Shown here piece after piece: positions 1 through 41,223 of a stretch of DNA of 41,223 nt. The position numbers and the translations under genes were made by a program. Source of the DNA: Cytophagia bacterium CHB2 (lineage in GTDB: Bacteria > Zhuqueibacterota > Zhuqueibacteria > Zhuqueibacterales > Zhuqueibacteraceae); assembly GCA_030263535.1 (NCBI GenBank), contig SZPB01000010.1, positions 1-41,223 on the forward strand. The letters are read 5' to 3'. The notes under the pieces were generated by a model that saw only the letters and a program-made list of their open reading frames with translations, was not told where the DNA came from and made no database searches. Numbering within the stretch: position 1 is the first letter of the stretch; each line of letters begins with the position of its first letter.

Positions 1-32
1 GTGGTTTCATAAAGAAAAAACGCCAAATGACC

Positions 33-148
33 ATAATCATGCCATCCCTTCGAGATTCTCGGTTCGGAAAATCCCGAAGGGATGAAATGGTTATAGAAAG
101 ATAGCCAAAAAGAACAGGGTAAAACCCTGAAGAGTGAAATATTTACCG
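33..148. repeat. Palindrome with a second related unit
   Basis: The arm at 33-52 (core CATCCCTTCG) is the near reverse complement of 75-94 (core CGAAGGGATG). A second, diverged copy of the right-hand unit follows at about 124-148. Both units share the pattern CCC-GAAG-(G/A)-(G/A)-TGAAAT followed by TTA. The layout is that of an interspersed palindromic (REP-like) repeat. Similar CCCTGAAGGG-TGAAAT strings are, from memory, common intergenic repeats in FCB-group genomes; this was not checked here. Confidence 0.5.
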
Positions 149-203
149 CACGAACTTTTGGCAATTGTACCCATCAGAGCTGAATAATTTTCCCATGTTT
201 CAA

Positions 204-260
204 ACCACGAATAAACGCGAATTTGAAAGATATTGGCGCGCATTCGCGTGAATTAGCGGT
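204..260. repeat. Imperfect inverted repeat
   Basis: The segment 204-222 (ACCACGAATAAACGCGAAT) is largely the reverse complement of 242-260 (ATTCGCGTGAATTAGCGGT), with about 19 bp between the arms. No coding potential. A related string (CCACGGAT-CGGCACGGATAA) follows at about 304-325, which suggests a dispersed repeat family rather than a regulatory site. Confidence 0.4.
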
Positions 261-572
261 GCAGGAAATGGGGCGGGAGAGTTTAATCACAAGTATTTTA
301 GTGGCCACGGATCGGCACGGATAAACTGAGATATGAATTATTCATAAAGCTGAATATTTTATTGTTCGTGCAAACGCCTTCCAGGAATTATGCAAAAAAG
401 CGCACGCTTTGCCGAAAAAAACGTGTGGATGGCAGAGATGAAAATGTTTATTTAAGTCTTTAATTTAATGAACTAATGCACGATAAGTCAGCCGTTATTT
501 TAGCGAAAATTTACAGTGGCATAATTTATGTTAAGTCAAAAGCACTTACCAGGAGAATAAATTTGCCGCCTT

Positions 573-612
573 CTCAGGCTGGCAATCGCGAAGGAAATTG
601 CTCAGCCCTGAG
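573..612. other. Hairpin in non-coding region
   Basis: The arms CTCAGGCTGGCAAT (573-586) and ATTGCTCAGCCCTGAG (597-612) are complementary apart from two single-base bulges, around a 10-base loop. There is no T-tract after it and no gene next to it, so its role is unknown; a structured RNA or another repeat remnant are both possible. Confidence 0.35.
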
Positions 613-806
613 CTCGCAGGATGTGACAGTTACTTGATCGTTAAGTACCTCAACTTCATTTTCAAAGTCAGGTAGTCAGCGGTTAGGACCATAACTCCCG
701 ACGGATCGCCAAAAATCAAGCGTCGGCTGTTGATGCGCCCAGTTCTGCGAAATGAGAAACGTATACTATCGTTCCGCCAATTTCAATTTTTGCATTCGGC
801 ATCCCG

Positions 807-855
807 TAGCCCTCGGCTAATGGCTTACGCTATTAGTTCGAGGGCTATTTTTTTT
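807..855 (+). terminator. Strong hairpin with T8 tract
   Basis: TAGCCCTCG (807-815) pairs with CGAGGGCTA (839-847). An inner CTAAT/ATTAG pair extends the stem, and eight T residues follow at 848-855. This is the textbook form of an intrinsic terminator on the + strand. No gene is visible just upstream, so it would end either a transcript entering from outside the window or an unrecognised small RNA. Confidence 0.55.
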
Positions 856-885
856 CTGGTCGCTCATCGCTTGTGGCTTAGAACC

Positions 886-1010
886 AATACCGTTCACTTG
901 GCATTTCTTTCGTAGTTCCGGCCCCTTGCGGGCCGATGCTAATGCAAATAATTTCAATCTTTCTACAGTGCCCCACAAGCGGGCAGGACTACTAACTAAG
1001 TGAACGGATT
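886..1010. repeat. MITE-like palindromic element, copy 1
   Basis: About 125 bp bounded by inverted ends AATACCGTTCACTT and AAGTGAACGGATT. Inside, the left arm GTAGTTCCGGCCCCTTG is nearly complementary to the right-arm segment around 970-992, so the element can fold into one long hairpin. A second copy with the same organisation lies at 8841-8961. No open reading frame is contained. No clear target-site duplication is visible. Confidence 0.7.
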
Positions 1011-1031
1011 GGGCGCAAGACTGAAACGAGC

Positions 1032-1052
1032 AACCAGAAACCAGAAACCAGA
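1032..1052. repeat. 7-bp tandem repeat (AACCAGA)x3
   Basis: Three perfect head-to-tail copies of AACCAGA lie about 40 bp upstream of the ribosome binding site of the TonB receptor gene. Such a tract could be prone to slippage. It lies outside the coding sequence, so any effect would be on promoter or leader length. Confidence 0.6.
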
Positions 1053-1104
1053 AAACAAGCAATCATATCCCATCTACTAACCATCATTTTGGAGGAGGTA
1101 GAGT

Positions 1105-4100
1105 ATGCATCGTAGGTTAATGTTTGTTCTCGCCTCGCTGCTCCTGCTGCCGTGCTTCCTGTTCGCGCAAGACGGTAAAGTGCGTGGCCGGGTAACGGCG
1201 AAGGAATCAGGAGAGGCCTTGATCGGCGCAAACGTCGTGCTCGACGGAACGACGCTGGGCGCCGCGGCGGACATCAACGGTGACTTCGTCATCCTGAGCG
1301 TGCCGCCAGGCGTGTACACCGTGCGGGCAACCTATATTGGTTACCAGACGGTCGGTATCGCCAATGTGCGTGTCAGCGCCAATCTGACTACCACGCAAGA
1401 TTTCCAATTGCCCAGCTCGGCCATCGCCGTGGAAGCAATGGAGATCATCGCGGAACGGCCGTTGATTCAGCGCAACACCACCAACACGGTGCGCCTGACC
1501 ACCGCGGAAGATATTGAAAATCTGCCGGTTCGCGGTGTGCAGAACATTTTGGCATTGAATGCCGGTACCGTGCTCCAAGATGGCGAGTTGCACGTGCGCG
1601 GCAGCCGCGCCAACGAAGTGGCCTACTACGTTGACGGCGCCACCGCCACCAACCCCTATTCCAACGAAGAAAACATCACCGTTATCGACGAGGCCATTGA
1701 AGAGCTGCAATTGCAGTCCGGCGGCTTCACGGCTGAGTTGGGCGGCGCCAATTCCGCGGTCGTGCGCACCACGGTGAAAACCGGCGGCTCGAGCTTCAAA
1801 GCCACGGTCAACTACCTCACCGATGATTTCGCCAAAGCCGGCGAAGAGTTTTTGGGCACCACCTCCCGCGGTTTCCGCAATGCCGCGGTGACCTTGAGCG
1901 GCCCGCTGCTCGGCTCCAAAACCCGCTTCTTCCTGGCCGGCCAGCATAACTACTTCCGCAATCGTACTCCCATCTTCATCGAACCCTTCAACACAAATAA
2001 CTTTGTTGATCCTGCAACCGGCCAAACGCTGGCAGAGTTGGGTGGTTTGACGGATGATGGTCTTGAAGGTCGAGTAGCCGGCTCCCCGCTGCCTGCCCCG
2101 ATTGCCTTCAAGAAGAACTTCCTGCCGAACAATCAGTTGCGTGACAACTCGCTCAACGGCACGTTGGTTTACGATATGTCCAGCGCATTAAAGTTCCGTT
2201 TAACTGGAACTTACGGCTATAATCGCCGGCCGCTGGGTTACAATACCTTCAACAATGCGCTGAACAATATTTTCTGGCAGCGTGAACAGCGCCGTGAAAT
2301 CAAGACCGGCATGGTGGCGTTGAAGGGCACGCATGTGCTGAACCCCAAAACCTTCTATGAAGTCAACGTCAGCTATTCCGCCCGCAACAGTCGCGACTTT
2401 GATCCGGATTTCGGCGATGAGTGGACGAAATATGGTGACGTGAGAGAATGGGCTGCCGCCGGCCTGGACACCTCGAACTGGGGTCGCAACAACACGACCC
2501 GGCAACTCAATGTGTTTCAAGGTCCCTATCTGCACAGCACAATCTTGAATTTCGAAGTGAGAGCGGCTAATGGCACGGTTAACACCTATGCCAAAGATGA
2601 ACAACAGAGCCTGGGCGCTGCTTTGGATTTTACCAGCCAGGTCACCAAGAATTTTGAATTGAAGTTTGGTGGACGCGCTGATCGTTGGACCATGCGCGCC
2701 TATTCGGTTAATGATATTCGCGGTTACATGGACTTTTTGTACGGCATCGATGGCACCACCAATCGTTCGTTTACGGATGACTACGTCCGGCGCGTCGAGC
2801 TTTCCAAGGCCGGCAATATCCAAACCTATGGTTTTGATATCGATGGCGTGAATAAATCGGACAGCGGTATCAATGGCCCGCGCAATCCGCTTTTCGCCTC
2901 GGCTTATGTCCAATCGAAACTCGAATATCGCGATCTTATCATCAACTTGGGCGTGCGTTACGAGCGCCTGGATGCCAAGGTTTTGCAGCCGGATAATGTC
3001 TCCAATCCGACCTACGACAAAACGAATCTCTGGATTGACGAAAATTCGGTGATTGAAACCGAGGCTAACGACTATCTGTTGCCGCGCATCAACTTTGCTT
3101 TCCCGGTAACTGATCGCACCGTGTTCTACGCGCAATACGGCAAGTATGTGCAAATGCCGAACTTGAACGATCTGTATCGTGGCGGCATCAGAACCTTGAG
3201 CCGCGACGTCATCCCGGAAACGCGCTCTTTGTACGGCTTCTTCGGCCAATATGTCGGTTTCACCGCCCAGCCCGAGCGCACCGAGCAGTATGAGTTGGGC
3301 ATTCGCCAATCGTTGACCGACAACTTTGCGTTGACGATCACGACTTTCTACAAAGACATGCAAGACCTGCTCCGCTTGGACCGCGTGGTGGCTGACGGCA
3401 CCGGCGCACAAGCGGCCGGCACCCCGATTATCGCTGGCTGGATCAACAACGACTTCGCCACCTCCAAAGGTCTGGAGTTGACGTTGGAATTGCGCCGCAC
3501 CAAGCGTTTGGCGGCGAAGGTCAGCCATACCATTTCCGACACGCGCGGCACCGGCTCGGATTCGCGTTCGACCCGCGTTTCGGTGAGCGACGCCACCCTG
3601 GCGACGTATCCCACGTTGATCTACCGCTTGAACTACAATCAAACCCATCGCGGCACGATGTCGATCGACTATCGTTTTGCGCAAAATGATGGCGGCCCGA
3701 TTCTCCAGGGCGTTGGCATCAGCGCATTGGTCAACTATAACAGCGGCCATAACTACACCAAGATCCTCGAACCCCAGGTTCTGGGCCAGGCCAATCCCTG
3801 GAACGTTGGTGTGCGCGCCACGATCGATCCCCGCACGCGTAATCCGGTTGAACCGGTCAACAGCTCCAGCACGCCGTGGAACGCCAATGTTGACTTGACG
3901 CTTGACAAAGTCGTTGGTCTCGGCAAAGTCAATGCGCGTTTCTACGCCAACATCCTCAACCTGTTCAACACCAAGAGCATCATCAACGTGTATGAAACCA
4001 CCGGCACCTCCAACGATGACGGTTGGTTGAAGAGCGCGTTGGCCGGCCAGTATGTGGCGACGCCCTATTACAGCGATTTCTACAAAGCCATCAACCTCGA

Positions 4101-4191
4101 CAACCGTTGGGGTTACTTCCTGGCTACCGGCGACGATATTTTCGGCTCGCCGCGCGAGTTTCGCCTGGGCTTGATGTTGGAGTTCTTCTAA
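1105..4191 (+). CDS. TonB-dependent outer-membrane receptor with carboxypeptidase-regulatory N-domain
   Basis: The 1028-residue product should be an outer-membrane beta-barrel that imports, or is energised by, a TonB-coupled ligand. Residues 1-22 form a signal peptide ending in FAQ. Residues ~25-110 are a CarboxypepD_reg-like beta-sandwich (GKVRGRVTAKESGEALIGA, then NGDF and PGVYTVR). Residues ~115-230 look like the plug domain (NLPVRGVQNIL, VRGSRANEVAYYVDG), and the rest is barrel ending in a terminal Phe (LMLEFF). A GGAGGAGG Shine-Dalgarno at 1091-1098 supports the ATG. It is the first gene of an operon with a T9SS-type cargo protein and a PorV-like protein. SusC-like architecture is clear, but the ligand cannot be told and no SusD is adjacent. 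Confidence 0.9.
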   Translation: MHRRLMFVLASLLLLPCFLFAQDGKVRGRVTAKESGEALIGANVVLDGTTLGAAADINGDFVILSVPPGVYTVRATYIGYQTVGIANVRVSANLTTTQDFQLPSSAIAVEAMEIIAERPLIQRNTTNTVRLTTAEDIENLPVRGVQNILALNAGTVLQDGELHVRGSRANEVAYYVDGATATNPYSNEENITVIDEAIEELQLQSGGFTAELGGANSAVVRTTVKTGGSSFKATVNYLTDDFAKAGEEFLGTTSRGFRNAAVTLSGPLLGSKTRFFLAGQHNYFRNRTPIFIEPFNTNNFVDPATGQTLAELGGLTDDGLEGRVAGSPLPAPIAFKKNFLPNNQLRDNSLNGTLVYDMSSALKFRLTGTYGYNRRPLGYNTFNNALNNIFWQREQRREIKTGMVALKGTHVLNPKTFYEVNVSYSARNSRDFDPDFGDEWTKYGDVREWAAAGLDTSNWGRNNTTRQLNVFQGPYLHSTILNFEVRAANGTVNTYAKDEQQSLGAALDFTSQVTKNFELKFGGRADRWTMRAYSVNDIRGYMDFLYGIDGTTNRSFTDDYVRRVELSKAGNIQTYGFDIDGVNKSDSGINGPRNPLFASAYVQSKLEYRDLIINLGVRYERLDAKVLQPDNVSNPTYDKTNLWIDENSVIETEANDYLLPRINFAFPVTDRTVFYAQYGKYVQMPNLNDLYRGGIRTLSRDVIPETRSLYGFFGQYVGFTAQPERTEQYELGIRQSLTDNFALTITTFYKDMQDLLRLDRVVADGTGAQAAGTPIIAGWINNDFATSKGLELTLELRRTKRLAAKVSHTISDTRGTGSDSRSTRVSVSDATLATYPTLIYRLNYNQTHRGTMSIDYRFAQNDGGPILQGVGISALVNYNSGHNYTKILEPQVLGQANPWNVGVRATIDPRTRNPVEPVNSSSTPWNANVDLTLDKVVGLGKVNARFYANILNLFNTKSIINVYETTGTSNDDGWLKSALAGQYVATPYYSDFYKAINLDNRWGYFLATGDDIFGSPREFRLGLMLEFF

Positions 4192-4263
4192 AATTTCCGA
4201 ACGGCCGGTCGCGCATGCGGCCGGCCGGTAAAGAATTTGAACCAAATCTCGGAGCTATATACG

Positions 4264-7200
4264 ATGAAGAAATTTTCCCTTACCTTGTGGACGTTTCTCG
4301 CCCTGGTGCTGGTTGGGACACTGGCCCTGGCCGAGCGCCCGGCGCATGAGAAAGGCAAGGGCGAGCGCTCGTTGGCAAAAACTGCCTATGAGCCGGATCG
4401 CTATCAAATCTTGAATATCAATAACTTGTGGTCATGGCACCGCCGTGACGGCCAAGCCAACCACTCCCCCCTCGGTGATAATGGTACCTTCTTTCCGCGC
4501 GGCACGGCTTGGTCGATTTACCAAGACGGTATGGTGTTCGGCTCGCGCGCATATGTCGATGCAGCCAAAACTGTTTCCGCACCGTTCTCCCAGAACATTC
4601 GCGTCGGCGGCACAACTTACGCCACCGGGCAGCGTGAAGGCTGGGTGATTGGCCAGGGCGCAACCGCAGTTCCGGTTGACCCGGCTGACCCGCGCGCGCG
4701 CATCTATCGTATTCGCCGCGACTGGACCACAGCGTTCTACAATGCCAACGGCAGTTTCTCCGATGAAGCCAGGCGCGACGCGGCAGAATCCAATGAAATC
4801 GGCGTCTCCTCTGTGACCAATGCTCAGGTGCAAGCCATCGTCGATCGCTATTTGAAGGATTGGAACGAATGGCCGGTGGATTTGGGCGCGCCCTACGTCG
4901 AAAGAAACGGCCAGCCCGGCTATCAAGCTCCGCCGCCGTTCAGCGCAACTTTCACCTCGGCAGAATTGATCTCCGGCAATTATGACGAGCCTGGCGTTGC
5001 CGGCTCTGACCCCAATTCGCCGGCAGACCAAGTGTTGTGGTGCGTGTTCAATGATCTGAACAAATCCACCTCCGTTGGCCGTTTCGGTTCTGAGCCTACC
5101 GGTTTGGAAATCCAAATGACGATGTGGGGCTACAAACGTTCAGACGCGCTCGGCAATATCTTCTTCCGTAAATGGCGTTTCATCAACAAAGGCGGTGTTG
5201 AGATTGATGCCGCCGGCAGCAAAGGCGCTTTTTATCTCGACAGTATGTACGTTTGCCAATGGTCCGATCCGGACTTGGGCAACGCCGGCGACGATTTGCT
5301 CGGCTGCGATACCACGCTCAGCATGGGCTTTGTCTACAACGCCAATGCGCTTGACTCTGAGTATCGTCGCTTCAACCTGGCCCCGCCTGCAGCCGGTTAT
5401 GACTTCTTGCAGGGCCCGATCGTCGAATCCCCCGGCGACCGCGCGGTTTTTGATTTGAAGTACAAAGACGGCTACAGAAATCTGGGTATGTCGGGTTTTT
5501 CGTATTTCTCTGCTGGCAGCCCCTATACCGATCCAGGTGGAGGTTACGGCACAAACACCATTCGCTGGTACAAGATGTTGCGCGGCTATGCTCCGCTGGA
5601 TGGCCCGGATGTACGTTATGCCCATCCTCCGGGCGTCGAGGCCGGACCATTCCCGCTGGCGGGCAACCCGGTAACGGGTAACGGCCATGTTGATGGTCAA
5701 GGCTTCAACTACTCCTTTGTTTCCGGCGACCGCCGCTTGCTGGTCATCACCGGTCCGTTCAGCATGGCCCCGGGCGACACGCAGGAAGTTGTGGTGGCGC
5801 ATGTTGCCGGTTTGGGTTCTGACCGTCTCTCCAGCGTTTCGGTTATGAAGTTTAATGACCGCTTCGCGCAAAATACCTATGATGCCTTGTTCCAAGTGCC
5901 GAGGTCACCGGCGCCGCCGGATGTGCAGGTCACGGAACTCAACGGCGAAATCATCCTGGAATGGGGCAGCAACCTCAACCGGGTGAACAGCACCGAAAAC
6001 ACCGTCAACGAGCCGGGTAACTTCAAATTTGAAGGCTACAACATTTATCAGTTGCCCAGCCCGACTTCTCGTTTGTCTGAAGGTGTTCGTATTGCCACCT
6101 TCGATTTGCCCTCGGATCCCGCCGTTGTCTTGGGTGAAGATTTCGATGCGCGCTCCGGGCAGATTCTCGAGCAAGCGCTGCAATTCGGTTCGAACAGCGG
6201 CATCCGCCGTTATTTCCGCCTCTCCCGCGATTATGTCAAGGATGTTGACAAGCTGAATAACGGTGAAGAGTATTATTTTGCGGTTACCTCCTACAGCGTT
6301 TCCACGATTCCGGGCTATCTGCCGGCGGCATTGGAATCGGATGTCCAGGTTCGTATTGCCCGGCCGAAAGTACCTTTTGGAACGAAGTATAAAACCTCGT
6401 TTGGCGACACGTTGCAAGTTGCCCACACCAGCACCGGCAGCTCGATCAGTGATGGTCGCGTCTACCCAATTGTGATTGATCCTCGCGTCAGCAACGGCAA
6501 AACCTATGAAGTCAGATTCGCAACGGATGCGCAAGGCGCGACGGTGTGGAGTCTGCAAGAAAAGGGTGGCGCCGTGGTCATGGGCAATCAGAGCAACCAA
6601 AGCGGAGACACGAACTACAATATCGTCAACGGTCTCTTCTTGGTGGTTTCTGGTCCGCCTCCGGGCTTGAAAGAGTGGAGTTGGACGCCGGCCGCGTCTC
6701 GCTTCTTGACCTGGGTCGGTGGTGAGTTTGGGTTTGAAGGCTTCAACGGCACGATCGGCTATGCTTCGCCGCGTTCGGTTTTTGGCGACGGTACCCTGTT
6801 TGTCTCTGCCGATCAAACCAAAAACATCGAAATCCGCTTTGCCAACGTGAATGCGGCAGACGCCAGCTTTGATCCCAATCATCCCAATGTTTCGTATGCG
6901 TATCGCCATGGCCGCGGCTTTGGCTCCGCACCAGCGAGACCGGAGTTCGCGCCATTCATCATCAATACTGGCGGCAGCTATTCGTATCAAGATTTTACCA
7001 AGAGCGTGCCGCTGGCGGTTTATGATATTGAAAACCCGGCTGCGCCGCGACGTTTGGCGGTTGCTTTCCTGGAAAACAACGCCGCTAACGGCTCTGTCGA
7101 CGGCAAATACTGGCCGCCGTTGATCAATACGGTCAGCAATACCGCTGCAGACGGCCCGCGTGAATGGCTGTGGATCATGGATGCAGATTATAGCGAAACA

Positions 7201-7725
7201 CCGAATCCGGCGTATCAAGCTGAGATTATTGGCGGACCCCAGCCGGTGATGTACTATGCTACCTGGGTACGCCGCAGCACGGCGAACTGGACGGACACCA
7301 ATGTGTTCACGCACATCTCCAACAAGCCCAACACTCCGGCTGACGTGTTCACGTTCACTTTGCCGGCGCCGGATGCTTCTCAAGATCTTGCGTTAGCGAG
7401 TGCGAAGACCATCGGCGTTTTCCCGAATCCGTATTATGCCTTCAACCCGCAGGAAACCAGCCGGTTGTCGCGTTTCGTCACGTTCAACAACTTGCCGCCG
7501 AATTCGCCGGTAACGATCCGGATTTTCAACCTGGCCGGCCAGTTGGTGAACCGCATCGAGAAAAACGACGCCAGCCAGTTTGCCCGCTGGAATCTGTTGA
7601 ACTTTAGCAATCTCCCGGTTGCCAGCGGTATGTACATCGCGCATATCGAAATACCGGAACTCGGCCACGCGCAAGTGCTCAAATTGGCGGTTATCCAAGA
7701 AGCCGAAGTCTTGGAAAACTTCTAA
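4264..7725 (+). CDS. Large secreted protein with C-terminal T9SS-type sorting domain
   Basis: A 1153-residue exported protein. I start it at the ATG at 4264, which gives the signal peptide MKKFSLTLWTFLALVLVGTL with cleavage near ALA and has a GGAG motif 9 bp upstream; a TTG nine codons earlier lacks these. The body has no catalytic motif I recognise. It carries fibronectin-like stretches (residues ~545-690: PPDVQVTELNGEIILEW, GYNIYQLP, YYFAVTSYS). The last ~85 residues (VFPNPYYAFNP, VTIRIFNLAGQLVNRIE, SGMYIAHIE) match the FlgD/Por-secretion-tail fold that directs T9SS cargo. Its position between a TonB receptor and a PorV-like protein suggests a surface or secreted partner of that receptor. 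Homologues are usually annotated hypothetical. Confidence 0.75.
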   Translation: MKKFSLTLWTFLALVLVGTLALAERPAHEKGKGERSLAKTAYEPDRYQILNINNLWSWHRRDGQANHSPLGDNGTFFPRGTAWSIYQDGMVFGSRAYVDAAKTVSAPFSQNIRVGGTTYATGQREGWVIGQGATAVPVDPADPRARIYRIRRDWTTAFYNANGSFSDEARRDAAESNEIGVSSVTNAQVQAIVDRYLKDWNEWPVDLGAPYVERNGQPGYQAPPPFSATFTSAELISGNYDEPGVAGSDPNSPADQVLWCVFNDLNKSTSVGRFGSEPTGLEIQMTMWGYKRSDALGNIFFRKWRFINKGGVEIDAAGSKGAFYLDSMYVCQWSDPDLGNAGDDLLGCDTTLSMGFVYNANALDSEYRRFNLAPPAAGYDFLQGPIVESPGDRAVFDLKYKDGYRNLGMSGFSYFSAGSPYTDPGGGYGTNTIRWYKMLRGYAPLDGPDVRYAHPPGVEAGPFPLAGNPVTGNGHVDGQGFNYSFVSGDRRLLVITGPFSMAPGDTQEVVVAHVAGLGSDRLSSVSVMKFNDRFAQNTYDALFQVPRSPAPPDVQVTELNGEIILEWGSNLNRVNSTENTVNEPGNFKFEGYNIYQLPSPTSRLSEGVRIATFDLPSDPAVVLGEDFDARSGQILEQALQFGSNSGIRRYFRLSRDYVKDVDKLNNGEEYYFAVTSYSVSTIPGYLPAALESDVQVRIARPKVPFGTKYKTSFGDTLQVAHTSTGSSISDGRVYPIVIDPRVSNGKTYEVRFATDAQGATVWSLQEKGGAVVMGNQSNQSGDTNYNIVNGLFLVVSGPPPGLKEWSWTPAASRFLTWVGGEFGFEGFNGTIGYASPRSVFGDGTLFVSADQTKNIEIRFANVNAADASFDPNHPNVSYAYRHGRGFGSAPARPEFAPFIINTGGSYSYQDFTKSVPLAVYDIENPAAPRRLAVAFLENNAANGSVDGKYWPPLINTVSNTAADGPREWLWIMDADYSETPNPAYQAEIIGGPQPVMYYATWVRRSTANWTDTNVFTHISNKPNTPADVFTFTLPAPDASQDLALASAKTIGVFPNPYYAFNPQETSRLSRFVTFNNLPPNSPVTIRIFNLAGQLVNRIEKNDASQFARWNLLNFSNLPVASGMYIAHIEIPELGHAQVLKLAVIQEAEVLENF

Positions 7726-7774
7726 GCTAACTTGATCATTTGACCACGGTAACCCTGAACAAGGAGAAAAAGTC

Positions 7775-8836
7775 ATGACGAATAAACGTCTGCTTTCATT
7801 TTTAACGGTTTGTTTGGCGCTGGCTGCCCTCGCCGGCAGCTTGCTCGCCCAAACGCCGGATGTCCAGAACAAGCGCATTGGCACCGCGGCGGCCCCCGAG
7901 TTATTGATTCCGGTCGGCGCGCGTGACTTGGCTATGGGCGGTTCCAGCATCGGAACCACCTCCGGCATCGATGCATTGCATTACAATCCGGCCGGCCTTG
8001 GCCGCCTCACCGGCGCTGCTGAAGGCACGGTCAGCCACATGTCGTATATCGCTGATATCAATGTCAATTACGGCGCTGTCGGTATCAATTTCGGCGGTTT
8101 TGGCACCGTCGGTCTCAGCATCAAAGCGCTGGATTTCGGCGAGATTCCGATGACCACCACCGACGACCCGGAAGGCGTTGCGGGCAGAACTTTCAATCCC
8201 TCTTTTGTCACGTTGGGATTCAGCTATGCACGCGCGTTCACCGATGCCATCACTGCTGGTGGTACGGTAAAGTTGATCTCCGAAAACTTGCATCGCGTCT
8301 CGGGTAAAGGCATTGCCATGGATTTTGGCGTGCAATACCGCGGCGTGGCCGGCTTCAACGGCGTGAACCTCGGCGTCGCGTTGAAGAACGTCGGTCCGCA
8401 AGTCAGTTTTGACGGCCCGGGCTTGCTCCGCCTCGCGGATGTCGCTGACGGCCTGCGCCCCACCCAGTATTACAGCTCGGAAGCGGCGAGTTGGGAATTG
8501 CCCACCTCCGTCGAAATCGGCTTTGCCTATGAAAACAAGTTCGCGGAAAATGTCTCCTACTCCCTGAACACCACGTATGCTAACAACAACTTGGCGCTTG
8601 ACGGCTATCGTTTTGGCGGCGAGTTGGGCTATTCGATGGAAAACCTGAAGTTGGCGGGCCGCGCCGGCTACGAGCTTTCCGACAAGGGCCCGACGGATGA
8701 ACAAATCTTTGGACCGACGTTGGGTTTTGGTTTGACCTACATCACCGAAGGCTTGGACATCACTGTCGATTATGCTTATCGCTCGGTCGATCTCTTCAAC
8801 AGCAACAACGTGTTCTCGTTGAAGCTCGGCTTCTAA
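7775..8836 (+). CDS. PorV/PorQ-family outer-membrane protein
   Basis: A 353-residue protein with a signal peptide (residues 1-25, ending LLAQ) and an AAGGAG motif at 7761-7766, 8 bp before the ATG. The N-terminal pattern PVGARDLAMGGSSIG followed by ALHYNPAGLG is the hallmark of the PorV/PorQ (UPF0164-like) barrel family. The remainder alternates short Gly/aromatic beta-strands and ends with FSLKLGF. In Bacteroidota, PorV is the outer-membrane shuttle that brings T9SS cargo to the attachment complex. Here it directly follows a cargo-like gene, which suggests a dedicated export partner, but true PorV cannot be told from the paralogues by reading alone. Confidence 0.8.
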   Translation: MTNKRLLSFLTVCLALAALAGSLLAQTPDVQNKRIGTAAAPELLIPVGARDLAMGGSSIGTTSGIDALHYNPAGLGRLTGAAEGTVSHMSYIADINVNYGAVGINFGGFGTVGLSIKALDFGEIPMTTTDDPEGVAGRTFNPSFVTLGFSYARAFTDAITAGGTVKLISENLHRVSGKGIAMDFGVQYRGVAGFNGVNLGVALKNVGPQVSFDGPGLLRLADVADGLRPTQYYSSEAASWELPTSVEIGFAYENKFAENVSYSLNTTYANNNLALDGYRFGGELGYSMENLKLAGRAGYELSDKGPTDEQIFGPTLGFGLTYITEGLDITVDYAYRSVDLFNSNNVFSLKLGF

Positions 8837-8840
8837 GCTT

Positions 8841-8961
8841 AATACCGTTCACTTAGCATTTTGTTCGTAGTCCCGGCCCCTTGTGGGCCGATGCCAAAGC
8901 AAAAAATTTCAATCTTCCAACAGTGCCCCACAAGGGGCAGGACTACTAAGTGAACGGTATT
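8841..8961. repeat. MITE-like palindromic element, copy 2
   Basis: About 121 bp, with perfect inverted ends AATACCGTTCACTTAG and CTAAGTGAACGGTATT. Next to them GTAGTCC pairs with GGACTAC, then CCCCTTGTGGG pairs with CCCCACAAGGGG. The left arm carries an extra ~10 bases (CATTTTGTTC) that would bulge out. It matches copy 1 (886-1010) over nearly its full length and starts only 4 bp after the stop codon of the PorV-like gene, so it may also act as that operon's 3' hairpin. Confidence 0.75.
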
Positions 8962-9011
8962 TGTATTGTTTCTATGCCGGCATTCGACTGACATTGGTTA
9001 TCCTGTTTTCA

Positions 9012-9044
9012 GAAAGGCTGCTCGCTCGCGGGCAGCCTTTCGTT
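9012..9044 (+). terminator. Intrinsic terminator after the PorV operon
   Basis: GAAAGGCTGC (9012-9021) and GCAGCCTTTC (9032-9041) form a perfect 10-bp stem with a 10-base loop, followed by GTTTGT. This is a probable rho-independent terminator for the three-gene outer-membrane operon. Confidence 0.65.
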
Positions 9045-9256
9045 TGTAGATGGGTTTTGGTGGCGGGTGTTTGCTGCACGCATTTACCCGCGCTCTCTTT
9101 TGGGAAGAGAAGGGGGACGGGAGGTTGCCTTGTTTTTTATGCAACAGCCAAGCCTCGCAGGAACATTATCAGAAAATGCGCGTTTTGGGATGGGCAAGTT
9201 ATGATTATTCGAATCTGGACTACCTGAATTTTGCGCGTTGTTTGCGTCCACCCCCG

Positions 9257-9341
9257 CCTGCGATTGAAATCGCAGGTTAAGAAGCGCAAGTCGTCTGAAG
9301 CCGACTGTCACCCGATGGGTGGGAGTCGCATTTATGCGACT
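9257..9341. repeat. Cluster of four short hairpins
   Basis: Four consecutive small palindromes: CCTGCGAT/ATCGCAGG (9257-9276), AGTCG/CGACT (9289-9306), CACCC/GGGTG (9309-9321) and AGTCGCA/TGCGACT (9324-9341). Arms of the second and fourth are related, so alternative pairing is possible. The array lies about 70 bp upstream of the next gene and looks like an intergenic REP-type repeat. Confidence 0.5.
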
Positions 9342-9411
9342 TTGAGCAGGTGAAAATCTGTGAATAATTCAGGCTAACGTTATTTCCACAATCCGCAATC
9401 ATCAATCCGCA

Positions 9412-11769
9412 ATGAAAACACCTTTTCGATCGTTACGTTCGCTTTTGGGGATCAGCGCTGTTCTCCTAACCATCATTTTTGCATCCTGCCAGAAGCGTCC
9501 GGCGACGCAGAATTATTTCCCTGAAAACGGGCCGCAAGCGCTGCATCAAATTTCGCTGGATTTGCAAAACGGTGTGCGCGTGTTGTCTCTCGCTCTGCGC
9601 CCGGGTTATGAAGATTTGGCGGCCCTAGCCTATCTTCGTCTCGCCGAGGGCGCGACGATCGCTAGCGCTTATGTCAGCAATGGCGAGGCCGGCGAAAGTG
9701 ATCTCGGGACACCCTATCCGGATCAGCTTGCCGGCGCGCTGCGCTTGGAAGCCGATGCCGCGCTGGCTTATCTCAACGGCGAGGCGCACTTTCTTAGCCA
9801 GCCGGAGGTCGTGGCCGCGCGCGATTCTCTGGCGGTGCGGAGATCCTGGCGCAGCGACTCGTTGAGCGCCCGCCTGGCCGGCCTTCTGCTCAAATATAAA
9901 CCGGACATCATTCTGGTGGCGCGCGATTGGGCTGCGCCTGAGCAAAGCTGGCAAACGAAAGTTTTGCTTTCGGATTTGCTGAACGCCGTGCAAAAAATTC
10001 AGCCCAAGCCAACTAACGGCAGCGCGGTCGCCATAAATTCTGATTCTCTCTGGCAGGTTGGTCGCATTTGGGTGGATGATCCCGCCAAGTCCGGCGTGCG
10101 CGTGCCGGTGGATGACAAGCATCCGGAATGGAAGAAGAGCTTTAAAGCGATTGCTGACGAAGCCGGCGCGAAATATGCCTCGTTGCGCTATCAGCGTAAA
10201 GCCTGGCAGGGAACGCAGCAGCCTTCTTACACGCTGCTCCATCCGCAAACCGGCGCCACCCTGCAAACACTGACGGAAAACTATCCTGATTTTACCAGCT
10301 TCCGCTATTTGCGCAGCATGGCCGGACGAATGACGCAACTGGCATCAGCGGCGCGGGAAAAATCGAGAAAAGAGCTTGGACCGGCGCTGTTGACTGCGAT
10401 CGATTCGGTGAGCATTCATATCACATTTCGAAACAGGTTGAGCAGCCAGGAAGAGCGCATGCTCTACGCCTGGAAAATGAACCTCGACCGGCTGCGGAAT
10501 AACCTGCTCAACGTCAACGTGGATTATACCATCGCCGACACCGCGTTGACCGTGGTGCAAGTTACCAGTCTTACGATCAAAAACGTTACCGGCCTTTCGG
10601 AAATTGGCGACACCTCCATAAACTTCAGCGCACTGCCTGAAAATTGGGCCGTGAATGAATCTCTGGAACGGCGCTTTGCTTACAAGCCCGGCGAGATTTT
10701 CACCCTGCTCTCGCCGCAAAGCCTGCCGTTCAACACTCCACAAAATCTTTTTGGCTTGCAGGCGCCGCAAGCGTCGCATAAAATCACTTTTCACGTGGTG
10801 CATCGCAGCTCCAACCGCGAGCAGAGTTTCATCAAGACCATCAATCAACGCATGTATTACGCCCCGCGTTTTCTTGTCGAGGTGTTGACGCCGATTGTGC
10901 GCGCGATTCCGGGCGAGAAAATCGAATTGCGCATGAAGAATTACTCGCGCGACGGCGTCGCCGACACCATTGGCGTGTCGCATGAGGCGGTAACCTCGAG
11001 CCCCGGCCTTTTCCGTTTGAGTTTCAAGGAGGCCGAGCAATACCTGACGCTTTATCTGGATTGGCCGCAGGAAGTGGAGGAGGGCACGCATATTTTTCCG
11101 GTTACGATCGACGGCGATGAAGTTGCCCAGTTTGCCGCCCGGCAGTTTCGCGCGGAGATTGACCGCAATCGCCGTATCGGCATTTTCACTCCGGCCAATA
11201 ACACCTTGTTGAAAGACGCCTTGCGCCGCCTGACGGTAAGAAGCGCCAATCTTGTGGTCAACCCGGAACGCATACAACAAATGGATTCGCTGGACGTCAT
11301 TATAGTAGACCGTCGCGCCTTGACATTGGAAACGCGCTTCCGAGACAAGAAAGCCTCACTTCAGGCGTTTGCCGAGAAGGGGGGACATGTGATCATCCTT
11401 GCGCAAGACCCTGAGTCGTGGAACCGCGCGCCGCTGTGGGACGGTTTGCAATTAGCGGCCACGCAACAGTTCGATGAGAGTTTCCCGCTGCAAAATGACG
11501 AGCAACATCCGGTGCTCAATTCGCCCAATCGCCTGACAGCGCAAGATTGGGAGGGCTGGCTTTACCGGCGCGGTTACAATTTCGTCTCGCTTGGCCAAAA
11601 AGACGGCGTTGAAATGCCTGTGACAGCGGCGGGACAGGGAACGCCGCTGTTGCTGACGCGCAAGCTCGGCCAGGGCAAAATGACGTATGTTGATTTGGCC
11701 CTGACCCCGCAGTGGCTGAATGTGCAGCCTGGCGCTTACCGCTTGCTGGCAAATTTGATTTCGTATTAA
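9412..11769 (+). CDS. Lipoprotein with degenerate PIG-L deacetylase-like and GATase1-like domains
   Basis: A 785-residue probable lipoprotein; the N-terminal hydrophobic segment ends FASC with Cys26 as lipidation site. Residues ~50-190 follow the order of PIG-L/LmbE N-acetylglucosaminyl deacetylases: VRVLSLALRPGYED sits where the family has AHPDDED, then ASAYVSNGEAGES (family TxGEGG) and KPDIILVARDW (family RPDVI). The long middle and the C-terminus (residues ~590-785, RRIGIFTPANN, DVIIVDRRAL, KGGHVIILAQ) resemble the GATase1-like end of large Bacteroidetes PIG-L proteins. The zinc-binding His-Pro-Asp-Asp is replaced by Arg63-Pro-Gly-Tyr66, so catalysis is doubtful. No Shine-Dalgarno is seen; the ATG overlaps the second copy of a direct repeat AATCCGCAAT (9390-9399, 9404-9413). 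Family assignment is by recalled motif order. Confidence 0.55.
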   Translation: MKTPFRSLRSLLGISAVLLTIIFASCQKRPATQNYFPENGPQALHQISLDLQNGVRVLSLALRPGYEDLAALAYLRLAEGATIASAYVSNGEAGESDLGTPYPDQLAGALRLEADAALAYLNGEAHFLSQPEVVAARDSLAVRRSWRSDSLSARLAGLLLKYKPDIILVARDWAAPEQSWQTKVLLSDLLNAVQKIQPKPTNGSAVAINSDSLWQVGRIWVDDPAKSGVRVPVDDKHPEWKKSFKAIADEAGAKYASLRYQRKAWQGTQQPSYTLLHPQTGATLQTLTENYPDFTSFRYLRSMAGRMTQLASAAREKSRKELGPALLTAIDSVSIHITFRNRLSSQEERMLYAWKMNLDRLRNNLLNVNVDYTIADTALTVVQVTSLTIKNVTGLSEIGDTSINFSALPENWAVNESLERRFAYKPGEIFTLLSPQSLPFNTPQNLFGLQAPQASHKITFHVVHRSSNREQSFIKTINQRMYYAPRFLVEVLTPIVRAIPGEKIELRMKNYSRDGVADTIGVSHEAVTSSPGLFRLSFKEAEQYLTLYLDWPQEVEEGTHIFPVTIDGDEVAQFAARQFRAEIDRNRRIGIFTPANNTLLKDALRRLTVRSANLVVNPERIQQMDSLDVIIVDRRALTLETRFRDKKASLQAFAEKGGHVIILAQDPESWNRAPLWDGLQLAATQQFDESFPLQNDEQHPVLNSPNRLTAQDWEGWLYRRGYNFVSLGQKDGVEMPVTAAGQGTPLLLTRKLGQGKMTYVDLALTPQWLNVQPGAYRLLANLISY

Positions 11770-11938
11770 TTTGTTGTGCCTTCGTCTCGTTCAATTTCGT
11801 CCAATAACATGAGATCTTTGCTTTTGAAGCGAAATTTTTCTGTATGCGGATCGAACGAATAAAGCGGATGCCGACTTATGCGTTATCTGCTTATTCAAAA
11901 AATCCGTTTACAGTGAGTTTTCATGGAAGGAAAATCAT

Positions 11939-13306
11939 ATGAGAAAAATTATCTGGCTTGCACTGGTGGCGCTGATGCTCGGTCAGCCTTTGCCGGCGCA
12001 AACCCTGGCGCCGGCGGGCGCTTTGCAATTTCATGTTGATTACGCGCGCTTCCGCCAGGACGATAAATCCGGCTACCTCGAAGTTTATTACAGCTTTCAT
12101 CCGCGCCTGCTGACGTTCATGCAACAGCAGGGAAAATTTCATGCCGGCATCGCCCTGTCAACACGCCTTTTGCGAGCCGGCGCTGAGCAAGCCGTGGCGG
12201 ACAAAAATATGGCGTTGCATCTTGCCGAAGCGGATACCGCTGCGACGTGGTATCGCTTTCCGTTCGTTACGCAAACCGGCTTCGTACTGCCGCAAGGCGA
12301 CTATACGTTGGAAGTCACGGCAGTGGACTCGCTCGCGCCGAATCGCAAAGTGACCGCAAAAGCGCAGGTGAATATCCCGGCCTATGGGCCGGCTGTCATG
12401 CTGAGCGATTTGGAGCTTTGCAAAAAGATCGCCCCCTCACAAAACAAAGCCGATCTGTTTTACAAAAATGCGCTGGAAGTCGTGCCGCAGCCCGAGCCGC
12501 TGTTCGGCGTTTCAACCTCGCCGGTGTTGTTTTATTATGCGGAATTATACCGCCTCACCCCCAATACCTTCTATACCATTAACACGCAAATTGTTGACAG
12601 TGACGGTAAAATTGTTTATGAAAAACCGCGCGAGCAAAAATATAGCGGCAGCAGCGGCATGATTGTCGACAACAAGATGGTGACGGCGCTGCCCTCCGGA
12701 AAATATAGTTTGCGTTGTATCGTTGCAGATCAAGCCGGTGCGGAGTTGACCAAAAGCGAGAAGACGTTCTTTTTATTGAATCCTCACGTGCAAGTGGCCG
12801 CACTTTCCGGTATCGATCAAATGCGCAAAGATTTTTCCGCATTGTCCGAGGAAGAATTGTCGGCCGAGTTTCGCACCGCGCAATATCTGGCGCTGGCGGA
12901 GGAGAAGAAAATCTTCGGCCAGTTGACCTCGGCTGACGCCAAACGCGAGTTTCTGGCTAAATTCTGGGCGGATGCCGAGCAGGGCCGCGCGGACAAACCC
13001 TCCATCCGGCGAGCGGAATATCTGCGCCGCGTGAAAATGGCGAATCAGGAGTATTCCGCGCTGGGCAAAGAAGGCTGGCGCACCGATCGCGGGCGCGTGT
13101 TTATTCTCTACTCCAAACCGGATGAGATCGAGCGCTATCCTGCGGAAGTTGATTCCAAAGCGCACGAAGTTTGGCGTTACTTCTCGATTGAAAAAGGCGT
13201 TGAATTCGTGTTTATCGATCGCAACGGTTACGGTGAATACCTGCTCGTGCACTCAACCAAGCGCGATGAACTGCACGACGATCTCTGGGAACGGCTGTTG
13301 CAATAA
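11939..13306 (+). CDS. GWxTD domain-containing exported protein
   Basis: A 455-residue protein with signal peptide MRKIIWLALVALMLGQPLPA and a GGAAGG motif at 11925-11930 in front of the ATG. The C-terminal ~110 residues contain the motif that names the family (GWRTD, residues 379-383), followed by DRGRVFILYSKPDEIERYP and the terminal region RDELHDDLWERLLQ. Residues ~290-375 (SGIDQMRKDFSALSEEEL, EEKKIFGQLTSADAKREFLA) are the usual helical lead-in. The N-terminal half is beta-rich. Family function is unknown; it is frequent in Acidobacteriota, Calditrichota and related phyla. It sits between two envelope lipoprotein genes. Confidence 0.85.
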   Translation: MRKIIWLALVALMLGQPLPAQTLAPAGALQFHVDYARFRQDDKSGYLEVYYSFHPRLLTFMQQQGKFHAGIALSTRLLRAGAEQAVADKNMALHLAEADTAATWYRFPFVTQTGFVLPQGDYTLEVTAVDSLAPNRKVTAKAQVNIPAYGPAVMLSDLELCKKIAPSQNKADLFYKNALEVVPQPEPLFGVSTSPVLFYYAELYRLTPNTFYTINTQIVDSDGKIVYEKPREQKYSGSSGMIVDNKMVTALPSGKYSLRCIVADQAGAELTKSEKTFFLLNPHVQVAALSGIDQMRKDFSALSEEELSAEFRTAQYLALAEEKKIFGQLTSADAKREFLAKFWADAEQGRADKPSIRRAEYLRRVKMANQEYSALGKEGWRTDRGRVFILYSKPDEIERYPAEVDSKAHEVWRYFSIEKGVEFVFIDRNGYGEYLLVHSTKRDELHDDLWERLLQ

Positions 13307-13395
13307 TGCGTAATCCACCTGCGGAATATATTCTGTTTGTTCAGCATCACTCTGGATGATTATTGGCGCAGAAATCCTGCGCCGAGGTGTTTGCG

Positions 13396-14262
13396 ATGAA
13401 GGCTTCTTTTCGCTGGGCACGGGCCGCCGCCATTTTACTTGCCGCCAGTTGTTTGACGTATTGCACGAATTCGCCGTTTGACAATGAAATTGAAACCGAA
13501 GCGCGCACACTTGCGGGTGAAGTGCAGTTGAATGATCTCCAGGACAAGCGAGCCGGCGTTTATGTCTGGTTGGAAGGGCTGAATCTTTCGACATGGACGG
13601 ATGTGGCTGGACGCTTTGAGTTAGAATTACCCAGAACGCTGGAAGCGGAAAGAGTCTCCGGAGTTTACCGGCTATATTTTTATGTTGCAAACTACGGCGT
13701 GCACTCCGTTGAAGCCGTCGTGCAAAACGGGCGTTTCTTGTATGGCCAAGCCGATGTGTATACCAACGGCGAACTAAAGAAGCCGATTCGCCTGTTCAAG
13801 ATTCTGAACGTTAAGCTTCTCGTTGACCCCCCCAGTGTTCCCCAAAATTATCTCGGCGGCATTGATGCGCAAGTGACGTTTCAAGCAACGCTGGATACCG
13901 TTACGGTCATCATTCCAAAGTCGGTTGGCGGTTTGCTCGGCGGTCTGTTTTTTGAGAATGCCGAAACCGGCGAGATTCATATCGATATTCCTGACATCGG
14001 CGCGCACACACGCGAAACGATTCGCGTTGGCGCCGAACCCACCAGCCGCCGCCAGATTTTTCAATTGAACGGCGCGAATTTTCGCGAATTGTTTTTGACT
14101 CCGGGCAATTACCGCGTCATTCCCTATTTTTTCATCAAGCAAAACGAATTGCCCGAGGCATTGTTGAAAAGCCTGGGCCAGGATCCGCAAAATCTCGAAC
14201 CGGTTCCCGCCTATCTTAAGATTCCGCTGCGTGCCAATGAAGCGATTCTTCAGATTTTTTGA
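13396..14262 (+). CDS. Small envelope lipoprotein, hypothetical
   Basis: A 288-residue protein started at the ATG at 13396, which has GAGGT 7 bp upstream and gives a clean N-terminal export signal (MKASFRWARAAAILLAASCL); an upstream TTG would spoil it. The signal offers LAASC or LTYC as lipidation sites. Residues ~40-110 (ARTLAGEVQLNDLQDKRAG, VYVWLEG, TDVAGRFELELP) resemble a carboxypeptidase-regulatory-like beta-sandwich, the same fold as the TonB receptor N-domain. The rest is beta-rich with no motif I know. It follows the GWxTD gene by 89 bp on the same strand and may be cotranscribed. Confidence 0.6.
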   Translation: MKASFRWARAAAILLAASCLTYCTNSPFDNEIETEARTLAGEVQLNDLQDKRAGVYVWLEGLNLSTWTDVAGRFELELPRTLEAERVSGVYRLYFYVANYGVHSVEAVVQNGRFLYGQADVYTNGELKKPIRLFKILNVKLLVDPPSVPQNYLGGIDAQVTFQATLDTVTVIIPKSVGGLLGGLFFENAETGEIHIDIPDIGAHTRETIRVGAEPTSRRQIFQLNGANFRELFLTPGNYRVIPYFFIKQNELPEALLKSLGQDPQNLEPVPAYLKIPLRANEAILQIF

Positions 14263-14334
14263 TATGCGATTTTAGTGGAATCATTCTCGTGTAGGAGCAG
14301 CCATCGTTTGCTAGTCGGCTGGTGCGCCGAAACA

Positions 14335-16611
14335 TTACATGCGTTCAATCTCCCGCAACAGCCAACGCAACTCGCTCGCCTCCAGTGCTGTGGTAATACC
14401 CGCATTTAGTGTTGCTCGCGCCTCTTTGATCCGTCCGAGTTCCAGATAAAATCTTGCCAGCAACAAGTAGCCTGAGCTTTCATACCGGCGAAAATGAATT
14501 GCCTTGTTGTAAGCTGCAATTGCAGCTTCCGTGTTGCGTTGCTGCGCGTAGGCGGTGCCAAGATTGGTCAGCGCCATCACATTGGTGGAATCCAATGTGA
14601 GGGCATTTTGGAAGGAACGAATGGCGTTGTTGAGATCGCCGCGATTGCCGTAGGCATTGCCCTGATTCACATAAATGAACGGATCATCCGGTTTGATCGC
14701 AAGCGCCATTTGAAACACCTCGAGCGCATTTGCAAAATCACCCCGGCTGCTGAATTGAGTGCCGAGATAATCCAGCGCCAAGGCCCATCGGCTGCGCACC
14801 GCATGCTCGTTCTCACCCAAGTCCCGCAACGTTCGAATCAAGAATGACCGCACCTCGGCGTCTTTGCCAAAGCTATAGTGCAAACTCATCAAGCCCAGCG
14901 CCTTTAAATCGAGATCAAGCGATTGCACAAAGGCTTTGAGGCGCCGGACGACCATAGTGTCTTTCGTTGTCATATTCGGACGCAGAAAAGTTTTGGTGAA
15001 ATAACTCACGGCCGCGGTCTGCGCCATGGCATGATTTGCCTCCGGCTGCAAGAGCATTTGCGCCGCCGTTTCAAAATTTGTGTTAGGATCGATCTCCAGC
15101 AATCCCTGCACGATACGTTTGTGCGGCTTGAGTTCCCCATACCATGTATTGACCTGAGCTTCCAACGCTGCAATGCTTTTGTCCGGATGGCATTGCCGGC
15201 AGGCATTCTCAATGCCGAGTTGTGCATCGAAGGCCGGACGCGGGATGGGAATGGAGTGATCCGAACGCGCGAAACGGATTTGATCACCGATGCCGCGATG
15301 CTGCAAATAAGGCATGTGGCAGGAGGTGCACAAGCTTCCAGCAGAATTCTGTCTATGTTTGGTGTGTTGTTCCAGTCGATCGCGCTTGCTGGCATGGCAA
15401 CCGAGACATTGCTCGCTATCAAACCGGCCTGATAAACGCCGGCCAGTGACATCGCGGTAATGCTGCGCATGCGGATCATGGCAATCAACGCATGTCATCG
15501 ATCCGTTGAGATAGCAATCGCTGTAACGATGATTGTCTTGATACGCAAAATGGCGTACACGGCCATCGGCCAGATACGGCCCTTCAGCCAACAGCGGCAA
15601 TTTCAACGAGTAATAGTCTTCCAGCTTTCTTCCCGGCAAATAACCGGCGCGAAGCGGATCTTTCACGGCATGACATTGCAAGCAAATTTGCAGCGACTCC
15701 TCTTTGCTCAAGGTCGATAATGATTTCATGCCAATATCTGCGGTCTCGGAAATTTTTCCGGAATGCGCCAGTTCCGCATGTTGCTTGCCCGGCCCGTGAC
15801 AGGATTCGCAATTGATTGCGAGGCTTTGATAGCGCGTTGCAAACCGCATGTGCTTCGCATCATAGGCCACTTCGATTTGGCTGCCGTGACAGTTTTGGCA
15901 ATTTGAAATGCTTGTTTCCGTGCCCAGAATTCTATGGGGCGGCCACTCGTTCAAATCTGTGAGAGCCAAATCACGACTCACCGGCGTCCACTGTTGATTG
16001 CTTCTTCTCTGCACAAACCAACGCTGTTCGTGTTTGCTGTAGTCAAACGGCAGAAACCGTAATGTGCCGTCTGGAAATTTTGCGAAGTAACTTTGCGTGC
16101 CGCCGCCCCTCATGTGGCCTCCGCCGATTACGGCCTCGACCGGGAAAACACGCGGCGGTGCGCCCTCTTGCTTAACGGTAAATGTGAAACCGCGTGTGGC
16201 ATCATACGCGGGTGTAACAGTGGCGTCTTTAAATTGCATGGGCTCCCTGTTGAATGGGCCGATCATTGTCTGCGGCTGCGCCGGGCCGCCTGCGCGCGCA
16301 TGTGTCGAAGATCGCCAGGCTTCGTATTCTTCCGTATGGCACTCGGCGCAAGTTTGCGCGCCAACAAAATCTGTGAAGGAAACCTCAGCGCTTGCTTTGA
16401 AGTCCGCTGCCGCAGGAAATTCGGTGTTATTTGAAACCGCCGATTTTTTTGAAAGTGATGGGAGGACGTAAAAAATAGCAATGATGAGCAAAAGCACACC
16501 CGCAATGAGCATGAGAATGTTTTTGTGCCGCCCATGGGGCTGAACGCGCTTCACCTGCGCCGGCGGCAAAGAAGCGCGCCCAGCGTGCTTGATTTTTTTC
16601 TTTTTGCTCAT
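14335..16611 (-). CDS. Octaheme c-type cytochrome with C-terminal TPR domain
   Basis: A 758-residue protein with a basic N-terminus, one membrane segment (residues ~30-50, NILMLIAGVLLLIIAIFYVL) and a periplasmic part. I count eight CxxCH heme sites in order: CAECH, CQNCH, CESCH, CLQCH, CVDCH, CLGCH, CTSCH and CRQCH, the last near residue 475. The last ~170 residues are tetratricopeptide repeats (GDFANALEVFQMALAIKPDD, NAIRSFQNALTLDSTNVMAL, TEAAIAAYNKAI). The arrangement resembles cytochrome c-554/multiheme proteins annotated as TPR proteins in many uncultured bacteria. A role in periplasmic electron transfer is likely; the partner is unknown. I start at the ATG at 16611; a TTG three codons upstream is the alternative. 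It is divergent from the EndoQ-helicase gene. Confidence 0.85.
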   Translation of the reverse strand: MSKKKKIKHAGRASLPPAQVKRVQPHGRHKNILMLIAGVLLLIIAIFYVLPSLSKKSAVSNNTEFPAAADFKASAEVSFTDFVGAQTCAECHTEEYEAWRSSTHARAGGPAQPQTMIGPFNREPMQFKDATVTPAYDATRGFTFTVKQEGAPPRVFPVEAVIGGGHMRGGGTQSYFAKFPDGTLRFLPFDYSKHEQRWFVQRRSNQQWTPVSRDLALTDLNEWPPHRILGTETSISNCQNCHGSQIEVAYDAKHMRFATRYQSLAINCESCHGPGKQHAELAHSGKISETADIGMKSLSTLSKEESLQICLQCHAVKDPLRAGYLPGRKLEDYYSLKLPLLAEGPYLADGRVRHFAYQDNHRYSDCYLNGSMTCVDCHDPHAQHYRDVTGRRLSGRFDSEQCLGCHASKRDRLEQHTKHRQNSAGSLCTSCHMPYLQHRGIGDQIRFARSDHSIPIPRPAFDAQLGIENACRQCHPDKSIAALEAQVNTWYGELKPHKRIVQGLLEIDPNTNFETAAQMLLQPEANHAMAQTAAVSYFTKTFLRPNMTTKDTMVVRRLKAFVQSLDLDLKALGLMSLHYSFGKDAEVRSFLIRTLRDLGENEHAVRSRWALALDYLGTQFSSRGDFANALEVFQMALAIKPDDPFIYVNQGNAYGNRGDLNNAIRSFQNALTLDSTNVMALTNLGTAYAQQRNTEAAIAAYNKAIHFRRYESSGYLLLARFYLELGRIKEARATLNAGITTALEASELRWLLREIERM

Positions 16612-16807
16612 GCCCGTCAATCAGCCTTTGAGATTGAACCGCTGCCAGATTTGAATCAAACTGAACATAGCTTTCAGTTTAGAAGTTTTCAAGCATATTT
16701 TTGCCGTCTTTTTTCCTTGCGACTTTGCCCGCCTTTTTGTAGCATGCCGAGCCAGCAATGAATGATCCGCCGCGGCCAAGCCGTGGCGTTTTCCTCTGAG
16801 ACTGCCT

Positions 16808-16828
16808 CACTTTGGCTTGGCCAAAGTG
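16808..16828. promoter_or_regulatory. Perfect 9-bp inverted repeat upstream of the EndoQ-helicase gene
   Basis: CACTTTGGC (16808-16816) and GCCAAAGTG (16820-16828) are perfect inverted arms with a 3-base spacer, about 40 bp before the ATG at 16870. The position suits either an operator for a dimeric regulator or a leader hairpin. The symmetry is seen; the function is inference. Confidence 0.4.
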
Positions 16829-16869
16829 GAAAACCCTCTGAGCCCGATTAGAGCCTTGAGAAACAATTC

Positions 16870-19800
16870 ATGAAATTTTACGCCGACCTGCATTTGCATT
16901 CTCACTATTCTCGCGCAACGAGCAAACAGCTTAATCTCGAATATCTCAGTCAATGGGCGCAATTCAAAGGCATCACCGTGGTCGGCACCGGAGATTTTGT
17001 GCATCCCGGCTGGCTGAATGAATTGCGTGAAAAACTCGAGCCTGCCGAACCCGGCCTCTTTCGACTTAAAAATGAATATCGCATCAAAACGCAGGCGGCA
17101 GTTCCCCACGCCTGTGTTGCCGAAGTGCGTTTTATGCTCACCGCAGAGATTTCCAACATCTACAAACGTCTCGATAAAGTCCGCAAAATTCACAACGTCG
17201 TTTTTGCGCCGAGTTTCGAAGCGGCTCTGAAGATCCAGGCCAAGCTTGAAACCATTGGCAACATTCGTTCCGACGGCCGCCCGATTCTCGGTTTGGATTC
17301 GCGCGATCTTCTTGAAATCGTTTTGCACTCTGATCCCTTGGCGTTTTTGATTCCCGCGCATATCTGGACGCCCTGGTTTGCCGTGCTCGGTTCCAAAGGC
17401 GGTTTTGATTCCATTGATGATTGCTTTGCTGATCTCACGCCGCATATTTTCGCGGTCGAGACCGGGCTTTCTTCCGACCCCACGATGAATTGGCGTCTCA
17501 AACAACTTGACCGTTTTGTTTTGATTTCAAATTCGGATGCGCATTCACCGCCGAAACTCGCGCGCGAAGCAAATTTGTTTGATACCGAGCTTTCTTATCC
17601 CGCGATGTATCGCGCCTGGGAAGATTATGATGACAAGGGTTTTCTTGGCACCATTGAATTCTTTCCGGAGGAAGGCAAGTATCATTACGACGGCCATCGC
17701 GCCTGCCGTATGCGTTTGCATCCGCGCGAAACCGCAGAGCATGAAGGCAATTGTCCGGTGTGCGGCAAACCCGTGACGGTTGGCGTCATGGCGCGTGTGG
17801 AAGCATTGGCAGACCGGCCCGAGGGCGAGAAATCCCCGCGCTGGCGGCCTTACACCAATCTCATCCCGCTGCCGGAAGTCATTGCTGAGGCGCATGGCAA
17901 GAAAGCCGGAACCAAAAACGTCGATCAAGTTTTTATGCGCATGCTCAAACAACTCGGCAACGAGCTTTATATCTTGCAGGATGCCTCGATTGAGGATATC
18001 ACGAAGAACGCAGGCCCGGTCGTTGCTGAAGGGATTCGCCGCATGCGCAGCGGCGAAGTCAAAATCGCTGCCGGCTATGACGGCGAATATGGCACGATTC
18101 ATCTCTTCACGCCGGAAGAACGCAAAGATTTTCTGCGGCAAACCAGCCTCGTGGAAACGGAGTTAGAAGCGACTTTGGATGAAACGGAATCAAAAAATGG
18201 CGGCATCACGCGAGGCGCCAAGCAAAGTCAAGCCGGCTCGCGCGAGCCTGAGCAGAGCGTCGTTGAATCTACTGCCCCGACTTTTGATAGCCTGAATCCT
18301 TCGCAGCGCAAAGCTGTCGTGCACGAACATGGCCATTTGATCATCGTCGCTGGCCCGGGAACTGGCAAAACGCATACGCTCGTGCATCGCGCCATTCATT
18401 TGGTGCAGTCCGGCGAGCGGCCGGAGAGTATGCTTGCCATCACATTTACGAATAAGGCTGCTGAAGAAATGCGCCAACGCTTGCATGATCGGTTGCAAGA
18501 AATGGCCGTGCTCATCGAAGTTGGAACGTTTCATGCGTTTTGCCTTGCTTTGTTGCGCCGGTACGGCGGCGATCAAGCAGATTTCGAAATCATAAATGAC
18601 GCACAAAAAAAAGAAATGGTGAAAGAGCTGTGGCCGGAAGTGACCACAGCAGAACGATCCGCTTGGGTGGAAGAAATATCCTATCAAAAGGCAATTCTAT
18701 CTCCACTCACCTCGGAAAAACATGCAGCAAAGCGTCAACGTTACGATGAAGCATTACGCCGGCAAAGATTTTGGGATTTCGATGATCTATTGTTGCAAGC
18801 AATCCAATTGCTGGAAAACAATGCTGCGATTCAACATGAATTACATCAGCGGTTAGCCTGGATTTTTGTTGATGAATATCAAGATCTCAATCCAGCACAG
18901 CATCGCCTGCTGAAACTGTTGGTACATGCCGATGCCCGTTTGACCGCAATCGGCGATCCCAATCAAGCGATCTACGGCTTTCGCGGTTCGGAAACGGGAT
19001 ATTTTAACCGCTTCACGCAAGATTTTCCCGGCGCTGTGATGCTGCGTTTGGAAGAGAACTATCGCTCCGGCGCGAATATTCTTTCGGCTTCCGGCCAGGT
19101 CATTGCCGCAGGTGAGCAAAGTGCGGCGCTGCCGCTTTTGCCTGCTTCGCTGCTCGCCGGTAATGTCACGATCTATGCGGCGCCCACCGAGCATGCCGAG
19201 GCGGAATACCTCGTTCATCAAATTGAAAAACTGGTGGGTGGCACGAGCATGTTCTCGCAAGATTCGGGACGGGTGGAACACGAGCGCGAAGGAAAGTTCA
19301 GCTTTGGCGACTTTGCCATTCTGTATCGATTGAATGCGATGCGGGGGCCGCTGGAGGAGGCGCTGCAACGTTCCGGCATGCCGTATCAAATTTCGAGTGA
19401 AACGCCTTTGGCGCAGCGTGATGGCGTTCCGGAGTTGCTGGGGCTTATTCGTCTGGCCGCGGGTTTCTATCTCGAGCCACGGCATTTAGCGGATTATTTG
19501 ATGCTCGCAACACCCGGCTTTGGCGAAAGCACGGCTAAAACCGCCGCAAGCTTTTTTGCAACATTGCCGCAGCTTCGAGTCGAGTCGATTGCACAGTTTA
19601 TTGATCGGCAAAATCTACAGGTGAAGCAGGGAGAAGCGCTGCAACGAACCTTGGCTGCAATTGAAATTTTCAAAAGGGATTTGAATGAACACGGGCTGGT
19701 GCGTGCATTAGAGAATTTCTTGGCAAGTGACCACGTTCGAGCAACCGTTGCATCGAAACAGAAATGCTGGGAGAATTGGGGCAGAATTGTGAATCTCTCG

Positions 19801-20220
19801 CGCTGGCATTCCACCCCGCGTACCTTACTTGATGTGTTGGCATTGCAGAACGAAGCGGATCAAATCGATGCGCGCGCCGAAAAAATTTCAGTGATGACGC
19901 TGCATGCGGCCAAAGGATTGGAATTCCCTGTGGTTTTTATCGCCGGTTGCGAAGAAGGTTTGACGCCGATGCGATTGGAAAATTTGCAGGGCGATCTTGC
20001 GGAAGAACGCCGATTGTTTTATGTTGGTATGACGCGCGCGAAAGAGCGGCTTTATCTCGTTCGCGCGGCGCGGCGCATGCTGTTCGGCAAAACCCGGCAA
20101 CATCCCGCCTCCCCATTTTTGGCCGATATCGAAGAACAGCTCAAAGCTTATGAGCATTGGCAGGCAAAGCCCAAAAAGAATGTTGATAAAGTAGCGGACC
20201 AACAACTCAAACTATTTTAA
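16870..20220 (+). CDS. Endonuclease Q (PHP) - UvrD/Rep helicase fusion
   Basis: A 1116-residue two-part DNA repair protein. Residues 1-~425 match endonuclease Q, which nicks DNA 5' of uracil, hypoxanthine and abasic sites: PHP metal motifs D6-L-H8-L-H10, GTGDFVHP, PAHIWTPWF and SNSDAHS (D223, H225), then a zinc-finger-like region with C279, C295 and C298. A ~45-residue polar linker follows. Residues ~472-1116 are a superfamily 1 helicase: LNPSQRKAV, Walker A GPGTGKT (~495), DEYQD (668-672), GDPNQAIYGFRGS, LEENYRS, VMTLHAAKGLEF (~1008) and FYVGMTRAKERL. All motifs appear intact. It heads a close-packed run; the next gene starts 16 bp later. EndoQ and UvrD assignments are firm; cooperation of the two halves is inference. 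Confidence 0.88.
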   Translation: MKFYADLHLHSHYSRATSKQLNLEYLSQWAQFKGITVVGTGDFVHPGWLNELREKLEPAEPGLFRLKNEYRIKTQAAVPHACVAEVRFMLTAEISNIYKRLDKVRKIHNVVFAPSFEAALKIQAKLETIGNIRSDGRPILGLDSRDLLEIVLHSDPLAFLIPAHIWTPWFAVLGSKGGFDSIDDCFADLTPHIFAVETGLSSDPTMNWRLKQLDRFVLISNSDAHSPPKLAREANLFDTELSYPAMYRAWEDYDDKGFLGTIEFFPEEGKYHYDGHRACRMRLHPRETAEHEGNCPVCGKPVTVGVMARVEALADRPEGEKSPRWRPYTNLIPLPEVIAEAHGKKAGTKNVDQVFMRMLKQLGNELYILQDASIEDITKNAGPVVAEGIRRMRSGEVKIAAGYDGEYGTIHLFTPEERKDFLRQTSLVETELEATLDETESKNGGITRGAKQSQAGSREPEQSVVESTAPTFDSLNPSQRKAVVHEHGHLIIVAGPGTGKTHTLVHRAIHLVQSGERPESMLAITFTNKAAEEMRQRLHDRLQEMAVLIEVGTFHAFCLALLRRYGGDQADFEIINDAQKKEMVKELWPEVTTAERSAWVEEISYQKAILSPLTSEKHAAKRQRYDEALRRQRFWDFDDLLLQAIQLLENNAAIQHELHQRLAWIFVDEYQDLNPAQHRLLKLLVHADARLTAIGDPNQAIYGFRGSETGYFNRFTQDFPGAVMLRLEENYRSGANILSASGQVIAAGEQSAALPLLPASLLAGNVTIYAAPTEHAEAEYLVHQIEKLVGGTSMFSQDSGRVEHEREGKFSFGDFAILYRLNAMRGPLEEALQRSGMPYQISSETPLAQRDGVPELLGLIRLAAGFYLEPRHLADYLMLATPGFGESTAKTAASFFATLPQLRVESIAQFIDRQNLQVKQGEALQRTLAAIEIFKRDLNEHGLVRALENFLASDHVRATVASKQKCWENWGRIVNLSRWHSTPRTLLDVLALQNEADQIDARAEKISVMTLHAAKGLEFPVVFIAGCEEGLTPMRLENLQGDLAEERRLFYVGMTRAKERLYLVRAARRMLFGKTRQHPASPFLADIEEQLKAYEHWQAKPKKNVDKVADQQLKLF

Positions 20221-20236
20221 ACCGTGGGAGGACGAT

Positions 20237-20776
20237 ATGCCCGGCAAACCCAAAAAGAAAACGGCGGCTCGCCAATCAGCGACGAATTTGATCATTCAAA
20301 AAATTGATCAGCTTCGCAGTGACATGGAAGCCGGATTCAAGCAAACCAACGAGCAACTTCGTGCTGAAATGCAGTCCGGAAACGATCAGCTTCGCACTGA
20401 AATGCGATCTGGAAACGATCAGCTTCGCAGTGAAATGCAAACCGGTTTCAAAGAAGTCAATGCGAGAATTGACAACGTCGAGGCAAAACTCACAAGCCTT
20501 GACGAATACACCAGGTCCAACATTCTTACTTTTGGAAGAACGATCAACGAAATTACCGGCGAAATATCCAAAATGATCAATAATGCAAGAAAGCGTGCAC
20601 AAATCGCTTTAGATGAAGCCCAGGCAGAAACAAACAGTAAAGTCTCGCGGCAGGGCGATGAAATTGTCCGTTTGGAATCATCGGTCGATCTCGTGAACGG
20701 TGACTTGGCTCAGTTGCGCCAGGATCATGATCGATTGGAACAACGCGTCGAGACGCTGGAAGCGAAACCGGGCTGA
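20237..20776 (+). CDS. Coiled-coil protein with 11-residue repeats
   Basis: A 179-residue, highly charged protein with no signal peptide; GGGAGGA at 20226-20232 precedes the ATG. After a basic N-terminus (KPKKKTAARQ), residues ~23-70 consist of repeated 11-residue units (DQLRSDMEAG; NEQLRAEMQSG; NDQLRTEMRSG; NDQLRSEMQTG). The rest is heptad-like coiled coil (VNARIDNVEAKLTSLD and, at the end, DHDRLEQRVETLEAK). The hendecad spacing implies a long, slightly right-handed coiled coil. It starts 16 bp after the EndoQ-helicase stop, so it is likely cotranscribed. No function is known; a DNA- or membrane-tethering helix bundle is possible. Confidence 0.7.
   Translation: MPGKPKKKTAARQSATNLIIQKIDQLRSDMEAGFKQTNEQLRAEMQSGNDQLRTEMRSGNDQLRSEMQTGFKEVNARIDNVEAKLTSLDEYTRSNILTFGRTINEITGEISKMINNARKRAQIALDEAQAETNSKVSRQGDEIVRLESSVDLVNGDLAQLRQDHDRLEQRVETLEAKPG
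20303..20446 (+). repeat. 33-bp in-frame repeats in coiled-coil gene
   Basis: Four 33-bp units encode the 11-residue repeats: 20303-20335, then a 12-bp insert, then 20348-20380, 20381-20413 and 20414-20446. The last two share the core AACGATCAGCTTCGCA. The nucleotide identity, not just the protein pattern, points to recent duplication. Confidence 0.75.
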
Positions 20777-20836
20777 TGCAGGCGGCAAGTTTTGTATATT
20801 CAGAATTAAACTTTAGATCTCGAAGGAGGAGCTGTC

Positions 20837-21232
20837 ATGTCAGTGGATAAACAGAACCCAAAGCCGCGCGCAAATATCTCTCGTGCTGAAGTTGTTACGC
20901 TTCTCGCACAGCTTGAAGAAAAGTTTTTGCCGGATATCAAGAATATCAGCGCTCGTCTGGAACAGCTCGAAGCGATGTTAAGTTCGCCGTGTATTCCCGC
21001 CGATTTGGACATTTCCCAGGCTCTGACGGAATTCACGAAACGGCGCGAAATGGTTCCATTGGAGGAACAATTCTTCAATCCGGAGTTTCTCAGTGAGGAA
21101 GACAGAGAATTAAAGCGCAACTTTTTGGAAATATATTGGCAGGGCCAGGTGGAATGGGAGGAGGCTCGCCATCAAATGCGCATGCGGAGGGTTAAGCAGA
21201 TCCAACAAACTTGGTTCGAAAGCAAGGCCTGA
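20837..21232 (+). CDS. Hypothetical protein, 131 residues
   Basis: A small, soluble, charged protein with a strong AAGGAGGAG ribosome binding site at 20823-20831. Residues ~15-45 (SRAEVVTLLAQLEEKFLP, NISARLEQLEAML) are predicted helical/coiled coil. The C-terminus (EEARHQMRMRRVKQIQQTW) is basic and amphipathic. No domain recognised. It is 60 bp after the coiled-coil gene and 10 bp before the S4-domain gene, so it belongs to the same run. Confidence 0.65.
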   Translation: MSVDKQNPKPRANISRAEVVTLLAQLEEKFLPDIKNISARLEQLEAMLSSPCIPADLDISQALTEFTKRREMVPLEEQFFNPEFLSEEDRELKRNFLEIYWQGQVEWEEARHQMRMRRVKQIQQTWFESKA

Positions 21233-21242
21233 TTTGCCTGCA

Positions 21243-21659
21243 ATGAAGAACACCACGGCACAAACTGCGCATGCCACGCACGAAATGCGCCTCGACAAAT
21301 GGCTGAAGGCGGCGCGCATCTTTCGCAGCCGCGACGAAGCGGCGCGGGAGTGTGAACTGGGGCGCATCAAGGTGAACGATCTTGTCGCGAAAGCTTCAAA
21401 ATCCGTAAAGCCCGGTGATGTTTTGATTGTCAAAGTTTTGAACCACTACCGCACCCTCGAAATCAAGGAAATTCCGACGCGCGGATTATCCGCGAAAGAC
21501 GCGAAACTTGTGTATCACGAAACCACACCCGAATTATCGCCTGAAACCAGAGAGTTGATGAAACTAATGTCAGAATCCGCGCGGCGTCTGCCTAAACCCG
21601 AAAAAGGCCGTCCCACCAAAAAATCGCGCCGTGAAATCGAACGCTGGCGGGGACGATGA
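21243..21659 (+). CDS. S4-domain RNA-binding protein (Hsp15/RqcP-like)
   Basis: A 138-residue protein. Residues ~15-75 form an S4 RNA-binding domain: MRLDKWLKAARIFRSRDEA, GRIKVNDLVAKASKSVKPGD. A basic tail (PEKGRPTKKSRREIERWRGR) follows. This is the layout of Hsp15 (HslR), which binds 50S subunits carrying stalled nascent chains; the related RqcP acts in ribosome quality control. I take the ATG at 21243; ATG 21285, right at MRLDKW, is a possible shorter start, and a TTG at 21234 is less likely. Its TGA overlaps the ATG of lnt (ATGA), implying translational coupling. Confidence 0.8.
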   Translation: MKNTTAQTAHATHEMRLDKWLKAARIFRSRDEAARECELGRIKVNDLVAKASKSVKPGDVLIVKVLNHYRTLEIKEIPTRGLSAKDAKLVYHETTPELSPETRELMKLMSESARRLPKPEKGRPTKKSRREIERWRGR

Positions 21660-23302
21660 CAATGCGGCCACGTTCCCCGGCAACGGCGACTCAACTTCAT
21701 CTTGCGACGCCACATTCTCCTGCAATGAAACATCTCAAAATTTTTGCGGCAGTAATCGGCGGGTGCCTGGGTTTTCTTTCTTATCCTGCCATCAATTGGA
21801 CAATTCTCGTTGCCTTTGCCTATATTCCCTACTTCTGGCTGCTCAATCATTGCTCGGGCGTCAAAGAGACGTTGAAGTACACCTGGCTCTTTTCGTTCGT
21901 GATGACGCTCGGCGGCTTTTTTTGGATTGCGCACACCGCTATGGTTTTTGGCGGATTGCCGTGGTGGTTGGCCGTGCCCATTGTTTTGCTGTATGCCTCG
22001 GTGGGCAGTATCAATCTTGCTGTTGCCGGCGGCATTGTTGCCTTCGGCCGCAAGTTCCTCTCGCTGAAATGGCAGGCGCTTTGGGTCACCGCCGTTTTCG
22101 TGATCGTCGAAAGTTTTTTTCCAAAATTGTTCTATTGGTATGCCGGCAACGCCATCTATCAAGTTATCCCCTTAATCCAAATCGCAGATTTGGGCGGCCC
22201 GATATTGCTGACGACTCAGATTCTGTGGGTGAACTATGCGATCTATGCGCTTATCGAACCCTGGCTACAAGCACGATTGGACCAAAATCCTCAAACGGTG
22301 TTCAATGATTCTGAAAAAATCATCACGATCGGATTAGGTGTTGCCGTTTTGCTGTTTAGCTTTGTTTATGGCAGCCTGCGTTTACAGCAGGTCGAACAAC
22401 ACATGCGGGAGGCGGTGAGCAAGAATGTTGGCGTCGTGCAGGGAAATCTTGGCAATTACGAACGTTTGCAAGCGCAATATGGCGACGCCGCCACGGTCGA
22501 TAAGTTTTTTGAAGTGCATCGCGATTTGACGCTTCAACTTCTCAATGGTCAGCAAGAGAAGCTTGATCTGGTGTTATGGCCCGAAGGAGGATATCCTTAT
22601 CCGTTTCCGGAGTTTCATGCCGCGCATCAAGAGCTTGCGAATCTTGCCGAGAAAGCCGGCGCGCCCATTGTTACCGGTGGGTATGTGCGTGAGCGTAAGC
22701 CGGTTTACAAAATCTACAACTCGATGAGCATGACGGCGCCGGGAAAAATCGATCCCGTGGCGATTTATAAAAAACACATTCTGCTTGCATTCGGTGAATA
22801 CATGCCGTTTTCGGATATTTTCCCCTCACTAAAAAATCTAATTCCGGCGATTTCGAGTTTTGGCGCCGGTCCGGGACCGGAAATCATGGCCTATGGCGAT
22901 TTCAAAGCCGCGCCGCTGATTTGCTATGAAGCGCTTTCGCCGCATTACATGCGGGTTTACGATCAACAAAACGCCAATATCATTTTAAATGTCACAAACG
23001 ACAGTTGGTACAGCCAATATCAAGAGCCGGAGCAGCATTTGGCGCTTTCGCAATTGCGCTGCGTCGAGGCGCGCATGGCGCAGGTGCGCAGCACGAATAC
23101 CGGCATCTCAGCTCTGATTTTGCCGACTGGGGAAATCACCAACCGAACAGCTTTTGATGAAGCGGCATTCTTTGCTGCCAAAGTTCCACTGATGGAAATG
23201 CCGCCGACGGTTTACGCGCGGTTTGGCGATTGGTGGGCAGGTTTGATGGGGATGGTCTTGTTGGGCGTGATTGCGGCGCGACTGATCATACAACGAAAAT
23301 AA
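21656..23302 (+). CDS. lnt: Apolipoprotein N-acyltransferase
   Basis: Transfers the third acyl chain to the N-terminal Cys of lipoproteins at the inner membrane. The 548-residue product has about six N-terminal membrane segments, then a nitrilase-type domain. The catalytic triad expected from E. coli Lnt is present: E310 (LWPEGG), K373 (IYKKHILLAFGEYMPF) and C423 (LICYEALSP). A last membrane helix lies at the C-terminus (GLMGMVLLGVIAARLII). The ATG at 21656 overlaps the S4 gene stop. A second ATG at 21725 (MKHLKIF) is closer to the usual N-terminus but has no Shine-Dalgarno. Substrates nearby would include the lipoproteins at 9412 and 13396. Confidence 0.88.
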   Translation: MTMRPRSPATATQLHLATPHSPAMKHLKIFAAVIGGCLGFLSYPAINWTILVAFAYIPYFWLLNHCSGVKETLKYTWLFSFVMTLGGFFWIAHTAMVFGGLPWWLAVPIVLLYASVGSINLAVAGGIVAFGRKFLSLKWQALWVTAVFVIVESFFPKLFYWYAGNAIYQVIPLIQIADLGGPILLTTQILWVNYAIYALIEPWLQARLDQNPQTVFNDSEKIITIGLGVAVLLFSFVYGSLRLQQVEQHMREAVSKNVGVVQGNLGNYERLQAQYGDAATVDKFFEVHRDLTLQLLNGQQEKLDLVLWPEGGYPYPFPEFHAAHQELANLAEKAGAPIVTGGYVRERKPVYKIYNSMSMTAPGKIDPVAIYKKHILLAFGEYMPFSDIFPSLKNLIPAISSFGAGPGPEIMAYGDFKAAPLICYEALSPHYMRVYDQQNANIILNVTNDSWYSQYQEPEQHLALSQLRCVEARMAQVRSTNTGISALILPTGEITNRTAFDEAAFFAAKVPLMEMPPTVYARFGDWWAGLMGMVLLGVIAARLIIQRK

Positions 23303-23303
23303 A

Positions 23304-23330
23304 AGGGTATTCGATATTTCGAATACCTTT
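23304..23330. terminator. Bidirectional terminator between lnt and the sulfite-oxidase-like gene
   Basis: GGTATTCGA (23306-23314) and TCGAATACC (23319-23327) form a perfect 9-bp stem with a TATT loop. AAAA lies on the left and TTT on the right, so the structure can terminate both converging transcripts. Confidence 0.65.
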
Positions 23331-23353
23331 GCGATCGCAACGGATCAATTCAA

Positions 23354-23986
23354 TCATCCAAACCGTTCTTCCGCCCAGGGATCGCCGTGCATGTGATAAC
23401 CGTAACGTTCCCAAAACCCCGGCGCATTGCGATCGATGAACTCCAGGCCGTTGAGCCATTTCGCGCTTTTCCAAAAATAAAGTTTTGGAACCACCAGCCG
23501 CAGCGGGCCGCCGTGATCGCGCTCCAACGGCTTGCCGCCGAACATATCCGCAAGAATCACCTCGTCCTCATACATCTCTTCGATCAGCATATTTGTGGTA
23601 TAGCCGCCGTAGGAATGCTGCATCACGGCGAGCGCCGACGGCAAAGGCTTGGCGCGCTCGGCAATTGCCGTGAATGGCACACCTTCCCATTCTGAATCCA
23701 GCAAGCTCCAGCGCGTGACGCAGTGAATATCAACGTGAATCTTTTTGCGCGGCAAGCCTTGCAACTCTTCTCAGGAGAGCGTGAACGGATTTTCCACCAA
23801 TCCCCACACTTTTAATCGCCAAGTCTTGAGATCGACAACTGGCGTTTCGCCATAAGTTAAAACCGGAAATTTTTCAGTGCGATATTGGCCCGGCGGAATG
23901 CGCTCGCGCAAATCAGTATCCGGACGGCGTTTGGGATCAGCTTGCCGCAGGCGCTGCACGCGTTTGAAGGGATCGAGTATTGACAT
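23354..23986 (-). pseudogene. Sulfite-oxidase-like molybdopterin oxidoreductase interrupted by in-frame TGA
   Basis: The minus-strand frame from ATG 23986 to the stop at 23354 would encode about 210 residues of the YuiH-like sulfite oxidase-type molybdopterin family. It has RIPPGQYRTEKFPVLTYGETP, then LKVWGLVENPFTLS, then ELQGLPRKKIHVDIHCVTRWS with the Mo-ligand Cys at position ~89, then GGPLRLVVPKLYFWKSAKW, GFWERYGYHMHGDPWAEERF. Codon 72 (23771-23773) is TGA with no frameshift. Family members usually have Trp (TGG) there (LSWDEFQALP), so one G-to-A change explains it. The downstream half is conserved, suggesting a recent mutation, a sequencing error, or readthrough. Selenocysteine is unlikely, since the site is a Trp position. 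As written, only a 71-residue fragment is made. Confidence 0.8.
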
Positions 23987-24094
23987 GGGAGAGTGTTTGT
24001 AAGAAAAAGTCGCAGAATTTCACTAACAAACCGAAACGAAACTGATTTTATTCCGCTCAGTTTTTTGGAGCCGCCGCAGCGTGCCGTGCTTCAT

Positions 24095-24418
24095 TTAAAG
24101 CGCCCCATAGGCGTGTTCATAATCTTTGATATTCTGCATGATTGCCTGCGACCGTTGATGCAAGTAAGACCATTCGCCGTAATCCTCATGAATTTTGTAA
24201 TTCCCGGCAGCCGGTATTTTTTTTTCAAAGGCATTAAAGCTCGTTTTGTACTTTCGTTCGAAACGGCGCATTCTAAGCTTGACGTCTTTTAGCTCTTCAC
24301 GCTCCTCGGAGATCAAGCGGTTCAGCGAGTCGCGCAGGGATTGCAGCATCACTTTTTCCCGGATTTTTGGGTGTAATTGTGCAATCGGTTTTGGGACGTT
24401 GAGTTGAATTGTCGTCAT
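24095..24418 (-). CDS. Small hypothetical protein, antitoxin-like size
   Basis: A 107-residue soluble protein: an N-terminal strand (TTIQLNVP), then helical charged segments (LRDSLNRLISEEREELKDVKLRMRRFERKY), then FNAFEKKIPAA and a C-terminal stretch EDYGEWSYLHQRSQAI. The layout (short strand, long helix, Y-D/E-W motif) resembles small orphan proteins sometimes found beside toxin genes, but no toxin-like gene is adjacent and the resemblance is only impressionistic. No strong Shine-Dalgarno is visible. It is on the same strand as the broken oxidoreductase, 108 bp upstream of it. Confidence 0.55.
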   Translation of the reverse strand: MTTIQLNVPKPIAQLHPKIREKVMLQSLRDSLNRLISEEREELKDVKLRMRRFERKYKTSFNAFEKKIPAAGNYKIHEDYGEWSYLHQRSQAIMQNIKDYEHAYGAL

Positions 24419-24665
24419 TGCAGCAGGCTCAAATGATCACAATGAAACTAACCGGGTGTGCTTAAAGATCACGCGGCACTTTAGAAATAAACCGCAGGAA
24501 AAGCAACAAGATTTTTGGTGTTGTGGATGCGTGAATGATCACTGGCTCCGTGCGGCATGCTCGAAACTCAGCCACTCGACACATTTCTATTGCGTCCTCG
24601 TGAAAAAAATCACACTCTTCGCAAATACTCAAGAACGCTGGGTTGAATTACAATTCCGAGGGAGT

Positions 24666-27305
24666 ATGAAAACTCGCCAGGTTTCCTTTTTTAGCGCTGC
24701 CTTTCGCTTCGCCGTTTTGATTGTTGGATTTCAGATTGCCGCGCATCTCAGTCAAGAAGCCAAAGCGCCGCCACCTCCGCGCAAAAAGCTTCCTCCCGGT
24801 GCGATGCATGCGTTGAATTTCTTTGCTGCTGCGCGGGCGTATCCGGACAAAATCATTTCCGGCGGCGGCTTTTATCGCGCCCATGAATTTTCTCAAACAA
24901 CTTTGCAAAAGCAAAGCCTGCAAAAAAGCAACGCCACGAAATGGAAACTGCTCGGACCCAAGAATGTCGGCGGCCGTACCAATGCGATCGCCATTAATCC
25001 GCAGAATCCGAACACGATTTATGTGGGCGCGGCCAGCGGCGGACTCTGGCGCAGCTTCACAGCCGGCGTAGGCGTGGAAGCATGGGAGTATGTCGATACC
25101 GGCTTTCCGGTGTTGGGCGTCGGCGCGATTGCCATCGATCCTGGCGACACCAACAAAATTTATATCGGCACGGGCGAAGTCTACGGCTATCAAGATGCCA
25201 CCGGCGGCGTGACGATTCGCACGACGCGCGGCAGTTATGGCATTGGTATTCTCAAAACCAATGACGGTGGCGCGACGTGGTCGAAGAGTCTTGATTGGAG
25301 TTATGATCAAAAGCGCGGCGTGCAAGCGCTGGCAATCAGCCCGCAGAATTCAAACATTATTTATGCCGGCACAACGGAAGGCACATACAAGTCAATCAAT
25401 GCCGGCGCTTCGTGGACGCAGGTTCATGGCGTTTTGATGGTGATGGATATCGATATTAATCCGCAAAACCCGGATATTGTCTTTGCATCGTGCGGCGGAT
25501 TGGGCAGCCCGGGTGCGGCAGTCTATCGCTCAACTGATGCCGGCCTGAATTGGCAGCAACTCACCAATGGCTTGCCGATAAATTATACCGGCAAAACCAT
25601 TATTGACATTCATCAAGCGAATCCCCGAATCATATATGCCGACGTGGCGAATGATTTTCGAACAGTCGGCATTTATCGCAGCGACGATGGCGGCGATAGT
25701 TGGAGGCGGGTTACAACGTTGGATATTGCGCAATATCAAGGCTGGTATTCGCATTTCATCTGGGTGCATCCCACCGATCCTGATTTCATCATTGCCGGCG
25801 GCATTGATTTGTGGAAATCCACCAACGGCGGTGTGACGTTCACAAAAAAATCGGATTGGGCCGCGTGGCAGTTCGGCGTGGTGCCGGTGGGCGGCCCTGA
25901 AGGTCCGCCACATTATTCGCACGCGGATCATCATGCCGTGGCTGGCGATCCGTTTAGTCCTGACATCATCTACTTCACGAATGATGGCGGCGTGTTTCGC
26001 ACCACAGACGGCGGTGAAACATTTGAGGGGTTGAACGGCGGCTATGCCACGACGCAATTCTATAACGGCTTTTCGAGTGCGACTTCAGACTCTACGCTGG
26101 CCATCGGCGGCTTGCAAGACAACTCAACTGTGATTTATGAAGGCACGGACGCCTGGCGGCGCGTAATCGGCGGCGATGGTTGTTGGACTGCGATCGATCC
26201 TTTCGATCATAATGTGATGTACGGCGAAGCACAAAATCTCAATATCTTCAAATCCACTAATCGCGGCCATGAAAGCTCGTGGTACAGCGTGACCAGCGGT
26301 ATCAATCGCAGCGGCGCCGGATTTGTCGCGCCATATGTCGTTTCGCCTTCCAACAGCAACATTTTGTATGCCGGAACATCGCGTGTGTATAAAACCACCA
26401 ACGCAGCAGGCTTTTGGACGGCGACGAACAATAATTTCACGCTTGATAATAATCCAGTGTTGTCACTGGCAATGTCCGCGACAAATGCCGACACGGTTTA
26501 TGCTGCCACCTCGCCGATCAACAGCCGTGCGCATGTTTTTCGCACGATCAACGGCGGCGCGAGTTGGGAGGACCTTACCTCCAACTTGCCGGATCGTTAT
26601 CCGATGGATATTGCCGTCGATCCCAATGACTCGCGCAATGTGCATGTCGTGTTCTCCGGCTTCGGCTCCTCGCATTTGTTTAAATCAAATGATGCTGGAC
26701 TGAGTTGGGTTGATATCGGCGCCGGTTTGCCCGATGTTCCGTCTTCGGCGGTTACCGTCGATCCACGGTTTCCTCATCATATTTATTTCGGCAATGATCT
26801 CGGCGTTTATGTTTCGTTGGATGGCGGCGACAATTGGCAGGCCTGGCAGGAGGGCATGCCCACAGCGCTGGTGATGGATTTATCGATCTCGCCGAGTAAT
26901 CGCGCCATTCGTGTTGCGACGCACGGCAACGGCGTGTGGGAACGGCCGTTGATCGGCGATCAGATTTCTGATGTCGTGCAACCGCATGCTCCCGTTTTTT
27001 CGTTTCGACTCTATCAGAATTATCCGAACCCGATTTCCTTGAGCGCCGTTTCCGGAAATCATGAAACCGTGATTGGATATGAATTGAGTGAAGCCTCCTC
27101 GGTTAACATTGCCGTGCACAATCTCCTGGGGCAGGAGGTGGCAAGGTTGACCGAGCTTGCGCAAGCACGCGGCTCCCATCAACGTCGTTTGTCTGTTGCG
27201 AACTTTGCACCGGGTGTTTATTTTTACACAATGCGCACGAGGAGCGCTTCTACAGGTCAAAGCCAAGGTCTTTTGCAAACACGCAAGATGTTGATCACCG
27301 AATAA
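24666..27305 (+). CDS. Secreted Asp-box (sortilin/BNR-type) beta-propeller with T9SS sorting tail
   Basis: An 879-residue exported protein starting at ATG 24666, just after GAGGGAG, with a signal segment (FRFAVLIVGFQIAAHL). The frame stays open upstream for 70 codons, but that part is Cys/His-rich and unlike a leader. The body is a beta-propeller with at least nine Asp-box turns (NDGGATW, STDAGLNW, SDDGGDSW, STNGGVTF, TTDGGETF, TINGGASW, SNDAGLSW, SLDGGDNW and a weaker NAGASW), as in sortilin/Vps10- and YCF48-like proteins. The last ~85 residues start LYQNYPNP and continue VNIAVHNLLGQEV and APGVYFYTM, the T9SS type A sorting domain. Likely a surface or secreted binding protein or glycoside-active enzyme; catalytic residues are not identifiable. 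Confidence 0.82.
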   Translation: MKTRQVSFFSAAFRFAVLIVGFQIAAHLSQEAKAPPPPRKKLPPGAMHALNFFAAARAYPDKIISGGGFYRAHEFSQTTLQKQSLQKSNATKWKLLGPKNVGGRTNAIAINPQNPNTIYVGAASGGLWRSFTAGVGVEAWEYVDTGFPVLGVGAIAIDPGDTNKIYIGTGEVYGYQDATGGVTIRTTRGSYGIGILKTNDGGATWSKSLDWSYDQKRGVQALAISPQNSNIIYAGTTEGTYKSINAGASWTQVHGVLMVMDIDINPQNPDIVFASCGGLGSPGAAVYRSTDAGLNWQQLTNGLPINYTGKTIIDIHQANPRIIYADVANDFRTVGIYRSDDGGDSWRRVTTLDIAQYQGWYSHFIWVHPTDPDFIIAGGIDLWKSTNGGVTFTKKSDWAAWQFGVVPVGGPEGPPHYSHADHHAVAGDPFSPDIIYFTNDGGVFRTTDGGETFEGLNGGYATTQFYNGFSSATSDSTLAIGGLQDNSTVIYEGTDAWRRVIGGDGCWTAIDPFDHNVMYGEAQNLNIFKSTNRGHESSWYSVTSGINRSGAGFVAPYVVSPSNSNILYAGTSRVYKTTNAAGFWTATNNNFTLDNNPVLSLAMSATNADTVYAATSPINSRAHVFRTINGGASWEDLTSNLPDRYPMDIAVDPNDSRNVHVVFSGFGSSHLFKSNDAGLSWVDIGAGLPDVPSSAVTVDPRFPHHIYFGNDLGVYVSLDGGDNWQAWQEGMPTALVMDLSISPSNRAIRVATHGNGVWERPLIGDQISDVVQPHAPVFSFRLYQNYPNPISLSAVSGNHETVIGYELSEASSVNIAVHNLLGQEVARLTELAQARGSHQRRLSVANFAPGVYFYTMRTRSASTGQSQGLLQTRKMLITE

Positions 27306-27320
27306 TCAAAGGAGTCCGCC

Positions 27321-28682
27321 ATGCTGAAAGTGAAGCCTTTCATGGTATGTTTGCAGCTATTGCTTGCCCTGGCGTTAATTCGTGAAGCGAACGCCCAAAA
27401 TGGTTTGCCCTTTCTTGGCGCATTGCGGCAGCAGGCGAGTATTCAGCAAGAATGGCTCAAGCTCAGGTTGGAGCGCGTGCTGCCGCAGTTGATGCGGCGT
27501 CATGGCATCGAGATGTGGCTGGTGATCTGCCGGGAATACAATGAAGAACCGGTTTTCTTTTCGCTGGTTGCGCCCACCACGTTTGCCGCGCGGCGGCGTA
27601 CGATTTACGTCTTTCATGATCGCGGCGAACAATTAGGCGTTGAAAGACTCGCGCTCGGCGGCGGCTCGCAAGGCGGCATTTACACGGTTTATCGCGATCC
27701 TGATATTGAAAACCGCGAGCTGTGGGGAGGCGGCCAATGGGCGTTGCTGCGCAAGTTGATCGATGATCGCCAACCGGCGACGATCGGGATCAACGTTTCC
27801 GCTACGCATGCGTTTTCCGACGGCTTATCCGCGAGTGAAAAAGAAGCGCTTGAAAAGGCGCTCGGCGAAAAATGGACGAGCCGGCTGGTGCGCACCGACT
27901 TGCTGCCGCTCGATTATATCGCCATTCGCCTTCCGGAAATGCTGCCGATTTATCGCGACATGATGACGATCGTGCATGCTCTCATCACGCGCGCTTTTTC
28001 GAACGAAGTGATCACGCCCGGCAAAACCACGAGTGAAGACGTGGTGTGGTGGCTGCGGCATGAGGTGAATGGCATGGGCCTCGGTGTGTGGTTTCATCCC
28101 TCGGTCACGGTGCAACGCCAAGGTAAGCCGCGTGAAAGTCTGTTGGCAGAGAAAGAGGGCGTTGTCATTCAACGTGGCGATGTGTTGCACGTTGATTTTG
28201 GCATTACGGCAATGGGATTAAACACGGATACGCAACACATGGGTTATGTTTTACGCTCCGGTGAGAAGCAACCGCCTGCGGGCATTCAGCAAGCCTTGCG
28301 CAATGCCAATCGCATGCAAGACCTGTTGATGGAGCGCATGCGTCCGGGGCAAAGCGGCAATGAGATTTTGGCAAATACATTGGCGGCAGTGAAAAACGCG
28401 GGCATTGCCGGCACGGTCTACACGCATCCCATTGGAGATCATGGTCATGGCGCCGGACCGTTGGTCGGATTGTGGGACAGGCAGGAAGGCGTGCCCGGCC
28501 GCGGCGATGTTTTGCTATTGCCGAACACGTGGCATTCGATCGAATTATCGGCAACGACGGAAGTGCCGGAATGGGGCGGGCAAAAGCTGTGGGTGGGCCA
28601 GGAAGAAGATGCGGTGATTGATGGCGAGGGCAAAATCACATGGGTGTTGCGCCGGCAGGAGGAGTATCATTTGGTTAAATAG
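27321..28682 (+). CDS. Exported M24-family metallopeptidase (Xaa-Pro aminopeptidase-like)
   Basis: A 453-residue protein with signal peptide (MLKVKPFMVCLQLLLALALI, cleavage near ANA) and AAAGGAG at 27308-27314. Residues ~30-200 are a creatinase-like N-domain. Residues ~215-450 are the pita-bread catalytic domain, with the metal ligands in the expected order: VLHVDFG (Asp), NTDTQH (Asp), THPIGDHGHGAGP (His), IELSATTEVPEW (Glu) and EEDAVI (Glu). It probably removes N-terminal residues before proline, or cleaves Xaa-Pro dipeptides, in the periplasm or outside. It follows the beta-propeller gene by 15 bp, so the pair is likely an operon. Confidence 0.85.
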   Translation: MLKVKPFMVCLQLLLALALIREANAQNGLPFLGALRQQASIQQEWLKLRLERVLPQLMRRHGIEMWLVICREYNEEPVFFSLVAPTTFAARRRTIYVFHDRGEQLGVERLALGGGSQGGIYTVYRDPDIENRELWGGGQWALLRKLIDDRQPATIGINVSATHAFSDGLSASEKEALEKALGEKWTSRLVRTDLLPLDYIAIRLPEMLPIYRDMMTIVHALITRAFSNEVITPGKTTSEDVVWWLRHEVNGMGLGVWFHPSVTVQRQGKPRESLLAEKEGVVIQRGDVLHVDFGITAMGLNTDTQHMGYVLRSGEKQPPAGIQQALRNANRMQDLLMERMRPGQSGNEILANTLAAVKNAGIAGTVYTHPIGDHGHGAGPLVGLWDRQEGVPGRGDVLLLPNTWHSIELSATTEVPEWGGQKLWVGQEEDAVIDGEGKITWVLRRQEEYHLVK

Positions 28683-28725
28683 CGCTGCACGCTTGGAATA
28701 GATACGGTTCGAAACTCTTTATTCC

Positions 28726-28748
28726 AGGCCGAGATCGGCCTCTCGTTT
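28726..28748 (+). terminator. Weak terminator after the M24 peptidase
   Basis: AGGCCG (28726-28731) and CGGCCT (28736-28741) form a 6-bp stem with an AGAT loop, followed by CTCGTTTTG. It would end the propeller-peptidase operon and separate it from the radical SAM cluster. Confidence 0.4.
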
Positions 28749-28879
28749 TGATTGGCGTCTAACCAGATCGCGGACGGTAATTTTCCCTTGCAAACGGGAA
28801 TATCTTACGATAGATTGCGGTTTCATATATGCACAGCCGTGCATATGTGGAAAATGTGAAACACGTTGAAGGGAAGACG

Positions 28880-29797
28880 ATGGCGATTGTTCCGTCCGAA
28901 TTTGTTCAACCGCAGGCATTTGTGCCGAAAGTGCCGCTGTATGAATTGGACGCATTGTGGTTCCAGGTCAGTGGCACGATATGCAATTTATGGTGTACAC
29001 ATTGCTTCATCAGTTGCAGCCCGAAAAACCATGCATTTGGATTTATGTCGCACGCTCTGGTTCGCCGGTATCTCGAAGAATCCATACGATACGGCGTGAA
29101 AGAGTATTATTTTACCGGCGGCGAACCGTTCATGAATCGTGACATGATCGCGATTCTGCAAGATACTCTTGCCCTGGGCCCGGCGAGCGTGCTTTCCAAT
29201 GGCCTGTTGATCTCTCCCCAACTTGCCCAAACGCTGTGGGGCTTATCTCATCAAAGTTCCTACACTCTTGAACTTCGCATCAGCCTGGATGGCTTTGATG
29301 CCGCAACAAACGATCCGATTCGAGGCAAAGGCACATTCCTGCGCGCCATGAATGGTATAAAACACCTCGTGCAAGCCGGATTTCTTCCCATCATCACCTG
29401 CATGCAAAGCTGGCCTGAGCACGAACATGAACGTGTGCTTAGCGGCTTTCAAGAAGCCCTAAAAAAAATCGGATATACGCGTCCGCGTCTCAAGATCATG
29501 CCGCAATTGCGCATTGGCCGCGAAGCCGAACGGGAACGCCGCTATACGCCGGCGGAATGGGTGACGCCGGAAATGATGGAAGGTTATGATAAACGGCTAT
29601 TGCTTTGCAGCAACAGCCGCGTGGCGACAGATCGCGGCGTTTATGTTTGCCCGATCCTGATCGAGAAGCCCGATGCCAACCTAGGAGAGTCGCTCGCAGA
29701 GGCTTTTCATCCGTATCCGTTGCGCCACCAGGCTTGTTATACGTGTTATCTCAGCGGCGCCATTTGCAGCAATTTTTCCGTGGGGCGGGATACGTGA
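28880..29797 (+). CDS. Radical SAM protein with C-terminal auxiliary cysteines
   Basis: A 305-residue protein started at ATG 28880, with GAAGGGA 5 bp upstream; an ATG 17 codons earlier has none. The SAM [4Fe-4S] motif is C35-N-L-W-C39-T-H-C42, followed by the SAM-binding FTGGEP at 78-83 and ISLDG. The C-terminal part has further cysteines (LLLCSNS, VYVCPIL, CYTCYLSGAICSN), as in SPASM/twitch radical SAM enzymes that modify peptides or small molecules. A fourth Cys (C46) sits just after the first motif (CFISCSP). It is the first gene of a five-gene + strand set with a phosphoesterase-fold protein, an AhpD-like protein and two flavoproteins. Substrate unknown; no precursor peptide gene is visible. 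Confidence 0.82.
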   Translation: MAIVPSEFVQPQAFVPKVPLYELDALWFQVSGTICNLWCTHCFISCSPKNHAFGFMSHALVRRYLEESIRYGVKEYYFTGGEPFMNRDMIAILQDTLALGPASVLSNGLLISPQLAQTLWGLSHQSSYTLELRISLDGFDAATNDPIRGKGTFLRAMNGIKHLVQAGFLPIITCMQSWPEHEHERVLSGFQEALKKIGYTRPRLKIMPQLRIGREAERERRYTPAEWVTPEMMEGYDKRLLLCSNSRVATDRGVYVCPILIEKPDANLGESLAEAFHPYPLRHQACYTCYLSGAICSNFSVGRDT

Positions 29798-29821
29798 CGC
29801 ATAATTTGATGAATAACCAAC

Positions 29822-30622
29822 ATGAATCTCGGCGTAACCAACTATAGCCGTATTATTGTTTTTGGGGGCGTTTACAATAATTATCTGGCGCTTGCAGCTT
29901 TGTTACGTGAAACAAATGGCATCAAACATGACGCCATTTTTTGTTTGGGGGATCTCGGCGCGTTTGGACCGCATCCGAATCGCGTGTATCCGCTCTTGGT
30001 CGAAGGCCGCGTACAAGTGGTGCAGGGCAATTATGACAACAGTATCGGCAATGATTTGAATGATTGCCAATGCGGGTATACCGATCCGCGCGACAATTAC
30101 TTTGCTCAAATCAGTTATGATTATACCCTGGCCAACACCTCGCAGGAGTTCAAATCGTTTCAACGCGCGTTGCCGCCGGTTATTCGATTTGAATCTTTTG
30201 GCAACCGCGTTTTGCTCTGCCACGGTTCGCCGCGCAAAACCAACGAATTTTTGTGGGAGTCTGCCACGCCCACGCATTTTTTGCAAAAGCTTTTTGTGGA
30301 TTACGATGCCGACGTAATTCTTGCCACGCATACCGGCATCAAATGGCAGCGTTGCACGCCCGAGGGAAAACTCTTCGCGAATGTTGGCGTTATTGGCCGA
30401 CCCGAGAATGATGGCCACACCAACGTTTGGTACACTGTGGTTGAATTTACGCCGGAATTGAAAGTTGAATATCGCCCGCTCGCGTATGATCATCAACGCC
30501 TGGCCGCTGAGATGAGGGAAGAAAAGCTTCCGCAAGAATTCATCGAAACCGTCTTGAGTGGCTGGTGGACGACGTGCCTCGAAATTCTTCCGGGCAAAGA
30601 ACGTAAACGAGGAAAATATTAG
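29822..30622 (+). CDS. Metallophosphoesterase-fold protein with altered metal motif I
   Basis: A 266-residue protein with the order of a YfcE-like calcineurin phosphoesterase: RIIVFGGVYNNYLALAALL, then CLGDLGAFGPHP (G43, D44), VVQGNYDN (69-73), LLCHGSP and ILATHTGIKW, then a C-terminal extension. In typical members the first motif reads SDIHGN; here it is GGVYNN, so Asp and His of the DxH pair are replaced by Gly and Tyr. GNHD has become GNYD and GHTH has become THTG. Metal binding and catalysis may be altered or lost, unless this is a specialised subfamily. It starts 24 bp after the radical SAM gene, without a clear Shine-Dalgarno. Confidence 0.75.
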   Translation: MNLGVTNYSRIIVFGGVYNNYLALAALLRETNGIKHDAIFCLGDLGAFGPHPNRVYPLLVEGRVQVVQGNYDNSIGNDLNDCQCGYTDPRDNYFAQISYDYTLANTSQEFKSFQRALPPVIRFESFGNRVLLCHGSPRKTNEFLWESATPTHFLQKLFVDYDADVILATHTGIKWQRCTPEGKLFANVGVIGRPENDGHTNVWYTVVEFTPELKVEYRPLAYDHQRLAAEMREEKLPQEFIETVLSGWWTTCLEILPGKERKRGKY

Positions 30623-30688
30623 TTCGTCTTGATAGTGCAATGAATCGTGTAATTCTAACGATGTTATCAAATTCATTTGGAGTCTTTC

Positions 30689-31018
30689 ATGCCCAGTTAT
30701 TATTTGAGCGAAGATTTGGCGCGTTTCGGTGAAGTTGGCGGCCCGCAGCCCAAATTGTTTAAAATGTGGTTGGACTGGTATAACGAGTGCCATCAAGACG
30801 GCGCGCTGGATAAGAAGACCAAGGCCTTGATCGCCTTGTCGGTTGCACACGTCTTGCAATGTCCCTATTGCATTGATGCCTGGACCACAGGCTCGCAAAA
30901 AGAAGGCGCAACACCTGAGCAAATGGCGGAAGCAGTTCATGTCGGCGCTTCGCTGCGTGCGGGTACTTCGTTGGTGCATCATATTCAATCGTTGAATGTG
31001 CAGGCCCGAGACGAGTAA
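30689..31018 (+). CDS. Carboxymuconolactone decarboxylase/AhpD-like protein
   Basis: A 109-residue helical protein starting at ATG 30689, with GGAG at 30679-30682. The active CxxC is C58-P-Y-C61-I-D-A-W, within ALIALSVAHVLQC. Most AhpD proteins have His four residues after the second Cys; here it is Trp65. Thiol-disulfide (peroxidase-like) redox activity is the family theme. The N-terminus (SYYLSEDLARFGEVG) and the tail (AVHVGASLRAGTSLVHHI) remind me of the peroxidase-like family annotated next to arsenosugar biosynthesis radical SAM genes. That is from memory and no ArsM or ArsS-type gene is recognised here. It lies between the phosphoesterase and the FAD oxidoreductase. Confidence 0.8.
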   Translation: MPSYYLSEDLARFGEVGGPQPKLFKMWLDWYNECHQDGALDKKTKALIALSVAHVLQCPYCIDAWTTGSQKEGATPEQMAEAVHVGASLRAGTSLVHHIQSLNVQARDE

Positions 31019-31107
31019 CTGCCGGCTGGATGGTCAAATGACTGTCTGATTCTTAGAGACATCAACCCACCATTGGCAAGGCTTCCACCGAAAAGTAGAG
31101 TGAATTT

Positions 31108-32304
31108 ATGATGGCTTCGACCAAACCGCGGCGCGCTGTGGTAATCGGCGCCGGCCCCATGGGCTTGGAAACCGCGTTGCTCTTGATTGATCGCGGTTTC
31201 GAAACGATCGTACTCGAAGCGGGCCGCGTCGGCGAGCATATCCGGCAATGGGGACACATCCGCATGTTTTCGCCGCTCGCAATGAATCTTTCCAGTCGCG
31301 CGAAAGAAATTTTGGGCGACAAATTGCCAAAAGGGGAGACGATTCAGACCGGAAATGAATTCGTCAAAACCGTGTTAGAGCCGCTGGCGCAAGCGGAAAT
31401 TCTGAAAAACAAAATCATCACTGGTCAACGCGTCACAGCAATGGCGCGCATCGGTTTGGGAAAAATGGGATTGCCGAATCATCCCTTGCGCGCAGAGCGC
31501 GGCTTTAGAATTCTCGCAGAAGACCGTGAAGGCCGTGAGCAGGTTTATCAAGCCGATTATGTGTTCGACGCCAGCGGTGTTTTTGGCCTGGGGAACTGGA
31601 GCGGCGCCGCCGGCATGCCCGCTCTCGGCGAGCGGAGTATCAACGATCGTATCATTCGCCATCCGCCGAATCTGATGCAGCAAGCGGAACGCTTCACGGG
31701 CAAACGCATATTAGTGCTGGGTAACGGCCATTCTGCGGCTAACACCATTGTGGCATTCCACGAATTGTTGCAGCGCGAGGCTGCCACGCAAGTCGTTTGG
31801 GCTGTGCGCTCGGATCGCACGAAACCTGTGCCCGAGGTTCCAGATGATCCGCTTGCTGAACGTGCGGCCATTGTTGATGCCGCCAATGCGCTGGCTGCTC
31901 GCCCGCCGGCAAATTTAAAAATTTTGCGCCGGGCAACCGTGGAAGAATTTCAACGCGCCGGCAATGCCGAATCCGCTTCGCTTAAGGTCGCGCTTAAAGT
32001 TTGGAAAAGCGTTGAAATCATCGAGGTGGATGAAGTTATTTCGCTGACGGGATATCGACCGAACCTTGAGATGCTGCGCGAAACAGCAGTGGAAGTCTCA
32101 AACATTACCGAAGGTTCGCGTGGTTTGTATAAAGCGCTCTCGAATATCACGGATTGTTTGGCGAAGATCGAAATCCATCCTAAAGATTTGCAAAGCGGCG
32201 AACCGAATTTGTTCATCGTCGGTGTCAAAAGTTATGGCCGCAATCCTGGTTTTTTGCTGCAATCGGGATTGGACCAGTTGGAAGCGGTTTTTTCGACTAT
32301 TTGA
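31108..32304 (+). CDS. FAD/NAD(P)-dependent oxidoreductase
   Basis: A 398-residue two-dinucleotide-binding-domain flavoprotein. The FAD motif GAGPMG is at 14-19, followed by a segment WGHIRMFSPLAMNLSSRA that marks a particular group of monooxygenase-like flavoproteins. YVFDASGVFGLGNW is at ~150-165, and the second Rossmann motif VLGNGHSAAN at ~202-212 should bind NAD(P)H. The C-terminus FIVGVKSYGRNPGFLLQSGLDQ resembles the end of pyridine nucleotide oxidoreductases. No disulfide CxxC is seen. It is 89 bp after the AhpD-like gene and 10 bp before the GlpD-like gene. Substrate unknown. Confidence 0.75.
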   Translation: MMASTKPRRAVVIGAGPMGLETALLLIDRGFETIVLEAGRVGEHIRQWGHIRMFSPLAMNLSSRAKEILGDKLPKGETIQTGNEFVKTVLEPLAQAEILKNKIITGQRVTAMARIGLGKMGLPNHPLRAERGFRILAEDREGREQVYQADYVFDASGVFGLGNWSGAAGMPALGERSINDRIIRHPPNLMQQAERFTGKRILVLGNGHSAANTIVAFHELLQREAATQVVWAVRSDRTKPVPEVPDDPLAERAAIVDAANALAARPPANLKILRRATVEEFQRAGNAESASLKVALKVWKSVEIIEVDEVISLTGYRPNLEMLRETAVEVSNITEGSRGLYKALSNITDCLAKIEIHPKDLQSGEPNLFIVGVKSYGRNPGFLLQSGLDQLEAVFSTI

Positions 32305-32314
32305 AGAGAATGTG

Positions 32315-33874
32315 ATGAAGCGTCAAGAAATGCTCAAGAGGGTGCAATCCTCTTCGACCCGGTGGGATATGATCATCATTGGCGGCGGGGCAACGGGCTT
32401 GGGCGCCGCAGTGGAAGCAGCAGCGCGCGGCTATAAAACGCTTTTGCTCGAACAAGGCGATTTCGCGCAAGGCACCTCGAGTCGCAGCACAAAACTGATT
32501 CACGGCGGCGTGCGTTATCTTAAGCAGGGTAACATCACACTCGTGCTCGAAGCGCTGCGCGAGCGCGGGCTGTTGATCCAGAATGCCCCGCATCTTGTGC
32601 ATCATCTCGCCTTTGTGGTGCCGTTGTATGATTGGTGGGAAGGCCCGTTTTACGGCATCGGTTTGAAGCTTTACGACATACTCGCCGGCAAATTGGGATT
32701 AGGGCCCTCGCAAATTCTTTCACGCGAAGAAACGCTGCAACGCCTGCCGACGCTCGAACCGGAGGGTCTCAAAGGCGGCGTCATTTATTATGACGGCCAG
32801 TTCGATGACGCCCGGTTGGCCATTTGCCTGGCGCAGACCGCAGTCGATCTTGGCGCGACGGCGATGAATTACATGAAAGTTCTTTCGTTGCTCAAAGAAG
32901 GTGATTTGGTGACAGGCGTGCGCGCCGAGAATATTCTGACAGGAGATATATTCGAGTTGCAGAGCCGTGTCGTAATCAATGCCACGGGCGTATTCTGCGA
33001 CGTGATCCGGCGCATGGATGATGACGACGCAGCCGCGATCATAGCGCCAAGTCAGGGTATTCATCTCGTATTGGATAAATCTTTTTTGGCGGGAGAGCAT
33101 GCGATCATGGTGCCGCACACGGACGATGGCCGCGTGCTCTTTGCCATTCCCTGGCACGATCGTACACTCGTCGGCACCACGGATACGCCGGTTGATGAGA
33201 TTCAGGAAGAGCCAAAACCTCTCGCCGAGGAGATTGAATTTCTACTCAAGCATGCGGCGCGCTATCTCACCAAGGATCCAACATCGCAAGACGTTTTGAG
33301 CGTTTTTGCCGGATTGCGGCCGCTGGTCAAAGCAAATCACAGCGAATCAACCTCGGCGCTGTCGCGCGATCATACGCTGATGATTTCATCTTCCGGTTTG
33401 CTCACCATCACCGGCGGGAAATGGACAACGTATCGCAGAATGGCGGAAGACACGGTGAATCAAGCAGCGGTTTTGGCGGATTTGCCGGAAAAACCCTCGA
33501 TGACGGAACATCTGCGTTTGCACGGTTGGCAACCGGCTGAAGAAAGCGTCGCGCCGTGGCATGTTTATGGCGCTGACGCGGCGGCTTTAGAACGATTGCT
33601 GCAGGAACGATCGACTTTCCGTGCGCGTCTTCATCCGAACTTGCCGTATTCTGCCGGCGAAATCATCTGGGCCGTGCGTCATGAGATGGCTTGCACGCTT
33701 GAAGACGTGTTGTCACGGCGTACGCGTGCATTGCTTCTGGATGCCAAAGCCAGCCTCGCCATTGCACCGCAAGTTGCCAAGTTGATGGCAAGTGAGCTGG
33801 GCTATGATGAAGCTTGGGAAAATCAGCAACTGGCGCATTTTGGCGCTTTGGCAAAAACCTACCTCATTTCATAA
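32315..33874 (+). CDS. glpD: FAD-dependent glycerol-3-phosphate dehydrogenase
   Basis: A 519-residue flavoprotein that should oxidise sn-glycerol 3-phosphate to dihydroxyacetone phosphate and pass electrons to quinone at the inner membrane. I start at ATG 32315, after GAAGAGAA; the open frame continues upstream into the preceding gene in another reading frame and that part is not coding. FAD motif GGGATGLG at ~24-31, then GDFAQGTSSRSTKLIHGGVRYL, the GlpD/GlpA signature; ATGVFCD, IPWHDRTLVGTTDTP, FAGLRPLV and TGGKWTTYRRMAED follow. The C-terminal helical domain (IIWAVRHEMACTLEDVLSRRTRALLLD) is present, so the length fits. It is 10 bp behind the FAD oxidoreductase. A GlpD paralogue acting on another glycerol phosphate compound is possible. 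Confidence 0.87.
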   Translation: MKRQEMLKRVQSSSTRWDMIIIGGGATGLGAAVEAAARGYKTLLLEQGDFAQGTSSRSTKLIHGGVRYLKQGNITLVLEALRERGLLIQNAPHLVHHLAFVVPLYDWWEGPFYGIGLKLYDILAGKLGLGPSQILSREETLQRLPTLEPEGLKGGVIYYDGQFDDARLAICLAQTAVDLGATAMNYMKVLSLLKEGDLVTGVRAENILTGDIFELQSRVVINATGVFCDVIRRMDDDDAAAIIAPSQGIHLVLDKSFLAGEHAIMVPHTDDGRVLFAIPWHDRTLVGTTDTPVDEIQEEPKPLAEEIEFLLKHAARYLTKDPTSQDVLSVFAGLRPLVKANHSESTSALSRDHTLMISSSGLLTITGGKWTTYRRMAEDTVNQAAVLADLPEKPSMTEHLRLHGWQPAEESVAPWHVYGADAAALERLLQERSTFRARLHPNLPYSAGEIIWAVRHEMACTLEDVLSRRTRALLLDAKASLAIAPQVAKLMASELGYDEAWENQQLAHFGALAKTYLIS

Positions 33875-34068
33875 ACAATAACTTCCTCAATCCCAAGATA
33901 AAACACATTGTTGTTGGTTGGTACAATAACAATGCCCCAGTCTTCGTGTTGTGATGGTGTTGATCTGTACTCTCACCAATTGTTTGATGACTCCCCGCAA
34001 TATTTTCCCTTGGCAATCAAATTTCCGGCGTCTCGATGCGCATTGTTAAAAACAAGAAGCGTGATTCA

Positions 34069-35757
34069 TTATTTGGGCTTGTCTGACGAGCAGCATGAGC
34101 TGAGATAGGCGGCGGTGACGTCGGCCCGGCTCCAGGCTTGTTTGAATTGTTCTTGCACGCCATCAGCCTCTTCTCTTTTTCCCTGCAGGCGCAAGCTTTG
34201 CTCAAGTCCCTGCAGCGACCAGCCATTAAAAGGATTTTGTTCTAAATCCTCACGAAAAGTTGTTTCAGCTTCGGCGGGACGCTTTGCTTTGAGCAGAGCC
34301 TGGCCGATCACTTGCCGGATGTGCAAATACCACGGCGGAGGCTCGATGTAGGGCAGCGCATCTTGCAGCTTTGCTGCTTGCCACAGTTCACGAATCATCT
34401 CATCGATCTGCCCGCGTGCGCCTGCAACTTCTCCTGCAAGTGTATGATTGGCAATATCGAGCAGCGCGGCGGCATTTGAGCCGCCAAAGAGAATGAGATT
34501 TTTGATCGTATCATTTTGTGCAAGCGCGAGCAATTGCGCCTGTTCCGCTGCTGCTTCATCTGCTTTGCCTTGACTCGCAAAAACAAGCCCGCGCACATAA
34601 TGCCAGATGGCTGTTGTGTATTTAAACTCGGGTGCGGGTTTAGGCTCTGCCAGAATCTCATGCCACTTGCTGAAACGCGCGAGCGCGAATAACGGCGTCG
34701 GTAGGAATGCTTCTAAAAAAGAAAACTCTCGAAAGCGTTGCAGGGGAATGCTGGCAACGAGTTTGCGTGCGGCGTCGATGGCAACCGTGCTGCGGCCTTC
34801 CATGCTAGCCGAGGCCCATAAGAAATGAATGTTATGCGGATAGTACATGGCTGGGTAGAAACCCTGCCGGTTGCATTGCGTGATATAGGATTCATCGGCT
34901 TTAGCAGCGGCCTCGTTCGCTAACGAAGCCTCGTAATAGCGTCCGGTGCGCATGTAAATGTGCGCCGGCATATGCACAAGATGTCCCGCACCCGGTGAAA
35001 TGCTACCCAGGCGATCAGCGCATGCCAGCGCCTTTTCAGGATGCGGCGAAGCCTCAACAGCGTGAATGTAGTAATGATTTGCGCCCGGATGATTGGGATT
35101 GCGGCGGAGCACCGCTTCAAGCGTTGTAACGATTTCCGGTGTATCAACATCGGGCCGGCCCTCTTTATCCCAATGATTCCAGGGATTCAAATCCATCAAG
35201 GCTTCAGCAAACAGCGTTGCCGCATCGAGATCATCCGGAAATTTTTGTGAAAACTCGCGCATGGCGTTGGCGTAGGCGAGATCGAGAGTTTCGCGCGCAA
35301 TGGTGGAATCGAGTGAATAGCGTTGCGCCAGCGCTTGAATGTAGCCGCGCTCGTTCTCGCTGACTTGCGCTGCAAGTAAGTTGGCTTTTTGTGCCATCGC
35401 GTAAGCCTCCGGTATGACGCCGGGATCCATTGAGGAGTTGATATTCGGGCCAAGCGCCAACGCGATTCCCCAATAGGCCATGGCACAGGTCGAATCGAGT
35501 CTCACCGCTTCCTTAAAAGAACGAATAGCTTCAGGATGATTGAAGGCATACGTTAAAATCAGGCCCTGATCAAAATATTTTTGCGCCAATGGCGACTTGG
35601 TGGTGATGGCATGATGATGATTGCCGAGATCTTTGAACAACGGCGCGATACGTTTTTCATCTTTTGTTTTGGGTTGACTGAAATTTACCGCCAAGAACGC
35701 CGCGCCTAACAGAAGCGTGTAAAAAACGAGGTAAGATTGCCAGGATTTGATTCTCAC
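34069..35757 (-). CDS. Membrane-anchored TPR protein
   Basis: A 562-residue protein. I use the GTG at 35757 because AAGGAGG lies 6 bp upstream (35764-35770) and the product then begins MRIKSWQSYLVFYTLLLGAA, a signal anchor; the longer ATG frame (to 35820) overlaps the methyltransferase gene. The rest is helical repeats of TPR type (QKYFDQGLILTYAFNHPEAI, SFKEAVRLDSTCAMAYWGIA, AETTFREDLEQNPFNGWSLQGL). NHPGANHYYIHAVEAS and LVHMPAHIYMRTGRYYEA are recurring strings in this family, commonly annotated as tetratricopeptide repeat protein. The product ends with SSCCSS. Function unknown; probably periplasmic. Confidence 0.78.
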   Translation of the reverse strand: MRIKSWQSYLVFYTLLLGAAFLAVNFSQPKTKDEKRIAPLFKDLGNHHHAITTKSPLAQKYFDQGLILTYAFNHPEAIRSFKEAVRLDSTCAMAYWGIALALGPNINSSMDPGVIPEAYAMAQKANLLAAQVSENERGYIQALAQRYSLDSTIARETLDLAYANAMREFSQKFPDDLDAATLFAEALMDLNPWNHWDKEGRPDVDTPEIVTTLEAVLRRNPNHPGANHYYIHAVEASPHPEKALACADRLGSISPGAGHLVHMPAHIYMRTGRYYEASLANEAAAKADESYITQCNRQGFYPAMYYPHNIHFLWASASMEGRSTVAIDAARKLVASIPLQRFREFSFLEAFLPTPLFALARFSKWHEILAEPKPAPEFKYTTAIWHYVRGLVFASQGKADEAAAEQAQLLALAQNDTIKNLILFGGSNAAALLDIANHTLAGEVAGARGQIDEMIRELWQAAKLQDALPYIEPPPWYLHIRQVIGQALLKAKRPAEAETTFREDLEQNPFNGWSLQGLEQSLRLQGKREEADGVQEQFKQAWSRADVTAAYLSSCCSSDKPK

Positions 35758-35791
35758 AGGCTGCCTCCTTTTCGAAATGCTTGCAAAATGG

Positions 35792-36529
35792 TCATGCTTT
35801 TCGCCCGCCGAAAATGGCATGCCCGGCTTTCATCCAGTAGACATCGATATCTACAAACCCCGCTTGCGCCAGCCATTGCAATTGCTCGAAGAGACCCGAA
35901 GGTTTGTCGATGCCATCCGGATGGCGGTACATGTTCCACTCGCTCTGCTGAAAATACTCGAATGCGCGCAGATCGCCATCGAGATATAGCGCGCGTTGGC
36001 GCGTTGCCTCATCCCAGGCTTCCGCAGCAACGGCTACACCCTGAGCATGCGCGGGCTGAACCACATCTGCAATAAGAAATACACCCTCTGATTCCAACAG
36101 TTCAAATATATCGCAACAGAGCTGAAGTTTTTGATTGCCGTCCAAATGATGAATGGCCAGCGAGGAGAGCACGGCGTGAACTGGATACGGCAATTTGCGC
36201 CAATCGGAAGCAGCCAGATCGAAGTGAGCCGTATCAAACCGTTCACCAAAACGGGCGAGGCGGCTCAGCGCCTTGTTCAGCATTTCACGTGAACCATCGA
36301 AGCCGTGTACGATACTTGTCGTGAAGCGTTGCAGTACGGCTTCAGCTAGCAAACCTTCGCCGCAGCAAAGCTCCAGAACATGAAATGTATGCATGCGCGG
36401 CGGAATCAACGCAACGAGAGTTTGCATTTGAACTTCACGCTCCGGCACAAAGTAGTTGCCATAATCGATGAATGTTTGCGAGCTTTGTTCGCCCCAGGCG
36501 CGGCCGGAATCAGAATTTTTTTGTGGCAT
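35792..36529 (-). CDS. Class I SAM-dependent methyltransferase
   Basis: A 245-residue cytosolic protein, started at ATG 36529 (MPQKNSDSGRAWGEQSSQ); the open frame extends 94 codons upstream, but that part lacks a start signal and is low in coding character. SAM motif I is VLELCCGEGLLAEAV at ~48-62, followed by FDGSREMLNKA, DLAASDW and LSSLAIHHLDG, a typical order for methyltransferases of the type 11/25 group. The acceptor is not predictable. Its stop is 35 bp before the GTG of the TPR gene, so the two probably form an operon. Confidence 0.75.
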   Translation of the reverse strand: MPQKNSDSGRAWGEQSSQTFIDYGNYFVPEREVQMQTLVALIPPRMHTFHVLELCCGEGLLAEAVLQRFTTSIVHGFDGSREMLNKALSRLARFGERFDTAHFDLAASDWRKLPYPVHAVLSSLAIHHLDGNQKLQLCCDIFELLESEGVFLIADVVQPAHAQGVAVAAEAWDEATRQRALYLDGDLRAFEYFQQSEWNMYRHPDGIDKPSGLFEQLQWLAQAGFVDIDVYWMKAGHAIFGGRKA

Positions 36530-37019
36530 GCGAGTTTTGCCCTGAAGTTGATTTGGTTGAGGCCATAGATAATTCCAGCAAGGCAAAGATGCAAGCAAAA
36601 TGAAACGCAATCGCAACCGGCATATATTTTTCCGCTTGATTTTTTGGCGGTGATATGGTAATCTGCACGCAGCCAATGTGAACAAGTCATCCACCATACC
36701 CATCTTACAATCCGTCGAATTGCTTGACAACCGTCCGGACTCGCGGTTTTCCACTTCCCGAGGAGATTCTTCAAAAGCATGCTCAGTTTGACCAGATTTC
36801 ACGAAGCGCAAAAATATCCTATAACATGTTCCGATGCGCTCGAGCGATTACCCAAGCTTGCTTTTAATTTGTGGCGCGGCGTTATATGCCAAGCATCCAA
36901 CACGGCGTTGAGCGCGTGACAAAAATTTCGCAAGATAACAGCGATAAACCACGCCCGAAAAAGACTGAACGGTTAGAATTGCTCATAACATTCATCTGAG
37001 AGATGTGAAGCGGGAGAAC
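36530..37019. other. Divergent intergenic region
   Basis: This 490-bp gap separates the minus-strand methyltransferase from the plus-strand TPM-domain gene and must carry both promoters. A TTGACA hexamer at 36724-36729 has no good -10 partner at 17 bp, so I do not call it. No RNA gene or repeat was recognised. Confidence 0.4.
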
Positions 37020-37778
37020 ATGCGAATCAAAATTTTCCTAGTTATTGCGGGGCTGTTGTGGATAGGCGCGCCGGCGCGCGCGCAAAATTTCCCTGCGCCG
37101 GTTGGTTTTGTGAATGACTTTGCACATGTGATTCCGGACGATATTGAAGCACAAATCACAACATTAACGACAGAACTCGAGCAGAAAACCGGCGCGGAAG
37201 TCACGGTTGTTACCATCGATTCCATCGGCGATTACGACTATACCGATTACGCCATCCGCCTGTTCGAAAAATGGGGCATCGGCAAGAAGGGGAAAGACAA
37301 CGGCGTTTTGATTTTTTTGACTGTGCAGGAACGTAAAGCGCGTATTGAAGTCGGCTATGGCCTTGAGGGTATTCTGCCGGATATTACTGCGGGGCGAATT
37401 TTTCGGCAGTATATGGTGCCTGATCTGCAGCGCAATGATTTCGGCGCGGGTTTGCTTGCAGGCGTGCGTGTGATCGTGGGCGTAATTGCCGAGGATGCAG
37501 GTGTAGAAATCACCGGCGCCATTCGACCCCGTTTAAGCCGGCGACCAGAGGAGGGCGAGTTCCCGGTTACAACGCTGATCATCATCATCGTGATTCTCAT
37601 TATTCTTGCGCGTTCCGGTTTGCTCGGGCCGATGTTGTATTCCGGCGGGCTTGGCGGCGGGCGTTATCGCGGTGGAGGTTGGGGGGGCGGCTTTGGCGGT
37701 GGTGGATTTGGAGGCGGCGGTTTTGGCGGCTTCGGCGGTGGCCGCAGCGGCGGGGGAGGGGCGGGAGGAAGTTTTTAA
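37020..37778 (+). CDS. TPM domain protein (TLP18.3/Psb32/MOLO-1 family)
   Basis: A 252-residue protein, started at ATG 37020 after CGGGAG; a GTG five codons earlier is an alternative. Signal peptide residues 1-22 (IKIFLVIAGLLWIGAPARA). The TPM domain is at ~25-150: VGFVNDFAHVIPDD, TGAEVTVVTIDSIG, EKWGIGKKGKDNGVLIFLTV, IEVGYGLEGILPD. A membrane helix (VTTLIIIIVILIILA) follows, then a Gly-rich tail of ~45 residues ending GGSF. TPM/YgcG-type proteins often sit beside LemA; here a nucleotidyltransferase-like gene lies between. The role is thought to be membrane-linked protein quality or stress, but is poorly known. Confidence 0.85.
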   Translation: MRIKIFLVIAGLLWIGAPARAQNFPAPVGFVNDFAHVIPDDIEAQITTLTTELEQKTGAEVTVVTIDSIGDYDYTDYAIRLFEKWGIGKKGKDNGVLIFLTVQERKARIEVGYGLEGILPDITAGRIFRQYMVPDLQRNDFGAGLLAGVRVIVGVIAEDAGVEITGAIRPRLSRRPEEGEFPVTTLIIIIVILIILARSGLLGPMLYSGGLGGGRYRGGGWGGGFGGGGFGGGGFGGFGGGRSGGGGAGGSF

Positions 37779-37933
37779 AACGAAGCAATGCCCAAGAAAA
37801 CGATTGGTTGCAACGCAGGCTTAGCTTATCGAAGCGTGATTATTTAAGTCGAACGCTTTACAAGTTTAGGATGTTGTACGCGCAAATCTCCACATAGGTC
37901 GAAGAGGCGTGACAAAAGTAGAGAAGAACAATC

Positions 37934-38659
37934 ATGAAAAAAATGCCGGCTACTCCGGAAACGATTTTTGCGGAGTACATCAACGATTGGCAAACGGCTT
38001 TTGGCAGCGGGCTGGAGGCCATCATTCTTTATGGCAGCGTCGTGCGCGGTGAATATTCCGGCCAAAGCTCGGACATTAATTTTTTGGTCATACTCAAACC
38101 GGAGGCCATGAAAAAGCTGCGCACGGCTATTCCGTTTACCGAAAAATGGCGCCAGCACGGCGTGGTCGCGCCGCTGGTGTTGACGCGCGATTTCTTACGC
38201 GCTTCACTCGATAGCTTTCCCATCGAGATTCTGAGTTTGCAACGCCATCATCGTGCTCTGTTTGGCGAAGACGTGCTGCAGGATTTGGCTCCGTCACCTC
38301 AGCATGTGCGGCTGCAACTCGAGCGTGAAATCAAGGGCAAGTTGGTTCATTTGTGGAAAGGTTTTTTGAGCGTTGGCGCTGAGCGCAATGCTTTGCACGA
38401 TTTGCTGGTCCGCTCAATTAGCGATTTGTATGCGCTCTTCGAAGCCTTTTTGTTCTTAAAGAATGAAGAGATTCCCGTGAAACGCAAGGAGCTTTTCCAG
38501 CAAGTCGCGCGTGTGGCGAATTTGGACGAGAGTTTTATCGCGCCGCTGCTGCGTTTGCATGAACACGAGAGCCGCCCGTATCGTGAAGAGTTGTGGCGAT
38601 TGACGGAGGATTACCTCGTTCAAATCGAAAAATTTTCTGACTATATTGATCGGATGTAA
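37934..38659 (+). CDS. Nucleotidyltransferase-fold protein
   Basis: A 241-residue soluble protein. Residues ~28-55 (LEAIILYGSVVRGEYSGQSSDINFLVIL) carry the polymerase-beta/MNT nucleotidyltransferase signature GS-x(9-11)-DxD, but the second carboxylate position is Asn (SDIN), so activity is uncertain. A helical C-terminal part (residues ~130-240) follows, as in kanamycin-nucleotidyltransferase-like or HEPN-linked proteins. A short AGAGAAGAA lies upstream of the ATG. It sits between TPM and LemA, 155 bp after the first and 34 bp before the second. Confidence 0.7.
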   Translation: MKKMPATPETIFAEYINDWQTAFGSGLEAIILYGSVVRGEYSGQSSDINFLVILKPEAMKKLRTAIPFTEKWRQHGVVAPLVLTRDFLRASLDSFPIEILSLQRHHRALFGEDVLQDLAPSPQHVRLQLEREIKGKLVHLWKGFLSVGAERNALHDLLVRSISDLYALFEAFLFLKNEEIPVKRKELFQQVARVANLDESFIAPLLRLHEHESRPYREELWRLTEDYLVQIEKFSDYIDRM

Positions 38660-38693
38660 ATTTCATCTCAACTGTTTGAAGGAGGATTGGAAA

Positions 38694-39314
38694 ATGGGTA
38701 AAAAGTTTCTTATCGGCCTGGGCGTTGTTGTGGTTTTGGGTTTTCTATTGTACAGTTTTTTTTCCGGCAACTATAACAAGTTGGTAGGCCTCGATGAAGG
38801 CGTGAAGCAGTCCTGGGCGGAGGTGCAAAACAACTATCAGCGCCGCGCGGATTTGATTCCGAATCTTGTGGCAACGGTGAAAGGCGCGGCAGATTTCGAA
38901 CGGGAAACGCTGGAGAGCGTCATCGAAGCGCGCGCCAACGCTACCCGGCCGGAAATCAATGTTGATGCCGACAAGTTATTGAATGATCCGCAGGCCTTTC
39001 AGCGCTTCCAGCAGGCGCAGGATAACCTGACTTCGGCATTGAGCCGGCTGCTCGTGGTTGTGGAACGGTATCCCGAGTTGAAAGCCAACCAGAATTACCT
39101 CGATTTGCAAACACAGCTCGAGGGCACGGAGAATCGCATCACCACCGCGCGCCGGCGTTTTAATGAAACGGTGCAGGGCTTCAACAGCACGGCGCGCACG
39201 TTTCCGACCAACATTATTGCCGGCATATTCGGGTTCAACCAAAAGCCTTATTTTGAAGCCTCGGCAGAAGCGCAGCAAGCGCCGAAGGTGGATTTTTCCA
39301 GAGAGCAGAATTGA
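38694..39314 (+). CDS. LemA family protein
   Basis: A 206-residue protein with ATG 38694 behind AAGGAGG (38679-38685). One N-terminal membrane helix (FLIGLGVVVVLGFLLYSFF) is followed by the helical LemA domain: SGNYNKLVGLDEGVKQSWAEV, QNNYQRRADLIPNLVATVKG, DNLTSALSRLLVVVERYPEL, NRITTARRRFNETVQGFN. The C-terminus (FGFNQKPYFEASAEAQQAP) matches the family. Function unclear; LemA/TPM pairs are widely conserved in FCB bacteria. I do not apply a gene symbol because the name covers several paralogues. Confidence 0.9.
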   Translation: MGKKFLIGLGVVVVLGFLLYSFFSGNYNKLVGLDEGVKQSWAEVQNNYQRRADLIPNLVATVKGAADFERETLESVIEARANATRPEINVDADKLLNDPQAFQRFQQAQDNLTSALSRLLVVVERYPELKANQNYLDLQTQLEGTENRITTARRRFNETVQGFNSTARTFPTNIIAGIFGFNQKPYFEASAEAQQAPKVDFSREQN

Positions 39315-39465
39315 GGCGATTATTAACTAAATCGCAAACAGCCGAGGCAGCAAAATTCCTTTATCGGTCGAAGGCTCGACAAGTGAGCCGGAGCGGCAGT
39401 CGTGAATCACTGTCCGGGCTTTTGTAATCGGATTGGCGGTTTGAATTGAAGGTTCCGTTGGCGAA

Positions 39466-40392
39466 ATGAACATGGCGAAGAGAACGGTCACAACGCCGCG
39501 CATCATCTCCGTCTCGCGACGCACGGATATTCCGGCTTATTATGCCAATTGGTTTATGCAGCAAGTCGAGCGGGGTGAAGTCATCTACCCCAATCCGATG
39601 AGCTTCAAGCCTGTACGCCTTTCTTTGCGGCCCGAGCATGTGTTGTTCCTGGTCTTTTGGACGCGCAATCCTTACCCGCTTGAAAAGTATCTCGATCGGC
39701 TCGATCAGCTTTATGGCCGGGCGTACTATTTTCATTTTACTATTAATGGCCTGCCCAAAACAGTGGAGACCAATAACCCACCGCTTGATTTTGCTGTCGC
39801 AACGTTTCAGCGTCTCGCTGCGCGTTATCCCGGTCAAATTTTCTGGCGTTATGATCCAATTGTGTTGTCGGATCAGACGCCAGTAGAGTATCACGTGCAG
39901 AAATTCGGCGAGTTGGCGGAACGCTTGCTCGGCGCCACGGCACGTTGCTATTTTTCATTTGTCAATTGGTACCAAAAGGTGCAGCGTAATTTAGCCCGGG
40001 CGAGCCGGCAGCATGGCATATCCTTTCGTGATGCGGCGTTGCAGGAACGGCTTGACCTTGTGCGCCAGCTTGTTGCACTTGCCGCGGCGAACGGCATGCA
40101 GCTTTATTCGTGTTGCCAGGATGAGCTTTGTGAGATTCCACAGGTTGAGAAAGCGCATTGTGTTGATGTCGAGACCGTCCGGCAAATTGCGCCTGAGCGT
40201 TATCGCATGCTGAAGGCCACACCTACGCGCGACGATTGCGGTTGTTACGAAAGCCGCGATTTAGGCTATTATGATAGCTGTCCGCACGGTTGTGTTTATT
40301 GCTACGCCAATCTTGACCGCGCCAGGGCCAGGGAATTTCACGCGCAATATCTCAAGAATAGAGTTCTGCCCTACGATGGCCGCACAAATTAA
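39466..40392 (+). CDS. DUF1848 family protein
   Basis: A 308-residue soluble protein with the DUF1848 signature: IISVSRRTDIPAYYANWFMQ near the start, FWTRNP, FHFTINGLPK and IFWRYDPIV. At the end DDCGCYESRDLGYYD is followed by C272-PHG-C276-VY-C279-YAN, a CxxxCxxC iron-sulfur-type motif at the C-terminus. The family is uncharacterised; the motif suggests a radical SAM-like or Fe-S protein. The ATG at 39466 is followed by another at 39472; neither has a good Shine-Dalgarno. It converges with the gene at the right edge. Confidence 0.82.
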   Translation: MNMAKRTVTTPRIISVSRRTDIPAYYANWFMQQVERGEVIYPNPMSFKPVRLSLRPEHVLFLVFWTRNPYPLEKYLDRLDQLYGRAYYFHFTINGLPKTVETNNPPLDFAVATFQRLAARYPGQIFWRYDPIVLSDQTPVEYHVQKFGELAERLLGATARCYFSFVNWYQKVQRNLARASRQHGISFRDAALQERLDLVRQLVALAAANGMQLYSCCQDELCEIPQVEKAHCVDVETVRQIAPERYRMLKATPTRDDCGCYESRDLGYYDSCPHGCVYCYANLDRARAREFHAQYLKNRVLPYDGRTN

Positions 40393-40395
40393 AAT

Positions 40396-40424
40396 GGCCC
40401 GTGACGAGGTTTTCGTCGCGGGCC
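40396..40424. terminator. Bidirectional terminator
   Basis: GGCCCGTGACGA (40396-40407) pairs with TCGTCGCGGGCC (40413-40424), with one G-T pair. T-rich sequence follows on the + side (TTCTCATT), and the minus transcript would read ATTTTAATTT after the stem. It lies just after the DUF1848 stop and downstream of the converging edge gene. Confidence 0.7.
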
Positions 40425-40493
40425 TTCTCATTGTCAATCAGAATTTCTAGGAAGAACCTTGTTGAGTTCCTCAGCAATGGTTATTCGAAAGTG

Positions 40494-41223
40494 TTAGATC
40501 TCGCCGCGCGGCCGGCGATGCGCGAATTTTTCATCCCAGATGAATAATTTTTGCTCACGCAACTTCTTGAAAAAATCCTCGCTCAACTCGCCACGCACCA
40601 CAGTTTTGTGATCTTTTTGATCAATGTTGATGCTGTTCAACGCATCAACCGCCGGACGATCCTCTGCGACCGAAAGTTTTGCCGCTGCCAACCCGCCGCG
40701 CATTAAATCGACCAAAAGCTTGCTGGTCTCCGCCTTGCCGCAGTCGATTTCACCCGCGAACGTCACGCCTTTTTCAACTCGCGCTGAGAACGCCACGGCA
40801 TTCACATCCTCAAACTTGGGGAATTGCTGTCGCAATTCCTCGGGAACGTGTCCCGCCTTTTTCATGTCCTCCGTAATCTCGACTGCAAACCAGAATTGAT
40901 CGCCATAGCTCACTTTCTTTTCCAATTCCGCAAGCATGTTTGCCGGCACACCGCGCGTCTCGGGTTTCTCACCTTGCAGCAGAGCCACGATCCAATCACG
41001 ATCGCCGGCATATAACGTGTTCGCGTCGGCGAAACACCATGCCCGGTTATCTCTGCCTTTGGCAGAAGTATAAATTGTATGCGTGCCAACCGTTTCCTCC
41101 TGCCAGGGCAGTTCCTGTTTTTCTTCAAGGCTCTTTTGTTTGAGATAATCTTTGAGACGCTGTTCATCAAATGTGCCATGAACAATTACACAGAAATCCT
41201 GCTCTGCCTTCGGCGCCGGCGCG
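40494..41223 (-). CDS. Hypothetical protein, 5' end outside the window
   Basis: The minus-strand frame ending at 40494 stays open from the stop to the right edge (243 codons), so a GTG at 40988 is only internal. The visible protein contains CVIVHGTFDEQRLKDYLKQK near its start, then THTIYTSAKGRDNRAWCFAD, DWIVALLQGEK and YGDQFWFAVEITEDM. Later come VNAVAFSARVEKGVTFAGEI and the tail FKKLREQKLFIWDEKF. GTFD-x-RL and the repeated beta-strand/helix pattern recall uncharacterised exported proteins of several FCB and planctomycete genomes, but I cannot name a family. The N-terminus and any signal peptide are missing. Confidence 0.65.
   Translation of the reverse strand, partial: APAPKAEQDFCVIVHGTFDEQRLKDYLKQKSLEEKQELPWQEETVGTHTIYTSAKGRDNRAWCFADANTLYAGDRDWIVALLQGEKPETRGVPANMLAELEKKVSYGDQFWFAVEITEDMKKAGHVPEELRQQFPKFEDVNAVAFSARVEKGVTFAGEIDCGKAETSKLLVDLMRGGLAAAKLSVAEDRPAVDALNSINIDQKDHKTVVRGELSEDFFKKLREQKLFIWDEKFAHRRPRGEI

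Follow-up and report, generated by a model that had tools for sequence, protein, structure and literature searches.

The elements described here combine features of two known kinds of bacterial repeat, the MITEs of the IS4 family and the REPINs associated with RAYT transposases. MITEs of subgroup IS4 carry the terminal consensus -AATR--------WTW and are flanked by direct repeats of 10-13 bp (PMC2266710, Table 1), and they are matched by a genomic IS with identical ends. Strong target specificity as such has been reported for some subgroup-IS4 elements (PMC2266710). REPINs, also described as REP doublets, are inverted pairs of about 80 nt built from GC-rich imperfect palindromes with a GTAG head, and they accompany the transposase RAYT (TnpA_REP) (PMC3116915, PMC2817692). 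REP abundance is strongly correlated with the presence of a cognate RAYT (PMC2817692). REPs without RAYT are already known, as REPtrons have been deleted in many E. coli strains (PMC3733652), and in models a REPIN population either dies out or expands unchecked unless every copy benefits the host (PMC8049555).

Fusions of mobile repeats have also been described. In Pseudomonas putida and P. fluorescens, GTAG units and unrelated stem-loops form GTAG-inverted repeat fusions in many copies (PMC3733652, Figure 8B); two of them flank RAYT genes, and the available portion of that report describes no DDE-type ends or duplications. A MITE with a second repeat as cargo is also known: BrickBuilt of Porphyromonas gingivalis, which holds a 23-nt minisatellite (PMC4596501). 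In the elements described here the cargo is instead a REPIN, and the interior lacks a visible IS remnant. One of the frames can be linked to an IS4 element and has target duplications, and the target is a strict YTAR motif at a fixed offset. Unlike described REPIN/RAYT systems, 35 of 57 REPINs in this genome are enclosed in inverted-repeat frames that belong to other elements, and a search of the genome recovered no cognate RAYT. The host is a member of candidate division KSB1, which is not among the phyla that PMC3733652, in the portion available, lists as carrying GTAG repeats. REPINs carried by DDE-transposon MITEs appear to be new: no title or abstract in the literature searched describes a REPIN inside a DDE-type MITE, a weak negative given that subscription journals fall mostly outside its coverage.

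The window, a stretch of 41,223 nucleotides from Cytophagia bacterium CHB2, contains two such elements, A1 and A2. A1 (886-1010, + strand) is located upstream of a TonB-dependent receptor gene (1105-4191, +), and A2 (8841-8961, +) begins 4 nt past the stop codon of a PorV/PorQ-family gene, porV (7775-8836, +). Between these genes is one for a large cargo protein (4264-7725, +) with a T9SS type A sorting tail that scores over the NCBIfam cut-off and under the Pfam cut-off. All three genes lie outside the elements and form the three-gene outer-membrane operon described in the original prediction. A terminator-like hairpin at the operon end (9012-9041, +), which a simple terminator scan did not list, is separated from the porV stop codon by A2; a similar hairpin follows porV with no element between in 6/6 relatives read. 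The operon is syntenic in 5/5 relatives (loci of 10.5-11 kb), and neither a REP nor an IS4-type (type-1) end was found in those five loci.

A1 and A2 are palindromic, share the same ends, and are 88-89% identical. Sequence matching and a repeat search placed the pair, with outer limits at 886 and 8961, where the original prediction had it, and it forms the longest direct repeat of positions 1-9600 (97 nt, 89%, spacing 7955). IS4-type terminal inverted repeats occupy 886-900 (+) in A1 and 8841-8855 (+) and 8947-8961 (-) in A2, and the 16-nt terminal arms of A2 are 100% complementary. The sequence AATACCGTTCACTT matches exactly at 886-899 (+), 8841-8854 (+), and 8948-8961 (-). At 998-1011 (-) it matches with 3 mismatches; this is the right terminal inverted repeat of A1, which has decayed and, compared with A2 by eye, has 4 extra bases and lacks one. 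As RNA, A2 folds at -55.7 kcal/mol (z -9.2) and A1 at -45.9 kcal/mol (z -5.3), with 0/200 shuffles folding as well in either case. No Rfam family reached its gathering score anywhere in the window.

The outer frame, CAATACCGTTCACTTA ... TAAGTGAACGGTATTG, is that of an IS4-subgroup MITE, and CAATACCGTTCACTTA agrees with the subgroup consensus at each position. The element occurs well beyond the operon: a BLAST search of its own genome with A2 gave 48 matches (a few places entered twice), with matching ends at about 15 places and mainly core sequence at the remainder. Target duplications of 9-11 bp (score at least 6), at the low end of the 10-13 bp reported, flank 11 of the 16 full-length copies with both ends readable, versus 3 of 240 mismatched flank pairs (Fisher 2e-13). 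This set includes an IS and the C56 copy, which has another interior, and leaves out C98 (contig end), C232 (half element), C218 (remnant), and lone end-pattern matches. YTAR stands at exactly -8 in 14/14 main-type copies including A1 and A2 (background 0.56%) and in 0/2 copies of the 1b subtype. It reads TTAG at A1 (878-881, +) and CTAA at A2 (8833-8836, +), where the TAA within it (8834-8836) serves as the porV stop codon; by raw count, four family copies adjoin stop codons. No target duplication is kept at A1 (6/10), A2 (5/9), C211, C196, or the IS itself, so the case for A1 and A2 as insertions draws on the YTAR at the left of each and on what the remaining copies show.

Elsewhere in the window's genome, hereafter G000, is the IS that shares the ends of the MITE (G000:C408:1467-4573, L058; 3107 bp). 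It encodes an N-terminal piece of an IS4 transposase (PF13006, E 1e-19; NF033592, 124 bits, cut-off 115) that is broken by a nested IS, and its YREK motif reads YREE when followed by eye through the pieces. It is the only IS with matching ends, and among seven other genomes no related transposase was found in KSB J3, G001-G003, G005, or G006, while G004 has one at 31% identity. Present mobility of the family is therefore unsupported. The subgroup ends, target duplications, and matching IS show that one of the original proposals, a non-autonomous transposon family, was right.

The interior of A1 and A2 is a REPIN, comprising two REPs in inverted orientation, each with a GTAG head next to a GC-rich palindrome, about 80 nt in all. 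In A1 it spans 912-992 (GTAG..CTAC, 81 nt, no strand assigned), and in A2 it spans 8867-8946 (GTAG..CTAC, 80 nt), with a REP at 8867-8887 (+) and the inverted REP at 8926-8946 (-). The element thus holds a second, independent mobile hairpin, which was beyond what the original prediction could see. The REP pattern matches 129 times in G000 versus once for the reversed control, with about 100 of the 129 places listed. At least 54 inverted pairs were counted, and relaxing the pattern raised this to 57; the REPIN counts exclude 25 REPs that had no partner, many of them located at contig ends. Up to 3 mismatches were allowed in G000 and up to 2 in other genomes.

RAYT (REP_Tyr_transpos, NF047646) was recognised at 94.6-96.9 bits (cut-off 80) in three proteins of the relatives G005 and G006. 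REPs of this kind bracket RAYT at 4/4 loci read, one in G005, two in G006, and one in G007; at the G006 C401 locus the REPs have up to 3 mismatches, and in G007 RAYT is 59% identical and its REPs have diverged. No close match (E<=1e-10) was found in the draft assemblies of G000 or of G001-G004. The only RAYT-like protein of G000 (C93) is 30% identical, and no REP was found at its locus. The tyrosine transposases of G000 were rejected as a REPIN source, as the eight Y1 stretches examined lack REPs of this type apart from weak 3-mismatch matches at C354.

The favoured interpretation, with a probability of about 0.88, is that one composite-MITE family, consisting of a frame moved by IS4 and a REPIN cargo, inserted independently and long ago at both A1 and A2, and that their bracketing of the operon is due to chance. 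Judged from sequence, an IS4-subgroup DDE transposase would move the CAATACCGTTCACTTA ... TAAGTGAACGGTATTG frame in trans and insert it at NNNYTARNNN, duplicating about 10 bp. The inner cargo is a REPIN, two GTAG-headed REP hairpins in inverted orientation that belong to a RAYT (single-strand HUH transposase) system, and the most likely capture route is placement of the REPIN, or of a precursor hairpin, inside a MITE. The IS4 transposase would afterwards copy the composite as one unit. Duplications flank the IS4 ends on the outside, even where the copy contains an additional nested hairpin (C23, C35), which argues that the composite moves as a unit. Since YTAR overlaps TAA and TAG, the element could land at stop codons without harm to the gene, and this would leave a strong hairpin immediately downstream of a coding region, the position of A2 relative to porV.

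REPINs of this family occupy at least four different inverted-repeat frames, and for 35 of the 57 REPINs in G000 the frames on the two sides are of one type. REPIN entry is not directly demonstrated, as neither the ends listed nor the loci examined included a type-1 copy devoid of cargo; the C56 copy has a different hairpin in place of the REPIN. No clean empty MITE of frame types 1, 1b, 2, or 3 was found by pattern in the loci examined, the type-3 matches of that scan being chance or other interiors. No autonomous element was found for frame types 2, 3, or 4, and no such arms surround a Y1 gene in the loci scanned.

Frames may alternatively have grown around resident REPINs, with ends added later or swapped by recombination between REPIN cores, although we consider this unlikely. 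It would account for the G006 element L326, which by eye has a type-4 left and a type-3 right arm on one REPIN; the frame-motif scan marks one G006 REPIN as one-arm 3/4. Relative to the REPIN, a GCGAAT-type hairpin is on one side in C23 and on the other in C35, which core flipping could also explain, and Di Nocera et al. describe degenerated GTAG units joined to unrelated stem-loops (PMC3733652). However, the ends also enclose quite different interiors (C56, C159, C477, C487), and recombination alone should give mainly mixed arms rather than the 35/57 same-frame REPINs of G000. The GCGAAT-type hairpin moreover lies inside a type-1 frame in C23 and in G060:C575, there between two TTA, so hairpins do enter frames.

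A functional role for the hairpins, with A2 kept as a 3'-end mRNA stabiliser or attenuator and A1 as a regulatory leader or insulator, is somewhat less probable again. The strong folds, the placement of A2 ahead of the operon-end hairpin, and the retention of both elements in KSB J3 are consistent with such roles, as is the frequent location of REPs directly behind genes (PMC3733652). In addition, the porV paralogue at C30:26265-27248 is accompanied by an unframed REPIN, which is some 90 bp away from the 5' end of the gene. However, the orthologous operons of five relatives lack both REPs and type-1 ends, as do the 1.5-kb flanks of C244 and C20, two of four further porV paralogues (the other two being C69 and C70). 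The family is also dispersed and without an Rfam match, and two assemblies as close as G000 and KSB J3 cannot tell selection from recent ancestry. The suggestion of paired hairpins in RNA stands insofar as both elements fold into strong hairpins, but no functional connection between them was found.

The bracketing itself is most likely coincidence. In substance, the copies are scattered between genes without regard to the operon, the situation in which the original prediction would itself have called the bracketing accidental. Random placement of the 16 full-length copies, with the genome taken as one circle and genes ignored, gave an equally close pair in 24% of cases (P about 0.24); the dispersal of the family and this frequency together make chance the most likely explanation. 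That A1 and A2 were a cassette boundary, as joint ends of one mobile unit carrying the receptor/cargo/porV operon, is highly improbable: they are of one family, in the same orientation, 8 kb apart, and neither has an individual target duplication, but this composite transposon was rejected on the synteny and empty loci of the five relatives and on a spacing so readily reached by chance, and it is further opposed by the separate left YTAR of each element, the 11-12% divergence between them, and outer flanks that share no common duplication (best 9-mer 6/9).

Such nesting is unusual, and it hints that mobile hairpins could persist without an enzyme of their own. Tentatively, and at somewhat less than even odds, RAYT was lost in the KSB1 lineage and its orphan REPINs persisted and spread inside the frames of IS4-type and at least three other unrelated transposons. 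In line with this, REPINs framed alike on both sides number 43/81 in G000 and G001, where no RAYT was found, versus 8/43 in G005 and G006, where RAYT is present, a comparison of two genomes with two on partial samples. Against such a switch of transposase, G004, likewise without a RAYT match, has 0/7. This comparison is biased towards G000 and its genus, as the frame motifs were defined mainly from these. A motif-free arm score points the same way, with 37/78 in G000 and G001 (offset controls 0/77) versus 6/42 in G005 and G006 (controls 1/38); G004 scored 0/6 and G003 0/2. REPs were sampled from 20 regions each of G001 and G006, 15 of G005, and 5 of G004, plus the loci already examined.

For the genes next to which these elements land, the YTAR rule offers a simple, testable reason why a MITE can be found immediately past a stop codon, a position from which it could affect the 3' end of the mRNA. 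For REPINs, carriage as DDE-MITE cargo would add another route of persistence, and candidate division KSB1, with its RAYT-bearing and RAYT-free genomes, provides a natural comparison. If the proposed switch of transposase is correct, hairpin modules are traded among mobile elements as cargo and a REPIN population can outlive its own enzyme.

The receptor/cargo/PorV operon is bracketed by two palindromes of about 120 bp that share their ends, as the original prediction stated, and both elements are confirmed. A1 (886-1010) lies before the operon and A2 (8841-8961) after it; the two are 88-89% identical, and as RNA each folds far better than shuffled sequence. The operon encodes a TonB receptor, a large protein bearing a type IX secretion tail, and a member of the PorV/PorQ family. 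Other palindromic repeats occur upstream of A1 at 33-94 and about 208-280, including a 28-nt pair that is 82% complementary and a GCGAAT-type sequence recognized by eye. Downstream of A2 lies another dispersed repeat (9222-9343), which is matched many times in the candidate division KSB1 genome KSB J3 (contigs C564, C698, C693, C590, and C227).

Both elements are MITE copies with IS4-type ends, which agree with the subgroup-IS4 consensus published in section 6 of PMC2266710. A search with the end sequence returned a single long element in the same genome (contig C408:1467-4573; locus L058), which carries perfect copies of the end on both sides and a gene matching the IS4 transposase N-terminal domain. 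This is the sole IS4 copy found with the A1/A2 ends, and its transposase gene is broken by a second IS4-family element. The latter (2354-3807 of locus L058) encodes a DUF4372 transposase and has the terminal inverted repeat CACTGCTGTCCGGTT and a 9-bp duplication, ACCGCTTAT. An IS4-subgroup transposase probably moved the MITE copies in trans.

Flanking duplications of 9-11 bp accompany 11 of 16 full-length copies, versus 3 of 240 controls in which mismatched left and right flanks were paired; at the other 5 of 16, A1 and A2 included, the target duplication is absent. The target motif YTAR lies exactly 8 bases before the AATACC of the end in all 14 main-type copies (A1, A2, and the long IS4 element included), against a background of 0.56% per position, and in 0 of 2 copies of the 1b subtype. 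YTAR contains TAA or TAG, and in 4/16 full-length copies (a raw count), including A2, 4 nt separate the element from the stop codon of a neighboring ORF. A sister species carries a degenerate IS4-type frame with a REPIN inside (L304; G001 contig C21 near 17088-17156) and, by eye, CTAG at -8 from AATACC; judging by this locus, the composite element may be older than the species split.

Within the IS4 ends is the sequence GTAG-TCC-CGGCCC-CTTGT-GGGCCG with an inverted partner; the GTAG-to-CTAC span is about 80 nt. This core has the REP doublet form as defined in PMC3116915 and PMC2817692. The REP pattern has 129 matches in the genome versus 1 for a reversed control. Relatives encode RAYT, the cognate REP transposase (NCBIfam REP_Tyr_transpos; all three proteins tested scored above the cut-off), and such REPs bracket it at 4/4 loci read, with diverged REPs in G007. 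At E<=1e-10, the draft assemblies of this genome and of G001-G004 gave no close RAYT; the enzyme may have been lost. A porV paralogue (C30:26265-27248) has an unframed REPIN (C30:27337-27417) some 90 bp away from its 5' end.

The same REPIN cargo occurs in several frames, or inverted-repeat arms. Matching frames are present on both sides of 35/57 REPINs in the genome: IS4-type ends including subtype 1b at 11, TTACAGCGTTTTT-type arms at 16, CTAGTGCACTGTTAC-type arms at 7, and a fourth type at 1. Eleven others have a single recognizable arm and 11 have none. Shuffled flanks gave the same frame on both sides in 0/2660, and a motif-free test in this genome found complementary flanks in 29/54 REPINs versus 0/53 for flanks 200 bases further out. 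Among the frame types, a transposase link is established for the IS4 frame only. The REPIN would have been captured as MITE cargo.

Frames also enclose other hairpins, in C56 with IS4 ends and in C159, C477, and C487 with the third type. Frames of about 150 bp with CTAGTGCACTGTTACCTTAA (C159, C477, C487, C205, and C77; L274-L277 and L282) hold another hairpin, GTCATCC...CTTGTGAAG, in place of the REPIN. In some copies, a GCGAAT-type hairpin and the REPIN lie together inside the IS4 frame. In C23 the hairpin, with TTA on both of its sides, separates the left end from the ACATTTCGTTC spacer, whereas in C35 and in KSB J3 (G060) contigs C575 and C744 it is on the opposite side, adjoins the REPIN, and is followed by GTG, TTA, or TTC; C477, C211, C24, and C12 have the frame without it. 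A tandem REPIN array with a 72-bp period occupies a type-2 frame at C94:14928-15228 (L063), with another REPIN close by. In L326 (G006 contig C327 near 81867), the left arm of a REPIN is, by eye, of type 4 and its right arm of type 3, possibly as a recombinant of two framed elements. KSB J3 locus L390 (C289) has about 82 additional bases between the REPIN CTAC and the right IS4 end relative to L003 (C211 of this genome), an insertion or deletion at the REPIN border.

The bracketing of the operon by A1 and A2 is best read as coincidence. A2 has 48 matches in the 6.98-Mb genome (681 contigs); about 15 places have the same ends, and the remainder match chiefly the inner 80-odd bases. When the 16 full-length copies were placed at random, the closest pair was 7955 bases apart or less in 24% of trials. 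Synteny of the operon holds in 5/5 relatives with full loci read (55-70% amino-acid identity), and no REP or type-1 (IS4-type) end was found in their operon loci. In 6/6 relatives read, no element separates the porV stop codon from a similar operon-end hairpin; in the window, A2 sits between the two. Reports on REPs elsewhere make it plausible that A2 affects the 3' end of the operon mRNA.

An exact 20-base end-and-core pattern, scanned over one genome per species and possibly without this genome's own records, matched in KSB J3 alone (4 stretches). Across an 8003-bp stretch that takes in most of the operon as well as A2, KSB J3 is 98.8% identical to the window, and it also has A1. Its loci L379 (C388) and L381 (C399) have different sequences after the operon-end hairpin, an apparent strain variation, and one has a GCGAAT-type hairpin downstream of it.

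REPINs, RAYTs, IS4 elements, and MITEs are each already known. PMC3733652 reports GTAG units joined to unrelated stem-loops in Pseudomonas and REP/RAYT locus loss in E. coli strains. Our literature search met no report of an IS4-type MITE that carries a REPIN as cargo and combines duplications with a fixed YTAR target. Two-sided framed REPINs number 43/81 in two genomes without a RAYT match versus 8/43 in two with RAYT (Fisher p 2e-4), a comparison of two genomes with two on partial samples, with motifs derived mostly from the first genus. G004, also lacking a RAYT match, has 0/7 framed by motif and 0/6 motif-free. If the pattern holds in further genomes, mobile hairpins can survive the loss of their own enzyme, carried by other transposons.

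Follow-up and report, generated by a model that had tools for sequence, protein, structure and literature searches.

A TGA at a conserved tryptophan codon interrupts a small molybdenum oxidoreductase gene of Cytophagia bacterium CHB2, plausibly as a very recent nonsense mutation

Strain-level nonsense alleles and young bacterial pseudogenes are recognized by a disabling change in one genome together with intact copies of the gene in close relatives, and both are found at the locus described here. It shares with such alleles a single nonsense change, near-identical copies that are still intact and the lack of further decay, and differs from them in that the decisive base is known from an assembly consensus. 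The affected gene resembles the single-domain molybdenum (Mo) oxidoreductases of family PF00174, for which the small YuiH-like group is presumably the name, in its full-length PF00174 domain, its Mo-ligand cysteine and its length of about 200 residues, and departs from them only in an in-frame TGA. The larger members of the family, MsrP, SorA, SorT and SoxC, are alike in fold according to structural modeling (1xdy, 2blf, 2xts, 4pw3), but the product described here scores far below their curated cut-offs and is too short to include a dimerisation domain. A tRNA-Trp with a 4-bp anticodon stem has been shown to read UGA (PMC13092985).

The window, i.e., the whole stretch of 41,223 nucleotides that was analysed (positions 1 to 41,223 of contig SZPB01000010.1), carries on its minus strand, a strand left unstated in the preliminary description, a frame running from 23986 to 23354. 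It consists of 71 codons including the ATG, a TGA (TCA on the plus strand), 138 open codons and a natural TGA stop. The features referred to below are as follows.

23354 to 23986, minus strand: gene of 210 codons for a small, single-domain Mo-cofactor oxidoreductase of the sulfite-oxidase fold (PF00174 on the read-through protein, domain across the break, intact orthologue in the nearest public contig)
23771 to 23773, minus strand: in-frame TGA, codon 72 (from the sequence, with TGG in all close relatives)
23720 to 23722, minus strand: codon of Cys89, the expected Mo ligand, 3′ of the in-frame stop (Cys in 90 of 90 homologues)
23354 to 23764, minus strand: downstream fragment of 136 aa, starting from a TTG three codons past the stop (probably no functional product)
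23354 to 23356, minus strand: natural TGA stop of the gene (from translation)
23306 to 23327, minus strand: weak terminator-like hairpin directly 3′ of the gene (a single hit, where shuffled sequences give 1.0 on average)

Elsewhere in the window, by eye, the 761-aa protein encoded at 14335-16620 (minus strand) is probably a multihaem cytochrome, carrying several CxxCH-type motifs and, after them, TPR-like repeats, and the 1116-aa protein at 16870-20220 (plus strand) seemingly fuses a PHP-type phosphoesterase domain to a UvrD/Rep-type helicase.

Translation, Pfam and a six-frame search all bear out the initial report of a TGA at 23771-23773 with open reading on both sides. On the read-through protein, PF00174 matches residues 46-192 (E-value 9.8e-41; 139.6 bits, cut-off 24), and because the match covers these residues, codon 72 sits inside a single domain; the six-frame search of the whole genome independently marks the site as one TGA within the domain. 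A chance juxtaposition of two reading frames in the same phase is ruled out, since a single Pfam domain extends across the stop, as do all homologues. The structure predicted for the read-through protein (mean pLDDT 83, pTM 0.79) finds its best PDB fold matches in the bacterial oxidoreductase 1xdy/1xdq and in sulfite dehydrogenases, with E-values of about 1e-13 for 1xdy and 2blf and further matches to 2xts and 4pw3, at identities of 21-28% in the fold search. By its domain score, Mo-ligand cysteine and modeled fold, the protein is a member of the sulfite-oxidase-fold family PF00174. It is neither a strict sulfite oxidase or dehydrogenase nor an MsrP by the curated NCBIfam equivalog cut-offs, all of which it misses (MsrP 59 of the required 207 bits, SorA 43 of 600, SorT 29 of 570, SoxC 37 of 420). 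Cys89 aligns with a cysteine in each of 90 homologues and is presumably the Mo ligand characteristic of the family; the preliminary statement that this residue and the later conserved blocks are intact is upheld by the homologue alignment, and the gene product ends in the same conserved YHMHGDPWxEERF as the 90 homologues, which come from many phyla. The genome encodes a second PF00174 protein, intact and 337 aa long, on contig C2.

Comparison with relatives places the change in the lineage of the window. At codon 72, the 90 homologues carry Trp (81), Phe (5) or Tyr (4), never Cys or a stop, and their matches contain no stop anywhere, in agreement with the original proposal that a conserved Trp codon had turned into TGA. 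The nearest public contig, QEVD01000070.1 of candidate division KSB1 (hereafter L033), the sole near relative compared, is collinear with the window over 12 kb at 97-98% identity; its gene is open and codon 72 is TGG, as it is in both same-genus genomes (83-85% identity) and in eight relatives from the same family or order. Since neither the homologues nor the relatives have TGA at this codon, the window lineage carries the derived state. Over the 12.2 kb aligned with L033 there are 244 substitutions, and across ten genes about 221 codons have changed, 139 synonymously, 81 by replacement and one involving a stop. Apart from that stop, the two copies of the Mo-enzyme gene differ by three synonymous and four replacement changes, of which at least M122I occurred on the L033 side. 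About 3.1% of random coding substitutions make a stop, so that without selection about seven would be expected among the codons changed relative to L033, where one is observed. These counts agree with the earlier suggestion that the decay is recent or the stop artefactual. Decay of the region as a whole is ruled out, as none of the ten genes compared with L033 contains another stop and the window copies are open; read-through matches to genes of the genomes G001 and G002 merely extended beyond the gene starts. In L033, the copy of the window gene at 24456-27305, which is open in the window, lacks 37 and 16 bases opposite 25112-25148 and 26284-26299 and is broken in frame, reflecting either real decay or assembly trouble in the L033 record.

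Single in-gene stops occur elsewhere in the assembly as well. A scan for stops with same-frame coding sequence on both sides, covering 1.16 of the 6.98 Mb and retaining about 66% of planted stops, returned 19 candidates, most of which are ordinary neighboring genes as judged by eye from their translations. Besides 23771, two clear breaks were found in the 1.16 Mb: a TAG in a TldD/PmbA-like gene (contig C29:4451-4453, L170), where the same stretch is open in the same-family genome G006 (L192), and a TAA in a DUF6036 nucleotidyltransferase gene (contig C25:8750-8752, L166). A possible further break is a TGA at C18:19662-19664 (L159), in a frame with a weak, sub-threshold match to the CRISPR-associated Cas_NE0113. 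TGA, TAG and TAA hence all occur as isolated stops within genes, at a few per Mb and with no preference for TGA; nothing about the phenomenon is TGA-specific, and the pattern is what scattered nonsense mutations or errors in the consensus would produce, and not what recoding would.

The reading we somewhat favor is that a single TGG-to-TGA change arose very recently in the lineage of this strain, hitting codon 72 of a gene that had until then been intact; translation would stop after 71 residues, upstream of Cys89, and the truncated product would give no active enzyme, leaving the gene inactive. Its support comes from L033, with TGG and an open gene, from the one stop among about 221 changed codons, from TGG in the ten other relatives and an aromatic residue in 90 of 90 homologues, and from the in-gene TAG and TAA elsewhere in the assembly. 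The main rival, to which we assign a smaller but still substantial probability, holds that the TGA is an artefact, either a wrong base or the variant of a minority strain that entered the consensus of the fragmented draft, and that the gene of the organism itself is intact. The assembly invites such doubt, consisting of 681 contigs with 4.18% contamination and containing the scattered in-gene stops of all three kinds described above. Moreover, damage limited to one base would be expected of an error and of a recent mutation alike. However, if every in-gene stop were a base error, the consensus would contain about 1.5 errors per 10 kb, an estimate from only three events and a high rate for short-read data. 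For this reason we lean to a real mutation. We infer that the base is genuine and that the TGA allele yields no useful protein.

Readings in which a real TGA still permits an enzyme fare much worse. UGA is the leakiest bacterial stop, and its misreading by near-cognate tRNA-Trp would put the native residue back, which is the general ground for supposing that tRNA-Trp(CCA) decodes the codon at a useful level and the enzyme is still made; we regard this as very improbable. The only tRNA-Trp found has the anticodon CCA and a normal 5-bp anticodon stem (CCGGT/ACCGG), unlike the UGA-reading 4-bp form (PMC13092985), RF2 is present, and no relative shares the TGA. A change of the genetic code is rejected on related grounds: TGA is the commonest stop, ending 238 of 493 long open reading frames, RF2 has been retained, and the genome yielded no tRNA-Trp(UCA). 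Nothing suggests that misreading of UGA by tRNA-Trp is put to use for the Mo enzyme, and a strain-level, site-specific read-through that keeps it expressed, in a host also decoding UGA as selenocysteine elsewhere, is similarly hard to credit. That host does encode SelA (L137) and SelB (L138), and its SelD gene contains one in-frame TGA where selenocysteine usually stands (RCAG-U-ASKLSP; L146:1531-1533, contig C101). Selenoproteins are therefore probably made in this organism, with some TGA codons read as selenocysteine. No tRNA-Sec was found with the Rfam model, with ARAGORN near selA and selB or by pattern search; the tRNA may be an unusual one, or its gene may fall into an assembly gap. This machinery is what speaks for selenocysteine at codon 72, a reading we nevertheless reject as scarcely conceivable: homologues of a selenoprotein would be expected to have Cys at the TGA position, and here the ancestral residue is Trp and never Cys; the sister genomes carry TGG; and no SECIS-like hairpin follows the TGA, where the sequence folds less well than most of its shuffled versions (z 1.56) and Rfam gives no meaningful match. 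The preliminary description had likewise disfavored selenocysteine at a Trp position, and the outcome it named as refuting, a TGA shared by sister genomes and accompanied by a SECIS element, was looked for and not seen. Recoding, too, is still disfavored, but the use of TGA at the end of other genes, to which the description pointed, is not enough to dismiss it in a genome with SelA, SelB and an in-frame TGA in SelD. Reinitiation at the TTG at 23764, three codons past the stop and beside a purine-rich stretch, would give a shortened protein that retains Cys89. Such a fragment would, however, lack the predicted core strands 57-62 and 68-71 as well as P31, G33, Q34, P41, L43, G46 and G62, which are invariant in the family, and all 90 homologues continue through the site. 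From alignment and fold we judge a functional downstream fragment unlikely, and a working protein made by reinitiation extremely so.

The TGA at codon 72 is explained without a recoding hypothesis, as an ordinary recent mutation or a base error. In a host with selenocysteine machinery, selenocysteine has to be argued against from the ancestry and structure of the site, not from the use of TGA as a stop codon. Annotation should describe the gene as interrupted by a single stop and name the intact copies in near-identical strains.
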